From positions 167,496,172 to 167,560,171 of the forward strand of contig NC_073305.1 of NCBI RefSeq assembly GCF_027595985.1: a stretch of 64,000 nt of DNA, given 5' to 3'. The DNA comes from Sorex araneus. Lineage: Eukaryota > Chordata > Mammalia > Eulipotyphla > Soricidae. This document shows, one piece after another, positions 1 through 64,000 of this stretch. How positions within the stretch are numbered: the stretch's first letter is position 1; each line of letters begins with the position of its first letter. The notes under the pieces are model-generated. The model had not been told where the DNA came from. It searched no databases and worked only from the letters and a program-made list of their open reading frames with translations. The position numbers were made by a program, and so were the translations under genes.

Positions 1-1060
1 AAGGCTCAATTAGTTGTTATTGTGGCTGGTGGGTTTGTTGCTTCTCCACTTTGCACCCCTCAATCCATGCATTTAAGAACATATATGTGATTTACAGACT
101 TGTGTATATAAGGACCATGTGATGTCACTTCCTTCACTTAGTTCCTGGGGTGAAAGCAATTATGAACAGATGGGCAAATGACATGATTCTACTGCTAATG
201 AACTTCCCTACTGAGGAAGAGGACAGTGCATTACCCTTTTGTACTTCAGATTCTTAATTATCACTTTTTTTTCCAGTGTGATTATTACACATGCAAACAT
301 CTTTGAATTTAAGTCATGTTGATGGAGCATTATGGACATCATTAACTGCCTCTCTTCTGGCTAGGAAGCATCACATGCTTATGAATGCTGTAGAATAAGA
401 CATCCAGCGCAGGAACTGTCACACCGGATTCTAAAGAAAACATCTACAAGGGAGAAGTAACCTTAGGAAGCATGTCAATCGCTTGATAGGAAATAAATAC
501 TAGAAAGCCTGCTTTGTTTTTTGTTTCTTTTCTCAAATAAGGTAAATAAAAGGCAAATACATAATGAAAACAATGTGTCCAGAGTAAGGGAATTGTGTAG
601 ATGCATACATCCATATTTAGAAGCTTATTTTATTTTTAATTTGGCCACAGTTCTAATCCAGTAGTTATCACCAGAAATTATTCATAATGCACTTACCATT
701 CCTGTCAGTAAGTATAAAGCCTTTCTGTGTCAAGATAACATAATTATCCTGTTAATAGGTCTAGAGAATTTGGTCATTTCCATAGCAGCCTGAGAAATTC
801 TCACAAAACCCAGGTTGTGTATTTATTTTAAAAGTATAATGAATGGAGAAATCTATAAACAAGCCTATTGAACATTCTTCATATACCTGAGAAAATTACA
901 GCAGGGTCTACATTAAATAATTTATACATAATACCTACTTTGAAAGCTAGTCTGGATTGCAAGTATTAAAGTTATGTCATGTTTGGATAAAATTCTTAAG
1001 CACTGGGATTATTAGGATAAAATTGTTTTCTGTTTTGTTTTGGATAATATGCATCAAAGC
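1..1060. other. AT-rich DNA, no recognised feature
   Basis: No SINE, young L1 end or convincing open frame was seen on either strand. Old, unrecognisable repeat DNA cannot be excluded by eye. Confidence 0.5.
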
Positions 1061-1172
1061 TTAGGACTTATTCCTGACTCTGTGTGTGGGGCTCATATGG
1101 TTATGAGTTGTCGACCTGGACCAAACCAGAGTGGGCTGCATGCAAGGCAGGTACCCAACTCACTCCCTAGGA
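1061..1172 (-). mobile_element. SOR-type tRNA SINE, decayed fragment
   Basis: Read antisense, the order matches the SOR body then head: 'ttcctgactctg', then 'ctcatatggttatg' (decayed 'accatatgggatg'), then 'gctgcatgcaaggcaggtaccc' in place of the usual head. Both ends are lost and no TSD is visible. Confidence 0.6.
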
Positions 1173-1533
1173 TAACATATTTTATCCCTCCATCTTAATG
1201 ACATACTTTTCTATCTTTCTCAGAACATAAAAACCTAATATTTATCAAATTTGCATCTAGGATACTCAATTAAAGTTTAATTTCATATAAATATTGCAAT
1301 CTATAAATTGATAAAATTCTATGGATTACCTCTCTATGTTTTAAGATTTTAGATGTTAAAATTTAAGATTTCAAATAATATATAATAAATGCATTATTCC
1401 ATATTATCATACATCTTAAATTGAAAGATATTAGTGAAACATTATTAATATGAATATTGCTAGTGTGAAATATAAATTAATATAAGTATTGCAGGATATA
1501 TTGAATATATGCATAAAAACTTATGAAGTATAA

Positions 1534-1758
1534 GTTTGCCTTGCACATGACTGACCTGGGTTCGAGTCCTCTGTCCCTCTCAGAGTGCCTGGAAAGCTAC
1601 CAAGAGTAACCCACCTTCATGGAAGTGGCTGGCAAGCTACCAATGGCATATTTGATATGCCAAAAAGAGTAACAACAAGTCTCACACTGGAGTTGTTACT
1701 GGTGCCCGCTCAAGCAAATCGATGAGCAATGGGAGGACAGTGCTACAGTGAAGTGCTA
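1534..1758 (+). mobile_element. RTE-SINE, short form, 5'-truncated head
   Basis: It starts inside the tRNA head ('gtttgccttgcac') and keeps a B box ('gggttcgagtcc'). The body follows ('tctgtccctctcagag', 'ggcaagctacc', 'gatatgccaaaaa', 'gtaacaacaagtctcac'). It ends in the RTE-derived tail 'ttactggtgcccgctcaag' and 'aggacagtgctacagtg'. The A box is missing. Confidence 0.85.
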
Positions 1759-1822
1759 TTATGAGAAAAAATAACCTAAAGTGGTATGCTAGTTTTAAAA
1801 TTCTTTAATCAGTAATAAAAAC

Positions 1823-2226
1823 AAAAGGTCTCACTTGCTGGGGAAAAAGGCAGCTCAGATGGAGAAGGGAACACCAAGTAAAATGTGGTTGGAGATCCCG
1901 CTTGGGAAGGGAGATGTGTACTGAAAGTAGACTAGAGACTGAACACAATGGCCACTCAATACCCCTATTGCAAACCACAACACCCAATTGGAGAGTGAGA
2001 GAGATCAAACGGGAATACCCTGCTACAGATGCAGGGTGGGGTGGGGGGGAGATGGGATTGGGGGGAGGGGTACTGGGTTTATTGGTCGTAGAGAATGGGC
2101 ACTGGTGGAGGGATGTGTTTGCGAACATTGCATGAGGAAAAAACAAGTTCTAAAATGTGTTAATCTGTATCTGTACCCTCATGGTGATTCACTAATTAAA
2201 GAATAAAATAAAAAATTAAAAAAAAT
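1823..2226 (+). mobile_element. 5'-truncated L1, 3' UTR only
   Basis: It shares, in order, 'gaaagtagac', 'ggccactcaatacc', 'attgcaaaccacaacaccc', a G-rich tract (2035-2070), 'gaatgggcactggtggag' and a terminal A/T-rich tail with the copies at 38412-38915 (antisense), 44553-44818 and 63815-64000. The first part also aligns with the longer L1 3' UTRs at 21900-22390 and 28942-29440, which identifies it as a shrew-lineage L1 end. There is no coding sequence. Confidence 0.8.
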
Positions 2227-3010
2227 GTGATGGCAGTAAAATATTCTTGTATAGTTTTATTTCCTAGTTCTGTGGTATAACAATATTATAATAAGCCACT
2301 ATATCATCTTTCCATTATTATAACAAATTCCCACACATTTATTAACTGATTATGTCATACTTATTATCATGTACATACAAAGCTTGTAAATTCTAATTTA
2401 CTTTCACCAGGCTAAAATCAAGTTGTCTGAATGTTTTTTTTTTTCTAAAAAGTTTTGGTAAGTCAGCTTCCTTAACCTCTTTTAGTTTCTAGAAATTTCT
2501 GACTTTCTTCCCCAAATTGTTTCTTATTTAGATCTACAAGTTACATTATCAAATATCTCTGACACATTTGCCACCTTCTTATAAATATCCTGTGATTTCA
2601 TTGGATTTTCTGAATAATCTAATCAATAGTCCATAAGGGTGAACTGTCATGTGGCCTTATTTGAAGGCACCTAACATTCTGAAAGATATAGTACTGAAAG
2701 GATTATTATCTGAGAAGAGATTATTTCAGATAAGTTATTAAGGCTAAATCGATATTCTTAGTTGAAAAATATAGGGCAGGTAATTTCCAAAGGCAGCAGA
2801 ACAAGCAAAGGCAAGTGGGCCGGGCTTCTTCAAAATAATAATAAATAGTTATAACATGAAACTTGAGAGTGGTGTGAGTAGTGACAAATAAATTCGAAGA
2901 TTAAATCTAGATTACATAGAAGAGACAGTAAGAATATTGAACTCTATGCATAAAGATATCTACAATTGGAGAATAAATGACCAGATATCAATTTAAGAAA
3001 ATTATTATTG
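2227..3010. other. AT-rich DNA, no recognised feature
   Basis: Only an AT-rich background was seen, with no SINE or L1 3' end and no convincing open frame. Confidence 0.45.
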
Positions 3011-3017
3011 TTCTTGT

Positions 3018-3880
3018 ATCGCTTGTCATCCGTTGCTCATTGATTTCTTGAGCGGGTGCCAGTAACATCTCCATTCATCCCTGTCACATTCTAGTGTAGC
3101 CCAATGACGTCTGCTTGCTACAGGAACATGAAAAGCATCACAGTCTCTCCTTACTCGTCCTTCCCAATGCTGTTGTACTGGGGGCTCATTCAGGGTCAGG
3201 GGAATGAGGCCCATTATTGTTACTGTTTTTGGCATATCGAATATGCCATAGGGAGCTTGCCAGGCTCTGCTGTGCAGGCAGGTACCCTCATTAGCTTGTC
3301 TGTCTCTCTGAGAGGGACGGAGGATTTTAGTGTGGCCTCTAATCATCCTTACAATTGCTCCCAGTCTACTTAATGCAATTGAAATAAATTTCACCCACCT
3401 CCGAGGGGGCCCCGGGTGAAGACAGCCTGGTGCAGGAGCAGGAGATTCTGCGCCACTCTCTTCAGGGAGCTTTGTTTTATAGTCTCTGGATGTTGGCCTT
3501 TGATGAGGTTACATGGTGCCAGGGGTAGTTTGTGGGTTGTGACTACCAAGCTACTGGAAAACAGGGTTCTGGGTAGATCCGATCGGAACAGGTTTGGAGA
3601 TCTCAGCCACAGGACCCGCATACTTGGTTTCCTCTGTTGGTTCCTTCATGCGAGAGGCTCGTTTGAGTGTGTGGAGTGTGGCCTTGAGCATGGCTGTGAC
3701 TGGGTTCTGGAGTTTTTTGCCTCCCGGGGCTCTGCTTGGGAGGGAAGGGAAACTTAACTCGCCCCCCTCTGAGGGGCGCCAGTGAAGACCGTCTGCCGAC
3801 GGGGCAGCAGGTTCTGCCAGGTGTGCTATACACACTATACTGTATAATGGTTTTTTTGGCAGGCCACACCTGGCAGGTTA
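3018..3880 (-). mobile_element. Composite non-autonomous RTE-derived element
   Basis: Read antisense (3' end at left), the last ~125 bp (about 3018-3145) match the 3' end of the RTE LINE at 49422-49540, including 'cattctagtgtagcccaatg' in place of 'gcttactagtgtagcccaat' and 'gcttgctacaggaacat'. In the sense strand this still reads as the RTE ORF C-terminus (HWATLECDRDEWRCYW). Next come the long-form RTE-SINE body (about 3150-3330) and then a GC-rich domain (3395-3826) that the SINEs lack. No tRNA head is present. Two related ~50 bp blocks (about 3398-3450 and 3763-3815, both 'gaggggc...gtgaagac...gattctgc/ggttctgc') form an internal direct repeat. It could be a deleted RTE carrying its 5' UTR; that is inference. 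Confidence 0.65.
3814..3876. repeat. 12-bp inverted repeat at the 5' edge of the composite element
   Basis: CTGCCAGGTGTG (3814-3825) is perfectly complementary to CACACCTGGCAG (3865-3876) across a 39-nt spacer. In the element's sense orientation this would fold as a hairpin near its 5' end. Confidence 0.75.
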
Positions 3881-3896
3881 TTATTGTCATAAACAT

Positions 3897-3932
3897 AAAT
3901 TTTGCATGAAAGAATCATTTCATGCAAAATTT
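3897..3932. repeat. 15-bp perfect inverted repeat, 6-nt loop
   Basis: AAATTTTGCATGAAA (3897-3911) pairs perfectly with TTTCATGCAAAATTT (3918-3932). It lies just outside the composite element. No function is implied by the sequence. Confidence 0.8.
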
Positions 3933-3971
3933 TATGATTGATATACTCGTTTTGCATTTTCCTGATATAGC

Positions 3972-4092
3972 ACAACCTACTCAGGTTTTATCTCAAGCAT
4001 CCCGTATGATCTCCTGAGTCCGCAGTGAATGATCCCTGAGTACAGAGGCAGGAATAAATCCTGAGCACCTCTGGGTGTAGCCCAGAAGGGAA
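3972..4092 (+). mobile_element. SOR-type SINE, 5'-truncated and diverged
   Basis: The body order is kept: 'catcccgtatgatctcctga', 'gatccctgagtacagaggca', 'cctgagcacctctgggtgtag'. The head is reduced to the region after the B box. Confidence 0.65.
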
Positions 4093-5128
4093 AATGAAAA
4101 AAGGAGTCAGCCTGATGTACTTGGATTAAATAGTGATTTAATTATTTATCTAGGTTACATATGAGTGTACCATTATTTTAGGTGTGGCAATGTGTATCCA
4201 GAAAAGATGGCGGGTTTTACTGAAGCAGATAAAAATGTATTTCAGAAGCAATTGAATATTAAGTTTAAAGTATTCGGCTAGTAGTTTTCATATTGTTTAC
4301 TTAAGCAAAAAGAGTGTCTATTCATTGACATATGAAATACATAAGGGCTGAATTATGATGCTTGGATTCTTGGTGTACTTTTGAATATAGCTTAATAGTT
4401 TATTCATAGATTATAATCAGACTATCAAAGACTGACACTGTATAATGTGCATCATGGAAGTCAAGACCAGGGATATGGATTTTAAATGTATCTAAAAAAC
4501 ACAGCTGACAGAAGACATGGAAAGAGATGAAATATTCCAGGAAACCTATCTAGAACAGAGAGTGAAGAATGTTGATTGGAGAAAGATGATGATAACTCGT
4601 CAAGTAAAAGACAGAAATTCCATAATGCTGGTTGAAGAGAGATTTCCAGAGAAGGTAAGAACAACAAAAATCATGAAATCAAAATTATAATAAGAGAGAG
4701 GTTTATGGTACTGATAACGGTCTAAACCAAGTATAGATAGAGCCAGTAAAGTTTATATTTGAGGGCTAGGTAGGTAGGTGTTTTAAAGGCCTAAAACAAG
4801 TGCTTGAGGACCCAGAGTTTAATCCCTGGACATAATGAACTCAGTTCTTGAGCAAAAAGCAAAGGCACCCTTAAAGTCTCTGAGCTCCTCAGGGGGGACC
4901 CTGGAGTAATCCAACATCTGGCTCTGAGGACTACAATTTACCAGATTCAGACTCTGAACCATGATGACCTCAGTGCTGATCTGTGTATCCCCCACCAGGG
5001 GAAGGACCCTCATCCACCCAAACCAGAGCAATCCTTTTGAGACTTCTCCCTTCAGAGATGGGGGGTGGGGTGGGGGTGGAATTGACTTACTTAGAAGATA
5101 AAGATCACTAGTCACCTTGTTAAACTGA
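4093..5128. other. Mostly unassigned DNA with a possible SINE head
   Basis: A stretch at about 4761-4850 ('gagggctaggtaggtag ... gagtttaatccctgg') resembles a very old tRNA-SINE head with a weak B box. The G-rich run at 5058-5080 is the only other notable feature. Confidence 0.35.
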
Positions 5129-5295
5129 TGGGACTAGAGTGGTAGTACAGAGGAGAAGGCGCTTGCTTTTCATGTGATCTTCCTGGATTCCCTCTAGAAC
5201 ATTCTATATTGTCCCCAGAGCACTGCTAGGAGTGTTTTCAGAGCTCAGTGTCAGGAGGAAGCACTGAGCACAGCTGGATGTGGCCCCAAACAAGC
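5129..5295 (+). mobile_element. Old SOR-related tRNA SINE
   Basis: It begins 'gggactagagtggtagtaca' (A-box region) and continues through 'gtccccagagcactgctagg' to 'gctggatgtggccccaaaca'. The ending differs from typical SOR ('gtgtgacccaaaaagc'), suggesting an older subfamily. The B box is lost. Confidence 0.6.
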
Positions 5296-6610
5296 AAATA
5301 AACACAAAGCAAAGAAATTAAAATAAGCATGAGTTGAGATAGTGTAAAACTAATGGATAGTATACACACACAAAGACATACACACATATTAGAGCATACA
5401 CAAATAGACAAAGTATATTTCACACAAACTTGAACTGTACTATGAATAAAATACCTTATTTGTTATTTTTCTGATACCTCTGCCTTCTCCCTCCATTTTC
5501 ACCCTGGTGTTTCATTTATCAGGTGATTCAATGCACTGTTAACTGAGCTGTTTCCTCTTTTCTTTTGCTGTTTCAGGATATGGTCAATTATCCCCTCATT
5601 TCTCAAAATAACAGGTGTATTTTCTTCTTGGAAGAACATGAATAATATGTTGGTCTTGCTATTTCAAAAATATACATTATAGTTGGAATTACATGGTTTC
5701 AAGCTTGATCTGAAACTTCAGTCAAAATTTTATCAGTTTTTAACCCAAGGATTCTTTAAATTAATTCACCTCTAATATTATACTGTCCTTTCTAGAAGAA
5801 AATTTTTCAAAAAATTACTTTAGCAATATAATTTGCTTATGTTATTCAACTAGAGAAGAAGTAATTGCTTTAGAGCTGAAAAAATATTTTCCCTCATCAT
5901 ATTTTCTCCTTGTGAGCAATCATTTTTAAGAGATCATTCAGAGGTCTCTCACTATACAAGAATAAAACACATTTGTATTTTAATACATTGGTTCAAGTTT
6001 CCATAACAACATAATAACTGGAAACAGTAAGCTAAACAGCATTTAGAAAATTTAATTTTCAATCTACAATGATATTTCTTATGTGAATTGGAAATTATAC
6101 TTGATATACAAAGCATTTTAAGCCTGTAAATAACAGCAAAATGTAAAATAACCTGTCAGTCAAGCTATTTTCCTTAAAAGAACATCATATAGCCAGTAAA
6201 ATAATCTTATTTATAATCCATGTATTTTTCTTTAAAAATATGTCTTGTTAGCTAAATCCAACATTTTGACTCTAGAGTGGATTTGTACAAAATAAATTGA
6301 CTTAATTCTCTATAGAATTTTGTGAAAGTACACAAAGTGTTTTAAGTATTTTAATGTTTTTAAAATAGTTATTCAGTATTCACAATTTTATGTGATATTA
6401 AATTAGACACATCTTATAAATGAATGGTTATAGTATCACATCAATATTATACAAATCAATACTAGACCACACACTATACATATGCAAATTTAATAAACTG
6501 AGGCAGAGATAAACTTATCAAAGTTGGGGATATGATTCAGTGATGGTACACATGTCTTACACATGGTCAATGGCACTGAAAAATAATAATAAATGTAAGA
6601 TTAATAATAT
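5296..6610. other. AT-rich DNA, no recognised feature
   Basis: A short CA/TG-like run lies near 5361-5390. About 5560-5720 has the texture of old antisense L1, but I could not align it confidently. No supportable gene was found. Confidence 0.4.
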
Positions 6611-6800
6611 GGGACTGGAGCAATAGTACAGTGTGTAGGGCATTTGCCTTGCCCGCGGCCTGCCTGGGTTCGATTCCCAGCATCCCATATGGTCCCCCGA
6701 GCACCGCCAGGAGTTATTCCTGAGTGCAGAGCCAGGAGTAAGCCCTGGGCGTTACCGGGTGTGACCCAAAAAGCCAATAGTAATAATAATAATAATTATG
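6611..6800 (+). mobile_element. SOR SINE, near full length, with (TAA)n tail
   Basis: The complete order is present: head start 'gggactggagcaatagtaca' (A box), B box GGTTCGATTCC at 6667-6677, then 'cagcatcccatatggtcccc', 'gagcaccgccagg', 'cctgagtgcagagccagg' and 'gggtgtgacccaaaaagcc'. A (TAA)n microsatellite follows at 6776-6800. The intact B box makes it one of the better reference copies in the window. Transcription by RNA polymerase III is a family property, not shown here. Confidence 0.9.
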
Positions 6801-7401
6801 ATGATAATCATGAGAACAATAATAGGCTGCAAAGGCAAGAAAGATAGTCTATTTTGACCACTATTTATAATATGGACCAGACTCTATTAGCTAAGAATCA
6901 GTCGCCTTGAATTATGAGATATTTCATTAATGCTAGTTATGGAATTAGGTAGTGTGAATGCAGAGTTTTCATAGTATTTCTTCTTACCTTGTATATAGAA
7001 ATGAAAACATGCAACCCCAAGAAAGAAGCTTTTACTCTTCACTGTCTCCAAATTAGAAGCAGGCAAGGATATTGAGGTTGTTGCTCTGGCGAAGACAATG
7101 ACAATAAAGCCATAGTAGTGCCTTCTCACTCTTACTCCTGAGTAGAATTTTTTCTTTTTCATCAAAGAAAATGATGGTATAGGCCTTTTGCAAGATTTAA
7201 CGGTAAGATGCAAGAATCAAGGCTAATGCATGTGTATGTGGACAGTGAATGTAAGAATGATCCCATATAAGAATACTTGAGAAAATGTGCTTCAAGTAAG
7301 TTACAGATTCTTTTTCAAGATTTGACCCAGGCTCTAGAGTTCTCAGTTTTAGTGTCTGAATAACAAAGCATAAATATATTTTTCTCTTGACATGCAAAAA
7401 T
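6801..7401. other. AT-rich DNA, no recognised feature
   Basis: No repeat end or supportable gene is visible. Confidence 0.4.
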
Positions 7402-7495
7402 GCACCTCTGGCAGTGGCAGACCACTTGCCTTTCATATTTGAGGACCTGAGTTCAATCCCTAATACTGGATGGTCCCCTGAGCACCATTAGATAA
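7402..7495 (+). mobile_element. Old tRNA-SINE fragment
   Basis: It shows 'ccacttgcctttcat', a decayed B box 'gagttcaatccc' and 'ggtcccctgagcacca', which is SOR order. The 3' half is missing. Confidence 0.5.
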
Positions 7496-7629
7496 CTTCC
7501 CTGAAAGAAATTTATATTGGTAGTCCTTCAGGGTCTTTGTGGGGCATTTAGTTGATTTAAGTCTAGCCTTGTGAAAGCACACAGCTGGAAGTTTCCCTTG
7601 GACTTATATCTATCACCCCAAACACTAAC

Positions 7630-7840
7630 ATCACAGTCATCCTGTTGCTCATTGATTTGCTCTAGCAGGCACCAGTAACGTCTCCATTTTTAGACTTGTT
7701 ACTGTTTTTGGCATATTGCATACACCACAAGTAGCTTGCTAGGCTCTGCTGTGTGGGCGAGATACTCTCGGTAGCTTGCCAGGCTCTCCGAGAGGGGAGG
7801 AGGAATCGAATCTGGGTGGCCAAGTGCAAGGCAAACACCA
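7630..7840 (-). mobile_element. RTE-SINE, short form
   Basis: Antisense order: 'cagtcatcctgttgctcatt', 'caggcaccagtaacgtctcc', 'ttgttactgtttttggcata', 'agcttgccaggctctccgag', B-box complement 'ggaatcgaatctgg', 'aagtgcaaggcaaacacc'. The outer head (A box) is absent. Confidence 0.85.
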
Positions 7841-7896
7841 ATAAAACATTAAGTGTCTAAGTTACATTCAGATTGCATCTCATAAATGTATTCTGT

Positions 7897-8050
7897 TTTC
7901 TTTTTCTTTTTTTGTTTTTTTGGGCCTCTCCCAATGGTGTTTAAGGGTTTCTCCTCACAGGCTTATGTGTCCATGTAGGATGCTAAACATCGAACCCAGG
8001 TAGCCATGTGCAAGGTAAGCAGTGTCCTGACTATACTATCTCTCCAGCTC
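7897..8050 (-). mobile_element. SOR-type SINE, diverged
   Basis: Antisense order: T-rich tail, 'tttgggcctctccc', 'taagggtttctcctca', B-box complement 'catcgaacccagg', 'catgtgcaaggtaagca', 'ctatctctccagctc'. The next retroposon inserted exactly at its outer (5') edge. Confidence 0.7.
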
Positions 8051-8063
8051 AAAATGTATTGTG

Positions 8064-8692
8064 TTTTTTTGCCGCCAAGATGTGATCCGGGGGGGCCACA
8101 TGTGTCTGCAGCCTCTCCGCAGCTGCATGAGCATAACTCCAGACACCAGCTAAATTTTTCAGCATGGGCAGCTCCTCGCAGAATGTCCCCAGACTAAGCC
8201 TCGGCCCCATGCCCGCCCAGGTGGGGAAAGGTATTTCTCTCTCCCTCTCTCTCTCGCCTCTTCCTTGCCAGGGATGAAGGGCGTGGTGACTGCCATATTA
8301 TGACGACCATAGATGGGGTTTGCAAGCTTGCAATGATCCAATATCTGGAAGAAATCTCCCTGGACTTAGTTGCTAAAGTACAGAAATCCAAATCCAAGAG
8401 ACCTCATTTCTCTTCACAACAGGTCTGACTCTAGTGGGGTACTCCTAACAATAATAGTGAGGTTTGTGTTGAAATATTGAATGTAACCATAGTAAATAGA
8501 AAGTAAAGTGAAATTTATCAGTTACATAGCGGGGGGGGGGGCTGCGGGGTGTTTTTTTTTTTTTTGGTGGTGGTGGTGGGATATGGGCACTGGTGAAGGG
8601 ATGGTTGTTCCAGCATTGTATAACTGAGACTTAAGCCTGAAAGCATTGTAATTTTCCACATGGTGATTCAATAAAATAAAATTCTTAAAAAG
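8064..8692 (+). mobile_element. L1-tailed short retroposon, copy 1
   Basis: It is flanked by a perfect 12-bp TSD, AAATGTATTGTG (8052-8063 and 8693-8704). The 3' half (from about 8340) matches the copies at 51617-52291 and 63193-63795: 'tagtgaggtttgtgttgaaa', 'gatatgggcactggtgaagg', 'gcattgtataactgaga', 'tggtgattcaataaaataaa'. The last ~130 bp also match the L1 3' UTR. The 5' part (8064-8330) is GC-rich ('gccgccaagatg', then a (CT)n stretch near 8237-8255) and I could not align it to the other copies. There is no convincing ORF. Confidence 0.8.
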
Positions 8693-8704
8693 AAATGTAT
8701 TGTG

Positions 8705-9670
8705 CATTTTAATAAAAATCTTAAAACTCACCTCATCATAATTGATTTTTCTTGCATTTTTAGAACTTCATTACTTCTTTGGCTCATTTCATTCTAATTT
8801 CCTACCTCTATTGAATTATTTTACACTATGATTGATCATTGTTAAAATTTTCATATATTTATTTCTTTAGGAAAGTAAAATAGTAAAAGATTAAACTTAA
8901 CTATTTGATCTTGGATCATTATCATCATGACAGATTGATTATAAAATGCAGTACCATTTCATGTCAGAGCATTCTGCTTTCTAAACAAATAAATAATAAG
9001 TAGCCATAATAAAGGGTTTTCTTCAGAAGTGCACTGCTATGATCCTACTAAAACATCTCAAGTCTTGTCATTATATGTATTAGCTGCTTAATGACTGAAT
9101 GGGAGCCATTAGCACTAATAAACTGAAGAAGAAAAAGCACTTCAATTGTCGACCTCAATTAATCCTGATTCTTAGCTTCCTCTCTATTTAAATAGTTTAA
9201 TCAACAGAATCTTTGTTGAAGGTACTCCCTTATTTTTTTTATATACTAAAAATAGTTTCCTTAACTGTATCATTTAAAGTAAAAAGAATAATTCTGTATC
9301 TTATAAAAATCTACTTCACACATAAGTCAATCTATACACATATATGCACATATGTATAAATACTGTTATGAATAGATAGATATATATACATTACAGTTAC
9401 ATTTCAAAAGTTGTCAGTTAAAATAATTTAGAACAGCAAGTTGGAACATATTAACCAAACTAGCTAAGATCTTATTATTATTGCTCTATTTTTAAATGTT
9501 CCCAGTAATTTATTCTTACCTGTTTTAATACTCCAGCAATTGAAGTCCTCAGATATTTCTTTCTATATCATGTCTAATATTCTGGTATTTATAATATAAT
9601 TAAATTATACACATATAGGAAAAATATTAAAAATGTATTTGTGGGTGAACATATATTAAATGTACATAGA
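8705..9670. other. Repeat-poor stretch with a candidate conserved segment
   Basis: About 8985-9185 is free of recognised repeats and rich in TAAT/ATTA core motifs ('gagccattagcactaataaa', 'caattaatcctgattctt'), the texture often seen in non-coding regulatory elements. Conservation was not tested. The rest is AT-rich. Confidence 0.3.
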
Positions 9671-9842
9671 AGGGCTGAGGACATATTTTATATGAGTTCC
9701 CCTGTATTGATCACCTATATTGCATGGTCCCACCAGTGAAATCAGATATAGTTTCTCCGCGCCCTTTCAGGAGCAGCCTTTTCTGCTAAGGGTGTTCCCA
9801 AAACCAAACCCAAAATTAAATAAATAAATAAATAGATAAATG
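9671..9842 (+). mobile_element. Old SOR-related SINE with (TAAA)n tail
   Basis: It starts 'agggctgaggacatattt', has 'gcatggtcccaccagtg' and 'gtgttcccaaaaccaaaccc', and ends in (AAAT)n repeats (9818-9842). It is heavily diverged; the B box is only partly recognisable. Confidence 0.5.
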
Positions 9843-10275
9843 AAGAATGGCATGCAAATTCAGTACCGTTTAGAGTCAGTGCTGTGCAATTTAGTTCTTT
9901 ATGCAAAATCTAAATTTTGGCATGTGTATCATAATTGATTACTGGATGTTTCTGTGTTATAATAAATATTAGTCAGACTTCTGAAATCAGCAACTATCAT
10001 TATGTGGATAATGCCTTCCTGTCCACTTTTTAAATATCTCAAAGACATGTTCTATAATAAATCTTAGTCTTTAAAATGATTGACATTTTTAAAGGTGGAT
10101 TCATTAAATTTAGAACTATTTTAGTAACACAAAATTGTTATAGATTGAATTCTATAAGTAACTAATATGCAAAGAAAATAGATGTTACAAAATGAAACAT
10201 TCTATGCTCAACATTGTTACATACCTTTATGTATGAGTCAAACCACTTGGTAATATAATGTGATATGCTTTTCAA
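9843..10275. other. AT-rich DNA, no recognised feature
   Basis: Nothing recognisable was seen on either strand. Confidence 0.4.
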
Positions 10276-10437
10276 TTTTTTGGGGGGGAGATTTGACCTT
10301 ACCTGGAAATACTCAGGGGTTATTCCTGTCTTTGCACTGAGGAGTTACTCCTGGTAGAGCTTGGAAAACCATATGGAATGACCAAGAATCAAACCCAGGT
10401 GGACCTTATGCAAAAAAATGCCCTACCCAACCCTGTT
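10276..10437 (-). mobile_element. SOR-type SINE, diverged
   Basis: Antisense order: 'actcaggggttattcctg', 'tgcactgaggagttactcc', 'aaccatatggaatgacc', B-box complement 'aatcaaacccagg', 'aaatgccctacccaac'. The A box is partly lost. Confidence 0.75.
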
Positions 10438-10841
10438 GTATGCAATTTATTTACATTAATAAGGCAAACCTATCTATTTTTTCTAAGGGTATATATGACT
10501 AAAAAAATTTCAGTCACTCATTCATATGAAAAATAGTTTACCAAACTACTTTGATATTCTGAAAAATCTTCCAAACTTAGTTTTTGAAGAAGCAGAACAA
10601 GATACTGGCCCTCAAAGAAAATGGAACAAAATAAAAAAGAAACAAATATATAAATATATATAAAATATATAAATTAAAAATATATGTAAAAGAAGTTCAG
10701 AATTATAAAGTCTTTATGAATTTCATATCAATAAATTTATTTATTTATTGATAAAATAAATTTTATTTATTTTTATTGCAAGAACAAAACATTTGTGATT
10801 CTTAAAGTGACTTACAGTAATTCTAAGTAAAAGTATAAATA
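10438..10841. other. AT-rich DNA
   Basis: It includes A-rich and (TA)-like stretches around 10645-10690 and TTTAT repeats near 10735-10775. No gene or repeat end is seen. Confidence 0.4.
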
Positions 10842-11082
10842 CACTGTATCACTGTCATTCCATTGTTCATCGATTTGCTCGAGTGGGCACCAGTAATATC
10901 TCCATTTATCCCAGACCTGAGATTTTAGCAGCCTCTCCTTACTCATCTTTCCCAACAATTGGAGGCTTTTTCAGGGTTAAGGAAATGATAACTGTTATTG
11001 TTACTAAGGGTATGATAACTGTTATTGTTACTGTATTTGGCATATCGAATACACCATGGGGAGCTTGCCAGGCTCTTCCGTG
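10842..11082 (-). mobile_element. RTE-SINE, long form, 5'-truncated
   Basis: The tail end 'actgtatcactgtcattcc' is followed by 'gctcgagtgggcaccagtaa'. The long-form insert comes next ('gagattttagcagcctctcc', 'ttggaggctttttcagggtt'), then 'tttggcatatcgaatacacc'. It stops at 'gccaggctcttccgtg', before the tRNA head. A 22-bp unit 'gataactgttattgttact' plus flank is duplicated at about 10986-11030. Confidence 0.8.
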
Positions 11083-11228
11083 ATGTTATACACAATAAAT
11101 GTATATATTTTACACACATATTTGTAAAAAATTTTCAAGATAAATAACACATGTCAAACTTTGTGACTGAAGTATGTTTGGTACACCAATAAGATACAGA
11201 GACTGATGAGCCTAAAACACAGAAAGTG

Positions 11229-11458
11229 AAATAGAAATAGCACAATGGTTGGGCATTTGCCTTTCAGGTGGCCGTCCCAAGTTGGATTCTTCCACCCCTC
11301 TCAGAGAGCCCAGCAAGCTACCGAGAGTATAGAGCCCGCAAGGCAGAGCCTGGCAAGCTACCCCTGCGTATTGGATATGCCAAAAACAGTAACAATAAGT
11401 CTCTCAATGAGAGACATTACTGGTGCCCGCTCATTGCCAGACTAGCGATGGGATGACA
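11229..11458 (+). mobile_element. RTE-SINE, short form
   Basis: The head 'aatagcacaatggttggg' retains an A-box-like sequence. The B-box region is decayed ('agttggattcttcc'). The body and tail are clear: 'gagagcccagcaagctaccg', 'ttggatatgccaaaaacagt', 'gacattactggtgcccgctc', 'gatgggatgac'. Confidence 0.85.
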
Positions 11459-11499
11459 AAGAACAAAGAAATTAGAAAGATAACCAGGGATTAAATTCT

Positions 11500-11677
11500 T
11501 TTTTTTTTTTTTGGCTTTTTGGGTCACGCCCGGCAATGCTCAGGGGTCACTCCTGACTCTGCACTCAGGAATTACCCCTGGTGATGCTCAGGGGACCATA
11601 TGGGATGCTAGGAATCAAACCCGGGTCGGCTGCATGCAAGGCAAACGCCCTACCCGCTGTGCTATCTCTCCAGGCCC
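11500..11677 (-). mobile_element. SOR SINE, full length, 14-bp TSD
   Basis: A perfect TSD AGGGATTAAATTCT flanks it (11486-11499 and 11678-11691). The poly(T) start, 'gctttttgggtcacgcccgg', 'accatatgggatgctagg', B-box complement 'aatcaaacccggg' and terminal 'tgctatctctccaggccc' are all present. Low divergence and an intact TSD point to a recent insertion. Confidence 0.93.
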
Positions 11678-11691
11678 AGGGATTAAATTCT

Positions 11692-12173
11692 AAAAGATTG
11701 TTTAGGTCATTGAAAAACTACTTTTACATAAAATAATGTGGGAAAATCAATGATTTGAGTAGAGGAAATATACCCCAGTAAATACTTTTAGTATACTACT
11801 GTTGGGAATATCATATAAGATAAACCAAATGATCATTAGTCATAGTAAAATCTATATGCTATGCTACACTTTATATTAATAGATAATTCTTTATAAAAAC
11901 AAATAAATATGACAATCCTTTTCAAATAACATGCTGAATTAGATTGATAAAATACTTTTCTACCAGATAGTTTGAAATTATGCATTCTTTATTTTAAAAG
12001 CCTACTGTTTAATAATAATTAGTATACATGTTTCATGTATTTAACCTTGAAGTGTAATGAACCACAATCTGAAGTCACACCTCTTATATTATAATGGATG
12101 ATTTCTAAAATGAGTATCAAATATTTTTAAGATACTGGTAATGTCATAAAAAGATATAAATTCTGAAAACTCT
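11692..12173. other. AT-rich DNA, no recognised feature
   Basis: No repeat end or supportable gene was seen. Confidence 0.4.
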
Positions 12174-12192
12174 GAAAATGGAAGTTCTTTTA

Positions 12193-12368
12193 TTTATTTA
12201 TTTAGCTTTTTGGGTTACACCTGGCGGTGTTTATGTGTTACTTCTGGCTCTACACTCAGGAATTACTCCTGGCAGTGCTCGGGGGACCATATGGGATGTT
12301 GGGAATCGAACCTGGCTTGGCTGCGTGCAAGGCAAACTCCCTACCCGCCATGCTATTACTCCAGCCCC
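12193..12368 (-). mobile_element. SOR SINE, full length, 19-bp TSD
   Basis: A perfect 19-bp TSD beginning GAAAATGGAAG flanks it (12174-12192 and 12369-12387). The tail is (ATTT)n. The body shows 'gaccatatgggatgttggga', B-box complement 'aatcgaacctgg' and 'gccatgctattactccagcc'. The TSD length and its A-rich start fit L1-mediated insertion. Confidence 0.95.
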
Positions 12369-12419
12369 GAAAATGGAAGTTCTTTTAAATTGAAGTATCC
12401 TGAGGCAGGAGAAAATATA

Positions 12420-12515
12420 TTCAGGATTAGGCACTTCACTTGGATGAACAGGTCTTGGTTCAATCTCAAAATCACATGGTCCTTGGAGCATCACTAGTTG
12501 TAGCCCTGAAAGAAG
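12420..12515 (+). mobile_element. Old SOR-type SINE fragment
   Basis: The order 'caggtcttggttcaatctc', 'atcacatggtccttggagca', 'gtagccctgaaag' fits a diverged SOR with a decayed B box. Confidence 0.45.
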
Positions 12516-12799
12516 CCTTTTCCCCTGCACTCTGGCATTGAACTGCTGACCTGACCCTGTTGGACAAGTACTGCATGGAGGAGCAAAAACACCTCCTGAA
12601 AATCTTTTGGGAGACCTTCCCCCACCCAAACACAAAAAATTTAACTTTAAATGAGTTTTCTCCAAAAAATATGGGTAAGGAAAAAAAAATCCATGAAACT
12701 TATGACTTCAGGTAAACTGGAAACCTGTGAGTACTTATCTTACCTATCTGTAGTTATAAGGAACAATTTTAATAAAGTTCTTTATCAATCTTTATCAAT

Positions 12800-13010
12800 G
12801 TATCACTGTCATCCGGTTGTTCATCAATTTAGTAGAGTGGGCTCCAGTAATGTCCCCATTTTTCCCAGCTCTGAGATTGTAGCAGCCTCTCCTTAGTCGT
12901 CTTTCCTAACTATTGGAGATTCTTTCAGGGTCAGGGGAATGAGACCTATTATTGTTACTGTCTTTGGCATATAAAATACACCATGGGGAGTTTGCCAGGG
13001 TCTGCCATGC
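12800..13010 (-). mobile_element. RTE-SINE, long form, 8-bp TSD
   Basis: The repeat TTATCAAT flanks it (12792-12799 and 13011-13018). Antisense order: 'tatcactgtcatccggttgt', 'gggctccagtaatgtccc', long-form insert 'gattgtagcagcctctcctt' and 'tcagggtcaggggaatgaga', then 'gggagtttgccagggtctgc'. It ends before the tRNA head, so it is 5'-truncated. Confidence 0.8.
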
Positions 13011-13040
13011 TTATCAATCTGTAACCAGATTAAATTTTAT

Positions 13041-13197
13041 TTTGGGGACACAACCAGCTATGCTCAGAGTTTAGTCCTGATTCTGCTCAGTGATCACACT
13101 TGGCAGTGCAGAGAGACCATGTGGGTTACGGGGGTTGAACACAGGTTGGTCTCTTACAAGGCAAATACCTTACCCACTGTACCATCACTCCAACTCT
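13041..13197 (-). mobile_element. SOR-type SINE, diverged
   Basis: Antisense order: 'gacacaaccagctatgctca', 'gatcacacttggcagtgcag', 'gaccatgtgggttacggg', 'ttacaaggcaaataccttac', 'gtaccatcactccaact'. It is full length but heavily mutated. Confidence 0.75.
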
Positions 13198-13570
13198 GTA
13201 ACTCATTCTTAATAGAACTGTTTATTACTTTTTTTAAAAAGGAAAAACACAAAAGGGGAATTAGTGAATGCCATACCAAGTGTCATTTGCTATATGAAAC
13301 TCTACTCTTCAAACAAAGGTCATAAGTCATATTATATCTGAGCAAATTGAACAGTTAGAGATATGTAAAGAGAATATGGTATTACTAGAGAAAATGTTTA
13401 AAGTAACTTCCTGGAGAGTGGGGCTAAGGCATGGAGAATCCTTTTCAAATTTAAGCAGAAAAGGTGAAAATAAAAAGTGACAGCAGAGTAAGTTCCTACA
13501 GAAAAAAAATGTATTAAAAACCAAATGTGAAAGAACTGGGTGGTAAAAATGCATATTTGAACAAAATATT

Positions 13571-13739
13571 TTGTTTGTTTGCGGGACAGATCCTGTGATG
13601 TGCAGGGATTATTCCTGGCTATGGACTCAGAAATGACTCCTCATAGTGCTCAAGGAGCCAGGTGGGACCCTGTGGATTGAATGAGATCTTTCACTTACAA
13701 GGCAAGCACCCTACCGGCTGTACTATCTTCTAGGTCCTC
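13571..13739 (-). mobile_element. SOR-type SINE, diverged
   Basis: Antisense order: 'gcagggattattcctggct', 'actcagaaatgactcctca', 'aggtgggaccctgtggat', 'ttacaaggcaagcaccctac', 'gtactatcttctaggtcct'. Confidence 0.75.
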
Positions 13740-14126
13740 AAATAAAAATTTTTTTAAAGCATTAGAAAATGGAAAGAAACTGTATGAATAAAAATTAGGT
13801 GGAGAAAGAAGTTTAAATGACCTGATTAAAAAATGTCTAGGAAGACAAAGGAAAAAATATCAAGTACTTGTTATTAAATTCTGCACAAAAGAAATGTAAA
13901 GCTAGCCAACAGAACAGAGTAGTTACCTACTAGCATAATCTCAGAAAATGTTCCACCAATTGAAGAAAATACTATTTTTCACAGTACAGTGTCCAACAAA
14001 ATTCCAGGAAAATCACCCTAGGATGCTCAACTCGAGTGACTTACCTAGATGTTTTACATAAAATATCCTTTTGGCAATTATATACATTAAAATCAATTAT
14101 TTTATGAGATTATCAACTGATACTAC

Positions 14127-14168
<42 letters not shown>

Positions 14169-15097
14169 AACAAGAATATAAAAGAATTTCCAGGAAACTC
14201 CAACCTTAGCTTACCTTGAAAACATGATTCTTGTTTCTGCCTCAAAGAGAATTGGTCACTCTATGGTTTATACAATAAGCCATTTCAAACAGAGTTGAGC
14301 AAGGTACAAACAGTATGAAGCAGGGTTTAAGTTTTAATACCAGACAAAGCAAAGTTCCACTCAAAAACATGAAAGACTGCAGCACGATACTAAAAATCAC
14401 ATTTCACTGTGACAATATGACAGGTAATATCTACACAAAATAACAAAAAAATTGATTTAAGAAGTAGAAAATACAGACATTTATAGGGAACATAGAGACA
14501 CACTAAAAACACAGTTAATGCAATACCCATAATAATGTAAGAGTGACCAAATGAAACTATAAAGAAACAATATAATAAAAATGAGCTGATTTTGCCAATC
14601 ATCCTTATATCCTAATAATTGATGTATTTTTAACTTGTAACAGTATACATGGAATCTAATAATACTAGTTGGTTTGTTTTTATGTTTAATAAGACACACA
14701 TTACAAACAAAATGACCTTGACAAAATCAAAATGAAAAATAATAAAGCAACATTCTGTGCAGAAATTTGAAACATTCCATACGATATGTTTATAAATGGT
14801 AAAATAAGCCAAGCTAAAATTTTCTAAAATTTAATGATGATAAAATCATGAGACACAATAATGCATTGAGTATGCTAATGGTATTCAGCATAAGATAAAA
14901 ATTAAATTTCTCTTATCAGTGAAAATGTGAAAGATTATAAATAACCTCATACCTTAAAATCTAAAGTAACCCAAAGTATGGCAGTCATAACACAATATAG
15001 CAAATAATAAAAATAAGAGATAATTTAATGAGTAAAGAAAAGTAGTAGACGAATAATCAAAATAATATTTGGAAAGTAAGACAAAAATTGATTTCGG
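13740..15097. other. AT-rich DNA, possibly very old L1
   Basis: A-rich sense texture between about 14200 and 15060 is compatible with decayed L1 coding DNA, but no L1 motif could be aligned with confidence. A (TA)n run lies inside. Confidence 0.3.
14132..14166. repeat. (TA)n microsatellite
   Basis: Uninterrupted alternating A and T over about 35 bases. Confidence 0.95.
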
Positions 15098-15220
15098 TAA
15101 GAGTGCACAATTGTCAGGTGCTTGCCTTATATGCAATCTAATTGGTTTGATTTCCCCCGAAACACCAGGAGTAGTCAGAAATATGCTTGGAGCACCACTA
15201 GGTGTAACCCAAAGCCAGAC
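15098..15220 (+). mobile_element. Old SOR-related SINE
   Basis: It shows 'aggtgcttgccttatatgca', a decayed B box 'ggtttgatttcccc', then 'aacaccaggagtagtcag' and 'agcaccactaggtgtaaccc'. Confidence 0.55.
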
Positions 15221-16190
15221 AAACATAAGTTTGATAAAGCATCTTAAGAAAATGGGTAGAAAACACAAAATTATAATTGAGGAGGGACAAGTAATTATAC
15301 AAAGGAAAAATATGAACTCATTAATTATTAAATTACAATAAGATTTTTGTACCTATGTATACATTTGAAAATCTGAATGAAACAGACAATTTTCTTAGGA
15401 AACAATTTGCTATATTATTGCTCAGAGTTTATAATATACTAAAGAGTTATTTTCCATATGGTTCCCAGGTACTATTGGGAGTGACCCCCAAGTAATGCTT
15501 AGTGTCATCCCCAAACAAAAATCCAATAAAAACAGCCTGTTTAAGATATTTTCAGTACAATTTCTTCAAATAGTCATCGTATATTAATATGATCCATATG
15601 CCACATAAGTTGTTATGTAGCATGAACACATTTCAATACTTTTATGAAATTATATATTAAACATTTGGTACAAATGTAAAGAAATTGACATGTCAACTTA
15701 ATGAAAATTTCTATTTTTCCTGACTAGGTAGTTTAGAATACCAAAAAATATTCATTCCTTGTTTCTATATGTAAAAAAAAATTATAGTAACAGCTCTATT
15801 GAATGTGAGCAAAAAAGTGAAAAAGCAAGCTGTAAATAATATAAGAGAAGCACAAATTCTCCCACATATTAAAAGCACTATAATATTTCTATAGCAAAGC
15901 ATATATAATTGCATGTAAAATAGATGGAGAATGGGAAAGAACAGAAATGAAAGAGATAGAAAAAAGTGTATATGAAAGTCTATATGTGAGAAATGTACAT
16001 TCATTTCTCAGGGGCAAAATAAGGTTTAAATAAACGCTACTCGAAAAAATAATCATTAGAAATGACACACATAAATACTTCAAGCCTATAGTTGAATAAA
16101 CACAATATGAATGATGCATAAAACTTAAAATATATTTAAAATTAAGTCAAGCAAGTGCTAGAAAAATTTTATTAAAATAAATTTAACTAG
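15221..16190. other. AT-rich DNA with a SINE 3' remnant
   Basis: About 15453-15520 ('ccatatggttcccagg ... gtcatccccaaacaaaaa') resembles the 3' half of an old SOR-type SINE. The rest is AT-rich with no recognised feature. Confidence 0.35.
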
Positions 16191-16347
16191 GAGCCAGAGA
16201 GATAGTAATGTGAGAAAGGTAGTTGCTCTGGATGTGAATGATCAAGCTTTGATCTCTGGAGCATCTAATATGGTCCCCAGTATGCAAGTAATTACTGCGT
16301 GTAGAGACAGAGACAAATTCAGAGCTCTGGGAGGTGCAGAATAAAGC
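16191..16347 (+). mobile_element. Old SOR-type SINE
   Basis: The order 'gagccagagagatagtaatg', 'atcaagctttgatctctgga', 'ctaatatggtccccagta', 'gtagagacagagacaaattc' follows the SOR plan with many substitutions. Confidence 0.6.
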
Positions 16348-16668
16348 AAAAAAAAAAACCCAAAAAGTAAATGTAATTAATTAATGATAAGATATTAGTA
16401 CATTAAAGTATTCAATAATAAATTGAATAAAAATTTTAGATGGAATCCAATTCTAGATGCAACGAAAGAAAATAGCTATTAATTTGAGTATGTTAGTCAA
16501 AGTGTTTGACATGTTTAAAAATCATACAAAAATCTGGGAAAATATGATTTTACTAGGAGGTATCTAATTTTACATGGATAAAATAATAAAAATTATAATC
16601 ATTCATTAAAAAATAACTTAATTTACATATAGTTAGTAAATAAAAGAAAATATTCATTATGTAAATTT

Positions 16669-16918
16669 TCGATAGCATAGTGGTAGGGCGCCTGCTTTTC
16701 ACACTGCCGACCCGTGTTCGATTTCTCTGCCCCTCTCGGAGAGCCCGGCAAGCTCCCAAGAGTATTGCACCTGCACAGCAGAGCCTGGCAAGCTACCCAT
16801 GGTGTATTGGATATCCCAAAAACAGTAACAACAAGTCTCACAATGAGAGACGTTACTGGTGCCCGCTGGAACAAATCGATGAGTAACGGAATGACAGTGA
16901 CAGTGAATGACAGTGATA
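16669..16918 (+). mobile_element. RTE-SINE, short form, near full length
   Basis: The head 'gatagcatagtggtagggcg' carries an A box, and GTTCGATTTC (16716-16725) is the B box. The body follows: 'ctcggagagcccggcaagct', 'agcagagcctggcaagctac', 'aaaaacagtaacaacaagtc'. The RTE tail is 'agacgttactggtgcccgct', 'aatcgatgagtaacggaatg' and (TGACAG)n-like repeats. This is the best + strand reference copy of the family. Confidence 0.93.
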
Positions 16919-17474
16919 TTGCACAAAATAACTTGGCTATAAATATCACTTTTATCATCATCATAATAATGATTAAGAAAAAAAATACAGATTTTAGAAG
17001 GACTTTAGAATTTAAATTAGACTTTAATAAAATTTATGAAATGATAATTAGAAAACAAATAAACTAATCAAATAAAAAATACAGATTCTTAAAAATAAAT
17101 ACAATTAAAATTGCAGATGTACTATAGAGATATTATTTAAAAATTGGAGTTTAACTTTCAGAATAGAGAGAAACTTGTGTTAGGTATAGATTTAATGTAT
17201 TGCAAAGTTAAACATTATACAAATTCAGAAATTATTTACATTATACTTCATTCGAAAATCTTTTGTCCAAGATAGGGGTGTGTAATTTTTATTCTTTTCC
17301 TATATTGGACTCTCTTTTCTCTTCCATATTTCTTAAATATTTTTACTTCACAAAAGAATATTATGTGAAGCCATAGTTTTGATAGTAGGAAACATACTCA
17401 AGCATCATACCTACATCTAATATAAGTGGTTTAGAAATATGTAAAAGTTATACATAGAAAATCACAAGGAATGT
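16919..17474. other. AT-rich DNA, no recognised feature
   Basis: Nothing beyond short A-rich runs is seen. Confidence 0.4.
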
Positions 17475-17660
17475 GGGGGCTGGAGCCTTAGCAAAGCAGG
17501 TAGGGTGTTTGCCTTGCACGCGACCAACCCGGGTTCAATTCCCAGCATCCCATATGGCCCCCTGAGCACCACCAGGAGTAATTCCTGAGTGCAGAGCCAG
17601 GAGTAACCCCTGTGTATCGCCAGGTGTGACCCAAAAAGCGAAAAGTAAATAAATAAATAA
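17475..17660 (+). mobile_element. SOR SINE, full length
   Basis: Complete head ('gggggctggagccttagcaa'), B box 'gggttcaattcc', 'catcccatatggccccctga', 'gagtgcagagccaggagtaa', 'gccaggtgtgacccaaaaag' and an (AAAT)n tail. An imperfect direct repeat of 'aaaatcacaagg' (left, 17458) and 'aaaatcataagg' (right, after the tail) is the probable TSD. Confidence 0.92.
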
Positions 17661-19699
17661 AAAATCATAAGGCAAATTTCATACATGTTAGCAATTGAGA
17701 ATGCTAGACTTCAGAGATAGAGAAGTTTTATATATTATTTATATAAGTTTTTCTAGATCTAAAATCATTTTATTTAAGTTACAAAAACAGAATAAATCCA
17801 AAATAAATAAATGAATCTTCACAGATGACCTAAAGATGAACAGCACAGCTTAAAATGTATGAGCAAGTATTCTTGAACCAAAGTTTGTTGGCGAGTAACA
17901 ATACTAGTACTGTCACTTATTAATTGTTACAATCTTGTTCAAGTTACTGTACTGACTTAGTCTGTTTCCTTGAGTTTAAGTAGAGTTGTTTTACATAGAG
18001 CTATTGTGAAACTTAATTAAATTGTTATGTATGTGTAAAGCATTTGGACAGCGGTTGGCACAGAGTGAATGATATATAAATGCTTGTACAATAAAATGAG
18101 TTTTATTTATTTTGTCATATGTACTGAATCAAAGCAGAAATTCCTCCTTATACTTAATATCTATAATCAGCATGAACAAAATAGAAACCAAGAATAGGGC
18201 ATACTGTCTTAATTTTAAAAGTAGGAACAAAACTAATGAGGATTAAGACAAATTAAGTAATAGCAACCTAGAGCCAGACCATCTGGTCCAATCAAGAAAC
18301 AGCATTTGTATAACACATTAAAAATCAAGTGTCTTCTTGGTTTCTAACTAAATAGAAAAGATATATCTACCAATTCAATTCGGAACATAGTTTTGACACT
18401 AAAATATGAGGAATAGAGCTCTGAGAAAGTGATTAAAATGGACAAAATTATGTTAGGGTAACAAATGAATACCACATACCACCATTCATACAAATGTCAT
18501 ATAAAAGCTGAGAAGAAAAGTTTGGAACATAAGCATGAAATCTGTGCATATTGTGTTGTATGTTATGTACGTTTTGGCGTGGAATAGATAGTTTAGTCTG
18601 GACATAATTTGTTTATAGATTTTTTGAAACTGTATAGTATGCATTTAGAAGCAATACATGTATGCATGTATTTGTATATGTATTTATGTATAGGTATTAC
18701 TTTTGTTTTCGTTTTCTATGGAATCAACAAAATAGACAAATAGAGGCCAGACATTAAAAAGAGAAAAAGGAAACATTAGCTACAGCAGGGGAAAGTTTAA
18801 GCAAAGATGAAAGGAATGCTTTTGAAACTCCATCACTTGAAAGGAAACGAAGAAATAGAAAAGGTATGGAGTGGTTAGAAGGATTCTGGGGAAAGCGCCC
18901 AGGGAGTGTAATGCTGGAATTCAATCTCAAAGAGCCAGTGGACTAGGGCAAGAGGCAGACATGAGGATGGCGGTACATCTGCATTCAATCAGTGCCTTTT
19001 TTTTCCCCCTGAATTCTGTTTCCCTTCTTTCTCTGAAATCACCCATCCAAAATCCCCGAGGCCATTGGAACATGTGTGCTTCCTCCTTACAAACTTCACT
19101 TTGCATCAGGAGACCTGTCCTTGTTAATTTAACACAAACCCTAAAGTGGACATAGAAAATACTTCCTAAACTTAGTTCTAGTACTTAATAATATCAACCT
19201 AAAAGTCTTGTCCTCAGTTGTGATATTTAGAACATGGCTAATTCAGTCATTTGTTAACCAGTGGAAAAGGTGAAAACAAAAAAAATAAATTGCAATATAT
19301 ATTATCTGATCTCATTCATGGTTGATAAGACCTCATTCAACACTCTTAATGCTTTCTTCATGTTTTTTTCACAACTATATTCATTGATAATCACTAATCA
19401 TTAATTTTTGACAAAAAATCTGGTTTTCTGGTTTCTGTTTTCTTGATTCGACTGCCCACATTTTTTTCACCACCACTATTCAAATGTACATGTGGCATTC
19501 ATGGTCCTGATGCAATAAATTTCTTTTAAATGACAAGCTCTTAAAATTTCTCTACCATATAGAATAATTTATATACTATATCATCAAAAATAACTATTTT
19601 TATGAAGGTCAGGTTTCTAAAATTAATTATACTTATTTCTGTGTAATTGTAATGACCCTCCCTATTCAAAAAATCCCAAAATTCTATGTAATATAAAAT
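17661..19699. other. AT-rich DNA, repeat-poor to the eye
   Basis: No SINE or young L1 end is present in these 2 kb. A slightly GC-richer patch at about 18940-19140 shows no splice-flanked reading frame. ATG/TGT repeats near 18655-18690 are minor. Confidence 0.35.
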
Positions 19700-20077
19700 C
19701 TAGGGTACTGAAAGAAATTCCTCTGCAATCTGGTACAAACAATGATATTTACTTTCTTTACTACTAATCTGTATAGTTTTGGAAGTATTTACCACCACAA
19801 TCAGGCAAGAGAAAGAAATCAAAGGGACCCAAATTAAAAAGAATTTAAAATACCACTGCAAACTAGCACTGTTTGTTAATGACATGATAATAAACATTAA
19901 CTGCTTCACTAAAAAACTCTTAAAACAGTGAATGTATTCAAAAAGTCTCAAGGTACTAATGAATGCACAAAATCTGCTCTATTTTTATTTGGAGTGAATT
20001 AGAGGAGATATAAAAATGAGAACTCTGTTTAAAATAGTGTCCAAAAATGTCTAATACCTAAGGTATTAACATAATAA

Positions 20078-20334
20078 GCACCTCACTGTAGCACTGTCTT
20101 CCGGATGTTCATTGATTTGCCCGGGCAGGCACCAGTAAGGTCTCCATTGTGAGATTTGTTGTTACTGTTTTTGACATATCGAATACCCCATGGGTAGCTT
20201 GCCAGGTTTTGCCTTGCGGGCGGATACTCTTGGCAGCTTGCTGGGCTCTCCAAGAAAGACAGAGGAATTGAACCTGGGTTGACTGTGTGCAAGGCAAACA
20301 CCCTACCCACTGTGCTGTGCTATCGCTCCAGCCC
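20078..20334 (-). mobile_element. RTE-SINE, short form, full length, 13-bp TSD
   Basis: Flanks ATTAACATAATAA (20065-20077) and ATTGACATAATAA (20335-20347) match at 12 of 13 positions. The tail ('cactgtagcactgtcttcc'), body ('tttgacatatcgaatacccc'), B-box complement ('gaattgaacctggg') and head ('gctatcgctccagccc') are complete. Confidence 0.93.
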
Positions 20335-21334
20335 ATTGACATAATAAAGGATATTGCAAACTTATGCATTGAAAACTAAATCACTGTTGAAAGGAATCGT
20401 AGAGTGCATTCAGGAACTGGAAAAATATTCCTTATTCATGATTTGGGAGAATTATCCAAAGTAGCCATTTTTATGAATATAATAATGTATATTTAGTGCA
20501 ATTCCCATAAAAAATCCAATTATATTCTTTAAGGAATAAATTCTACTACAATTTGTTAGTGTCATAAAACTCCCTGAATCCCAAAGCTATCAAAGCAATT
20601 CTTTAAAAAAAAGGGGGGGGGAATATACTGCATCTCCTGACTTTCTAATATACTTTCTAATATACCACAAAGCTACAGCAATCAAAACTGCATTCTAGAT
20701 TCTGGTTATTGTGAGTTGTGCTGCAGTGGACATGCAGTGAACATAGATGTGCAGATGGCATTTCTGCTGTGTGTGTTTGGACCCCCACTGTATATTTCTA
20801 GAAGTGGTATTACTGTAGGTTTTTGAGGAATATCCATACTGTTTCCTAAAAAAGGCTGAACCAAGAAGCATTCCCACCAGGAACAAAGGAGAGTTCTTTG
20901 TCCCCGCAGAGGCTCCAGCTCTGGTTGTTCTTATTTTTTTGAATATGTGCCAATCTCTATGGTATGAGATGATATCTGATTTTTTTTTTTAGTTGCATCT
21001 TCCTGATCATTAGTGATATAAAACATTCTTTTACATGCCTTTTGGGCATTTCAATTTCTTCCTTGAAGAAGTTTCTGTTATATCTTCACCCCATTTTTTG
21101 ATGGTGTTGGATATTTTTTCCTTGTAAAGTTTCCCTAGTGCCTTATATATCTTCGATATTAACTCTTTATCAGATAAGGATTGGGTAAATATCTTTTTCT
21201 ATTTTGTGAACTGGCTTTGTTTCTTGATCATTGCAGCACTATTCACAGTAGCCAGAATCTGGAAACACCTTGAGTGCACAAGGTGTGCACTTTATCTAAT
21301 CATGATAGATGATTAGATAAAGAAATTATGGCAC

Positions 21335-21769
21335 TGTAGCACTGCCATCCCATTATTGATTTGCTCGAGTGGGCACCAGTAATGTCTCCATTGTTAAGAC
21401 TTGCTGTTTTTTTTTTTTTTTTTTTTTGCTTTTTGGGTCACACCCAGCGATGCTCAGGGGTTACTCCTGGCTTTGCACTCAGGAACTACTCCTGGCGGTG
21501 CTTGGGGGACCATATGGGATGCCGGGGATTGAACCCGGGTCGGCCGCGTGTAAGGCAAACGCCCTACCCGCTGTGCTATCGCTCCGGCCCCAACTTGCTA
21601 CTGTTTTTGGCATATCGAAATGCCACGGGTAGCTTGTGAGGCTCTGCCTTGTGAGCGGGGTCCTCTTGGTAGCTTGCTAGGTTCTCCAAAAGGTACGGAA
21701 GAATCGAACGTGGCTCGACCACATTCAAGGCAAATGGCCTACCCCCTGTGCTATGACTCCAGCCTACAC
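21335..21769 (-). mobile_element. RTE-SINE in L1-B, interrupted by a SOR
   Basis: The repeat ATGGCAC flanks it (21328-21334 and 21770-21776), and the L1 sequence reads through when the SINE is removed. Its two parts (21335-21405 and 21593-21769) form one short-form copy: 'cgagtgggcaccagtaatgt', then 'tactgtttttggcatatcga', 'gaagaatcgaacgtggc' and 'tgctatgactccagcc'. Confidence 0.85.
21406..21592 (-). mobile_element. SOR SINE nested in the RTE-SINE
   Basis: The repeat ACTTGCT occurs on both sides (21399-21405 and 21593-21599). It has a poly(T) start, 'gctttttgggtcacacccag', 'accatatgggatgccgggga', B-box complement 'gattgaacccggg', and CpG-rich 'gtcggccgcgtg'. Retained CpGs suggest it is young, the last of four insertions here. 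Confidence 0.93.
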
Positions 21770-22217
21770 ATGGCACACCTACACAATAGAATATTACACA
21801 GCAATTCAAGAAAATTATGTCATGAATTTTTCTTATAAATGGGTGGATATGGAGAAATGATAAGTAAGATAAATCAGAAGAAGAGAGGCAGATATAGAAT
21901 GACTACACTCATTTGTGGGATATAAAAAAAAGTAGTATAAAACTAATATCCAAGGTCATGAAAAACAGGTACCTGGAGGACTGGTCAATGGTTAAAAGTT
22001 TGACAAAAGTGTGTGTTGGGCAAAGGGCGGTTAGGATAGAGAAGGGACCATTATGATAACAACACTTAGAAATGATCACTCTGGACAAGAAATGAGTGTT
22101 GGAAGTTGGTAAAGGGATATACATAATAAAGGGATATACTGATACTTTCAATATATGCATTTCATACCGTAATGCCCCCAAAGAAAGAGAGACAGAAACA
22201 GACAGACCAAAGCAGAC

Positions 22218-22236
22218 ACAGAGAGAGACAGAGAGA

Positions 22237-22280
<44 letters not shown>
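22218..22280. repeat. (GA)n microsatellite in the L1-B 3' UTR
   Basis: Almost pure GA repeats occupy the position where related L1 3' UTRs in the window have 'ggagagagagaa', so the run probably expanded from that seed. Confidence 0.9.
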
Positions 22281-22282
<2 letters not shown>

Positions 22283-22826
22283 CCTGTCATTGAGGCAGGA
22301 GGGAAACTGGGGACAATGGTGGTGGGAAATGTACACTGGCGAAGGGACTTAGAATATTATATGACTGAACTCCCCGACCAAAATAAATACCCTGCATCCT
22401 ACTAGAATAAAGACACACTCAAATAATTAAATAGAACTGAAACATCAGAGGTAAATCCTCAGCAGTATGAATGGATAATCTATGTAAGTGGAGTAGAATA
22501 CATGAAGTAGAACAAAGAATATTTATGCAAGGAATGCTTTTTTGGATAACTTAAGAGTTACATGCAAAAATATTAAACTGAATTCATACCTCTGACCATG
22601 CTCAAAAGTTGATTCAAAATAAATTAAAGCCACAATATATAGATCAAAATCCATAAAACATATTGAGGAATATATAGACTGATCTACTCAAAAATAGATA
22701 CACATCTCAGCGTTATCTCAACAGTTTCACTTTATTAGTAAAGCAAATAAAAGCAAAATGCACAAATAAAATGAAATGTACTCTAAAAACTTAATCTGAA
22801 AAAAGAAACACTTGGATAGACATTAT

Positions 22827-22970
22827 GGGACTGGAGAAATAAATACAAGGGGTACATCATTTGCCTTGCAAACAGCTGACCAGAGTTTGACCCTCAGCCT
22901 CTCACACAGTCTGCCAAAATGAGTCAGGAGGAGCCCTGAACCCTGCCTGGTATGATTAGGAAAACACAAA
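22827..22970 (+). mobile_element. Old SOR-type SINE in L1-A
   Basis: The order 'gggactggagaaataaatac', 'tttgccttgcaaacagctga', 'gagtttgaccctcagcc', 'gagtcaggaggagccctgaa' is kept, with many substitutions. Confidence 0.65.
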
Positions 22971-23930
22971 GAGCACATACTCAATTAATGAAAGAAATAG
23001 ACACACACCACAGATCAGATACAAGATATATGAAGTGCTCACAAAATTTCAGTAGAAAACAAGTGATTCCACAACAAATGAGGAAAGATGAATAGATACT
23101 CCTCCTAAAAAACATTTAGATGTACGGTAGGCATATGGAAAAGTATTTATTGAAACACAGCATCAGAGAAATGAAAACGTTTGATATATTATACCATACA
23201 AGTATATACTGGATATATCAATAATATGGGAATTATCTAGTGTTGGTGGTGGTATGGTAGAAAAAGAACTCTAACTCACTGCTGGTAAAAATAACATCTG
23301 GTCTAGTCTTTGTGAAAATCTGTAGGTTAAATACTCAAAAAATATTAATATAGTTTCCATATGACCCCAACTTCAACTTTTGGCATCTACCCTCAAAGAA
23401 GTAACATCAGTTTAAAAAGATACATGCACATCTATGTTCATTGCAGTGCTAAGTATAACTTCAAGGATGTGACAATAACTCAAATATCCAATGAGGTGAA
23501 TATATAGAGAAACTGATACAAAACATAATGAAATACTATTCAACTTTGTGAAAAATATAAAATCTTCTAGATCAATGCAACTTGGATAGAATTGAAGGAT
23601 GAAGCACTATGTGAAATGAATCAGGGAGAAATAGAAATATCAGACAATCTCAGTCATCTGGCACAGAGAGAAGTATAAAGGAAATAGTATCAAATGATGC
23701 CAAGCCATGCCCTTGGAATCTGAAATTTAGATTACCAACTAGTGGGGGAGGGGGAGAACGTGCTGAAAGGGACAAGTTAGGTGGATTAGAAATAATATAG
23801 GGACAGTAGTGGAGGGTCTCAGTAAGTTTGGTGTGGTGATGATATGCAGGAAATTTGTACATCAAAAATATAAATGTTGGAACAGAACGAGGTAACCTAA
23901 ACTAAAATAAAAAATAAAAACATAAAAAGA

Positions 23931-26003
23931 ATATGCTATACTTCATTCCTCCTTATAAAATAATCTACTGTGTTTACTGTGTTTCAAATACTTTGGTGAA
24001 GACCTTTACTTCATAAGGAACAAAAGCATTTTAAACCTCTTATTGTCAATTCTTTATAGCAATTAATTGAGTCTTAACTATTTTATAATCACTAACTTAG
24101 GTGTTTATAAATTGAATTCATAATATTTATATTATGTGTATGATTAGTTATGTTGATTAATAATGACATTAAACAACTACTATTTACTCTATAACTACAG
24201 TTCATTCTCTGATCAAACAATGAGATCAACTCTTGATTCAAATAATGTGCCATTTTCTCTTATTGCATTTTCAATTACACAATTTTCAATAACACAATTC
24301 ATACACATATTGCTTCACAGTTTCTTCTCATTTTTCTCACTGGCATGCAATGCCACTTATATTTTATTATTTTTATATTCTCTACCTTAGATTAAGATGC
24401 TAATTACATGAAGTCTAAGGCTTTAATTTGCTTAATTCAATTATATATTCAAATACCTATAATTTCACAAAATATTAAATAAGTAGCTCTCCACATATTT
24501 TATCAAATGCTATCCCTAAGTGTTAAGAATTCTTAAGTATTTTACCAGTTCCTTAAAAGATATTTAACAAGCTCTATTAATTCAAACAAATAGTATAAGA
24601 CAAGTTTAAATTAGGAACAAACTGGGAACACATTCTGGATACTCTTAATGAGCCTTGAAGTAAGTTAGGTAACAGCTTTAATTCTTTTGAGCCACTCTAG
24701 TTTTATTTAATGTATTACAAGTTCAGTGGTTAAACTGTTCCTTAGTGGAAGGAAGCTGAAACAACTCTATTAGACTAATGACAAGGGCTGATTTGATTTT
24801 TTTTTTTCTTCCTTAAAACTGAGAACAAATTAGGTCATAGTGATGGATTAGATCCAAACACAGTGCCTTGGTTTGACATAGAGGAAATTTTCTAGTCCAA
24901 AATTACTTGAAGGAGAAAACTTGTGATCATATTTAGAGTTTGATGCGTATGGGGGAAAAATAGAAAAGAAATTAGATGAGTCCCTTAGAAAAGCTAATCA
25001 GAGAAATCCATTTTTTTCTAGGGTTTATAAATCAGGTTTATTTTAAGAACAGAAAAGGCAGATATTTTGCAGTCATTGAGCAAGCCGTGAATACACAGGT
25101 CCCACGACCTCTCTGGAGCGTTTGCAACTTTGCACAAATCTTGTCATTATAAAGAAGTATCTTTGACTCCTATTAAGCTCAATAGAACTCGACTTACTGC
25201 CTCAGAGCAAATTGATGGCATAGCATTGCATTCTGCACTGATCAGTAAAACGTATGCTGACAAACTGCCCTAGCTAGGTCTGTTTTTCTTTCAAATGGCT
25301 TCAGATTTCAGTAGGTCATGTGCTGTTGGAGCAGACCAAACAAGGTTTCAAACCTAGTTCTGCTAAGGAATAGGAAACCTGGGACTCATGGGAAGTTCAC
25401 CTGGAGTTCCTCATCTGAGCAAGCAACTCTATTAAATGTTCTGGAATTGTTTTCCAGCAGTTTTGTCAATGTGAGCAGACAAGCACGCCGCTAGCTTTTC
25501 TGGAAAGGACAGTGTGATCAAAAAAGGTTCAGAGGAGTTTGAAATCTCCCTGATGCTGGCAAACATCGTCTCTCAGACCTGGTAAAAAGTAATTCTTGGA
25601 GGGTGCTACCTGGAATTATGTATGTCCTGGAGGACTGACTGGAAATTTGACCAGTTTTTAACTCTTAACAGAGCGTATATTCTAATGCCTCTCTGATGCA
25701 TAGCTTTGCTTCTGGAGAAAAAGATTTCTTTATCTCTGCTATAAGTCAAATTGAAAGATTTTTCTTTCCCTCTGCCAGCAGTGTAGACATCTTTCCATTA
25801 GCAAATTCTCATCTCCTTGGTTTTATGCTCATTTATCCAAACACAGACAGCAAATTTCAAGTGATTACCAGCATTATTATTATCATGAACTACCTTTATA
25901 AAATTCAAAATAATGCTCTCTTTCCATCTGTACTCTTTATTCTGATTTTCTACTCTGAATTCTAAAACAAACAAAACTAAACTCCAAAATTTAATCAATA
26001 TTT
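23931..26003. other. Largest repeat-poor block; candidate conserved region
   Basis: 23931-24980 is AT-rich and unassigned. From about 24990 to 25700 base composition becomes balanced and no repeat family of the window is present. No open frame with good splice-site context was evident, so a non-coding element is more likely than an exon. This rests on composition and absence of repeats only. Confidence 0.35.
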
Positions 26004-26177
26004 AGGACCAGAGCTGTAATACAGTGGGTAGGTCAATTGCCTTGCATCCAGCCTGCCCAGGTTGGTTTCCTGGCATTACACATGGTGCCCTGAACCGTCA
26101 GGAGTGATCCTTGTGCTCAGCGCCAAGCGTAAGCCCTGAACACCATGGAATAAGTCCCCCATCCCCCTGCCCAAAAG
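26004..26177 (+). mobile_element. SOR-type SINE
   Basis: The head is 'aggaccagagctgtaataca', then 'aattgccttgcatccagcct', 'aggttggtttcctggcat', 'aggagtgatccttgtgctca' and 'taagccctgaacacca'. The C-rich end 'catccccctgcccaaaag' replaces the usual ending. Confidence 0.7.
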
Positions 26178-26215
26178 AATTGCTTTGTAACTTCTTAAAA
26201 TTCAAATGTAAGAAG

Positions 26216-26520
26216 AGGACAGATACATAGTACTGGGGTTAAAGTGCTTACCTTGCATGTGGCTGACACCAGTTCCATCTCAAGCACTACATTGTGTCCT
26301 GAGCAGCACTAGTTCAGAACTTGTGGTGACCCAATCCTTACCACCCAAACAGGAAGTTGCTTTGAGCCAAAGAAATGGTACAGGGTTAGGCAGTTACATT
26401 GCATTTGGCCTGTTCCAAATTGACCCAAAGCATCTCATAGAAATCTCTAAGCATAGCTTGGAATAACCCCTGTGCACAAAGGCAGAGTAGCCTCTTGAGC
26501 ATCACTCTGGATGAGGTCCA
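26216..26520 (+). mobile_element. Two adjacent old SOR-type SINEs
   Basis: The first (about 26216-26350) has 'gtgcttaccttgcatgtggc', 'gacaccagttccatct' and 'gtcctgagcagcactag'. The second (about 26370-26520) has 'gtacagggttaggcagttac', 'gcatttggcctg' and 'ataacccctgtgcac'. Both are same-strand and strongly diverged. Confidence 0.5.
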
Positions 26521-26531
26521 AATCTCCCTCC

Positions 26532-26534
<3 letters not shown>

Positions 26535-26572
<38 letters not shown>

Positions 26573-26586
26573 TACACACACACCCC
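26535..26586. repeat. (CA)n microsatellite
   Basis: Nearly uninterrupted CA dinucleotides directly downstream of the SINE pair, where a SINE tail would lie. Confidence 0.95.
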
Positions 26587-27059
26587 TAAGATAAAGCAAT
26601 TACATACTAAACTCATGTAAGCATTAAAGCACAAAAAATTAGTGTAAAGAAGAACTAAAACTAGGTTCAACAATATGTTTTAGATGTTATAAAAGTTGTT
26701 TCAATAAAAATAGTAATTACATAGATTCATTAAATAATTAATTCCATTAACAATTAATAGAATTGTTCATTTGGGAGAGGAAAACGGAGATTGCAAATCA
26801 TAAATATATCAAATAAAACATTTTATTAAACATAAAATTGTTAAGAACTATAAGGTACTATTTTGAATACTTTCACGTCAATATCTCAAAAACTATAATT
26901 TCTCAGAGAAAACTTCATGTTCAGATTGTTTTTACACGGAATTATATCAAATGTTAGTGACAATTAATAGACAAACACTTTCAGATATAGAAATAACAAC
27001 ACTTTGTAACTTATTTTCTTATCAACACTGTTCAAAAACAAAACCAGACTGAAATATTA

Positions 27060-28340
27060 TAACAAAACTACAGAACAAAATTACTCAAAAATATGATGAC
27101 AGAACCTGCTAACATAATACCAGAAAATAAATTAATAAAAAAGTAAGTAGAATTTCTCTAAAATATGCAGTTATTTTAAATCTTAAAAACCAGTCTGTCT
27201 CAATCACCATGTGAACAGAATATAGGTAGCAAAATGTTTATGAATAATTGTAGAAAATTTTGCTTAACAAAATTTAATGAGAATTTACAATGAAGACTGT
27301 TACTAACTAGAAATAGCAGAGTATGCCCTGGGTTTAATAGAGGACATCTATTTAAAAAAAAAAAACTAATGCTGACATTTTTAATGGCAAAGTATTGAAT
27401 GATTTCCTTCAAAGATTGAGAGCATAGCAAGGTTATCCACTCTATTTTTATTCAATAGGTTACTAGAAGTTCAAATGTGTAACTTAAGACAAAAAAACGG
27501 AATTAAATATGTAGACACTGGAAACACAAGTTAAAACTGTTTTTGTTCATAGGTGATATGACATTGTCATAGAAATTTATAGGCAATTTTATTATAAATT
27601 ACAAGAATTTATAAGTGAACATATTTAAGTATAAGATATAAGATAATTTACAAAATTTGGTTCTTTTCCATCATCAACATGAAATAATTATGAAAATAAT
27701 TGCAATAAAATTTTGCTTACATTTTTATTAACAAATGCAGTAGTTAGAGTTCAATTTAATTAAAAAAATTTCAAGAACTTAATGTTGAAAATTATAATTA
27801 GAGGAATTAAACAAATAAATGATGAGATGTAAGAAGTATACTAACTGGGAACTCAATATTGTGAAATGTCAGTTTTATCTAATTAATCTATGAATACAAA
27901 GTCCTAGCAAATCTGCTACTTAAAATAACCAACCTGAATCATAAATTACATAGGCAATCCACAGGAACAAATCTTATATACAAATGAAATACCCACTCTA
28001 CTTAATATTGGGTTATCTATAACTATAATAATATTGCAAGCATCAAACAGAACAATCAATTCTTATAAATCTACTTAATAAAGAAGTTTTATAAACAGAT
28101 GGTGCACAGAAATCACAATAAGAGTATGAAAATAAAAGCATAGTTTTTTTTAACACCACTCTATATCTTTCTATAGTCCTAGAGTAAGATCCAGGAATAT
28201 AGATTTTATTTTTTGAACTTTGCCTGGGTGACCATAAAACATTTAGAAGTTGGATTCCATTAAAAGTACAACAAAAGATTTCAACATTTTCTCAGAAAAA
28301 TGAGTCATTTAAAATAAAATCACAACTTATGCTCAGTAGA
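27060..28340 (+). mobile_element. Old L1, ORF2 region, heavily decayed
   Basis: L1 ORF2 nucleotide landmarks are in order: 'gcaaggttatccactctatt' then 'attcaataggttactagaag' (27428-27470), 'gtgatatgacattgtcatag' (27553), and later 'aagttggattccattaaaag' (28246). Frames are broken throughout and there is no coding potential. Confidence 0.6.
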
Positions 28341-28395
28341 ATAACCAAAAGTTTAAAACTGACATATTTTAACCGCATAAATACTCCTTGTAAGG

Positions 28396-28500
28396 ACCAG
28401 GGTTGGCAGTGTGCTTACTCTGCAGGCCTAGGAGCTCTGTTCACTCACCCGAACCTCATATAATCTTTGAGCATAGCCAAATGTTGCCCCCAAACAAAAA
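28396..28500 (+). mobile_element. Old SOR-type SINE remnant
   Basis: It shows 'aaggaccagggttggcagtg', 'gcttactctgcaggcc' and the older ending 'gcatagccaaatgttgcccc'. Confidence 0.45.
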
Positions 28501-28899
28501 CAAACTAAAATAAATTTTAAAAACTCATAGATGAGAACCTAAACTTTTACAAATTGAAAAATCTTTGGTAATTTTTATAAAGTTTAGCTACCTAAAGTTA
28601 AACAGCATGAAGCTTAGAAATCTCACACCTGGCATTTACATAAAAATAAATCGAATGCTTCTACAACAAATATCCACAAAATAATTTTATAGAAACAGCA
28701 TACAAAACATCCTTTCCTTATCTGAGAACAGAAATTAATAAGCGAATCTTTATAAAATTTTCAAGTCCTTTCCAACTTAGAGAAAATCATAAATACTATA
28801 TAATGACTTTTTATAATTTCTACTTATCACTGGATGTTACACATATTGTCCAGTGCAATCTAACTTATACATAAAAATTACATGGACTCCTATTTCATC

Positions 28900-28910
28900 T
28901 CTCTCTCTAT

Positions 28911-28941
<31 letters not shown>
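28900..28941. repeat. (CT)n/(TA)n microsatellite
   Basis: A short CT run passes into TA repeats at the left edge of the antisense L1 that follows, where its 3' end would be. Confidence 0.9.
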
Positions 28942-29440
28942 CTCATTTTGGGCATTATGATCTGCAATTTGGATACTGAAAGATTATCATGTTTATCCTT
29001 TTATCTACTTTCAGCACTAATTCTTGAGTGCTGATTTCCAACTATCACTGTTATCTTGGTCCTTTCTCTATCCTAACTGCTCTCTTCCCGTTTGTGGCAA
29101 GCTTCAAACCATGGACCTGTCCTCCTGGCTTTTGTTTCTACGGTCTTTGGGTATTAGTCTGATACTATGTTTTTAATATCCCAGAAACAGTACAATCATT
29201 CTATGTCTGTCCCTCTCCTTCTGACTCATTTCACTCAGCATGATACTCTCCATGTCCTTCCATTTATAAGCAAACTTCATGACTTCATTTTCCTGCTTGC
29301 TGTATAGTATTTCATTGTATTCCATTGTGTAGATGTACTAGAGCTTCTTTATTCAGTTGTCTGCTTCTCACACACAGATTGTTTCCAGATTCTGGCTACT
29401 ATGAATAGTGTCACAATGAACATAGAACTGCAAAAAATGA
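28942..29440 (-). mobile_element. 5'-truncated L1, 3' UTR
   Basis: Read as reverse complement it gives, in order, 'cagactaatacccaaagacc', 'aggaggacaggtccatggtt', 'gaaagtagataaaaggataa' and 'attgcagatcataatgccca', parallel to the 3' UTR of L1-B. At right, 'tttcactcagcatgatactc' and 'attgtttccagattctggct' are the preceding L1 sequence. Confidence 0.8.
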
Positions 29441-29598
29441 ACAAAATATGAACTTTCAGTTCATACTGTATTTAAAATTCTATTTTTCTGTACTTTTTCA
29501 GAAACATTCGGTGTTATTTTAATTTTCTCTCAATTATCTTTTGATTAATTTCCCTTTCTGGAGCTTCAAACCATTTATTTAAAATGACAATAAGTTTA

Positions 29599-29785
29599 GG
29601 GGCTGGAGTGATAGCACAGTGGGTAAGGCATTTGCCTTGCACACGGCCGACCCAGGTTTGAATCCCAGCATCCCATATGGTCCCCTGAGCACCGCTAGGG
29701 TAATTCCTGAGTGCATGAACCAGCAATTACCCCTGTGCATCACCGGGTGTGACACAAAAAGCAAAAAATAAAATAAAATAAAATA
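29599..29785 (+). mobile_element. SOR SINE, full length, 12-bp TSD
   Basis: Flanks ACAATAAGTTTA (29587-29598) and ACGATAAGTTTA (29786-29797) match at 11 of 12 positions. Head 'ggggctggagtgatagcaca', decayed B box 'aggtttgaatcc', 'catcccatatggtcccctga', 'gggtgtgacacaaaaagc' and an (AAAAT)n tail are all present. Confidence 0.94.
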
Positions 29786-29797
29786 ACGATAAGTTTA

Positions 29798-30845
29798 TCT
29801 GTTTCCATAGATAGACATATGACCTCACTTATAAAAGCCAGTGAATTATATTTCACTGTTCTCAGCATTTATTTTTAGGAGGATGTGTAACAGAAACCAA
29901 ACCAGTGAATGTTATTATTGAGAATTTTACCATGAATATTATGGGAGATACATTCTATTTTTACCATGACTATTAGCTGTGTTATAAATCTGTAACTTAT
30001 GGCAATCATTTTTCTCAGCATGTAGGAGATCATTCCTGAAAATTTGGAGAAAAATAGAGGAAATGAGCTGAGCAGGATAGAGTGCACATTTTTATCTGAT
30101 GATGTATTTGAAGCCCTGGGATCCTATTTCATCCTAGAGTCTAATTCATTTCTTGAGTGATTGATTTTTTGAAGCCAAAATTCATTTTATCTCCAAAATT
30201 TTGGTAAGTGAAAAAATGAAAAACAAGTATATGAAAATTCAGTTTTCCAATAACTGTCATATATTTTTTTATTATACTTCCAAATGTCCAATTGGGTACT
30301 TATTTGGGGAGCTACTTTGATCTTTTCTATAAGAGAACCATGTTGACTAAATGACTAATAAATCATTGAAATGTAAGCATATATACCTGAGGTTACTTTT
30401 TTTCTACTGACAGTGAAAATATTAATACGAATACTTTCCTAGAAGACAACATTATTTTCATAACAATATCAGATGATTATTATACTGGAAGACAAAATTT
30501 GGATATCTAAATATAGACTTTGTATGCACGTTGGTCACTGTGCAAAAGAGGAATAGAGAGCAGTTTGTAATAAGAAAGAAAGGGGACGTCCATTCATGTT
30601 TATTAATACATATGCATATGTTTATAGAGAAATAAGATTCTTCGAATCAGTACTAACTAAGCAATCACTTGCTTTCAAATCTGTATAATTTTATGAATAG
30701 AGTATGTTTCCCAAAGTATAGAAACTATCCAAATAATAGTTCAAAATGTCATTAATAACAGCAGATGATCAAATTTATATGTATGTGTGTATTCTGTATT
30801 ACTGAAAGGAAGGTGTAGAGGTTACTGAATTTTTAATTTAAAGCT
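29798..30845. other. AT-rich DNA, no clear feature
   Basis: A SINE-like patch near 30066-30150 ('gagctgagcaggatagagtg') is too weak to call. Nothing else is recognised. Confidence 0.35.
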
Positions 30846-31000
30846 AGAGGGGCATGAGCAATAGGGCAGCAGATAGAGGGCTTGTCTTGCATATGACCAA
30901 GAGGGGTTTGATCCCTGGCACCCATATGGTCCCATGAGCACTGCTAGGATGATCCCTGAGTACAGAGTGAGGACCACTTCTTGGTGTGGTCCCAAAGCCA
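30846..31000 (+). mobile_element. SOR-type SINE
   Basis: The order 'gaggggcatgagcaataggg', 'cttgtcttgcatatgaccaa', 'gtttgatccctggcaccc', 'atatggtcccatgagcactg', 'gatccctgagtacagagtg' is kept. Confidence 0.75.
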
Positions 31001-31137
31001 AAATAAATAAGATAAACAACCATTTAATCAGTGTCTACTTCTTATGTCAGTAGCGTACTTTCTTAATGCAAGTATCTGTAAATGACATTATTATTGGACT
31101 TTTTAATTTGAAATAATTATGGGTTGATTATTTTTTG

Positions 31138-31645
31138 TCACCAGCCAAGATGCCATCCAGGCTGAGGAAAACCTGGTGACTCTGGGCCACGTGAGCTCTG
31201 GCCACAGCCCCATTGGCAAGCGCCAAAGCACCCAGGAGTTCGGGAGTAATGCTGCTGGGATCCATCACTATAGGATTATCTTTGACAAACAGTAAATATA
31301 TCCGGTTACTTTGGGAAAGTGTGCATGAGGCATTGTCACTTACCAAAAAATCAAGACTTCTGCCCACCTGTCAATCTTGGCAAACCCTGGACCTGGGCCA
31401 ATGAGTAGACACAGATAAATGATGCTGGAAAAAGAAAAAAAAATGCTGGGACCCTCCTATCACTGATATGGTGCAATCTGGCTACTATGAAGTTCTGGGA
31501 AAGAGAAAACTCCAGGAAAAAATTGTTCTGGTGAAAGCCAAATTCTTCAGCAGAAAAGCTGAAAAGAGAAGGCAATCCTGCTTCTGGATAGTTTGAAGCC
31601 ACCTAGAGGAAGGGTCATTAAATGCTGCAACTGGTTATCTCTTAA
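31138..31645 (+). pseudogene. RPL27A: Processed pseudogene of ribosomal protein L27a
   Basis: The parent gene encodes large-subunit protein uL15 (eL27a, 148 residues), acting in the cytosolic ribosome. The copy starts at an ATG at 31150 and reads MPSRLRKT, matching the known N-terminus. Stops and frameshifts follow. Across changing frames one can still read [32 protein letters not shown] and [12 protein letters not shown], in the parent's order. A stop aligned to the parent's end is at 31594-31596. The short 3' UTR has ATTAAA at 31617-31622. Exon boundaries are fused with no introns, so it is a retrocopy, presumably L1-made. No clear poly(A) or TSD survives, which suggests age. It is not functional as a protein gene. 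Confidence 0.92.
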
Positions 31646-31759
31646 GATGAACAAATAATAAACCATTTATTTGCAAAAGAAATCAAAAGGGTATGGAGAA
31701 TTCCATGAACATTGCCCTCTTTTTTTTTCTCCCAAATTTTCCACGATTGTTCTTCTTAC

Positions 31760-32130
31760 ATACTAAGTGTACATATTAAAACCAGGTATTTGATATCAGC
31801 ACAGCCCATGGATCTAATTCTTTTTGTCACATGTGTAGGTCTGTGTAACTATATCTCCCATCAAAGTAAAATGGATCCCAGCACCACGAAGATCTTCTAT
31901 ATGTTATTTCTTAACAGTCATGTAAATCTCTAAGTGGTATCCTTCTGGAAACTGCATTTTTCTCAGTATTATAGATGCACCATTTATTTCATGCATCAAT
32001 ATTGTGTTTCCTTGTCAATGAGTAGGATCCCATGCTATGCATGTGCATAATTTGTTTAATCAGTTCATTTTTGAGAGACATTTTTTATTTCAAGATTGTG
32101 GATAATGTGGGGTGAGGTAATAATCTTTCA
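31760..32130 (-). mobile_element. Possible ancient L1, antisense
   Basis: Features such as 'ttgtttaatcagttcatttt', 'gagagacattttttatttca' and 'agattgtggataatg' resemble the antisense 3' part of old mammalian L1s. The match is by memory and short. Confidence 0.35.
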
Positions 32131-32406
32131 TACACTACTGATGAAAGGGAACATTTGTTCTAAATGCTTAGTGTCTTAAACACACTAAACTCATACTTTC
32201 CCTGTGATACCGTAAGTACATACTGTGAATTTATCACATTTTGAAAATTAACTGTGCCCACATAAGTAAATTTAATAAGTTAAGAAAACAATATAGGATT
32301 CCTCACTGTAGTTTATTTGTTATTGATTTGTTATTGTCAAAAACCTTTTCTTTGTGGTGTCTCTGGTTCTTCTCATCATTAGTGTAACAAATATTTCAAC
32401 TTACAT

Positions 32407-32577
32407 ATTTTTTCTTTTGGGTCACACCCGGGGATGCAAAGAGGTTACTCCTGGCTCATGCACTCAGGAATTACCCCTGGCTGGGCTCAGGGGATCATAT
32501 GGGATGCTAGAAATCGAACCTGGGTCGGCAGTGTGCAAGGCAAATGCCCTACCTGCTGTGCTATTGCTCCAGCTCCA
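32407..32577 (-). mobile_element. SOR SINE, full length
   Basis: Antisense order: 'ttttgggtcacacccgggga', 'gcactcaggaattacccctg', 'gatcatatgggatgctagaa', B-box complement 'atcgaacctgggtcgg', 'gtgctattgctccagctcc'. The TSD is unclear. Confidence 0.9.
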
Positions 32578-33005
32578 CACTTCAATTTTTGTGTAGTCAT
32601 CTTATTATTTTCTAATGTATAGTTTTCCATCGTAGAATAATTTTTCTCCCACTGAGTCATTCAAAACCACTCGATAAAACATCCACACTACCACATACTG
32701 CATGATCAAGCATGAGTCTGTCGTGATTTATCTGATCTGTGAAGTATCTCCTGACTGCAAATCTTTGTGGAGAAGCTGACCCCTCCTCCTGGGTACAAAT
32801 GCATTCTCATCTCCTTTATTTTACACATATTTTCCCATTTTAATGACTATTTGAGACGTAGGTCTGTGTTTTATTAGTCTCAATTTCTCTTATAATCAGT
32901 GTAGTTGAAAGAATAAGTGCATAAAATAACCTATTAATTGATTGTCTCTGATGCTGTGAATTAAATTCACTTTATGAACTTAACTTTAATGTTATTATAT
33001 TTTCA
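32578..33005. other. Unassigned AT-rich DNA before the RTE copy
   Basis: No feature was recognised. Confidence 0.4.
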
Positions 33006-34052
33006 GTTACATCAGGATCCTCTGTGAGCTGTGTTATGGATTCACCACCAGGATCTCATCATTCTACAAAGAAGTGATCATTGACATAAAGAGAGGGGTT
33101 CAGCAGGGTGATACAATTTCACGGAAACTCTTCAATGCCTCCCTCAGAATGTCATGCGACAATTGAAATGGGAAGGAATGGGAGTGAAAATAGACAGTCA
33201 GCAACTACACCACCTACAATTCACTGATGACATTGTTCTAATAACACCAAACATTAGCCAAGTGGCACGAAAGCTGACCGACTTTGACCATGAGTGTGTA
33301 AAGGTCGAACTACAGCTGAATCACATGAAGACAATGTTCATGAGAAACAGACTAGTTCCTGGTGTTCCAGTTGCCCTTAAAAAAAGGAACATTTTTGCAT
33401 ACAACAGTTATGTGTACCTAGGGCGAGAACTCAACCTTACACATGACCTGGCACCTTTACTTCGAAGGAGGATGAGAGCAGCGTGGAACGCCTTCAAGAA
33501 CATTGAAGATGTGATTAAGAGGATGAAGAACCTCCGGCTCTGGGCACACCTTTTTGACTCCACCATTCTTCCTGCACAAACATATACCTCAGAGATCTGG
33601 GCCCTACAAAAAAAAACAGGAGGAAAACACTATTTGGGCATCCCAAAGAGGAATTGAAAGAGTTATGCTTGGAATATTGTGTTTCACTTAAGTGAGAGAA
33701 GGAACTCTGAGTTCCGACCTCCATCGATGATCAGGAGACAAGGGCCGCTGTCTCAATTGCCAAGGTCGAAAATCAGATGGGCTGGACACATAATTCGATT
33801 TGGAGATGTCTGCTGGACTAGAGCTGTTACTGACTAGATTCCATGGCACATCAAAAGACCGCATGGCCACCCACCTATGAGATGGTCAGACTTCTTTTTC
33901 AAGATGCTGAATGAACGGTTTGAGGATCTTCGTGTTTCTGGAGCGAGCAGATGCCTTTGGGCTACACTAGCACGCAACAGGGACAAATACAGACATCACT
34001 GGTGCCCGCTCGAGTAATTCAATGAACAACAGGATGACAAGTGGTACAAGTG
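33006..34052 (+). pseudogene. RTE-clade LINE, 5'-truncated reverse transcriptase and 3' end
   Basis: This is the 3' third of an APE/RT-encoding non-LTR retrotransposon. The conceptual product shows, in order, GVQQGDTIS, a catalytic box FTDD (33220-33231, usually FADD in relatives known to me), LNHMKTMFMRN, YVYLGREL, a thumb-like stretch ending in 'AWNAFKNIEDVIKRMKNLR', IRWAGHIIRFGD, RWSDFFFKMLNERF and a C-terminus WATLARNRDKYRHHWCPLE. The open part covers 33154-33656; stops and frameshifts break it on both sides. The 3' end ('actggtgcccgctcgagtaa', 'caacaggatgac') is the segment shared with every RTE-SINE tail. It is not BovB-like by sequence. Confidence 0.9.
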
Positions 34053-35146
34053 ATACTTTCAGTATTCGGGTTACAGTTGCATTACATTTCTGGTATTAAT
34101 GCATACCACAGCTGAAGAGCCTATTTTGCTTCACATCCCAATGCTACCTCCCGTCAAGTTCCTTCCCCATAAACCTAAAACTGTATCTTGAAAAGTTATT
34201 ACCTCTACTTTATAAAGAAGCATCAAGGATAAAAAAATAATGCTCAGGATATTTTAAGTGCTCTGAACTCAAATCATTCTGCAGTAAACTGTTATCTAAA
34301 TCAATAGATTGGTATGTCCTCTAAAAATTATAAATTGTTTCTTATGACTATTTTATCAGTGATGGCTTTTAAAAAAATTATTAGTACTGTTTTTCAAAGA
34401 AGGAAGCAGATAAAAAGTCAGTGGGACTCAAGACCATGTAGGTGATGTTGCTATCCGCTAAGCCAGATTGTTTTCAATTAGGCTACAAGCCCTCCCTATG
34501 GAATACAGTGTCTACAGATAACTTAAGACATTTTACTCTCCACCATTTCTCTGAGAAAGATACCTTAAGGGATTTCACTGTACACATTTGTCTTAAATTA
34601 TCTCTATAATCCTTGAGGCTCATTCTTTTTAATACAATTCTAACAAGGTCTTTAAACTTTAGAATGACTTTTTGCCAACTTTATTTCTTTATTACAGAAT
34701 TAGAAAGACCTCTTTTTCTTCATTAAAGACAATAGGAATGCCAACTTGCCAATTCTCCTTTTTTTCCATTCTCTGATTCCTTCTTATTTAAGAGTTCAGT
34801 AAGTCATGCCAGACAGCTTTTCTACATAAACATTAATTCTTTTGATTTGACTTTGAGTACCTTAAAACATGACTCAATATATCGCATTAGTTTTGTTTAT
34901 GGGCTTGTCTCATTAATTTTATTTAAAACATAAAAAGTAAAATCAATTAAATACCCTTTCAAATTCTTTATCTGGTTTGTGTCTAACCTACTAACTATAC
35001 ACCTGCAAATTATTCTTAGCTTAGATGTTTTGCCATCTGCATTACATTTCTACACTGGTTACTATCTCTACACATAGTGAAGTTTACCATTCAGTCCCGA
35101 CATAGTGTTAGCAAAGGAGAAATCAGTGTTATCTAATGATTCAATA
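34053..35146. other. AT-rich DNA, no recognised feature
   Basis: No SINE or L1 end was seen in this kilobase. Confidence 0.4.
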
Positions 35147-35390
35147 TGGGAGGGAGGACAGGAGGAAGAAAGGAAGGAAGGAAGGAAGGAAGGAAGGAAG
35201 GAAGGGAGGAAGGAAGGAAGGAAGGAAGGAAGGAAGGAAGGAAGGAAGGAAGGAAGGAAGGAAGGAAGGAAGGAAGGAAGGAAGGAAGGAAGGAAGGGAA
35301 GGAGGGAGGGAGGGGAGGGAGGGAGAAGATAAGGAAGGAAGGAGGGGAGGGAGGGAGGCAAGGAAAGGAGAGAGGGAGGGAAAAAAGAAG
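35147..35390. repeat. (GAAG)n purine tract
   Basis: About 160 bases of nearly perfect AAGG tetranucleotides (35165-35300) pass into G-rich variants (GGGA, GGAGG) to 35390. All open frames over it, on both strands, are low-complexity artefacts. Confidence 0.97.
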
Positions 35391-37741
35391 TATTTGAAGA
35401 GAAAACGCGCAATGATATTGTTAACATATACTCAAATGGAAATTGAAGTAAACAAAAAAAGTGTCATATTTAGAAGGCATTTGAAGTGAGGAAACAGTGA
35501 TAGAAAATACACACCAACAATAAAGGAGCTGGCAGACTTTGTTTCTACATATAGACATATTTTATTTCAGGGAAGGCATGTTAATATAACTAAACTCAAA
35601 AGGATCTGATAGACAAGAATAAATTTTCCTTCACAATAAATTGAGAATATAAGAAGAGGAGAGAGAAGGCAAAAAAAAAAAGAGACACAGAGTACAGAAA
35701 TGTGACAGAAATAACCACTTTATTTTAAAAGATAGTTGATTTCTTCTCATGGGAAAGAACAACTCTCCTTTCCTCTTTTTAATTTGGTTTACATAGTGCT
35801 TTATCAAACAAATTTAGTTTATAAATTTGATAGCATTAAATTGTGGGATACATTCTCCTAAAATACTCTAATCGGCTATTTTTTGGATAAGCTTTGTCAT
35901 TTGCTTATCTAACAAAGACTTTTTTCATGTAAGTATGAGTTGGTGTTTGAACTTCAGCCAATATACATATTAATTGTCACCCCCATGACCTTCTCAAAGG
36001 CATGGTGTATCCAGTGTGGAGCTTAGTACCAATTTGGGAATTTTGAGCCGAATACTAGCATAAAATATAAATGATGTGTGCTATTTAAAAATGACTTATT
36101 CTTGGTGATAGAGTATTTTGTCTTATGTTTAGGAATAGAAGTTTTATGTTCATAGATTGTACATTGTAAAAGCTGGAGATTTTTTTAGAATCAAGACTTA
36201 AGTTAAAGTTTATTTTTTCCACAAAAAGGAGGAAAGGAATTAAATGATTACTTTCTTTCAGAAATTCTTATTCTTGGCCACTGTAAATGAAAGTAAATGT
36301 AATTCTCAATAATACAAATCAGAAATGCATAGTTAAATAGAATCTGTTCTTATTTTAGTTTACAATGATATATCTTTATATGCAATATTTTTGTTTCAGA
36401 AGTTCACCCTCTTTAGTATATGAGACCTATGTGAAGTAATTTGCAACCAGAATTATTCCCCGCATGAAAATTGAATGAATTATAAATTTACTCTCTTCAT
36501 TTTAGAACCTTCTGTATCATCTTAATATCCTATCTCCTCTTTTGACTGTCTTTCTTTTCAGACTTGTTATAGCACTTTGCATATTCAGGTTACCATGCTA
36601 ATCAAATCACAAGAAGAAAAAATCATGTGTAAGAATCTCAGCCCAAGTTCAATGTGAGTTTTAATTGATGCTGAAGGTTTCCAATGTTTATATTTATTGT
36701 GTTAGATAGATAGCATGTTCATTATAACAAGTATCTCTAGAATTGAAGACAATTCTCTAAATATAAGTCTGTGTCATTGACCTATGAACTATGTCTTTAG
36801 GAGTAAGCTTTTATGTTGTTCACTCTAAACATAATCTTCTAAATATTTATCTCGATGTTAGAAAATGTTTTAATTCTAATTACATATAAATACTTTTTAT
36901 TTTGGGATGTATCAGATTCATATGTATGGGTAATATCTCTATTTGCTCAGAAAGTATGCACTATTTCAAATATATTGATAACTGTTCCTAATAAATACAC
37001 ATGATTTATTTATAAGGATTAATGGAAAACCAAGGAAGTAAATCTAATTATATACACATACATTTTATATATAAACTCATATATAAACCTATATAAATGT
37101 ACATTCTTTCATATTATTTATTATCACATGCAATTATTATATATACAAATGAAAAAACAAAATTACTATTTGAATTTGGAGAGAAGAGAATAGAGACAAT
37201 TTTTGATTCAATGCTGAAAACACTAAAAGGGAGTTTTTCTCTTTACCCTGTTACAAAAAATGATTCATTTATGGTGATCTATGCAAATTTTATAACCCCA
37301 CCTTTGGTTGGATGTTTATAGAAATATTTAAATGCAAGGCTATTTTTAAAATCAGTATTTCTTTTCTAAAAATTTCTTTGACCTCATTTTCTTATTTGAA
37401 TGCTTACATAATTTTATATAACCATTATATTTATAGCAAAGTGGGGTGATAAAGCATAGAGTATGATTTGTTACAATAAAAAAAGAAACAGCAAGTGTTA
37501 CTTTTTATGTAGGACAAGTGCAGTGCCAGTGACATTGCCTGCTGTGTCAATGACATTGAAAGAAGATGTTGCAATGAAAACACAGACATACACCAAACCA
37601 TTCAATGCTTGTACAGTCTTTTAAAATTGAGATTACATTGCATAAGCAAGGAAATAAAGATACAGTAGAAATTCTTATGCTTTATGTTATAAGTATAGAT
37701 GATGGCCTGTTCAGAATGGTAAGGCATATGAAAAATAGAGC
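35391..37741. other. Repeat-poor AT-rich DNA
   Basis: More than 2 kb without a recognised SINE or L1 end. A poly(A) run lies near 35672-35681. It could hold ancient repeats or unique intronic DNA; the sequence does not decide. Confidence 0.35.
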
Positions 37742-37830
37742 ACTGTCACTTTAGCACTATCATCCCCTGATTTGCTCCAGTGGGCAACAGTCTCTCATCA
37801 TGAGACTTGTTACTGTTTTTGGCATATATA
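37742..37830 (-). mobile_element. RTE-SINE 3' fragment
   Basis: It shows 'cactgtcactttagcactat', 'gatttgctccagtgggcaac' and 'gacttgttactgtttttggc', then stops. Only the tail and part of the body remain. Confidence 0.75.
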
Positions 37831-38411
37831 AAAGATAAGATGGAAAATTAACTCTTAATTAATTTTAACAAGCTAGAAGCCTGGAAATAAATGTCAAAAT
37901 TTAACGTTCCTAAGTGGTGTATGTTTTTTTAAAAATAAATAAAAAAAATATTTAAAGTTTAAGAATGCTAGAATGCTTGGTTTTTGTTTCAAAGGTATCT
38001 TCCATTTCTCTGACACTTGAGTAGTATTTATTTCAAGTTCCATTGTTATTTAAATGTGGACATATAGACCTCTGCAAGGTTACCTTTTGTAAAATTTTAT
38101 TAACATTTCAGAAACTACTGGTTAAAAACTTCAAAGCAGTCCTCAATCTTCAGTTGTTAATGTTCAGCAAATTTACCAAATTGTAACGGATCATTTAGTA
38201 AATTGTAATACCTAGCATGTGAGGTATGTTTTTATGTATAAATTAATTCACTGGTATCCTTTGGTTAACAAAGGATAACTGAGGAAATTTGACTTAATGG
38301 TGGGGTAATAAATTTATTATGATTTCAAAGCAAGCAAATAAGGCATTTGGTCTTAAATAGCATCATGACACCGAGAAGAGTTAGCAAGAGGAAAGAATCA
38401 CTCTTGTCATT
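37831..38411. other. AT-rich DNA, no recognised feature
   Basis: Nothing recognisable was seen. Confidence 0.4.
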
Positions 38412-38915
38412 TTTTTTATTTTTTATTTTATTTAAAAACATTTTTTATTAGTGAATAACTGTGAGGTAAGTTACAGATTTACATATTCTCGTGCTTCTGT
38501 TTTAGTCATACAATGCTCGAGTAACCATCCTCCCACCAGTGCCCATTCTCCACCACCGATGATCCCAGTATCCCTCCCACCCACCCCCAGCCCATCCCCC
38601 TCACCCCACCCTACCTCTGTGGCAGGGCATTCCCTTCTGTTCTCTCTCTCCTTTGGGGTGTTGTGGTTTGCAATAGAGGTATTGAGTGGCATCGTGTTTG
38701 ATCTGTAGTCTACTTTCAGCCCGCATCTCCCATCCCGAGCGGGTCCTCCTATCAAAAGGAATACTTGGTATTCCTTTTTCTATCTGACCTGCCTTTTCCC
38801 TCAGCATGTCATGCCGGTTTCCAAGCTGTGGAGCAAACCTCCTGGTACTTATACCCACTAATCTTGGGTGTTAGTCTCCCATTCTGTTACTTTATATTCC
38901 ACAGATGTCATTCTT
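38412..38915 (-). mobile_element. 5'-truncated L1, young 3' UTR
   Basis: The reverse complement reads 'gtggaatataaagtaacag', 'aagtaccaggaggtttgctc', 'ggctgaaagtagactacag', 'ccactcaatacctctattgc', a G-rich tract, 'gaatgggcactggtgggagg' and a T/A-rich tail. A short repeat 'tgtcatt' occurs at both edges and may be the TSD. This copy links the short 3' UTR stubs to full L1 3' UTRs. Confidence 0.85.
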
Positions 38916-39849
38916 ATTAATTTTTTTTAAAAAGTGGAAGAATAGCTGGAAGAAAGATGGGGGGGCATGAGAATGCCAGTTGTCTTAAAAATATAAGCAA
39001 AAAATACAAGAGTGGAAATATAGTATCTTAAAATATGTTAGGTCTATTAAGCAATTGGATACTTGAGTTGGCTTTATAACAATGTAATCTCTATGTTGCT
39101 TCTGATACCAAAAACTTTTCATTCAGCAAATATAATATGCAAAATACTGACTGACACATAGTAACAGTTATTAGTCAATCAAGTGTGAAACTGTCAAATG
39201 ATAAGGGAATTGTTTCATCTTCATATAAAAAGAAAGAAAAAAATCAGCAGTAAAAGGAGATTACTGACCATGGCAACATCCAGTCAAATATTTTAGCATA
39301 CTTGTTTTCTAATTACATACAGTTACCACGAATGACTCCCAGACTCCCTGAGAACTTCTTAGGGACTGGTATAAAACATTGTCTGCCTGAAGCCTATCAT
39401 GAATCACTTTATAATTCACGATAATTCAATGAAAATGCATTTTTAAGAGATGACTCTGCATTAGACTTACCTTCTGCAGCTATCTCTGATACAGAATCAC
39501 ATTTTGTTCTACAAAAAGAAATTTTCAAATTGTTTCATCGATGTACAAGGCTGCTAAATTTGAACAGGATCACTGGAAGTGTCAAGTTTGTCAATCTTCT
39601 AATTTGTCAAAAATATATGAACCTAATTAGCAAGAGGAAAAGAAATACTTGTGGCAACTAGAAACATTCTGAGAAAAAAAATAAGCTGATAACAGCTGAC
39701 AGTTGTTTAGATAAACAACTAAAAATGAGTTGAATGTATCTATCACCTATAAAACAGTTGATATCTGGGGTGCTAGATGTGTATTAATAGCAATGTTTCC
39801 TCTAATGAACCATAATGCTAATAATAAAAGCATTATACCATATTCTTAC
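38916..39849. other. Unassigned AT-rich DNA
   Basis: It is repeat-poor to the eye. No open frame with gene-like composition was seen. Confidence 0.35.
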
Positions 39850-40595
39850 TTTTTCTAACAAAGGACATGCAAAATGTTCTTGGACTTAAATTTACAAGGG
39901 TTAAAGACTGAGAGATATTATAGGAGTAAATGATCTTAGCTTTAAGTTTAAGAAATAAAACTATCTTGGTAGATGAAGAAAATGCATGTGACAACATCCA
40001 TTAACTATTATATAAATTCTCAATAGACAACAAGTAATATTATTCTCAACTGCCAAAAGCCTTACTTAAGATTAGGAATAAAACAAAGATATACACTTTA
40101 ATATAAAATAGTATTGGAGTCCTATGCAGACAAATTTGACAAGAAAATAATTTTCAACTAATAAAAACATTCAGTAACGCTGCAGTTTATAAAAAATAAG
40201 CTCTATTTCTGTAGAGTAATAACAAATTCTCAGAAAGATAAATTAAGAAATCAATGTCATCTATATCTGCAGCAAAAATAGCAAAATGCCTAGGAATAAA
40301 TTAAACTGCATTAAAAACAGTGAAATCATAAGTGGGAGGATATTCCAGTTCATGCAAAATATTAATACAACTAAAATCAATCTTCCAGTAATATGATCCC
40401 TGCCACTGTTTAGCAAGACAGAACACATGGGAATTGGACTCTCATACATGCATATGCTTGACCACTTCACCCATATGCCTGGAACTTCAAATATTTTCAT
40501 AATGAAGACAAAATCTAGGAATCTTAAAAGAAAACCAGATGATACATTTAACTACAAAAGTATTTTGAGCTTTTGCTCCTTAAAATATTGATAAG

Positions 40596-40765
40596 GGGCC
40601 AAACAATAGTTTAGCAGCTAAGGTGCTTGTTTGCATGTGGTGAGCCGGGTTTGCTCCCCTATAAGATCTGTACTCCCCCAAGCCTTGCCAGAAGTGACCC
40701 GAAAACAGAGCCAGGAGTCAGCCCTGGGTAATGCCAAGTATTGCCCCAGCCCCCAACACGTTGCA
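40596..40765 (+). mobile_element. SOR-type SINE in old L1
   Basis: The head is 'ggggccaaacaatagtttag', then 'gtttgcatgtggtgagccgg', 'tactcccccaagccttgcca', 'acagagccaggagtcagccc' and 'tattgccccagcccccaa'. Confidence 0.7.
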
Positions 40766-41106
40766 AAAATAAACAAATAAATACATAGTAAAGTTGAAAA
40801 TATTTTAGACTAAATAGTAAAGCACTTAGGTCTAGAAACCAGAAATAACCCTTGTAAATTGGCAAAAATATTTTAGATGAAAGAATAAAGGTTTGATGTC
40901 TAAAACCTAGAGTTAACCCTTAGAAATTTGCTAGAACTCAATCCATATAAGAAATATATGAAATATTTCAAAATAATTTACTAAAGTAGGTATGAAAATT
41001 ATCAGCAAGTTCAGAAAAGCATGCATAGGGTTGATAATTTGGGAAACAATTTAATCCATATAGTTATGCTGTAACTGTTGAATAAGAAAAGTTAGAAAGA
41101 CAGTTT

Positions 41107-41138
41107 CTAATATTTGTTTCCTAATAAACAAATATTAG
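41107..41138. repeat. 13-bp perfect inverted repeat, 6-nt loop
   Basis: CTAATATTTGTTT (41107-41119) is complementary to AAACAAATATTAG (41126-41138). It lies within the old L1 3' region. Confidence 0.8.
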
Positions 41139-41385
41139 GAAAAAGAGCAACCAGAGCTCTCATACAATGTCGATGAAAAGATGAAATTTGGCACTTTTTC
41201 AGAATATTCAAACATCTTTTTAGGCACACACTTGTTAAATGAAGTATAATTACCACTCAGGTTTATAATAGGGAAAAATAAAAACTGAGATATATGTTTA
41301 CTTATGCATATATATGCATATGTACATCAAATTACTCATAGCTATTTTACTCATAATATATTCCACTGAAAACAGTGAAGATGTC

Positions 41386-41419
41386 TGATCAATTGTGTAT
41401 ATTGATCAATTGTGTATAC
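41386..41419. repeat. 17-bp tandem duplication
   Basis: TGATCAATTGTGTATAT (41386-41402) is followed directly by TGATCAATTGTGTATAC (41403-41419), identical at 16 of 17 positions. Confidence 0.85.
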
Positions 41420-41681
41420 CCCAAACTTAAATGTTAACATTCTCACTGTCAATACAACAGAAATTAAACTAGAACTTTGCAGATATGATAATTATTATGA
41501 GACCTCATTGGATAGATAGTGTGAGCATTGTGACAGTAGTCCTAAATATGGGGGGAAATTTGAAATACATCTGCAGAGTGTAAAGTGTTGGCAAAATTGG
41601 TGACATTATAAGAAGCCAAAAAGCATTAAATATGGTAACCCAAGGAAATTTGGAAGATACATGTCCTAGATTCTCAGAGCT

Positions 41682-41855
41682 CCTCTCTCTCTCTTTCTTT
41701 TTCTCTCTCTCCTTTATCCTCTCTTTCCTTCTCTTGCTCCCTTTCTCTCCCTCTCTCTCTTTTTCTTTCTCTCCCTTTCTCACTCTCCCTCTCTCTCCTC
41801 TGCTTCCTCTCCCTCCTTCTCTCCCTCTCTCTCCTCCACTCACTCTCTCTTTGAA
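41682..41855. repeat. (CT)n-rich polypyrimidine tract
   Basis: About 170 bases of C and T with very few purines, made of TCTC, TTTC and CCCT units. Open frames here (Arg/Glu-rich on one strand, Ser/Leu-rich on the other) are artefacts. Confidence 0.95.
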
Positions 41856-42099
41856 AGTACAAACCAGTAACATATAGGTATTGACCTTTTAGCTTGAAAA
41901 AATAATTTAAAATTTATTGTTTTATAAACCATCCAGTCTGTTGGACTATTCTTATAAAACTAAAATAGGGGCCACATGAGCCTGTGGCATATAATATATT
42001 CACTGGACTGAAAATGTCTTTTGAGAGTTTATTCAGGGTCAGATCTAGGGCATGTATATCATACTTGAAAAACCTTTAAAGCTTTTACAAAAATATTTT

Positions 42100-42273
42100 T
42101 TTTTTTTTTTGCTTTTTGGGTCTCACCCAGCAATGCTCAGGGGTTACTCCTGGCTCTGCACTCAGGAATTGCTCCTGGCAGTACTTGAGGGACCATATGG
42201 GATGCCGGGGATCGAACCCAGGTCGGCCGCGTGCAAGGCAAACGCCCTACCCGCTGTGCTATCGCTCCGGCCC
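42100..42273 (-). mobile_element. SOR SINE, young, 14-bp perfect TSD
   Basis: TSD TACAAAAATATTTT flanks it (42086-42099 and 42274-42287). Poly(T), 'gctttttgggtctcacccag', 'gggaccatatgggatgccgg', B-box complement 'gatcgaacccaggtcgg' and 'ctgtgctatcgctccggccc' are intact. Many CpGs survive, so it is among the youngest copies here. Confidence 0.96.
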
Positions 42274-42319
42274 TACAAAAATATTTTAAATATATAAATA
42301 ATTCACTCTATTTGGGAGG

Positions 42320-42497
42320 AAGGAGGAGTTGGTGCAAGGCACAGAAGGCACACCCAACAGTGCTCATAAATTGCTCCTGGCTCTGGGAACCCTTCCAATA
42401 TCACTTGGAGGTCTATATATGGTGTCAGGGATCAAACTGGGGTAAGCCTGTGCAATGTTCTAGGTGCCTTCACCGCTGTACTGTCTCTCCCATCCCA
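42320..42497 (-). mobile_element. Old SOR-type SINE
   Basis: Antisense order: 'cacacccaacagtgctcata', 'attgctcctggctctggga', 'gggatcaaactggggtaag', 'tgtactgtctctcccatccc'. Confidence 0.65.
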
Positions 42498-44194
42498 ACA
42501 TAATGTAGGTTAAATAGCCCTTTTTTCTCATAAAAACTATTGATGTCTTAAATTACAGTTGTGTTTTGTTTTTACAAAGGACGCACTCACTTTGGGATGT
42601 AATTTAATTTAGTCTTTCCTTCTTCACATGTTAGCTGTAAAATTTCTGTGAAAAAATTAATCAACTCAGAAGCATTTGGGCATAATTTCCCAAGAGCACC
42701 AACATCACAAATTTCCATTTACTTACTGAAAATTTTGATGATCACTGCACAAGTACATGGTTCATATAATTTCATGAATATTTGGATTACCAGAAGAATT
42801 GCAAATGCTATTATCCAATTTTCAAATTCAGAAATTTTGGCATATGGTTCTAGGATACAAGATTAATGCTTCAATAACTGTTTATTATAATAGCTATTAC
42901 TTACTCTTAATTGAATATTTAGATGCTTAGTTACTTTAATTTATTTAGGTTAAGTAGTTTACTGCATACAGATATTATATTCTTTAGTTTATTTGCATAG
43001 AATATCTTCATTTGAGTGCAGGCAGAAGTAATTTTTTAAATTTTGTTTTTCAGTATACTCATGTACTTATATAAATCTGCTTAACAGAATTGAGTTGGAC
43101 GATTTTCTGATTCTTGTTGTAGCAAGCAGAATATAGTGATGATCAAAATGACTAATGAAAGGTCAGAAATACAAAAAGATCTGTTGGACATAAAATCTTA
43201 AAAGTCACTAGGGGTGAATAATTAATGTTCCTTGGATAATGTCTGGTTGAGGTAATATAAAATCATGAAAGGAGGCCTCAATTGTAGTTCAAAGTTTGAA
43301 CATAAAATGAATGTTGACAATGTGGAATTAGCTTTGCTACCTTTTATTTTTAAATAATCATTGCAGATATAATTAAAATATAAAGAATAAATTTGCTCTT
43401 GCAAAGATTAAGACACAAACTGGTGTAAATAGATATAAGAAAAATGCTTTAAAATAATTTGCTTCTGCATGAAAATGACACTATTCCATTTCATGCTCAA
43501 TTAGTTTTTGAATACATACTAGCATCTTATTATTGAATACCTTTTTTCAGTTTTTGCTGTTGTTGATCATTGAAGTTATGAATCACCTTAGTTTCCAGGT
43601 AACAGAGCATCTGGTTTTTGAGAAAAAATAGATTCAATAAGACTATTTCTAGTGAACCTTGGCTTCATTAGCAACTTACAAAACAAGTAAACTACTAGAT
43701 TATAATTGGAAATTTAATAAGCAACATGTATTATAGGTGAGAATTTTGCTATGAGCAAATTGTTGATGCTCCTGCTTTTACTACCCCAAAGGGACTATAA
43801 TGAAGATCTTTTTTTTCTTTTTAGCTGTATTGTCTTTAGGATGAGAGTAGAGTTGTCCAAATTAATGTTTTCATGCAGGTCCAGTCTTCTTCTGCATACC
43901 TTTCTGCTTATTTTATTCTCTGTGCTATGCCTTTTTTTTCCTCTTCTGCAGAACCAGTTCATTGCTTTGCACTACTAGTAAACAGGCTAAAATGTTATAA
44001 CAAAGATAAATAACTACCTATCATTGGTATAGCTTGGTCAGTTCTGACAAATTTAACACTCCTGTAAATGATGCCAGAGTGAAAAACAGAACACTACCAC
44101 CTATTTCAGAAATCTGTGCTTAACCAGTTTCAGTTAAGACCCCATCGTAAGACAAGCTAGTATGCAATGATTACTTTTTTAAAATTTTTTGAAA
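42498..44194. other. AT-rich DNA, no recognised feature
   Basis: About 1.7 kb with no SINE and no clear L1 end. Confidence 0.35.
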
Positions 44195-44352
44195 ACTGGA
44201 AAGAAGGGGACAGTGACAGTGTGTAGGGATGGCCTGGGCTTGAGCTCCAGCATCCCATATGGTCCCCGAAGCTCACCAGGAGAAATCCCAAAGCACAGAG
44301 TTAGGAGTAAACCCTGAGCAGTGTGGACAGGCAGTGTGATCTAACCCCTCCA
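44195..44352 (+). mobile_element. SOR-type SINE
   Basis: Only part of the head remains ('agtgtgtagggatggcctgg'). The body is clear: 'ctccagcatcccatatggtc', 'aaagcacagagttaggagta', 'aaccctgagcagtgtggaca'. Confidence 0.75.
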
Positions 44353-44401
44353 CACACACAAAAAAGAGAAAAATATGAGAAATAATAACAATGAGAAAGA
44401 A

Positions 44402-44530
44402 CACCAAAGAGGTAGTACTGTGGCTACATCACTTGCCTTGCACACAGCTTACCCAGGTTCAGTCACAGACTCGGTATATGATTTCCGGAGCTTCTCGAGC
44501 AGTGACCTCTGAGCACAGAGATTTGGGTTG
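44402..44530 (+). mobile_element. SOR-type SINE, truncated
   Basis: It shows 'agaggtagtactgtggctac', 'cacttgccttgcacacagct', 'acccaggttcagtcaca' and 'gacctctgagcacagaga'. An L1 3' end follows closely. Confidence 0.65.
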
Positions 44531-44552
44531 AAAGATGTGTGCCAAAAATAAA

Positions 44553-44818
44553 CTATAGACAGAACATGAAGGCCGCTCAATACCTCTATTGCAAACCACA
44601 ACACCCAAAGGATAGAGGGAGTAAAAGGCGGGGCGGGTTGGAGGTTGATGGGGTGAGAGGTGGGAGGGATTCTGGGACCATTGGTGGTGCAAAATGGGCA
44701 CTGGTGGAGGGATGAGTACTTGATCATTGTATGACTGAAACGCAAACATGAAAGTTTGTAAGCCTGTAACTGTACCTCACAGTGATTCACTAAAAACAAA
44801 AACAACAACTAAGAACAA
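44553..44818 (+). mobile_element. 5'-truncated L1, 3' UTR
   Basis: It runs from 'actatagacagaacatgaag' through 'aatacctctattgcaaacca', a G-rich tract, 'gcaaaatgggcactggtgga' and 'gtgattcactaaaaacaaaa'. It is shorter than the copy at 1823-2226. Confidence 0.85.
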
Positions 44819-45448
44819 AAAGAATAAATCCTGAACATACCTCCATAACTTCTCTGAGAAACAAACAAACATTGGAATGATAAAATATATACTTATGTAT
44901 ATGTATATATATATGCCAATCTATTTCATTACTTTGACAAGAATTACCTATAATTTATCATAAAGTTTTAAGGATACTTATTTTCTTAGTTTTAAGCTAT
45001 TCTGTTAATGAGAGAATTATTTACCATTGAGGGTTTGCATAATAAATGTAGTGTTAAAACGCTCTGGTTTATTCATTGTTGTCTGATCATAGTAATATGT
45101 TTATCCAATTCTAAGATTTAGAAAGCATATGGAAATTATATACAGTATGTATGTCAATCTTTAACACACTCTCTATATATACTCTATAGTATTAGGGAGT
45201 ATATGGATTGTTCCTTTGCATCACACTTCAAAGTCAAGTTTTCTAAGACTATAAAAGTTTGGTCTTGCATATTAGAGAAGAATATATTAATTTTGATACA
45301 GAACCCCTGAGAATTGGGGTAGATATGATAGATTGACCAAATTCTAATAAAAGGGAACAAAAGTAACTCTTCTATATGGGCAACAAAATAGTACTTGCCA
45401 GAGGAGAAAGAAAAGGCAAAGAAGTGAAAGGAATGAATATGAGAATAT
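44819..45448. other. AT-rich DNA with a short (TA)n run
   Basis: Alternating TA near 44896-44914. Nothing else was recognised. Confidence 0.4.
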
Positions 45449-45693
45449 CACTGTCACTGTCATCCTGTTGCTCATCGATTTGCTTGAGCGGGCACCAGTA
45501 ATGTCTCCATTGTGAGGCTTGTTGCTACTGTTTTTGGAATATCAAATATTCCATGGGTAGCTTACCAGGCCCTGCCGTGTGAGTGGGATAGTCTCAGTAG
45601 CTTGCCGGGCTCTCTGAGAGATATGGAGGAATCAAACCCAGGTCGACCATGTGCAAGGCAAATGCCCTACGTGCTGTGCTGTGGCTCCAGCCC
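45449..45693 (-). mobile_element. RTE-SINE, short form, full length
   Basis: It opens with (CACTGT)2 and 'catcctgttgctcatcgatt', 'cttgagcgggcaccagtaat', 'ttgctactgtttttggaata', 'cttgccgggctctctgagag', B-box complement 'aatcaaacccaggtcg', and ends 'ctgtggctccagccc'. Imperfect flanks 'aatatgagaat' and 'aatatgcagaat' may be the TSD. Confidence 0.92.
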
Positions 45694-45877
45694 AAATATG
45701 CAGAATAAGATAAATTTAATATTGGTGAACGGTATGAGACCAGTGGTAACTGTGTCAGGGAATCTATATATTTCTAAATATATGGCATATATCTTGAAAT
45801 ATATACTAGTAGTTAATATTTAGAATATCTAGTAGTACAATTCAAAATATAACTTGATGAACAAATCCTAAGTAATT

Positions 45878-46305
45878 CATCATCATCATCATCCCATTGA
45901 CCATCAAATTTCTAAAGCAGTCTCAGTAACGTTTCCATCTGTCCTAGCCCTGAGATTTTAGAAGCCTCTCTTTACTCGTCCTTCCCAACGATGCCGCATT
46001 GGAGGCTCTTTCAGGGTCAGGGGAATGAGACCCAGCATTGTTACTGGTTTTGGCATATAAATACACCGTGGAGAGTTTGCGAGGCTCTCCCTTGTGGGCA
46101 TGAAACTCTTGGTAGCTAGCTAGGTTCTCCCAGAGTGAGAACTAGGCTATAAGATGTCGCTTCCAGGAGCTTGGTTTTAAGTCTCTGGATGTGGGCCATT
46201 GGTGGGATTACACAGCGCCAGGGACAGTCCCTGAGTGTGGCCACCTAGCTACTGGAAAATGGGAAATCTGGGTGGAAGAGGCCCAGTCTCGATCTCAGCA
46301 GGCTA
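45878..46305 (-). mobile_element. Long RTE-derived element, no tRNA head
   Basis: The tail is (CAT)n plus 'cccattgaccatcaaatttc'. The long-form body follows ('gccctgagattttagaagcc', 'ggaggctctttcagggtcag', 'ttttggcatataaatacacc'). Beyond the SINE body it continues with 'agcttggttttaagtctctg', 'tgggattacacagcgcca' and 'ctagctactggaaaat', which match the GC-rich domain of the 3018-3880 element. This is the second copy of that composite, with the 5' end lost. Confidence 0.75.
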
Positions 46306-46499
46306 GTAATTAATTGACAAGAAATATCGCAGACTTTTGTTTAAATTTAAAATAAATTGAGAAACAAATTTACCAATACGTTAAATCAACAAGTGTCCCA
46401 TCACATGCCAAGAAGTTAACTTACCCAAAATCTTAATATACTAGTGAATTATATGTATATATGCATATGCACATAGATATAAATAAATATAATTCATAT

Positions 46500-47110
46500 T
46501 ATATTTTACACAGATAACTGTAGAGTAGTTTTATGTTCACAGAAAAATGGTTCAAAATACTTGCATAAAATGTTCAGATACATTCATATATCCAATGTCT
46601 GACATATCCACTCTCTTCCAGTAAGAATACCAACCCCAAAGTGACAAATCTGTTATACTCGTGAATCAATATTGATGGGCCATAAACAGTCCATAGTTTC
46701 TATTAGTTTTACTTATTTTATTTTTCTACATTTTTTTAGTTTAGATAAAAGCAAAAAGCCATAATAATGTACATCATATTATTAGAGAATAGAATCACAA
46801 CACCTCAAATCCTCTGCCTATTCATCTACCCCTTGACAATGAGTGGTCTTCTTATTTTTTGCATAGTTTTCCTATTCCCAGACTTCAACTGCAGTTGAAG
46901 TCAGAGATCATTTAGCCTTTCAGAGAGATTCATTTCACTTATTTGTTTCTATATTTAATTTGTATGGCTTGTTAGAAATTAGTATTACGTATTGCATTGA
47001 GTAATATTCTATTATCACAGAATAGAAGCAGCACAGGCTATTAACTCGTTTCTTAAGGAAGAATCTATCTTTGTAAATAGGCTACTTTACTATAGTTTTT
47101 GTTTCCTTGT
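46500..47110 (-). mobile_element. Ancient L1, antisense
   Basis: It resembles a well-known stretch of old mammalian L1s read antisense: 'agttttatgttcacagaaaa', 'ccccaaagtgacaaatctgt', 'cataaacagtccatagtttc', 'aatcctctgcctattcatct', 'gattcatttcacttatttg'. The match is from memory. Confidence 0.55.
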
Positions 47111-47751
47111 CCCAGGTAAGTATTGTTGAAATAATTTTAAAATTAAATGATTTTCTTCAATGAAATGATCCATAATTTTAATTTTCATTGTATTAAATTG
47201 GGGGTATTTTTATCTTGTATCATATATTTTATTTTATTGCTTTGGGGTATAATATAAAAATTGATTTTTTGACCATTTCAGTGAGTACTGCAGACGGATT
47301 CCCTGTCGAGAACATTCAAGTTTTGCTCATGAAGAGAACAAGAGGATTTTAACAGCTCAGCCTGAATTCTTTGTAAAAAGAATTAAGCATTCTTATATAT
47401 CATAACAAAAAGTAGTCTTTTATTGTATTCCATTTTTGGTATAATTTGCCATTATGTACATTAATATCCACATACATTTTTCTTAGATCTTATTAGTAAA
47501 TTAAGACATAATCTTTTCTTAAAACAGCATTCTACAAGTGTTGGTGACATTTAGAATTTTTAAAAAGTCCTTTGATATATATATATATATATGTAGCTTT
47601 GGTAGTTTACCCTATTTTGCAATTCATAAATTTATAAAAATCCAAATTTTCTTGAGAAATTTAATACATTCCGGAGTCTAAATTTCTTTTATTGTATTTA
47701 TTTTTGCATAGATGTTTCCAAGAAATAATATTCACAATCTTAATTTTTCTG
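47111..47751. other. AT-rich DNA with a short (TA)n run
   Basis: (AT)n at about 47575-47592. No other feature was recognised. Confidence 0.4.
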
Positions 47752-47920
47752 TTTTGGGGCCAAAGTTGTCAGTGCTCAGGGCTCCCTTCTGGCTGTATGT
47801 TCAGGGATCACTCAGTCCTGGTGATCCTTAAGGGACTATAATTGGTGCTGATGATCAAAAATAGGTTGGGCACATGCAAGGCAAAAGGTGCTATACCCAC
47901 TGTACTATCTGTTCCGTCAT
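47752..47920 (-). mobile_element. SOR-type SINE, diverged
   Basis: Antisense order: 'ggggccaaagttgtcagtgc', 'ctggctgtatgttcaggga', 'ggcacatgcaaggcaaaagg', 'cccactgtactatctgttcc'. Confidence 0.7.
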
Positions 47921-47950
47921 ATCATCTTATTTCTATTGTATTATCCTACC

Positions 47951-48189
47951 CTAGACTGGAGCAATAACACAACGGGTAGGGTATTTGCCTTGCACATGGC
48001 CAACCTGGGTTTGATTCCTCTTTACCTCTCAGAGATCCTGGCAAGCTATTGAGAGTATCCTGCCCACAGGCAGAGCCTGGCAAGCTACCCATGGCATATT
48101 CAATGTTAAAAACAGTAACAACAAGTTTTACAATGGTGACTTGTGCCCGCTTGAGCAAATTGATGAACAATAGGATGACACTGCTACAG
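47951..48189 (+). mobile_element. RTE-SINE, short form, 11-bp perfect TSD
   Basis: TSD ATTATCCTACC flanks it (47940-47950 and 48190-48200). Head 'ctagactggagcaataacac', B box 'gggtttgattcc', body 'tcctggcaagctattgagag', tail 'gtgcccgcttgagcaaattg' and 'aataggatgacactgct'. The clean TSD shows that the element ends within the short 'gacactgct' tail rather than in poly(A). Confidence 0.95.
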
Positions 48190-48200
48190 ATTATCCTACC

Positions 48201-48649
48201 TTGCCAGATTTGCTCAACTATTTATATACCTATTTTTAATCAAAATTTGACATAATGTAAAGCTCCGATTATTATCTTATATACCTAGTGTAATCAACAC
48301 GCTAGTCCTATAAATATATGTGACCATAAAACATTTTAATAGAAATTATACATTAAATATATACCAAAGTGTCTTCTTTGAGAGGTGAGAGAAATTAGAT
48401 CACAAATTCTATTGAATTGAATATGCTGAATGAGATTACAGTATGAAACAATCTTTCTTGTTCCATTTTTCAAACTTAATCAAGTAATATATCTCATATT
48501 TACTTGGCATATATAAGAAATAATTAAGTATAAAATTAAATTATCCCAGTATCTGAGGAGTGTATATTTAAATATAAATTGATAAGTTTATCAGTCACAA
48601 ATATGTTATAATACTTTCCTACCATCAATCTGCCCACATTATCAACAAA
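48201..48649. other. AT-rich DNA, no recognised feature
   Basis: Nothing recognisable before the L1 that follows. Confidence 0.4.
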
Positions 48650-49841
48650 GATACTGGACAAAAAAATGTATCATGGTATTTTACTTGATGTAAGCATTTC
48701 TTTATAACAAAAGAAATACAATAAATAGGAGAAAATATATACACATGATATGGCATGTAAGACAGAGACAGGGGACTAATTTCCAAGGTACATAAAATTA
48801 TACATAATACATAAAATAGAAGTTATAAAATTCAATGAAAAAAAGAAATAATCTCATCAAAAATGGCGAAAGAACTTGATCACACACTTACCTGAACAAG
48901 AAAAACAGATGGTCAGTAGGGAAATTAAAAGTGTTCATAATAATTTATTATGAATGAAATGAAAATAAAAAATTAGATATCACCTCATGTCTCTGAAGAT
49001 GACATATAAAAAGAGATGAAATAAGCAATGTTGGAGGGATGAGGAGGAAAAGGAATCCTCATTCTCTGTGGGGCTGTCATCTGGTTCAGCCCCTATGAAA
49101 AGCAGTTTAGAGATTTCTCAGCAAAAGCAAGAATTCACTTCCATATACAGAAATTTGACTTTTTTTGCATCTTTCCCAAATCACAAATCAATAATTTAGA
49201 AAGATTTTTACACACACCCATGTTCATTTCAACACATTTCAATAGGCAGTGTATGAAACTAACCCAAGTATCAATGACAGATAAATGGGTAAAGAGGTTG
49301 TGGCATTTGTATGTGTGTGTGTATATTCAAGAAAATGTATTCAATAGGATTCATTAAATATATTCAATGTAATATGAAATCATGCCACTTCTCGCAAGGT
49401 GGTTAGAACTTGAGAGTATCACTTGTCATCCCGTTGCTCATCGATTTCCTCAAGCAGGCGACATTAACGTCTCAACTCATCCCTGTCGCTTACTAGTGTA
49501 GCCCAATGGTATCTGCTTGCTCCAGGAACACAAAGAGCATCAAACCATTCATTCAGGGTCTTGACAAAGAAGTCTGACCATTTTGTAGGTGGGAGGCCAT
49601 GCCTATGTGATGTCCTGTGGAATCTAGTCGGTAACAACTCTAATTCAGCAATTGTTTCCAGATTGCATTACGTGTCCGGCCCATCTGATTTTTGATGCCT
49701 TGGCAAATGAGACAGCATCCTAATTCTTGATCGACCGTGGACGAAGGTCAGAACTCTGTATTCCTTCTCTCACTTGAGTGAAATGTGATACTACAAGCAT
49801 AGCATTCTCGATTACATTTGGGTGACTAAAATAGCGTTCTT

Positions 49842-50012
49842 TTCTTTGGGGGATGGATCACACACAACGATGCATAAGGGTCACTCCTGGCTCTGCACTC
49901 AGGAATTACCTCTGGCGGTGTTCAGGGGACCATATGGGATGCTGGGAATTGAACCTGGGTCGGCCGAATGCAAGGAAAATGCCCAACCAGCTGTGCTATT
50001 GCTCCAGCCACC
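49842..50012 (-). mobile_element. SOR SINE inside the RTE LINE, 14-bp TSD
   Basis: AAAATAGCGTTCTT (49828-49841) and AAAATAGGGTTCTT (50013-50026) match at 13 of 14. The body is clear: 'gcactcaggaattacctctg', 'gaccatatgggatgctggga', B-box complement 'aattgaacctgggtcgg', 'tgtgctattgctccagcca'. Confidence 0.95.
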
Positions 50013-50946
50013 AAAATAGGGTTCTTATCCTATTCTCATAGGGCGCAGGTCTCTGAGGTGTATGTTAGTACAGGAAGAACGGTGGAGTGGAAAAGATAAG
50101 CCAGGGGCTGGAGGTTCTTCATCCTCTTAACAACTTCTTGAACACTCCTGAAGGTTTTCCACACCACTCTCTGTTTCCTGTGCAGCTCAGGTGACAGGTC
50201 ATTAGTCATGTTGAGTTCTCGACCTAGGTACACATAACTGCTGCATTCGGAGATGTTCGTTCCATTGAGAGCAAATGGAACGTCAGGAACTAGTCTGTTT
50301 CTCATGAACATTGTCTTGGTGAGATTCAGCTGCAGTCTGACCTTTCCACACTCATGGTCGAAGTCTGCCAGCATTCATAACCACTTGACTGATGTTTGCT
50401 GTTATTAGAATGATGTCATCAGTGAAGCGGAGGTGGTATAGTTGCAACTGTCTATCTTCATTCCCATTCCTTCCCATTCTAGTTGATGCATGATGTTCTC
50501 TAGGGTGGCTGTAGGATAACATTGGTTTGTCCCTCCTCCCTTGCCACAAGGAGTTTAGGTTTAAGAGCTCTGGAGACACTCCCATTCCTTTGCTTATCTG
50601 TAAACTCTTCTCTGCACCCTCCTTCCCAACCAGTTAATCACCTTTTCCCTAATCAGATTATCTTTTAAGATCAGATCCTTTGAAAAACTCTAAACTTGAA
50701 CTGTAAGTTAGTGTCTCTAGCATAGTTTACTTTAAAGCAATGTCCTTTCTGTATGGACACAGGAAGACAGTTAATATTATGCTCTTGTAACTTGGGAGCT
50801 GATTGGCTCCAATAATATTCACTCCTGGGTATCTGCTTTCTCAACTCAGTTGCCCTTAGTTCCTAGCCCCCAAAAGCAGAGTCCCGATGAGGGACGGAAT
50901 GGACCCAGGGCAACCCACCTTTGTGTCACCACCCTATGTAATTTGC

Positions 50947-50954
50947 TATATAAA
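50947..50954 (+). promoter_or_regulatory. LTR TATA box
   Basis: TATATAAA within the solo LTR, 300 bases upstream of the AATAAA signal at 51247-51252. The spacing is plausible for U3/R. Activity is untested. Confidence 0.7.
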
Positions 50955-50964
50955 CTAAGACTGT

Positions 50965-51230
50965 GAGACAGAAGAGGAGACAGAAGAAGACAGGGGAGAC
51001 AGAAGAAGATGACACAAGAAAAGACACAGAAGACACATAGGAAGACACAGAAGTGAAGGAGACAACACAGACAGAAGAAGACACAGAAGCAGAGGCAGAG
51101 CGGTCAGAAGAGAGCAGTGGAGAGACTACAGAGACAGAGACAGACAGACAGACAGAAGCAGGGGAGACACCGAAGCAAAGCTCAAGGCAAAAGAAGTGAG
51201 AGTGAGTGGGGACGAGAGAGAGAAGCAGAA
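50965..51230. repeat. Purine-rich imperfect repeat in the LTR
   Basis: Variants of 'gagacagaagaagac' recur many times between the TATA box and the poly(A) signal, ending in a 'gacagacagaca' run near 51142. It accounts for roughly a quarter of the LTR and for a Ser/Val-rich antisense frame that is not a gene. Confidence 0.85.
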
Positions 51231-51246
51231 TGGGAAAGCATATTGG

Positions 51247-51252
51247 AATAAA
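51247..51252 (+). promoter_or_regulatory. LTR polyadenylation signal
   Basis: AATAAA in the solo LTR, about 150 bases before its 3' end, consistent with the R region. Confidence 0.7.
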
Positions 51253-51616
51253 CTGCAACTGAGACCAACCAGCCTGGCACTCCTTCCTTCCTTCTCCTGC
51301 CTTGTCATCACCACCAACCTTCCAGGCGTGGGGGAAGTGGCTAAATGCTGGCGGCAGGAGAGATAGAGCCCCACTGGCCCCCTTCCCTTTTTTGTGTTTA
51401 CACAGGTGGCACTGAAGGGTTCCAGTGAAATGGTATCACCCTGCTGAACTCCTCCTTTAACGTCAATGATCACTTCCTTGTAGAATGGTGAGATCCTGGT
51501 GGTGAATCCAAAAGACAGCTCACAGAGGATCCGATGCACTGAGTTTGAACACCCTGTTTGGCTAGGGCTTCGATGGTCTCTTCAGTCTCAACATAATCAA
51601 AGGCCTTCTTTAAATC

Positions 51617-52291
51617 GAGTCTCAGCCCGGGCCAGAGCCCGGGCTCCGGCCGAGTTTCGACCCAGGTGCCCATGCCTCTGCACAGCCGGTGGATGTGGAA
51701 CGAGCAGGAACCAGAGACAGCTTTAGGATTTGGGTTTCCAGCAAGTGCTTGCAACCATGTATGGAGACTGTGAACTAAGCTTTTGCTACATGCTGTTCCA
51801 GGAAAGGAAATGATTCATTTTCCAACTTAAATCTTGCGGACTTAATTACTAGAATACAGAAATTGTAAAACGCGCGGCCGCAGTAGCAGCCGCGCAACAT
51901 TTTATCTCGTCATTCTCATCAGTGGAAAACTTATTAGCAAATATCTCCCTGTTAATAGAGCTGTATTCTTGGGGGATAAATTCCAACAAAAATAGTGGGT
52001 CTGTTTTGAAACTCCAACAACAATAGTGAGTTGTGTGTTGAAATCTGGAATGTAATCAAGGTAAAGAGAAAAGGAAGTGAAATTATCAGTCACGCACGGG
52101 GGAGAGGTTTGGGGGGTGAGGGGTGGGATGTATACTGTTTTGTTTTTGTTTTTGTTTTGCTTTTGTTTTTATTGGTGGTGGAATATGGGCACTGGTGAAG
52201 GGATGGGTGTTTGAGCATTGTATAACTGAGATATAAGTCTGAGAACTTTGTAACTCTCCACTTGGTGATTTAATAAAATAAATTTTTTAAA
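51617..52291 (+). mobile_element. L1-tailed short retroposon, copy 2, complete
   Basis: A perfect 18-bp TSD (51599-51616 and 52292-52309, starting AAAGGCCTTC) defines both ends: 675 bp. The 5' part is GC-rich with a terminal hairpin and GCGGCCGC at 51874-51881. The middle has 'caacaatagtgagttgtgtg' and 'gtaatcaaggtaaagagaaa'. The 3' part ('gtggaatatgggcactggtg', 'gcattgtataactgagatat', 'gtgatttaataaaataaa') matches the L1 3' UTR end. The AAA start of the TSD fits L1 endonuclease. It has no meaningful ORF, so it must be mobilised in trans. Confidence 0.93.
51624..51645 (+). repeat. 9-bp GC hairpin at the retroposon 5' end
   Basis: AGCCCGGGC (51624-51632) and GCCCGGGCT (51637-51645) are perfectly complementary around a CAGA loop, starting 7 bases from the element's 5' terminus. 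Confidence 0.85.
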
Positions 52292-53735
52292 AAAGGCCTT
52301 CTTTAAATCAATGAACGTTATACAGAGGGGCATTCTGAATTCTCACAAAACCTCAATAAACTTGGTCACCATGTTGATATGGTCGATTGTGCTGATTCCT
52401 TTTCAGAACCTGGCTTGCTCAAATGGTTGTCCTTCATCTAGTGTTCTGCCAATCCTATTCATGATGACTGGAGTGAATAACTTGTAGACGACAGACAACA
52501 AGCAGATCGGGTGGTAGTTGCCAATGCCATGGATGTCTCCCTTCTTGTACAACAGGACAGTCCTGCTGGTTTTCCATTGGGACGGAACCTTGCATTCGGA
52601 CAGGTAGCGTATGAAGAACCGAACCAGTGTATTGATAAGTACTGGCGGCAGATTCTTCAGGTGTTTATTTGAGTCTGACCTTCTCTGGGCCAGGTGCTGT
52701 ACGTGTCTTTACCGATGAAATGGCATGTAGTTTTTTGGAAGGGAGGATGTTGGGAACAACATATCCATCCTCCGGAATTTGGTATGTGGGCAGGTGGTCA
52801 TGGCTATCGAAGAGATCTGCGTAGAAGTCATGGATAACCTTTTCCATTGCCCTTCTGGAAGATGTGATAGATCCATCAAAATGTTGGAGGGCAGTCATCT
52901 TTGCTTTATACTTGGCAAAAGGGGTGAGCATTGCAAATACTTTTCCCAGGTTTTGTTGCATCAGCCAACACTGCTTGTCTTCTCTCTTTGAGGTCTTCCA
53001 TTATTGCTTCTCTGCACAGCTTTGTGAGCTCAGATGTTAGCATGTGATTGCCTGAGGTTTGCGCCAAACCACATTGGCGAATGAGCTCAAGAGTTTCCGA
53101 AGACAGGCTTTTTTTTTTTTTGTGGCTTTCTCTCTGTCGGTGTTCCTCACACAATCATGGAGTTGCTGAACCAGTGGATCGTTTTCCTAGTCCTAGTCCA
53201 TGTTCTCAGTGAGGGCATCTTTGCATATTGCCGCAATAGTGCCAAAAAGCTCCTAGTTGGTGGTCATTCTGGGAGTTCTCTTCTTAAACTTTGCAGCCTT
53301 TTCTTTGCACTATGTGAAGTAGAATTTCGCATGAAGGAGATGGTGGTCTGATCCCATTTGGAATTTTGGGACATAAGTGACATCAGTCAGACAAAAACCA
53401 TCGATTGAATATGATGTGGTCAATTTCGTTGTGGAACTGTCCACGAGGAGAGTATCATATTAAGTAACAGAAGACAGAGGTGAAAGAACAAATGCCAGAT
53501 GATCTCACTTGACAAAAGAACAGAGTCAAAATATGGGAATAGACAATGTCAAACAGCAGCAAGTCTCTACTCTGATGTTACAAAACTGATTACCAATCAG
53601 TCTGGTGGGAAATGATGATCAGACTAGAGGTTATATGCATTGGTGGTGGGTTCATGGAAACTCTGGTGGTGGTGAGGTACAATAACTTTGTGCATAAATT
53701 CTATTATAACCATGTTTCCAAAACAATAATAAAAG

Positions 53736-55239
53736 CAATAAAAGTTTTCAAAAATTCAATTCTTTCACCAAACAGTATGTGTAATTATTTTCCATTTCTA
53801 AAGCAAATTGAACAAGTGATCCTTCGGGTCCAAAGAAAGTATTAACAATTTTATAGAATTCCATATTCTTCTTTCTTTAGGACAAAGGTTTATATTTTTA
53901 GAAGGAAATCCTATTATTCTTCACGATCCTCAGTTCTTATTTTGAGGAAGAATGCATCGGACTTATATAAAATATTGATGCAAGGAATTTAGTTACAACA
54001 TTGATTCCTTTTTTATCTTCAGTGTAATCTTGAGAAGTCTGTCAAGAAGTCTTCCTAATAGCAAGAAGAAGAAAATCTAGAACTTTTATTTTTTAAGGAT
54101 AATCAAGTTTAAAAAATTATGTCAAGTATATCTGTAATTTTAAAATGTGTATCAATTTTATATCTACTATGTATTTCTAAGTGCTTGACAAGTTTACAGT
54201 TATTCCTGGATATTGTTTACAAAAAAAAATATGAGATGTGTATAGAGTACAAATTGTGCACATGAAAAAATAAACAATAGGTCTCCTAAGCTATAGAATG
54301 CTTGCAATTTCTTCCACAACTACATTTTCCTTTGGAAAAAATATCTCATTTTGTGCATGAAGAGACAGTTCTAATTTCAAGAAAACATGTTATCATAAAT
54401 CTTTTTACCTCCAAATTTACAATTTCTTCAACATTTTGTTACCTGCTAAGGTAATCAGCATGTTTCACTAATCCCAATCAATGTAGGCATCTCACTACTT
54501 CAGTTGATTAAAATATTTTTCAGTAATTTGACCTATATCTGGTAGAATTGCAATCATTTGCTATCTTCTAATATGATTTTGTATAATTACTATTTATTAG
54601 TAATCCATTCTTTTTAAAAGTATGTATTTCTCCCTGAACTATAGTGCAAAACTGAAGAAATTTACTTTAATAAAAATTACAGTAATAAAAATCTTTATTC
54701 TTTGCCAAAAATATATTGATATGCAATTATTTCCACTGCTCACATTTACTTTAAAATTTTTCACAATATTTGATATTAATTTTAATTCTAAGACATAAAT
54801 AGCAAATTTTACATTTGTACTAGGAATTAGGTGTATAAAGAGAATTTAGTAAAAGTCTTCAGTTCCTAAAATGGGCAAAATTTAATCAGACTTCATTATT
54901 ACATTCCAAAAATACTCATTATAAGATATAGAAGAAAAAAAAAAGAAAATATATCCGTTGAGGGTTTTTTCCATGTCTGACTAAACTCAATAATCATTAG
55001 AAAATCGATATTTAAATACTCAACCACAATATATATTAATATTTTAGTAAAACTATTCTGCTGGACTAAGGTGAAGTTATAGTTATGGTTAGAGCAAGGT
55101 AAAGAAAGATTATATATAGTTGGAAATTAAATGCTTTATCAAGAATAAAGTATTGTATCAAAAGATTTTGTTTCAGAATTACATAGCCATCATTGCCTTT
55201 GATTATTTTACTTAGTTATATTCTTTGACTATTCTTTAT
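53736..55239. other. AT-rich DNA, no recognised feature
   Basis: 1.5 kb with no SINE and no clear L1 landmark. Confidence 0.35.
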
Positions 55240-55770
55240 CTGAGTCTTTTATCACTTCTTCGATCTTGAGTGATAACTTTGATGGATAGTGTACTCTTTG
55301 TTGGAGGTTTTTTTTTTCATTCACGAGTTTGGCTTGATCATACCAATTGCTTCTTGCCTGTTGTAGACTAAGTTCTTAGATTTGCTTTGAGTTTTATGAA
55401 GATTCTCTGATATGTGAATTTTTGCTTCTCTATTGCTGCTTTTAGGATTCTATGTTTGGCTCTTACCACGATGATTGCTAAGTGTCTTTGTATTTGTCTA
55501 TTTGGATTTATTGTATATCTGTCTCTAATTTTCCTGAGCCTGACTAAGAACTTCTTCAATGAGTGAAATAAGTTCTCAGTTATTATTTTTCAACCTATAA
55601 TGCTTCCCCATCCCACGTCTTCTGGAACATTTATGATGTCAATGTTATTCTTGTTGAATAAGTTTCTTATGTTTCATTTTTTTGACTCTTTGTTCTTATC
55701 ATTAATATAGATATTGTGCTTATTTTATCTTTCAGTGCACTAATGAAATCTCTGGATACTTCTGCTCTTC
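55240..55770 (-). mobile_element. Ancient L1, antisense
   Basis: It resembles an old-L1 antisense stretch known from many mammals: 'ccaattgcttcttgcctgtt', 'tttgcttctctattgctgct', 'gattgctaagtgtctttgta', 'acatttatgatgtcaatgtt', 'attcttgttgaataagtttc'. The match is from memory. Confidence 0.5.
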
Positions 55771-57112
55771 AGTTCTGTCCCTCTATTATGTTTCCTAGTC
55801 CAATGACTAAGTAACATAGTTCAATGATTTGGGGTTTTTTTATACTTTCTCTTTACTTATTAAAGTGTTGTTTCATAGTTTTCATCATTTTAGTGAACAC
55901 TAGGATAGATGTTTTGACATCATCAGAGTTCAGAAAATTCTGTCTTTCAATTCTCAATTTTAGTCCTAATTTTGGCAAAATATTAAATGCCTGTAGAAAA
56001 AAATCATATACAAAGAGTAGATTTAATGTTTTTTTCTGGCCTACCTATCCTTTTAAGTTGATCATTTGTATGAATTAACATGAATATAATTGTTTTATTG
56101 GCCTTCTTTCTGAAAGAAGTTCAGTGGTCACTTCACTGGTAGATAATTGTGTTAGAGAAATAGATAACATTTTTTAAAATTTCAATCACTTAATTAGATT
56201 CTAGATAACTTCTTTGCTTTTTATTTTGATAGAACTAACGTTTTACTTTTTAAAAGATGTACTTACAGTTGTTTTATATATCACCAAATTTTAATGGTTA
56301 GCGTCAGACAACAATTTAACTCTCCTAACAAATTTTAATGCCATCTAAAAACCAGAAAGACATCTCTGATAATTCTCTTAGGGATAGTAATATAAAACTC
56401 AGATATTTAAGTAAGTTTGTAAAGTCAATTTAAAATAATAAATATTATAGAAGATATGTGGCTATGTTTTTAATTATGTAGAAATAATTAGATTGAAATT
56501 ATTCTTCTTTTTCAAACAACCAACAAGCAAGAGCAAGGAAAGAATTAAGTTATTTTTGAAAGAACAAGAACACAAAGAAAATAAACCATATGTGTCTATA
56601 CATATAGTTATTTGATAAAAATATATGTTTTTTTCACTGTCACTGTCACTGTCTTTATTCCACAATATTATTTTCCAGAATGAATGCAAAATAAAATTTA
56701 ACAAAGCAAAATATGAAGGAAGTTTGGATAATCACACCTTCTACTAACAGAAATCTTAAGGACCTTTCAGAATTAGAAAATAATATCCAAATAAATATGT
56801 CTCTAAGATCAAAAATAAGGATAACCTTTTATCCTTATAATCTACTTAACTATGTCAGCTCCCCCACCACTTTTCAAGTATCTTTAAAAGGCAATTCTTC
56901 ATTTGAACAAATATAGAAATAATGTTATATGGAGTTTATTGTGTAAGTAGAAGTCAAATGTAAAATCACATCACAGGGACCAGGGAATGAGAAATGAATT
57001 ATAGTGTTATGAAGTATATCATTAGATATAGATATCATTGGAAATAGTTGAGACCTTAAAGTCTGATGTGATACATATTTAAATTCATTTATACAACACA
57101 ATGTATAATTAT
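55771..57112. other. AT-rich DNA with an isolated (CACTGT)3
   Basis: Three perfect CACTGT units (56635-56652) occur alone. They are the unit of the RTE-SINE tail, but no SINE body follows. The rest is unassigned. Confidence 0.4.
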
Positions 57113-57195
57113 AGGGACTGTGGATATGACCCAGAGGTAGAACACTTGCCTTGGATGTATGAGGCCCTGCATTTAATTCCCTGCATTGCATGATT
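57113..57195 (+). mobile_element. tRNA-Ala-like SINE of a different type (ID-like)
   Basis: The sequence 'agggactgtggatatgaccc', 'agaggtagaacacttgcctt', 'ggatgtatgaggccctgcat', 'ttaattccctgcat' follows the tRNA-Ala plan (A box near 57127, decayed B box near 57170) more closely than the SOR head does. It has no SOR body. It could be an old tRNA-Ala pseudogene or an ID-like SINE. Confidence 0.55.
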
Positions 57196-57379
57196 CAGTG
57201 CACATGATTCAGTGTGCATTTAATTAGTATTAATTTGATAAATTATATGATACAGTTCAAAATATTAAAGTAACCTGCTATCCTGAAATAAACCTATAAC
57301 GCACAAAGTTATTATGTATTGTACTTTCATATATATGGGATTTAATAGGCCAATAATTATTTTAGGTTATTTTAGAAAG

Positions 57380-57790
57380 CTGCTTTTTCTCCTAAATTCC
57401 AGTCCTATTAACCACTAATCTATTTGTCTGTAAAAATTAGTTATTTTTTAAATGTCCTATAGAAGTGGATGTTTACAATATGCCTTTTGTAACTGACACC
57501 ATGCAGTTAACATGTTTGTAGATTATTTTTACATGTTTATGTTTTGTATTAGAGATTTATTGTAGAAGAGCACTTAGTAATTTAAGGTTTTTTCCATTAG
57601 AAAAGAGTGGATTGTGCATAATGCAGCAAGATATATTTGTGTACATCCTTCCGTGAACATATGTTTTAATTTATCTAGAATATATACTAAGAATAGAATC
57701 ATCATATCACATAGCAAGGCAAACATTTCAAATGTTTTAATTGAAATGACACTGGCTTACAATACTGTGTATATGTTAAGGGTACAACGT
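57380..57790 (-). mobile_element. Ancient L1, antisense
   Basis: Landmarks 'ccactaatctatttgtctgt', 'atgccttttgtaactgacac', 'agatatatttgtgtacatcc', 'gtgaacatatgttttaattt' and 'aatagaatcatcatatcaca' follow the order of antisense old-L1 3' ends. Confidence 0.6.
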
Positions 57791-57924
57791 TGCACCTCCT
57801 TAAAATATATTTTAGCACCCCACACTAGCACTGCGATACTAATATTCTTCCAATGCACCATAATATTCTTCCAATGCAGCACATTAAACCTCCTCCATTG
57901 TTGGATTATACTTCTAAGTATTTA

Positions 57925-58345
57925 AAAAGTAGCATTGGTTTGTCCTTTCTCCCCCTGCAGTTTATTGAGTTATTCTCATTACAGTGCTCCCACGGCATAC
58001 CCAAGCCCAGCAGGGTACTCCCAATCCTTTGTGTTTATCTTCAGCCTCTCCTTTGAGATCCTTTTTCCCTATCTGTTAATCAAAACTATCCACAAACCAG
58101 TCACTTAAATTGTAAGGTCAAATCTTCAATGTCCATTTTGTATAGACACAGGAAGATAGTTAATGCTATGTTTTTGTAACATGGGGATTAATTGACTCTG
58201 AATAATATTTACTACTGGGAACCCATTATATTTATTTCACTAAAGCCTTCATTGCCATTAGTTTCTAACACCCCACAGAAGGATGGCACCAGGGAGACTA
58301 CTTTGGCATTGAGAAGTGACAGGTTAAGCATCATAGAAATATGAT
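57925..58345 (+). mobile_element. Decayed LTR related to the solo LTR at 50510
   Basis: It shares in order with the 50510 copy: 'cattggtttgtcc', 'ctcccaatcctttgtgttta' (there 'ctcccattcctttgcttatc'), 'gacacaggaagatagttaat' (there 'gacacaggaagacagttaat') and 'aataatatttactactggga' (there 'aataatattcactcctgggt'). The purine-rich repeat is absent and similarity fades after about 58345. Neither end nor TSD is clear. Confidence 0.75.
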
Positions 58346-59221
58346 AGTTAAGAGCATGGTCAAGAGACAAACTCTGTCATACCCAAAAAGAAGTAACTAA
58401 ATAAGGACCCTGGTGGGTTTGGGAAAGACTAACCTGGCCTGAGAACTGTAGTCTGGGATATATAGCGAGATGTCGCCAGGAAGAGCCACCCTTTAAGCTT
58501 AATATATCTCTTACTGTGTTCATAAAAAATTACTATAAATATTATTACAAAGTAAATTCAATATGATTATTTGTTGATTACTAACAAAAGAGTAAAAAAT
58601 ACATTCTTTGATGAAATTGTGTCTTGGGCAGATCTTCTAGCAGGATCTAGAGTGCCGGATCCTCTAGATAAGATTCTGTCCCTGGGTGGATCTCCTAGAA
58701 GAACTTCCCCTGAAAGAAGGGCTTTACATATGTTCATTGTTTATGATAATGTTCAAACATAATTATGTGCAATTGTTACCCCCAACTCTTCACGGTTTCT
58801 CTATAACTAACATTGTGAAACTTGAATAAATGGCCACTGATTACCATCCAGCCAGTGGCCCCCATTTCTTCATCCTTCATCTGCCTGGGAGGGTGATGAT
58901 TGGCCCTGAACACACCTGGGAACTTCCAGGTCACTGCAGACCATGACCCCAAATGACAACACTCCATATTTCTTTGTTCTCCTTTTTTCCAACCTCTGGT
59001 AACTCCACTAGGTGATCAGTCTTTGTTTTCATTTGACTTTGTCTACTCACTGACTTTGCTTCTTTATATGCTTTGTATGCCACATACCCACCTTCAGTTC
59101 AATGCATGTATTGCAAGGAGCAAGTGCAAGTGTTTAGCTTTCAAGTAGCTGAGTAGCAATTCATTGTTTAATTACAACACGTTTTCTTCCATTTTAATGG
59201 GAGGAGAGGTAAAGAGATGGA
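58346..59221. other. Unassigned, slightly GC-richer DNA with a hairpin
   Basis: The first part (to about 58500, 'gggatatatagcgagatgtc') may be more of the decayed LTR. An 8-bp perfect inverted repeat GGCCACTG/CAGTGGCC lies at 58832-58839 and 58853-58860. No gene is supportable. Confidence 0.35.
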
Positions 59222-59325
59222 GCATTTTAGGGCATGCCTTGAGGTGCTGCTGGTTCTGTGAGCAGGGGTCTCTCTTGGCAGTGCTTGGGTGACTGGATTC
59301 CTTGCAAGGCAAATGTCTCACCTAT
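59222..59325 (-). mobile_element. Old SOR-type SINE fragment
   Basis: It shows 'gtgagcaggggtctctcttg', 'ggcagtgcttgggtgactgg' and 'ccttgcaaggcaaatgtctc'. Confidence 0.5.
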
Positions 59326-59693
59326 TTTTTGTTTTAAGCAAGAACAGATTTTTTTTGGAGTTTTTTTTTTTTTAGGAAGGGGAAGTAGGAAGAGAAAGTG
59401 AGAGTAATACACCTAGAGAGAAGGACGTTTCTCCAAGAGCAGAAAGAGAGTCCTTACATATGTACCAGCATAAGATAGCTCTTAAGAGGGAAGATGCAGA
59501 TGATCATATGTGCAGAGGAAACATATGTGCTTGGCCACATGAGCACTAATAGCACATGGACTTGGGCAGCATATGCGGCTCATCTTTTATTTTTTAACCC
59601 TCTCATTATTTAATTGGTGAGTGCTTTATTTCTATATCTTAGTTCCAATGAACACAGACATTCAAAATATTTTTTTAGCGTTAATTTAATTAT
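59326..59693. other. Unassigned DNA
   Basis: Poly(T) at 59360-59373. No recognised element. Confidence 0.4.
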
Positions 59694-59858
59694 TTATTTG
59701 TTTGGGGGCCATACCAGGCAGTATCAGGGCTTACTCCTAGTCTTACTCAAGACTGACAACTGACGCAGGCATTGAAGGACCATGTGGCTTGCCAGGGATC
59801 AAACCTGGAGTGGTGCAAGTCAAGCACCCTACTCACTGTACTATGGCTCCCTCGCCGT
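59694..59858 (-). mobile_element. SOR-type SINE, diverged
   Basis: Antisense order: 'tttgggggccataccaggca', 'gggcttactcctagtcttac', 'gaccatgtggcttgccaggg', B-box complement 'atcaaacctgg', 'gtactatggctccctcg'. Confidence 0.75.
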
Positions 59859-60407
59859 AGAGTGCTTTTGTTTAACCATTCCCACAACACTTATTTCTGC
59901 CCTTCTTTGAATGTCCTACCTTAAATTTTAAAAGAAAAAAGAAAATATTTCTTTCAAAATTATTGTTTTCACAGTCTTGTTAGCAGTTCTTGAAATTTCT
60001 AATTTCCATCTGTCAACTGATGTTTCAAGTTCCCAGCGAAGATAAGGCAATGCTATTACTCATAATGAATGGTAACACTCATTGATAAATTATTTGATAT
60101 GCCTCTAAGAATCCCAGTTGAATACGGAAAATTATAGTTTGTATTTTAGGTATTCATTTTCTATTTATGGCTGTGATAGTAGTGACCATCTTTTTCTTTT
60201 TCTTTTTTGTATCAACATTGAGGACAAACAATAATTTTAACTAGACATCTTCTCAAAGTCCACAAGCTAAAGATATCATTCCTAAACTAAAAACAGGGTA
60301 GATGCTGACAGCAATCTCTTTCTTGTATTTCATATTTTTTTCCAAATCCATTTTGCTCAGACATGTAGGCTCCTATAACTGCAAGATGGCTGAAATGTTG
60401 AGGTCTT
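59859..60407. other. AT-rich DNA, no recognised feature
   Basis: Nothing recognisable was seen. Confidence 0.4.
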
Positions 60408-60520
60408 ATTTCTTACTTTTTGGGGTAAAACCGGCATTTCACAGGCTTTACTCCTGGCTCATGCACTCAGGAATTACTCTTGGAGGTGTTCAAGGGACCA
60501 TATGGGATGCTGGGAACTGT
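60408..60520 (-). mobile_element. SOR SINE, 5'-truncated
   Basis: It shows 'actttttggggtaaaaccgg', 'actcctggctcatgcactca', 'ggaattactcttggaggtgt' and 'accatatgggatgctgggaa', then stops before the B box. Confidence 0.8.
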
Positions 60521-62883
60521 CTGGAAATGTGTAAGAAATGTAGCACACTTAAATACTGATGAAAGTAGTATATAAAATATAATACTTATAAATGACATAA
60601 TGAAAGAGATCAAGAGAAACTGTTGGAATTGTGTCCTTGGGTGAATAAAGAAAGCAGATATGTAGTGAAGCTACTCCAGATGGGAGAACAATATCATGTC
60701 TAAAACAATATAACTTATGGCAAATCTATGAGAAACAGATATTCTTGTAGATAGAGTTTGCCTATAATCTAATCTTACTTTTTTAAGATCTTCAAGAGTT
60801 AGAAGCTTTACCACTCACTGAATGAAAGATTGGGAAACTGGAGAGAGAATGTGAAAGAACCATCTTGACTAGAATGTACCTGGAAGATTTGACTTGATAG
60901 TCCACAATCTTTCCCAGCACACTTGGATTCATAGTCATTAATTTCATGTGAAACTACTCACAGTATGGCTGTGTAAGTTGTCTTCACACATGATGTTCTG
61001 TGTGTATATGAGTGTTTGTTTCCAGTCACATTATCTAAATTCATGGAGAATTTGGAAAATCTTATTAAATAAGGGTTGTCTTTTGATGTGCAAGAACCAA
61101 AATGGGAAAATAAGGTAGCTTGATGTGTAGTGATATGGCAAAAACACGAAACAAAAGCCTAATTTTGGGGGAAAAAAACCAACAATTATACTGGGTAGTG
61201 CAATTTGTGGGGATACAAAGTGTATGTTAAAACCTGAAATCCTAACTTTAAGCAGCTGAAAGGTTGCCAAAGTTTGCTATTATTTTGGTAACACATTGTT
61301 GGAAATTCTCCCACACCAACTGAGCTCTGAATCAAATCAAATTACCACCCTACACTGAGAATAGAGATTTCCCAGAGATCTAAAATCACAGACAAAGTAT
61401 TTACTGTGCTATGGCAATGATTCTTTTACCAGAGTTCTGAAAATAGTTTTCTTGTGTGTGTGTACAATCTGCTTATTTTAACTGTTACGCTACTGAACTG
61501 GGAAGAAAGAATCAGTAGAAAAAACTCAGGTCAAACTTTCATAGTCATCATTATCTTACTGGTCTAATAGCTTATTTTAGATAATGTTTTACTTCATCCT
61601 CAGTCTTCATTAAGAAATTGTCAGAAATTTGAAGGGTTTTATTTTCAAATTTGTATCTGTATTTTTAAGTCGTAATTGTCATGCATCAACTGTTCCGAAG
61701 GAAGAGTTATTTACTTAGGTCTTCTTTTTTGCCATTTCATTACTATGTGAAATTTTGTTTTTACATTTTTTAGGCACTGTGATATAGAATGCTGTCAATA
61801 ATGCCCAAACAAAAATTTAAGGGCTTCAGGTATAGTGTTCCAACTTCACGTGTACTACTAGTGTTAGTATTCCTTTACTAAACTTTCTACACCTACCCCT
61901 ACCCCTCTGGCAAATACCTTTCTTTTAAATTTAGGGTTTTTTTTTTTTTTACTTTGGGTGACATGTTTACAATAGTGCTAATCTATGTGAGGAAAAGTGT
62001 GAGTTGGAGGGTTTCTTGGTACAACGTGTTCAGTGACCTAGAACTGCCTCCCCGGCAGAGAAACAAAGAAACAGGACTGCAGATTTCCCCAGGTCAACTG
62101 AACAGTGGACATTTAATTCAGAACCCAATAGCATAGTTAGAGAACATGAGGGGGTTCGAGGTACAGGACTGCTCGAAGGTGTGATTGATTGTTTACAGAA
62201 GTAACGTGTTTCAACAGAGCTAATTCTTTCACGGGGGATTAACTCAAGGAGATGTTCTGTCTGAAACTATACTGAGAAATTCACTCAGGGGATATAAGAA
62301 TCTCTACTGTTTTTCTCTTTCCCTTGCTGCTGTACATATTAAGCTATTAAGTATACTTCTTATTAATATTTTCATTTGTTTGGATAAACACAGTAAGAAG
62401 TATAGATTCCAAAACTTAATTCTCTGGACTCCAGAGGATAAAGTTATAGATCAGCTGGGCTTTTACTGTAAATCCCAGACTAAGTCCATTTTACCTTTTT
62501 CTACTCTTTGGGGGTCCTCTCTTTTAGGTTATTAAGGGTTATATGAAGATCATGCCTTATGATTTCTAGACTGTCCTAAATCAAATCTGGGGTAGCTTTG
62601 TTTCTTGCCCCAGGTTCATCCAGAGATCCCTTAGTAGGACCAAGTGTTTAGGAACTACGGCAACTAAAGCCTAAGTAAATTAATTATGATGGATGCCCAG
62701 AAGTAGATTTATTTCAGACTTAATTACTCCCAAATATTCTGGTTTTAAGCAAAGACCATTTTTCTACAGTAAAATATGAAAAGGTTATAGGGGAAAAATA
62801 AAAATAAGTCATTCACTACGGATGCAAAGTCCAGAGTCACCAAAAGGTTTGACTTCATAAGTAACCAAACCTGACTTGGGGAT
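60521..62883. other. Repeat-poor DNA; possible LTR-like part
   Basis: The region 62150-62680 has LTR-like texture ('ggggatataagaatctctac', 'cccttgctgctgtacatatt', 'gggggtcctctcttttaggt') but I found neither TG...CA ends nor a TSD. 60521-62150 is AT-rich and unassigned. Confidence 0.3.
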
Positions 62884-63056
62884 TTTTTTTTCTTTTTGGG
62901 TCACACTTGGGGATACACAGGGGTTACTCCTGGCTCATGTACTCAGGAATTACTCCTGGCAGTGCTTGGGGGACCATATGGGATGCTGGGAATCAAACCC
63001 AGGTCGGATGAACTCAAGGCAAATGCCCCAGTCTGCTGTGCTATCACAACAGCCAC
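62884..63056 (-). mobile_element. SOR SINE, near full length
   Basis: Poly(T), 'ctttttgggtcacacttggg', 'gtactcaggaattactcctg', 'gaccatatgggatgctggga', B-box complement 'atcaaacccaggtcgg', 'tgtgctatcacaacagcc'. Confidence 0.9.
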
Positions 63057-63192
63057 AAGACAAGACTTATAGAATTTGGTAGCTAACAGATGAGGTCAAG
63101 CACAAAGGAAAGGTTAAAGGTAATCTCAGGCAATTAGGGATGCTCATAGTAGCTCTGTAATCTTCTCTTCAGTGAGGAAGAAGGGCAATTTA

Positions 63193-63795
63193 TTTATTTT
63201 TTTTACCTTTTATTTACTTATTTATTTATATTTTTTTAAATTTTATCACCATGTGGAAAGTTACAGAGTTCTCAGGTTTATGTCTCAGTTATACCGTATT
63301 CAAACACCCATCCCTTCACCAGTGCCCATATTCCACCACCAAAATCCCAGGTATACCCCCAGCCCCCCACCCCAACTGTATAATTGATGAATTTCACTTC
63401 ATTTTCTCTTCACCTTGATTACGTTCCATATTTCAACACAAAACTCACTATTGCTGTGGGAGTTACACCCCCAAATAAGATAACCCTAATAAGGAAGCAT
63501 TTGATAATTAGTTTTCCATTAAAAGATTGTATGTTTTCAGGTTTTAGAAAAGGTAGCGCGGCCGCGTTAGCTCGGATGTGTCCCAGTCCCAAATCCTGGA
63601 GCTGTGTTAGTTACTGCTCAGTTTCGCCAGGGCTCCATCTGGAGAAGGTGTGCTGGAGGCACCTCCTCCTTCCGGCTCCCCGGTGTTGCTGGCCCCAATT
63701 CGGGTCCGGAGCATTTTCCGGGCCGCGTTGCTCACCAGAATGCCTGCCGCTTCTCTGTTGACTGTGGCAAGATGGCGCCGAGGGTGGGTCGAGGC
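63193..63795 (-). mobile_element. L1-tailed short retroposon, copy 3, complete
   Basis: A perfect 15-bp TSD AAGAAGGGCAATTTA flanks it (63178-63192 and 63796-63810): 603 bp. The 3' half equals copies 1 and 2. GCGGCCGC is at 63558-63565, about the same distance from the 3' end as in copy 2 once the T-rich spacer of copy 2 is discounted. The 5' end in sense reads 'ctcggcgccatcttgccac'. Its 5' module differs from copy 2: a ~115 bp block between 'aggatttggg' and the GCGGCCGC site is missing. Open frames over the GC-rich part (Cys/Pro/Ser-rich) show no family motif. Confidence 0.93.
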
Positions 63796-63814
63796 AAGAA
63801 GGGCAATTTAATGA

Positions 63815-64000
63815 TGAAGCTTAGAAACTGACCTCACATGCTAGGGGACAAGGCAGCTCAAATAGAGAATTCTGGGAACACCAAATAGAGGATGTCGGGA
63901 GGACCCAGACGGGTCGGAAGATACGAGCTGAAAGTAGACTATAGACCGAACATGATGGCCACTCAATACCTCTATTGCAAACTACAACACCCAAAAGGAG
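63815..64000 (+). mobile_element. L1 3' UTR, cut by the window end
   Basis: It matches 1823-2030 and 38412-38915 in order: 'gacctcacatgctaggggac', 'aaggcagctcaaatagagaa', 'gctgaaagtagactatagac', 'gatggccactcaatacctct', 'caacacccaaaaggag'. It continues beyond 64000. Confidence 0.88.

What the first reader, a model, noticed from the sequence alone, without database searches (positions are those of the whole stretch)
51617..52291. An L1-parasitic ~0.6 kb retroposon with exchangeable GC-rich 5' modules
Three copies (8064-8692, 51617-52291, 63193-63795) each have perfect TSDs of 12, 18 and 15 bp and share a 3' half ending in L1 3' UTR sequence. Their 5' halves differ: copy 2 and copy 3 share 'aggatttggg' and GCGGCCGC but differ by a ~115 bp block, and copy 1 has a different GC-rich start. 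There is no ORF and no tRNA promoter. The build (GC-rich 5' module, LINE-derived 3' module) recalls composite retroposons such as SVA, though it is unrelated in sequence.
Basis: partly seen in the sequence, partly recalled or inferred. Interest (0 to 1): 0.8.

Follow-up and report, generated by a model that had tools for sequence, protein, structure and literature searches.

The report
Shrew L1-tailed retroposon with swapped heads
Three short copied-and-pasted DNA elements in what looks like a shrew genome share a tail borrowed from the L1 jumping gene but carry different GC-rich heads, a build known best from the SVA elements of apes.

Summary
Three insertions (8064-8692 +, 51617-52291 +, 63193-63795 -) have target-site duplications of 12, 18 and 15 bp and A-rich tails. 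They share a 3' domain of about 260 bp. Its last 112-196 bp matches L1 3' UTRs of this window, two of which follow decayed L1 ORF2 ends; the ~90 bp before that is family-specific. Upstream the copies are a mosaic: blocks in constant order, present or absent, under different 5' heads. The heads of copies 1 and 2 may be remotely related; copy 3's is unlike both but recurs (53 of 61 residues) in a predicted Sorex araneus protein. Heads keep CpGs: o/e 0.41-0.78, window 0.24. Copy 2 lies inside an RTE-type LINE. Most likely this is a non-autonomous, pol II-transcribed retroposon moved by L1, whose GC-rich first exon/promoter was exchanged by splicing or template switching, as in SVA_F1 and pt_SVA_D6. 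Internally deleted or spliced L1s remain a serious rival. The host genome could not be searched, so copy number, the heads' origin and novelty against Repbase/Dfam are open.

The parts
8052..8063 (.). 5' TSD of copy 1 (12 bp; partner 8693-8704)
   Evidence: 0 of 400 random placements as long
8064..8331 (+). copy 1, own 5' head
   Evidence: CpG o/e 0.41 in first 300 bp; weak similarity to copy 2 head
8332..8387 (+). copy 1 block shared with copy 2 (51809-51863)
   Evidence: score 39.5, 0 of 300 shuffles
8434..8691 (+). copy 1 shared 3' domain
   Evidence: 265.5 bits
8571..8682 (+). copy 1 L1 3'-UTR-like terminus (112 bp)
   Evidence: E 4.3e-17
8693..8704 (.). 3' TSD of copy 1
51599..51616 (.). 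5' TSD of copy 2 (18 bp; partner 52292-52309)
   Evidence: 0 of 400
51617..51698 (+). copy 2, own 5' head (68% GC in the first 100 bp of the copy)
51699..51734 (+). copy 2 block shared with copy 3 (ends aggatttggg)
   Evidence: score 37.5, 0 of 300
51735..51861 (+). copy 2 block absent from copy 3; its 3' part (from 51809) is shared with copy 1; right boundary approximate
51886..51970 (+). copy 2 block shared with copy 3 (GCGGCCGC at 51874-51881 lies just before it), largely absent from copy 1
   Evidence: score 37.5, 0 of 300
52001..52293 (+). copy 2 shared 3' domain; a ~31 bp tandem duplication (51978-52043) overlaps its start
52087..52282 (+). copy 2 L1 3'-UTR-like terminus (196 bp, with a T-rich insert)
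   Evidence: E 2.8e-19
52292..52309 (.). 3' TSD of copy 2
63624..63795 (-). copy 3, own 5' head; open frame related to C-terminus of S. araneus LOC129399574 (match runs 63792-63610)
   Evidence: 53 of 61 residues identical
63588..63623 (-). copy 3 block shared with copy 2
63474..63565 (-). copy 3 NotI-containing block shared with copy 2
   Evidence: (E 3.9e-5 for 63566-63445)
63221..63471 (-). copy 3 shared 3' domain
   Evidence: 255.8 bits
63241..63373 (-). copy 3 L1 3'-UTR-like terminus (133 bp)
   Evidence: E 2.2e-18
63178..63192 (.). TSD of copy 3 at its 3' end (15 bp)
   Evidence: 1 of 400
63796..63810 (.). TSD of copy 3 at its 5' end
21771..22419 (+). reference L1: decayed ORF2 C-terminus (21771-21919) followed by its 3' UTR
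28931..29352 (-). reference L1: decayed ORF2 C-terminus (29352-29179) followed by part of its 3' UTR

Best explanation
A family of short (about 0.6-0.7 kb), non-coding, probably RNA-polymerase-II-transcribed retroposons of the shrew lineage, moved in trans by L1. Shown here: TSDs and A-rich tails; a shared 3' domain whose last 112-196 bp is L1 3' UTR; internal blocks in constant order, present or absent between copies; different CpG-rich 5' heads. Inferred: the L1-derived terminus supplies the polyadenylation signal and A-tail used for target-primed reverse transcription; the GC-rich head is a captured first exon that carries start site and promoter; heads and internal blocks are exchanged at the RNA level, by splicing of upstream first exons onto the element and alternative use of internal exons, or by template switching during reverse transcription.
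For: TSDs above chance. The L1 3'-UTR profile hits all three termini, E 2.8e-19 to 4.3e-17, and includes two 3' UTRs that directly follow L1 ORF2 ends. In the last ~112 bp the copies are 82-87% identical to each other and 63-76% to three window L1 3' ends, so they form a lineage. Blocks shared in constant order with presence/absence. All three carry heads and are similar in length (629, 675, 603 bp); no 5'-truncated member was found in the window. Head CpG o/e 0.41, 0.78, 0.74 against 0.24 for the window. Copy 3's head recurs in a predicted S. araneus protein. No tRNA found in the copies. [quoted passage not shown]
Against: Only three copies; the genome could not be searched. The heads of copies 1 and 2 may simply be diverged relatives. 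No transcript, promoter or splice evidence. The copies are old (K2P 0.22-0.29 over 234-239 sites of the 3' domain), so some 5' differences could be decay plus deletions. P0121 is a gene prediction and shows only copy 3's head, not that head joined to the shared 3' domain elsewhere. The target sites fit the L1 endonuclease exactly in one copy and within one base in the other two.
Confidence: 0.5

Rival explanations
1. Internally deleted or spliced L1 (mini-L1, SpIRE-like). Each copy is an L1 5' UTR joined to an L1 3' UTR with the ORFs lost; the heads differ because L1 lineages replace their 5' UTRs.
For: The 3' terminus is L1-derived. Distinct 5' UTRs in successive primate L1 subfamilies are described (PMC13174262 section 22) and spliced L1 retrocopies exist (PMC5860796, start of abstract and passages). 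By eye copy 1 has GCCAAGATG at its positions 11-19, placed like the YY1 site that I recall for human L1 (no hit at 2 mismatches to the 11-mer used); copy 3 has GGCGCCATCTT at 17-27 in the reverse sense. Some pairwise tests hint that even the ~90 bp segment could be remote L1 3' UTR (2 of 15 pairs at 2 or fewer of 300 shuffles).
Against: No L1 ORF1 or ORF2 match lies in the copies (at E <= 5, 51 at E <= 1; human queries recalled). The six window L1 3'-UTR pieces, four of which reach the G-rich tract, score no better against the family segment than shuffled controls. The copies match only 112-196 bp of a 488-position L1 3'-UTR model. The SpIREs of PMC5860796 are intra-5' UTR or 5' UTR/ORF1 splices (abstract passage).
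Confidence: 0.3
2. Processed retrocopies of alternatively spliced isoforms of one host gene (coding or lncRNA) whose last exon is an exonised L1 3' end; not an element family in its own right.
For: Constant-order blocks with presence/absence look like cassette exons. Copy 3's head is annotated as part of a predicted S. araneus gene.
Against: Three retrocopies of one gene within 64 kb would be unusual (inference). Copy 3's head shows no similarity to the other two, so alternative first exons must also be assumed.
Confidence: 0.15
3. One ordinary retroposon family with a single ancestral head, where age, CpG decay and random deletions make the heads look different.
For: Weak copy 1-copy 2 head similarity; K2P 0.22-0.29.
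Against: Copy 3's 172-bp head gives no hit in copies 1 or 2, while its relative in S. araneus is still 53 of 61 residues identical.
Confidence: 0.05

Closest known systems
SVA_F1 and pt_SVA_D6 (non-canonical SVA, human and chimpanzee)
   Same: Non-autonomous; GC-rich first exon as exchangeable 5' end over a constant 3' part (PMC6139936, abstract and section 10).
   Different: Different host lineage. No VNTR-like array among the tandem repeats listed in the copies (a ~31-bp duplication and T-rich repeats in copy 2). 3' end from L1; in SVA an LTR-derived part is named (PMC13174262 passages).
LAVA/PVA/FVA composite retrotransposons of gibbons
   Same: Composite, differing terminal modules; LAVA is L1-Alu-VNTR-Alu (starts of abstracts of PMC4432496 and PMC7353768 in the listing).
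   Different: No VNTR array here; Alu was not compared directly.
SpIREs (spliced L1 retrocopies)
   Same: Retrotransposed processed RNA with block loss.
   Different: Those in PMC5860796 (passages) are intra-5' UTR or 5' UTR/ORF1 splices; no L1 ORF match lies in these copies.
HAL1 (half-L1)
   Same: L1 derivative moved by L1 (recalled).
   Different: HAL1 keeps ORF1 (recalled); none found in these copies.
SOR SINE of shrews
   Same: Short and non-autonomous, shrew genome (PMC7279448 and PMC11240701, passages).
   Different: Pol III SINE; the two tRNA hits of the window fall on tRNA-like repeats that I take for SOR (label recalled), not on these copies.

Membership tests
L1-mobilised non-autonomous retroposon | TSDs of about 7-20 bp | tested here: met
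   12, 18, 15 bp; 0, 0, 1 of 400 random placements as long
L1-mobilised non-autonomous retroposon | insertion at a TT/AAAA-like L1 endonuclease site | tested here: inconclusive
   Contexts: copy 2 TC/AAAG; copy 1 CA/AAAT by the exact TSD, TC/AAAA one base earlier; copy 3 AT/TAAA, or TT/AAAT one base later. Compatible, three sites only, no null computed
L1-mobilised non-autonomous retroposon | A-rich 3' tail after a poly(A) signal | tested here: met
   Copies 1 and 2 have AATAAAATAAA before the end; copy 3 is changed at that place but has AATAAA within its long A-rich tail
L1-mobilised non-autonomous retroposon | no own reverse transcriptase | tested here: met
   no L1 ORF1/ORF2 match in the three copies
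tRNA-derived SINE | pol III A and B boxes / tRNA-like head | tested here: not met
   ARAGORN finds none in the copies; at 2 mismatches B-box-like 11-mers number 0, 2, 1, A-like ones are many, and by eye no A-B pair has the usual 30-60 bp spacing
SVA | hexamer repeat, Alu-like region, VNTR, SINE-R parts | tested here: inconclusive
   no hexamer or VNTR array of that kind among the tandem repeats and an L1-like 3' end; Alu and SINE-R were not compared directly
SpIRE / internally deleted L1 | both flanks derive from one L1, with a deletion at splice sites | tested here: inconclusive
   3' flank L1-derived; no Sorex L1 5' UTR available to compare
SVA_F1-like working mode | 5' head is a GC-rich first exon with promoter activity | not testable with these tools
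   CpG retention only; no transcript data

The most novel reading that the evidence does not exclude
Shrews evolved, independently of apes, an SVA-like composite retroposon with interchangeable CpG-island promoter modules over a constant L1-derived tail. That would make promoter swapping a recurrent route by which L1 parasites renew themselves.
Probability: 0.38. Interest if true: 0.7.

Novelty: new variant of a known kind. Interest (0 to 1): 0.5.

Why it matters
If confirmed, head exchange in composite L1 parasites is not a hominoid peculiarity but a convergent strategy. A shrew genome would then give an independent set of natural experiments on which 5' ends let an L1-dependent RNA be transcribed and copied, and on how L1 3' ends are reused.

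Tried and rejected
Rejected: a tRNA-derived SINE. An RTE-mobilised element: RTE pieces are in the window, but the terminus is L1-like and the tail A-rich. A plain 5'-truncated L1: no ORF match in the copies, and three similar lengths, each with a head. The ~90 bp family segment as ordinary L1 3' UTR is left open: 2 of 15 pairwise tests were at 2 or fewer of 300 shuffles, but the profile search gave at best 3.0 bits (E 0.069), reached by 5 of 40 shuffled sets, and the reverse search gave no hit.

Led nowhere: the shared 24-mer in viral contigs and genome contigs, and 31- to 38-mers of the tRNA-like repeat (viral contigs and genome contigs) and of the L1 3' UTR (viral contigs only), all 0 matches; these are not collections of mammal genomes, and the tool says the window's own genome may be left out. 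A 125-residue antisense frame of copy 3 against the protein database: 6 candidates, none at E <= 0.1. PDB search with the copy 3 head: none at E <= 1; with P0121: two hits at E 0.8, taken as chance. Pfam on P0121: none. Pfam on five window frames: RVT_1 on 33112-33654 only, 25.7 bits, below its curated 29.6 (two further hits at E 0.06 taken as chance); none for the frames at 51129-51581, 52406-52708, 52668-53000 and 63384-63758. Rfam on the window: 0 at gathering scores. Literature: ten answered searches; no listing that I saw named such a shrew element, but listings are capped, Repbase and Dfam are not searchable here, and most subscription papers are not held.

Full report
What was checked. 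Each is flanked by an exact target-site duplication of 12, 18 or 15 bp; random placements of the same span in the window reached these lengths in 0, 0 and 1 of 400 trials. The same test on three L1 3'-UTR fragments, with ends set by eye, gave 8, 5 and 10 bp (19, 322 and 1 of 400; the last is A-rich). The target sites are compatible with the L1 endonuclease: TC/AAAG in copy 2, and within one base of TC/AAAA and TT/AAAT in copies 1 and 3. All three end in A-rich tails.

Host. The window looks like a shrew's. A frame at 33112-33654 has a weak RVT_1 match (25.7 bits, below the curated 29.6) and finds 161 proteins with E <= 0.001 among 181 candidates; in the 120 listed the named rows are nematodes (Nippostrongylus, Angiostrongylus, Heligmosomoides, Necator, Ancylostoma) except one, Sorex araneus LOC129403502 (P0081, 60% identity). 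That is the pattern described for RTE1_Sar (PMC6542046, listing and passages); I had no RTE1_Sar sequence to compare. Copy 3's head matches another S. araneus protein. That the tRNA-like repeats are SOR SINEs is recalled.

3' domain. A profile of the three 3' ends finds those three in full, four partial matches that lie in L1 3'-UTR pieces, and one sub-threshold match inside copy 2. The L1 assignment was anchored in the window itself. The profile of these six (488 positions) hits the termini of all three copies with E 2.8e-19 (copy 2), 2.2e-18 (copy 3) and 4.3e-17 (copy 1), over 196, 133 and 112 bp; the hit begins at about the G-rich tract in copies 2 and 3 and just after it in copy 1. The ~90 bp upstream, common to all three copies, does not stand out against the L1 3' UTRs: best 3.0 bits, reached by 5 of 40 shuffled sets. 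Pairwise tests were mixed, 2 of 15 pairs at 2 or fewer of 300 shuffles, so a remote L1 origin is not excluded. In the last ~112 bp the copies are 82-87% identical to each other, 63-76% to three L1 3' ends, and those are 72-81% identical to each other: a separate lineage.

5' region. Local alignments against approximately dinucleotide-preserving shuffles show c1 269-324 = c2 193-247 (score 39.5; 0 of 300), c2 83-118 = c3 173-208 (37.5; 0 of 300) and c2 270-354 = c3 231-322 (37.5; 0 of 300). Weaker matches, such as a second c1-c2 alignment (24 of 300), are not counted. So copy 2 contains blocks that copies 1 and 3 each hold in part, in the same order; copy 3 lacks roughly c2 119-245 and copy 1 largely lacks the NotI block. 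In that local alignment the two GCGGCCGC octamers are not opposite each other; in the multiple alignment they are. Further upstream the heads differ: c1 against c2 gives a weak signal (nhmmer 5.1 bits, 0 of 60 shuffles; E 0.016 and 0.17), and c3 gives no hit against either.

Copy 3's head is not unique to this locus. Read from the element's first base it is open for 62 codons. Residues 1-58 found one protein at E <= 1 among 39 candidates: S. araneus LOC129399574 (P0121, 207 aa, E 1.6e-22). tblastn aligns its residues 147-207 with 53 of 61 identities, from nucleotide 4 of copy 3 to the same stop. P0121 has no Pfam domain; I take it as another copy of the module, not as proof of a gene. Whether its first 146 residues are host sequence or more of the element cannot be told.

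Composition. CpG o/e in the first 300 bp is 0.41, 0.78 and 0.74 against 0.24 for the window. For copies with K2P 0.22-0.29 in the 3' domain such retention is notable and would fit germline-unmethylated, promoter-like sequence; that is inference. No tRNA was found in the copies, and by eye no A-B box pair has the usual spacing.

Age. Copy 2 interrupts an RTE-type copy in antisense: matches to the RTE copy near 33 kb lie at 50039-50376 and 51405-51532 (79 and 88%). On its other side, frames at 52406-53000 look RTE-like by eye, with a weak match to the L1 reverse transcriptase (E 0.005) but none in Pfam. If this is RTE1_Sar, found in S. araneus only among the mammals tested and placed after the split from hedgehog (PMC6542046, passages), the insertion is specific to the shrew lineage.

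How it probably works (inference). L1 proteins copy a pol II RNA that ends in an L1-derived 3' terminus with poly(A). Inserted copies are transcribed again from their own GC-rich head, or from a neighbouring CpG-island first exon spliced onto them, and so acquire a new head. Ape SVAs do this: in SVA_F1 (MAST2) and pt_SVA_D6 (STK40) a GC-rich first exon replaces the 5' part and can serve as promoter, shown for SVA_F1 and assumed for the other (PMC6139936, abstract and section 10). Chimera formation by L1 at the RNA level is also reported for the human lineage (PMC13174262, abstract, passages, section 22). The main rival, internally deleted or spliced L1 with lineage-specific 5' UTRs, cannot be excluded without a Sorex L1 5' UTR.

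Limits. Novelty against Repbase or Dfam was not testable. Ten literature searches (listed under Tried and rejected) showed no listing that named such a shrew element.

Noticed in passing
33112-33654 (+); 50039-50376, 51405-51581 and 52406-53000 (-): RTE-type LINE fragments; the first is closest to nematode proteins and to Sorex araneus LOC129403502, as described for the horizontally transferred RTE1_Sar (PMC6542046). Copy 2 sits inside the second.
   Followed up: partly
63796-64000: An L1 3'-UTR fragment on the + strand starts within about 25 bp of the 5' end of copy 3 (on the - strand), head to head. Copy 3 has its own TSD, so probably two separate insertions.
   Followed up: no
51872-51895: GCGCGGC...GCCGCGC hairpin in copy 2 (the 49-nt stretch around it folds at -18.6 kcal/mol as RNA; the corresponding 61-nt stretch of copy 3 at -5.7).
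   Followed up: no
8217-8276 (copy 1): Reads CCCAG|GTGGGG...TCTCTCTCTCGCCTCTTCCTTGCCAG|GGATG, like a tiny retained intron with donor, pyrimidine tract and acceptor; by eye only.
   Followed up: no
55247-55697 (-): Decayed L1 ORF1-like stretch (tblastn E 2e-6 with a recalled human query).
   Followed up: no
6609-6689 (+), 11600-11672 (-): ARAGORN calls tRNA-Ala inside two copies of the abundant tRNA-like repeat, probably SOR SINE (label recalled).
   Followed up: no
35151-35365: Long AGGA tetranucleotide array.
   Followed up: no
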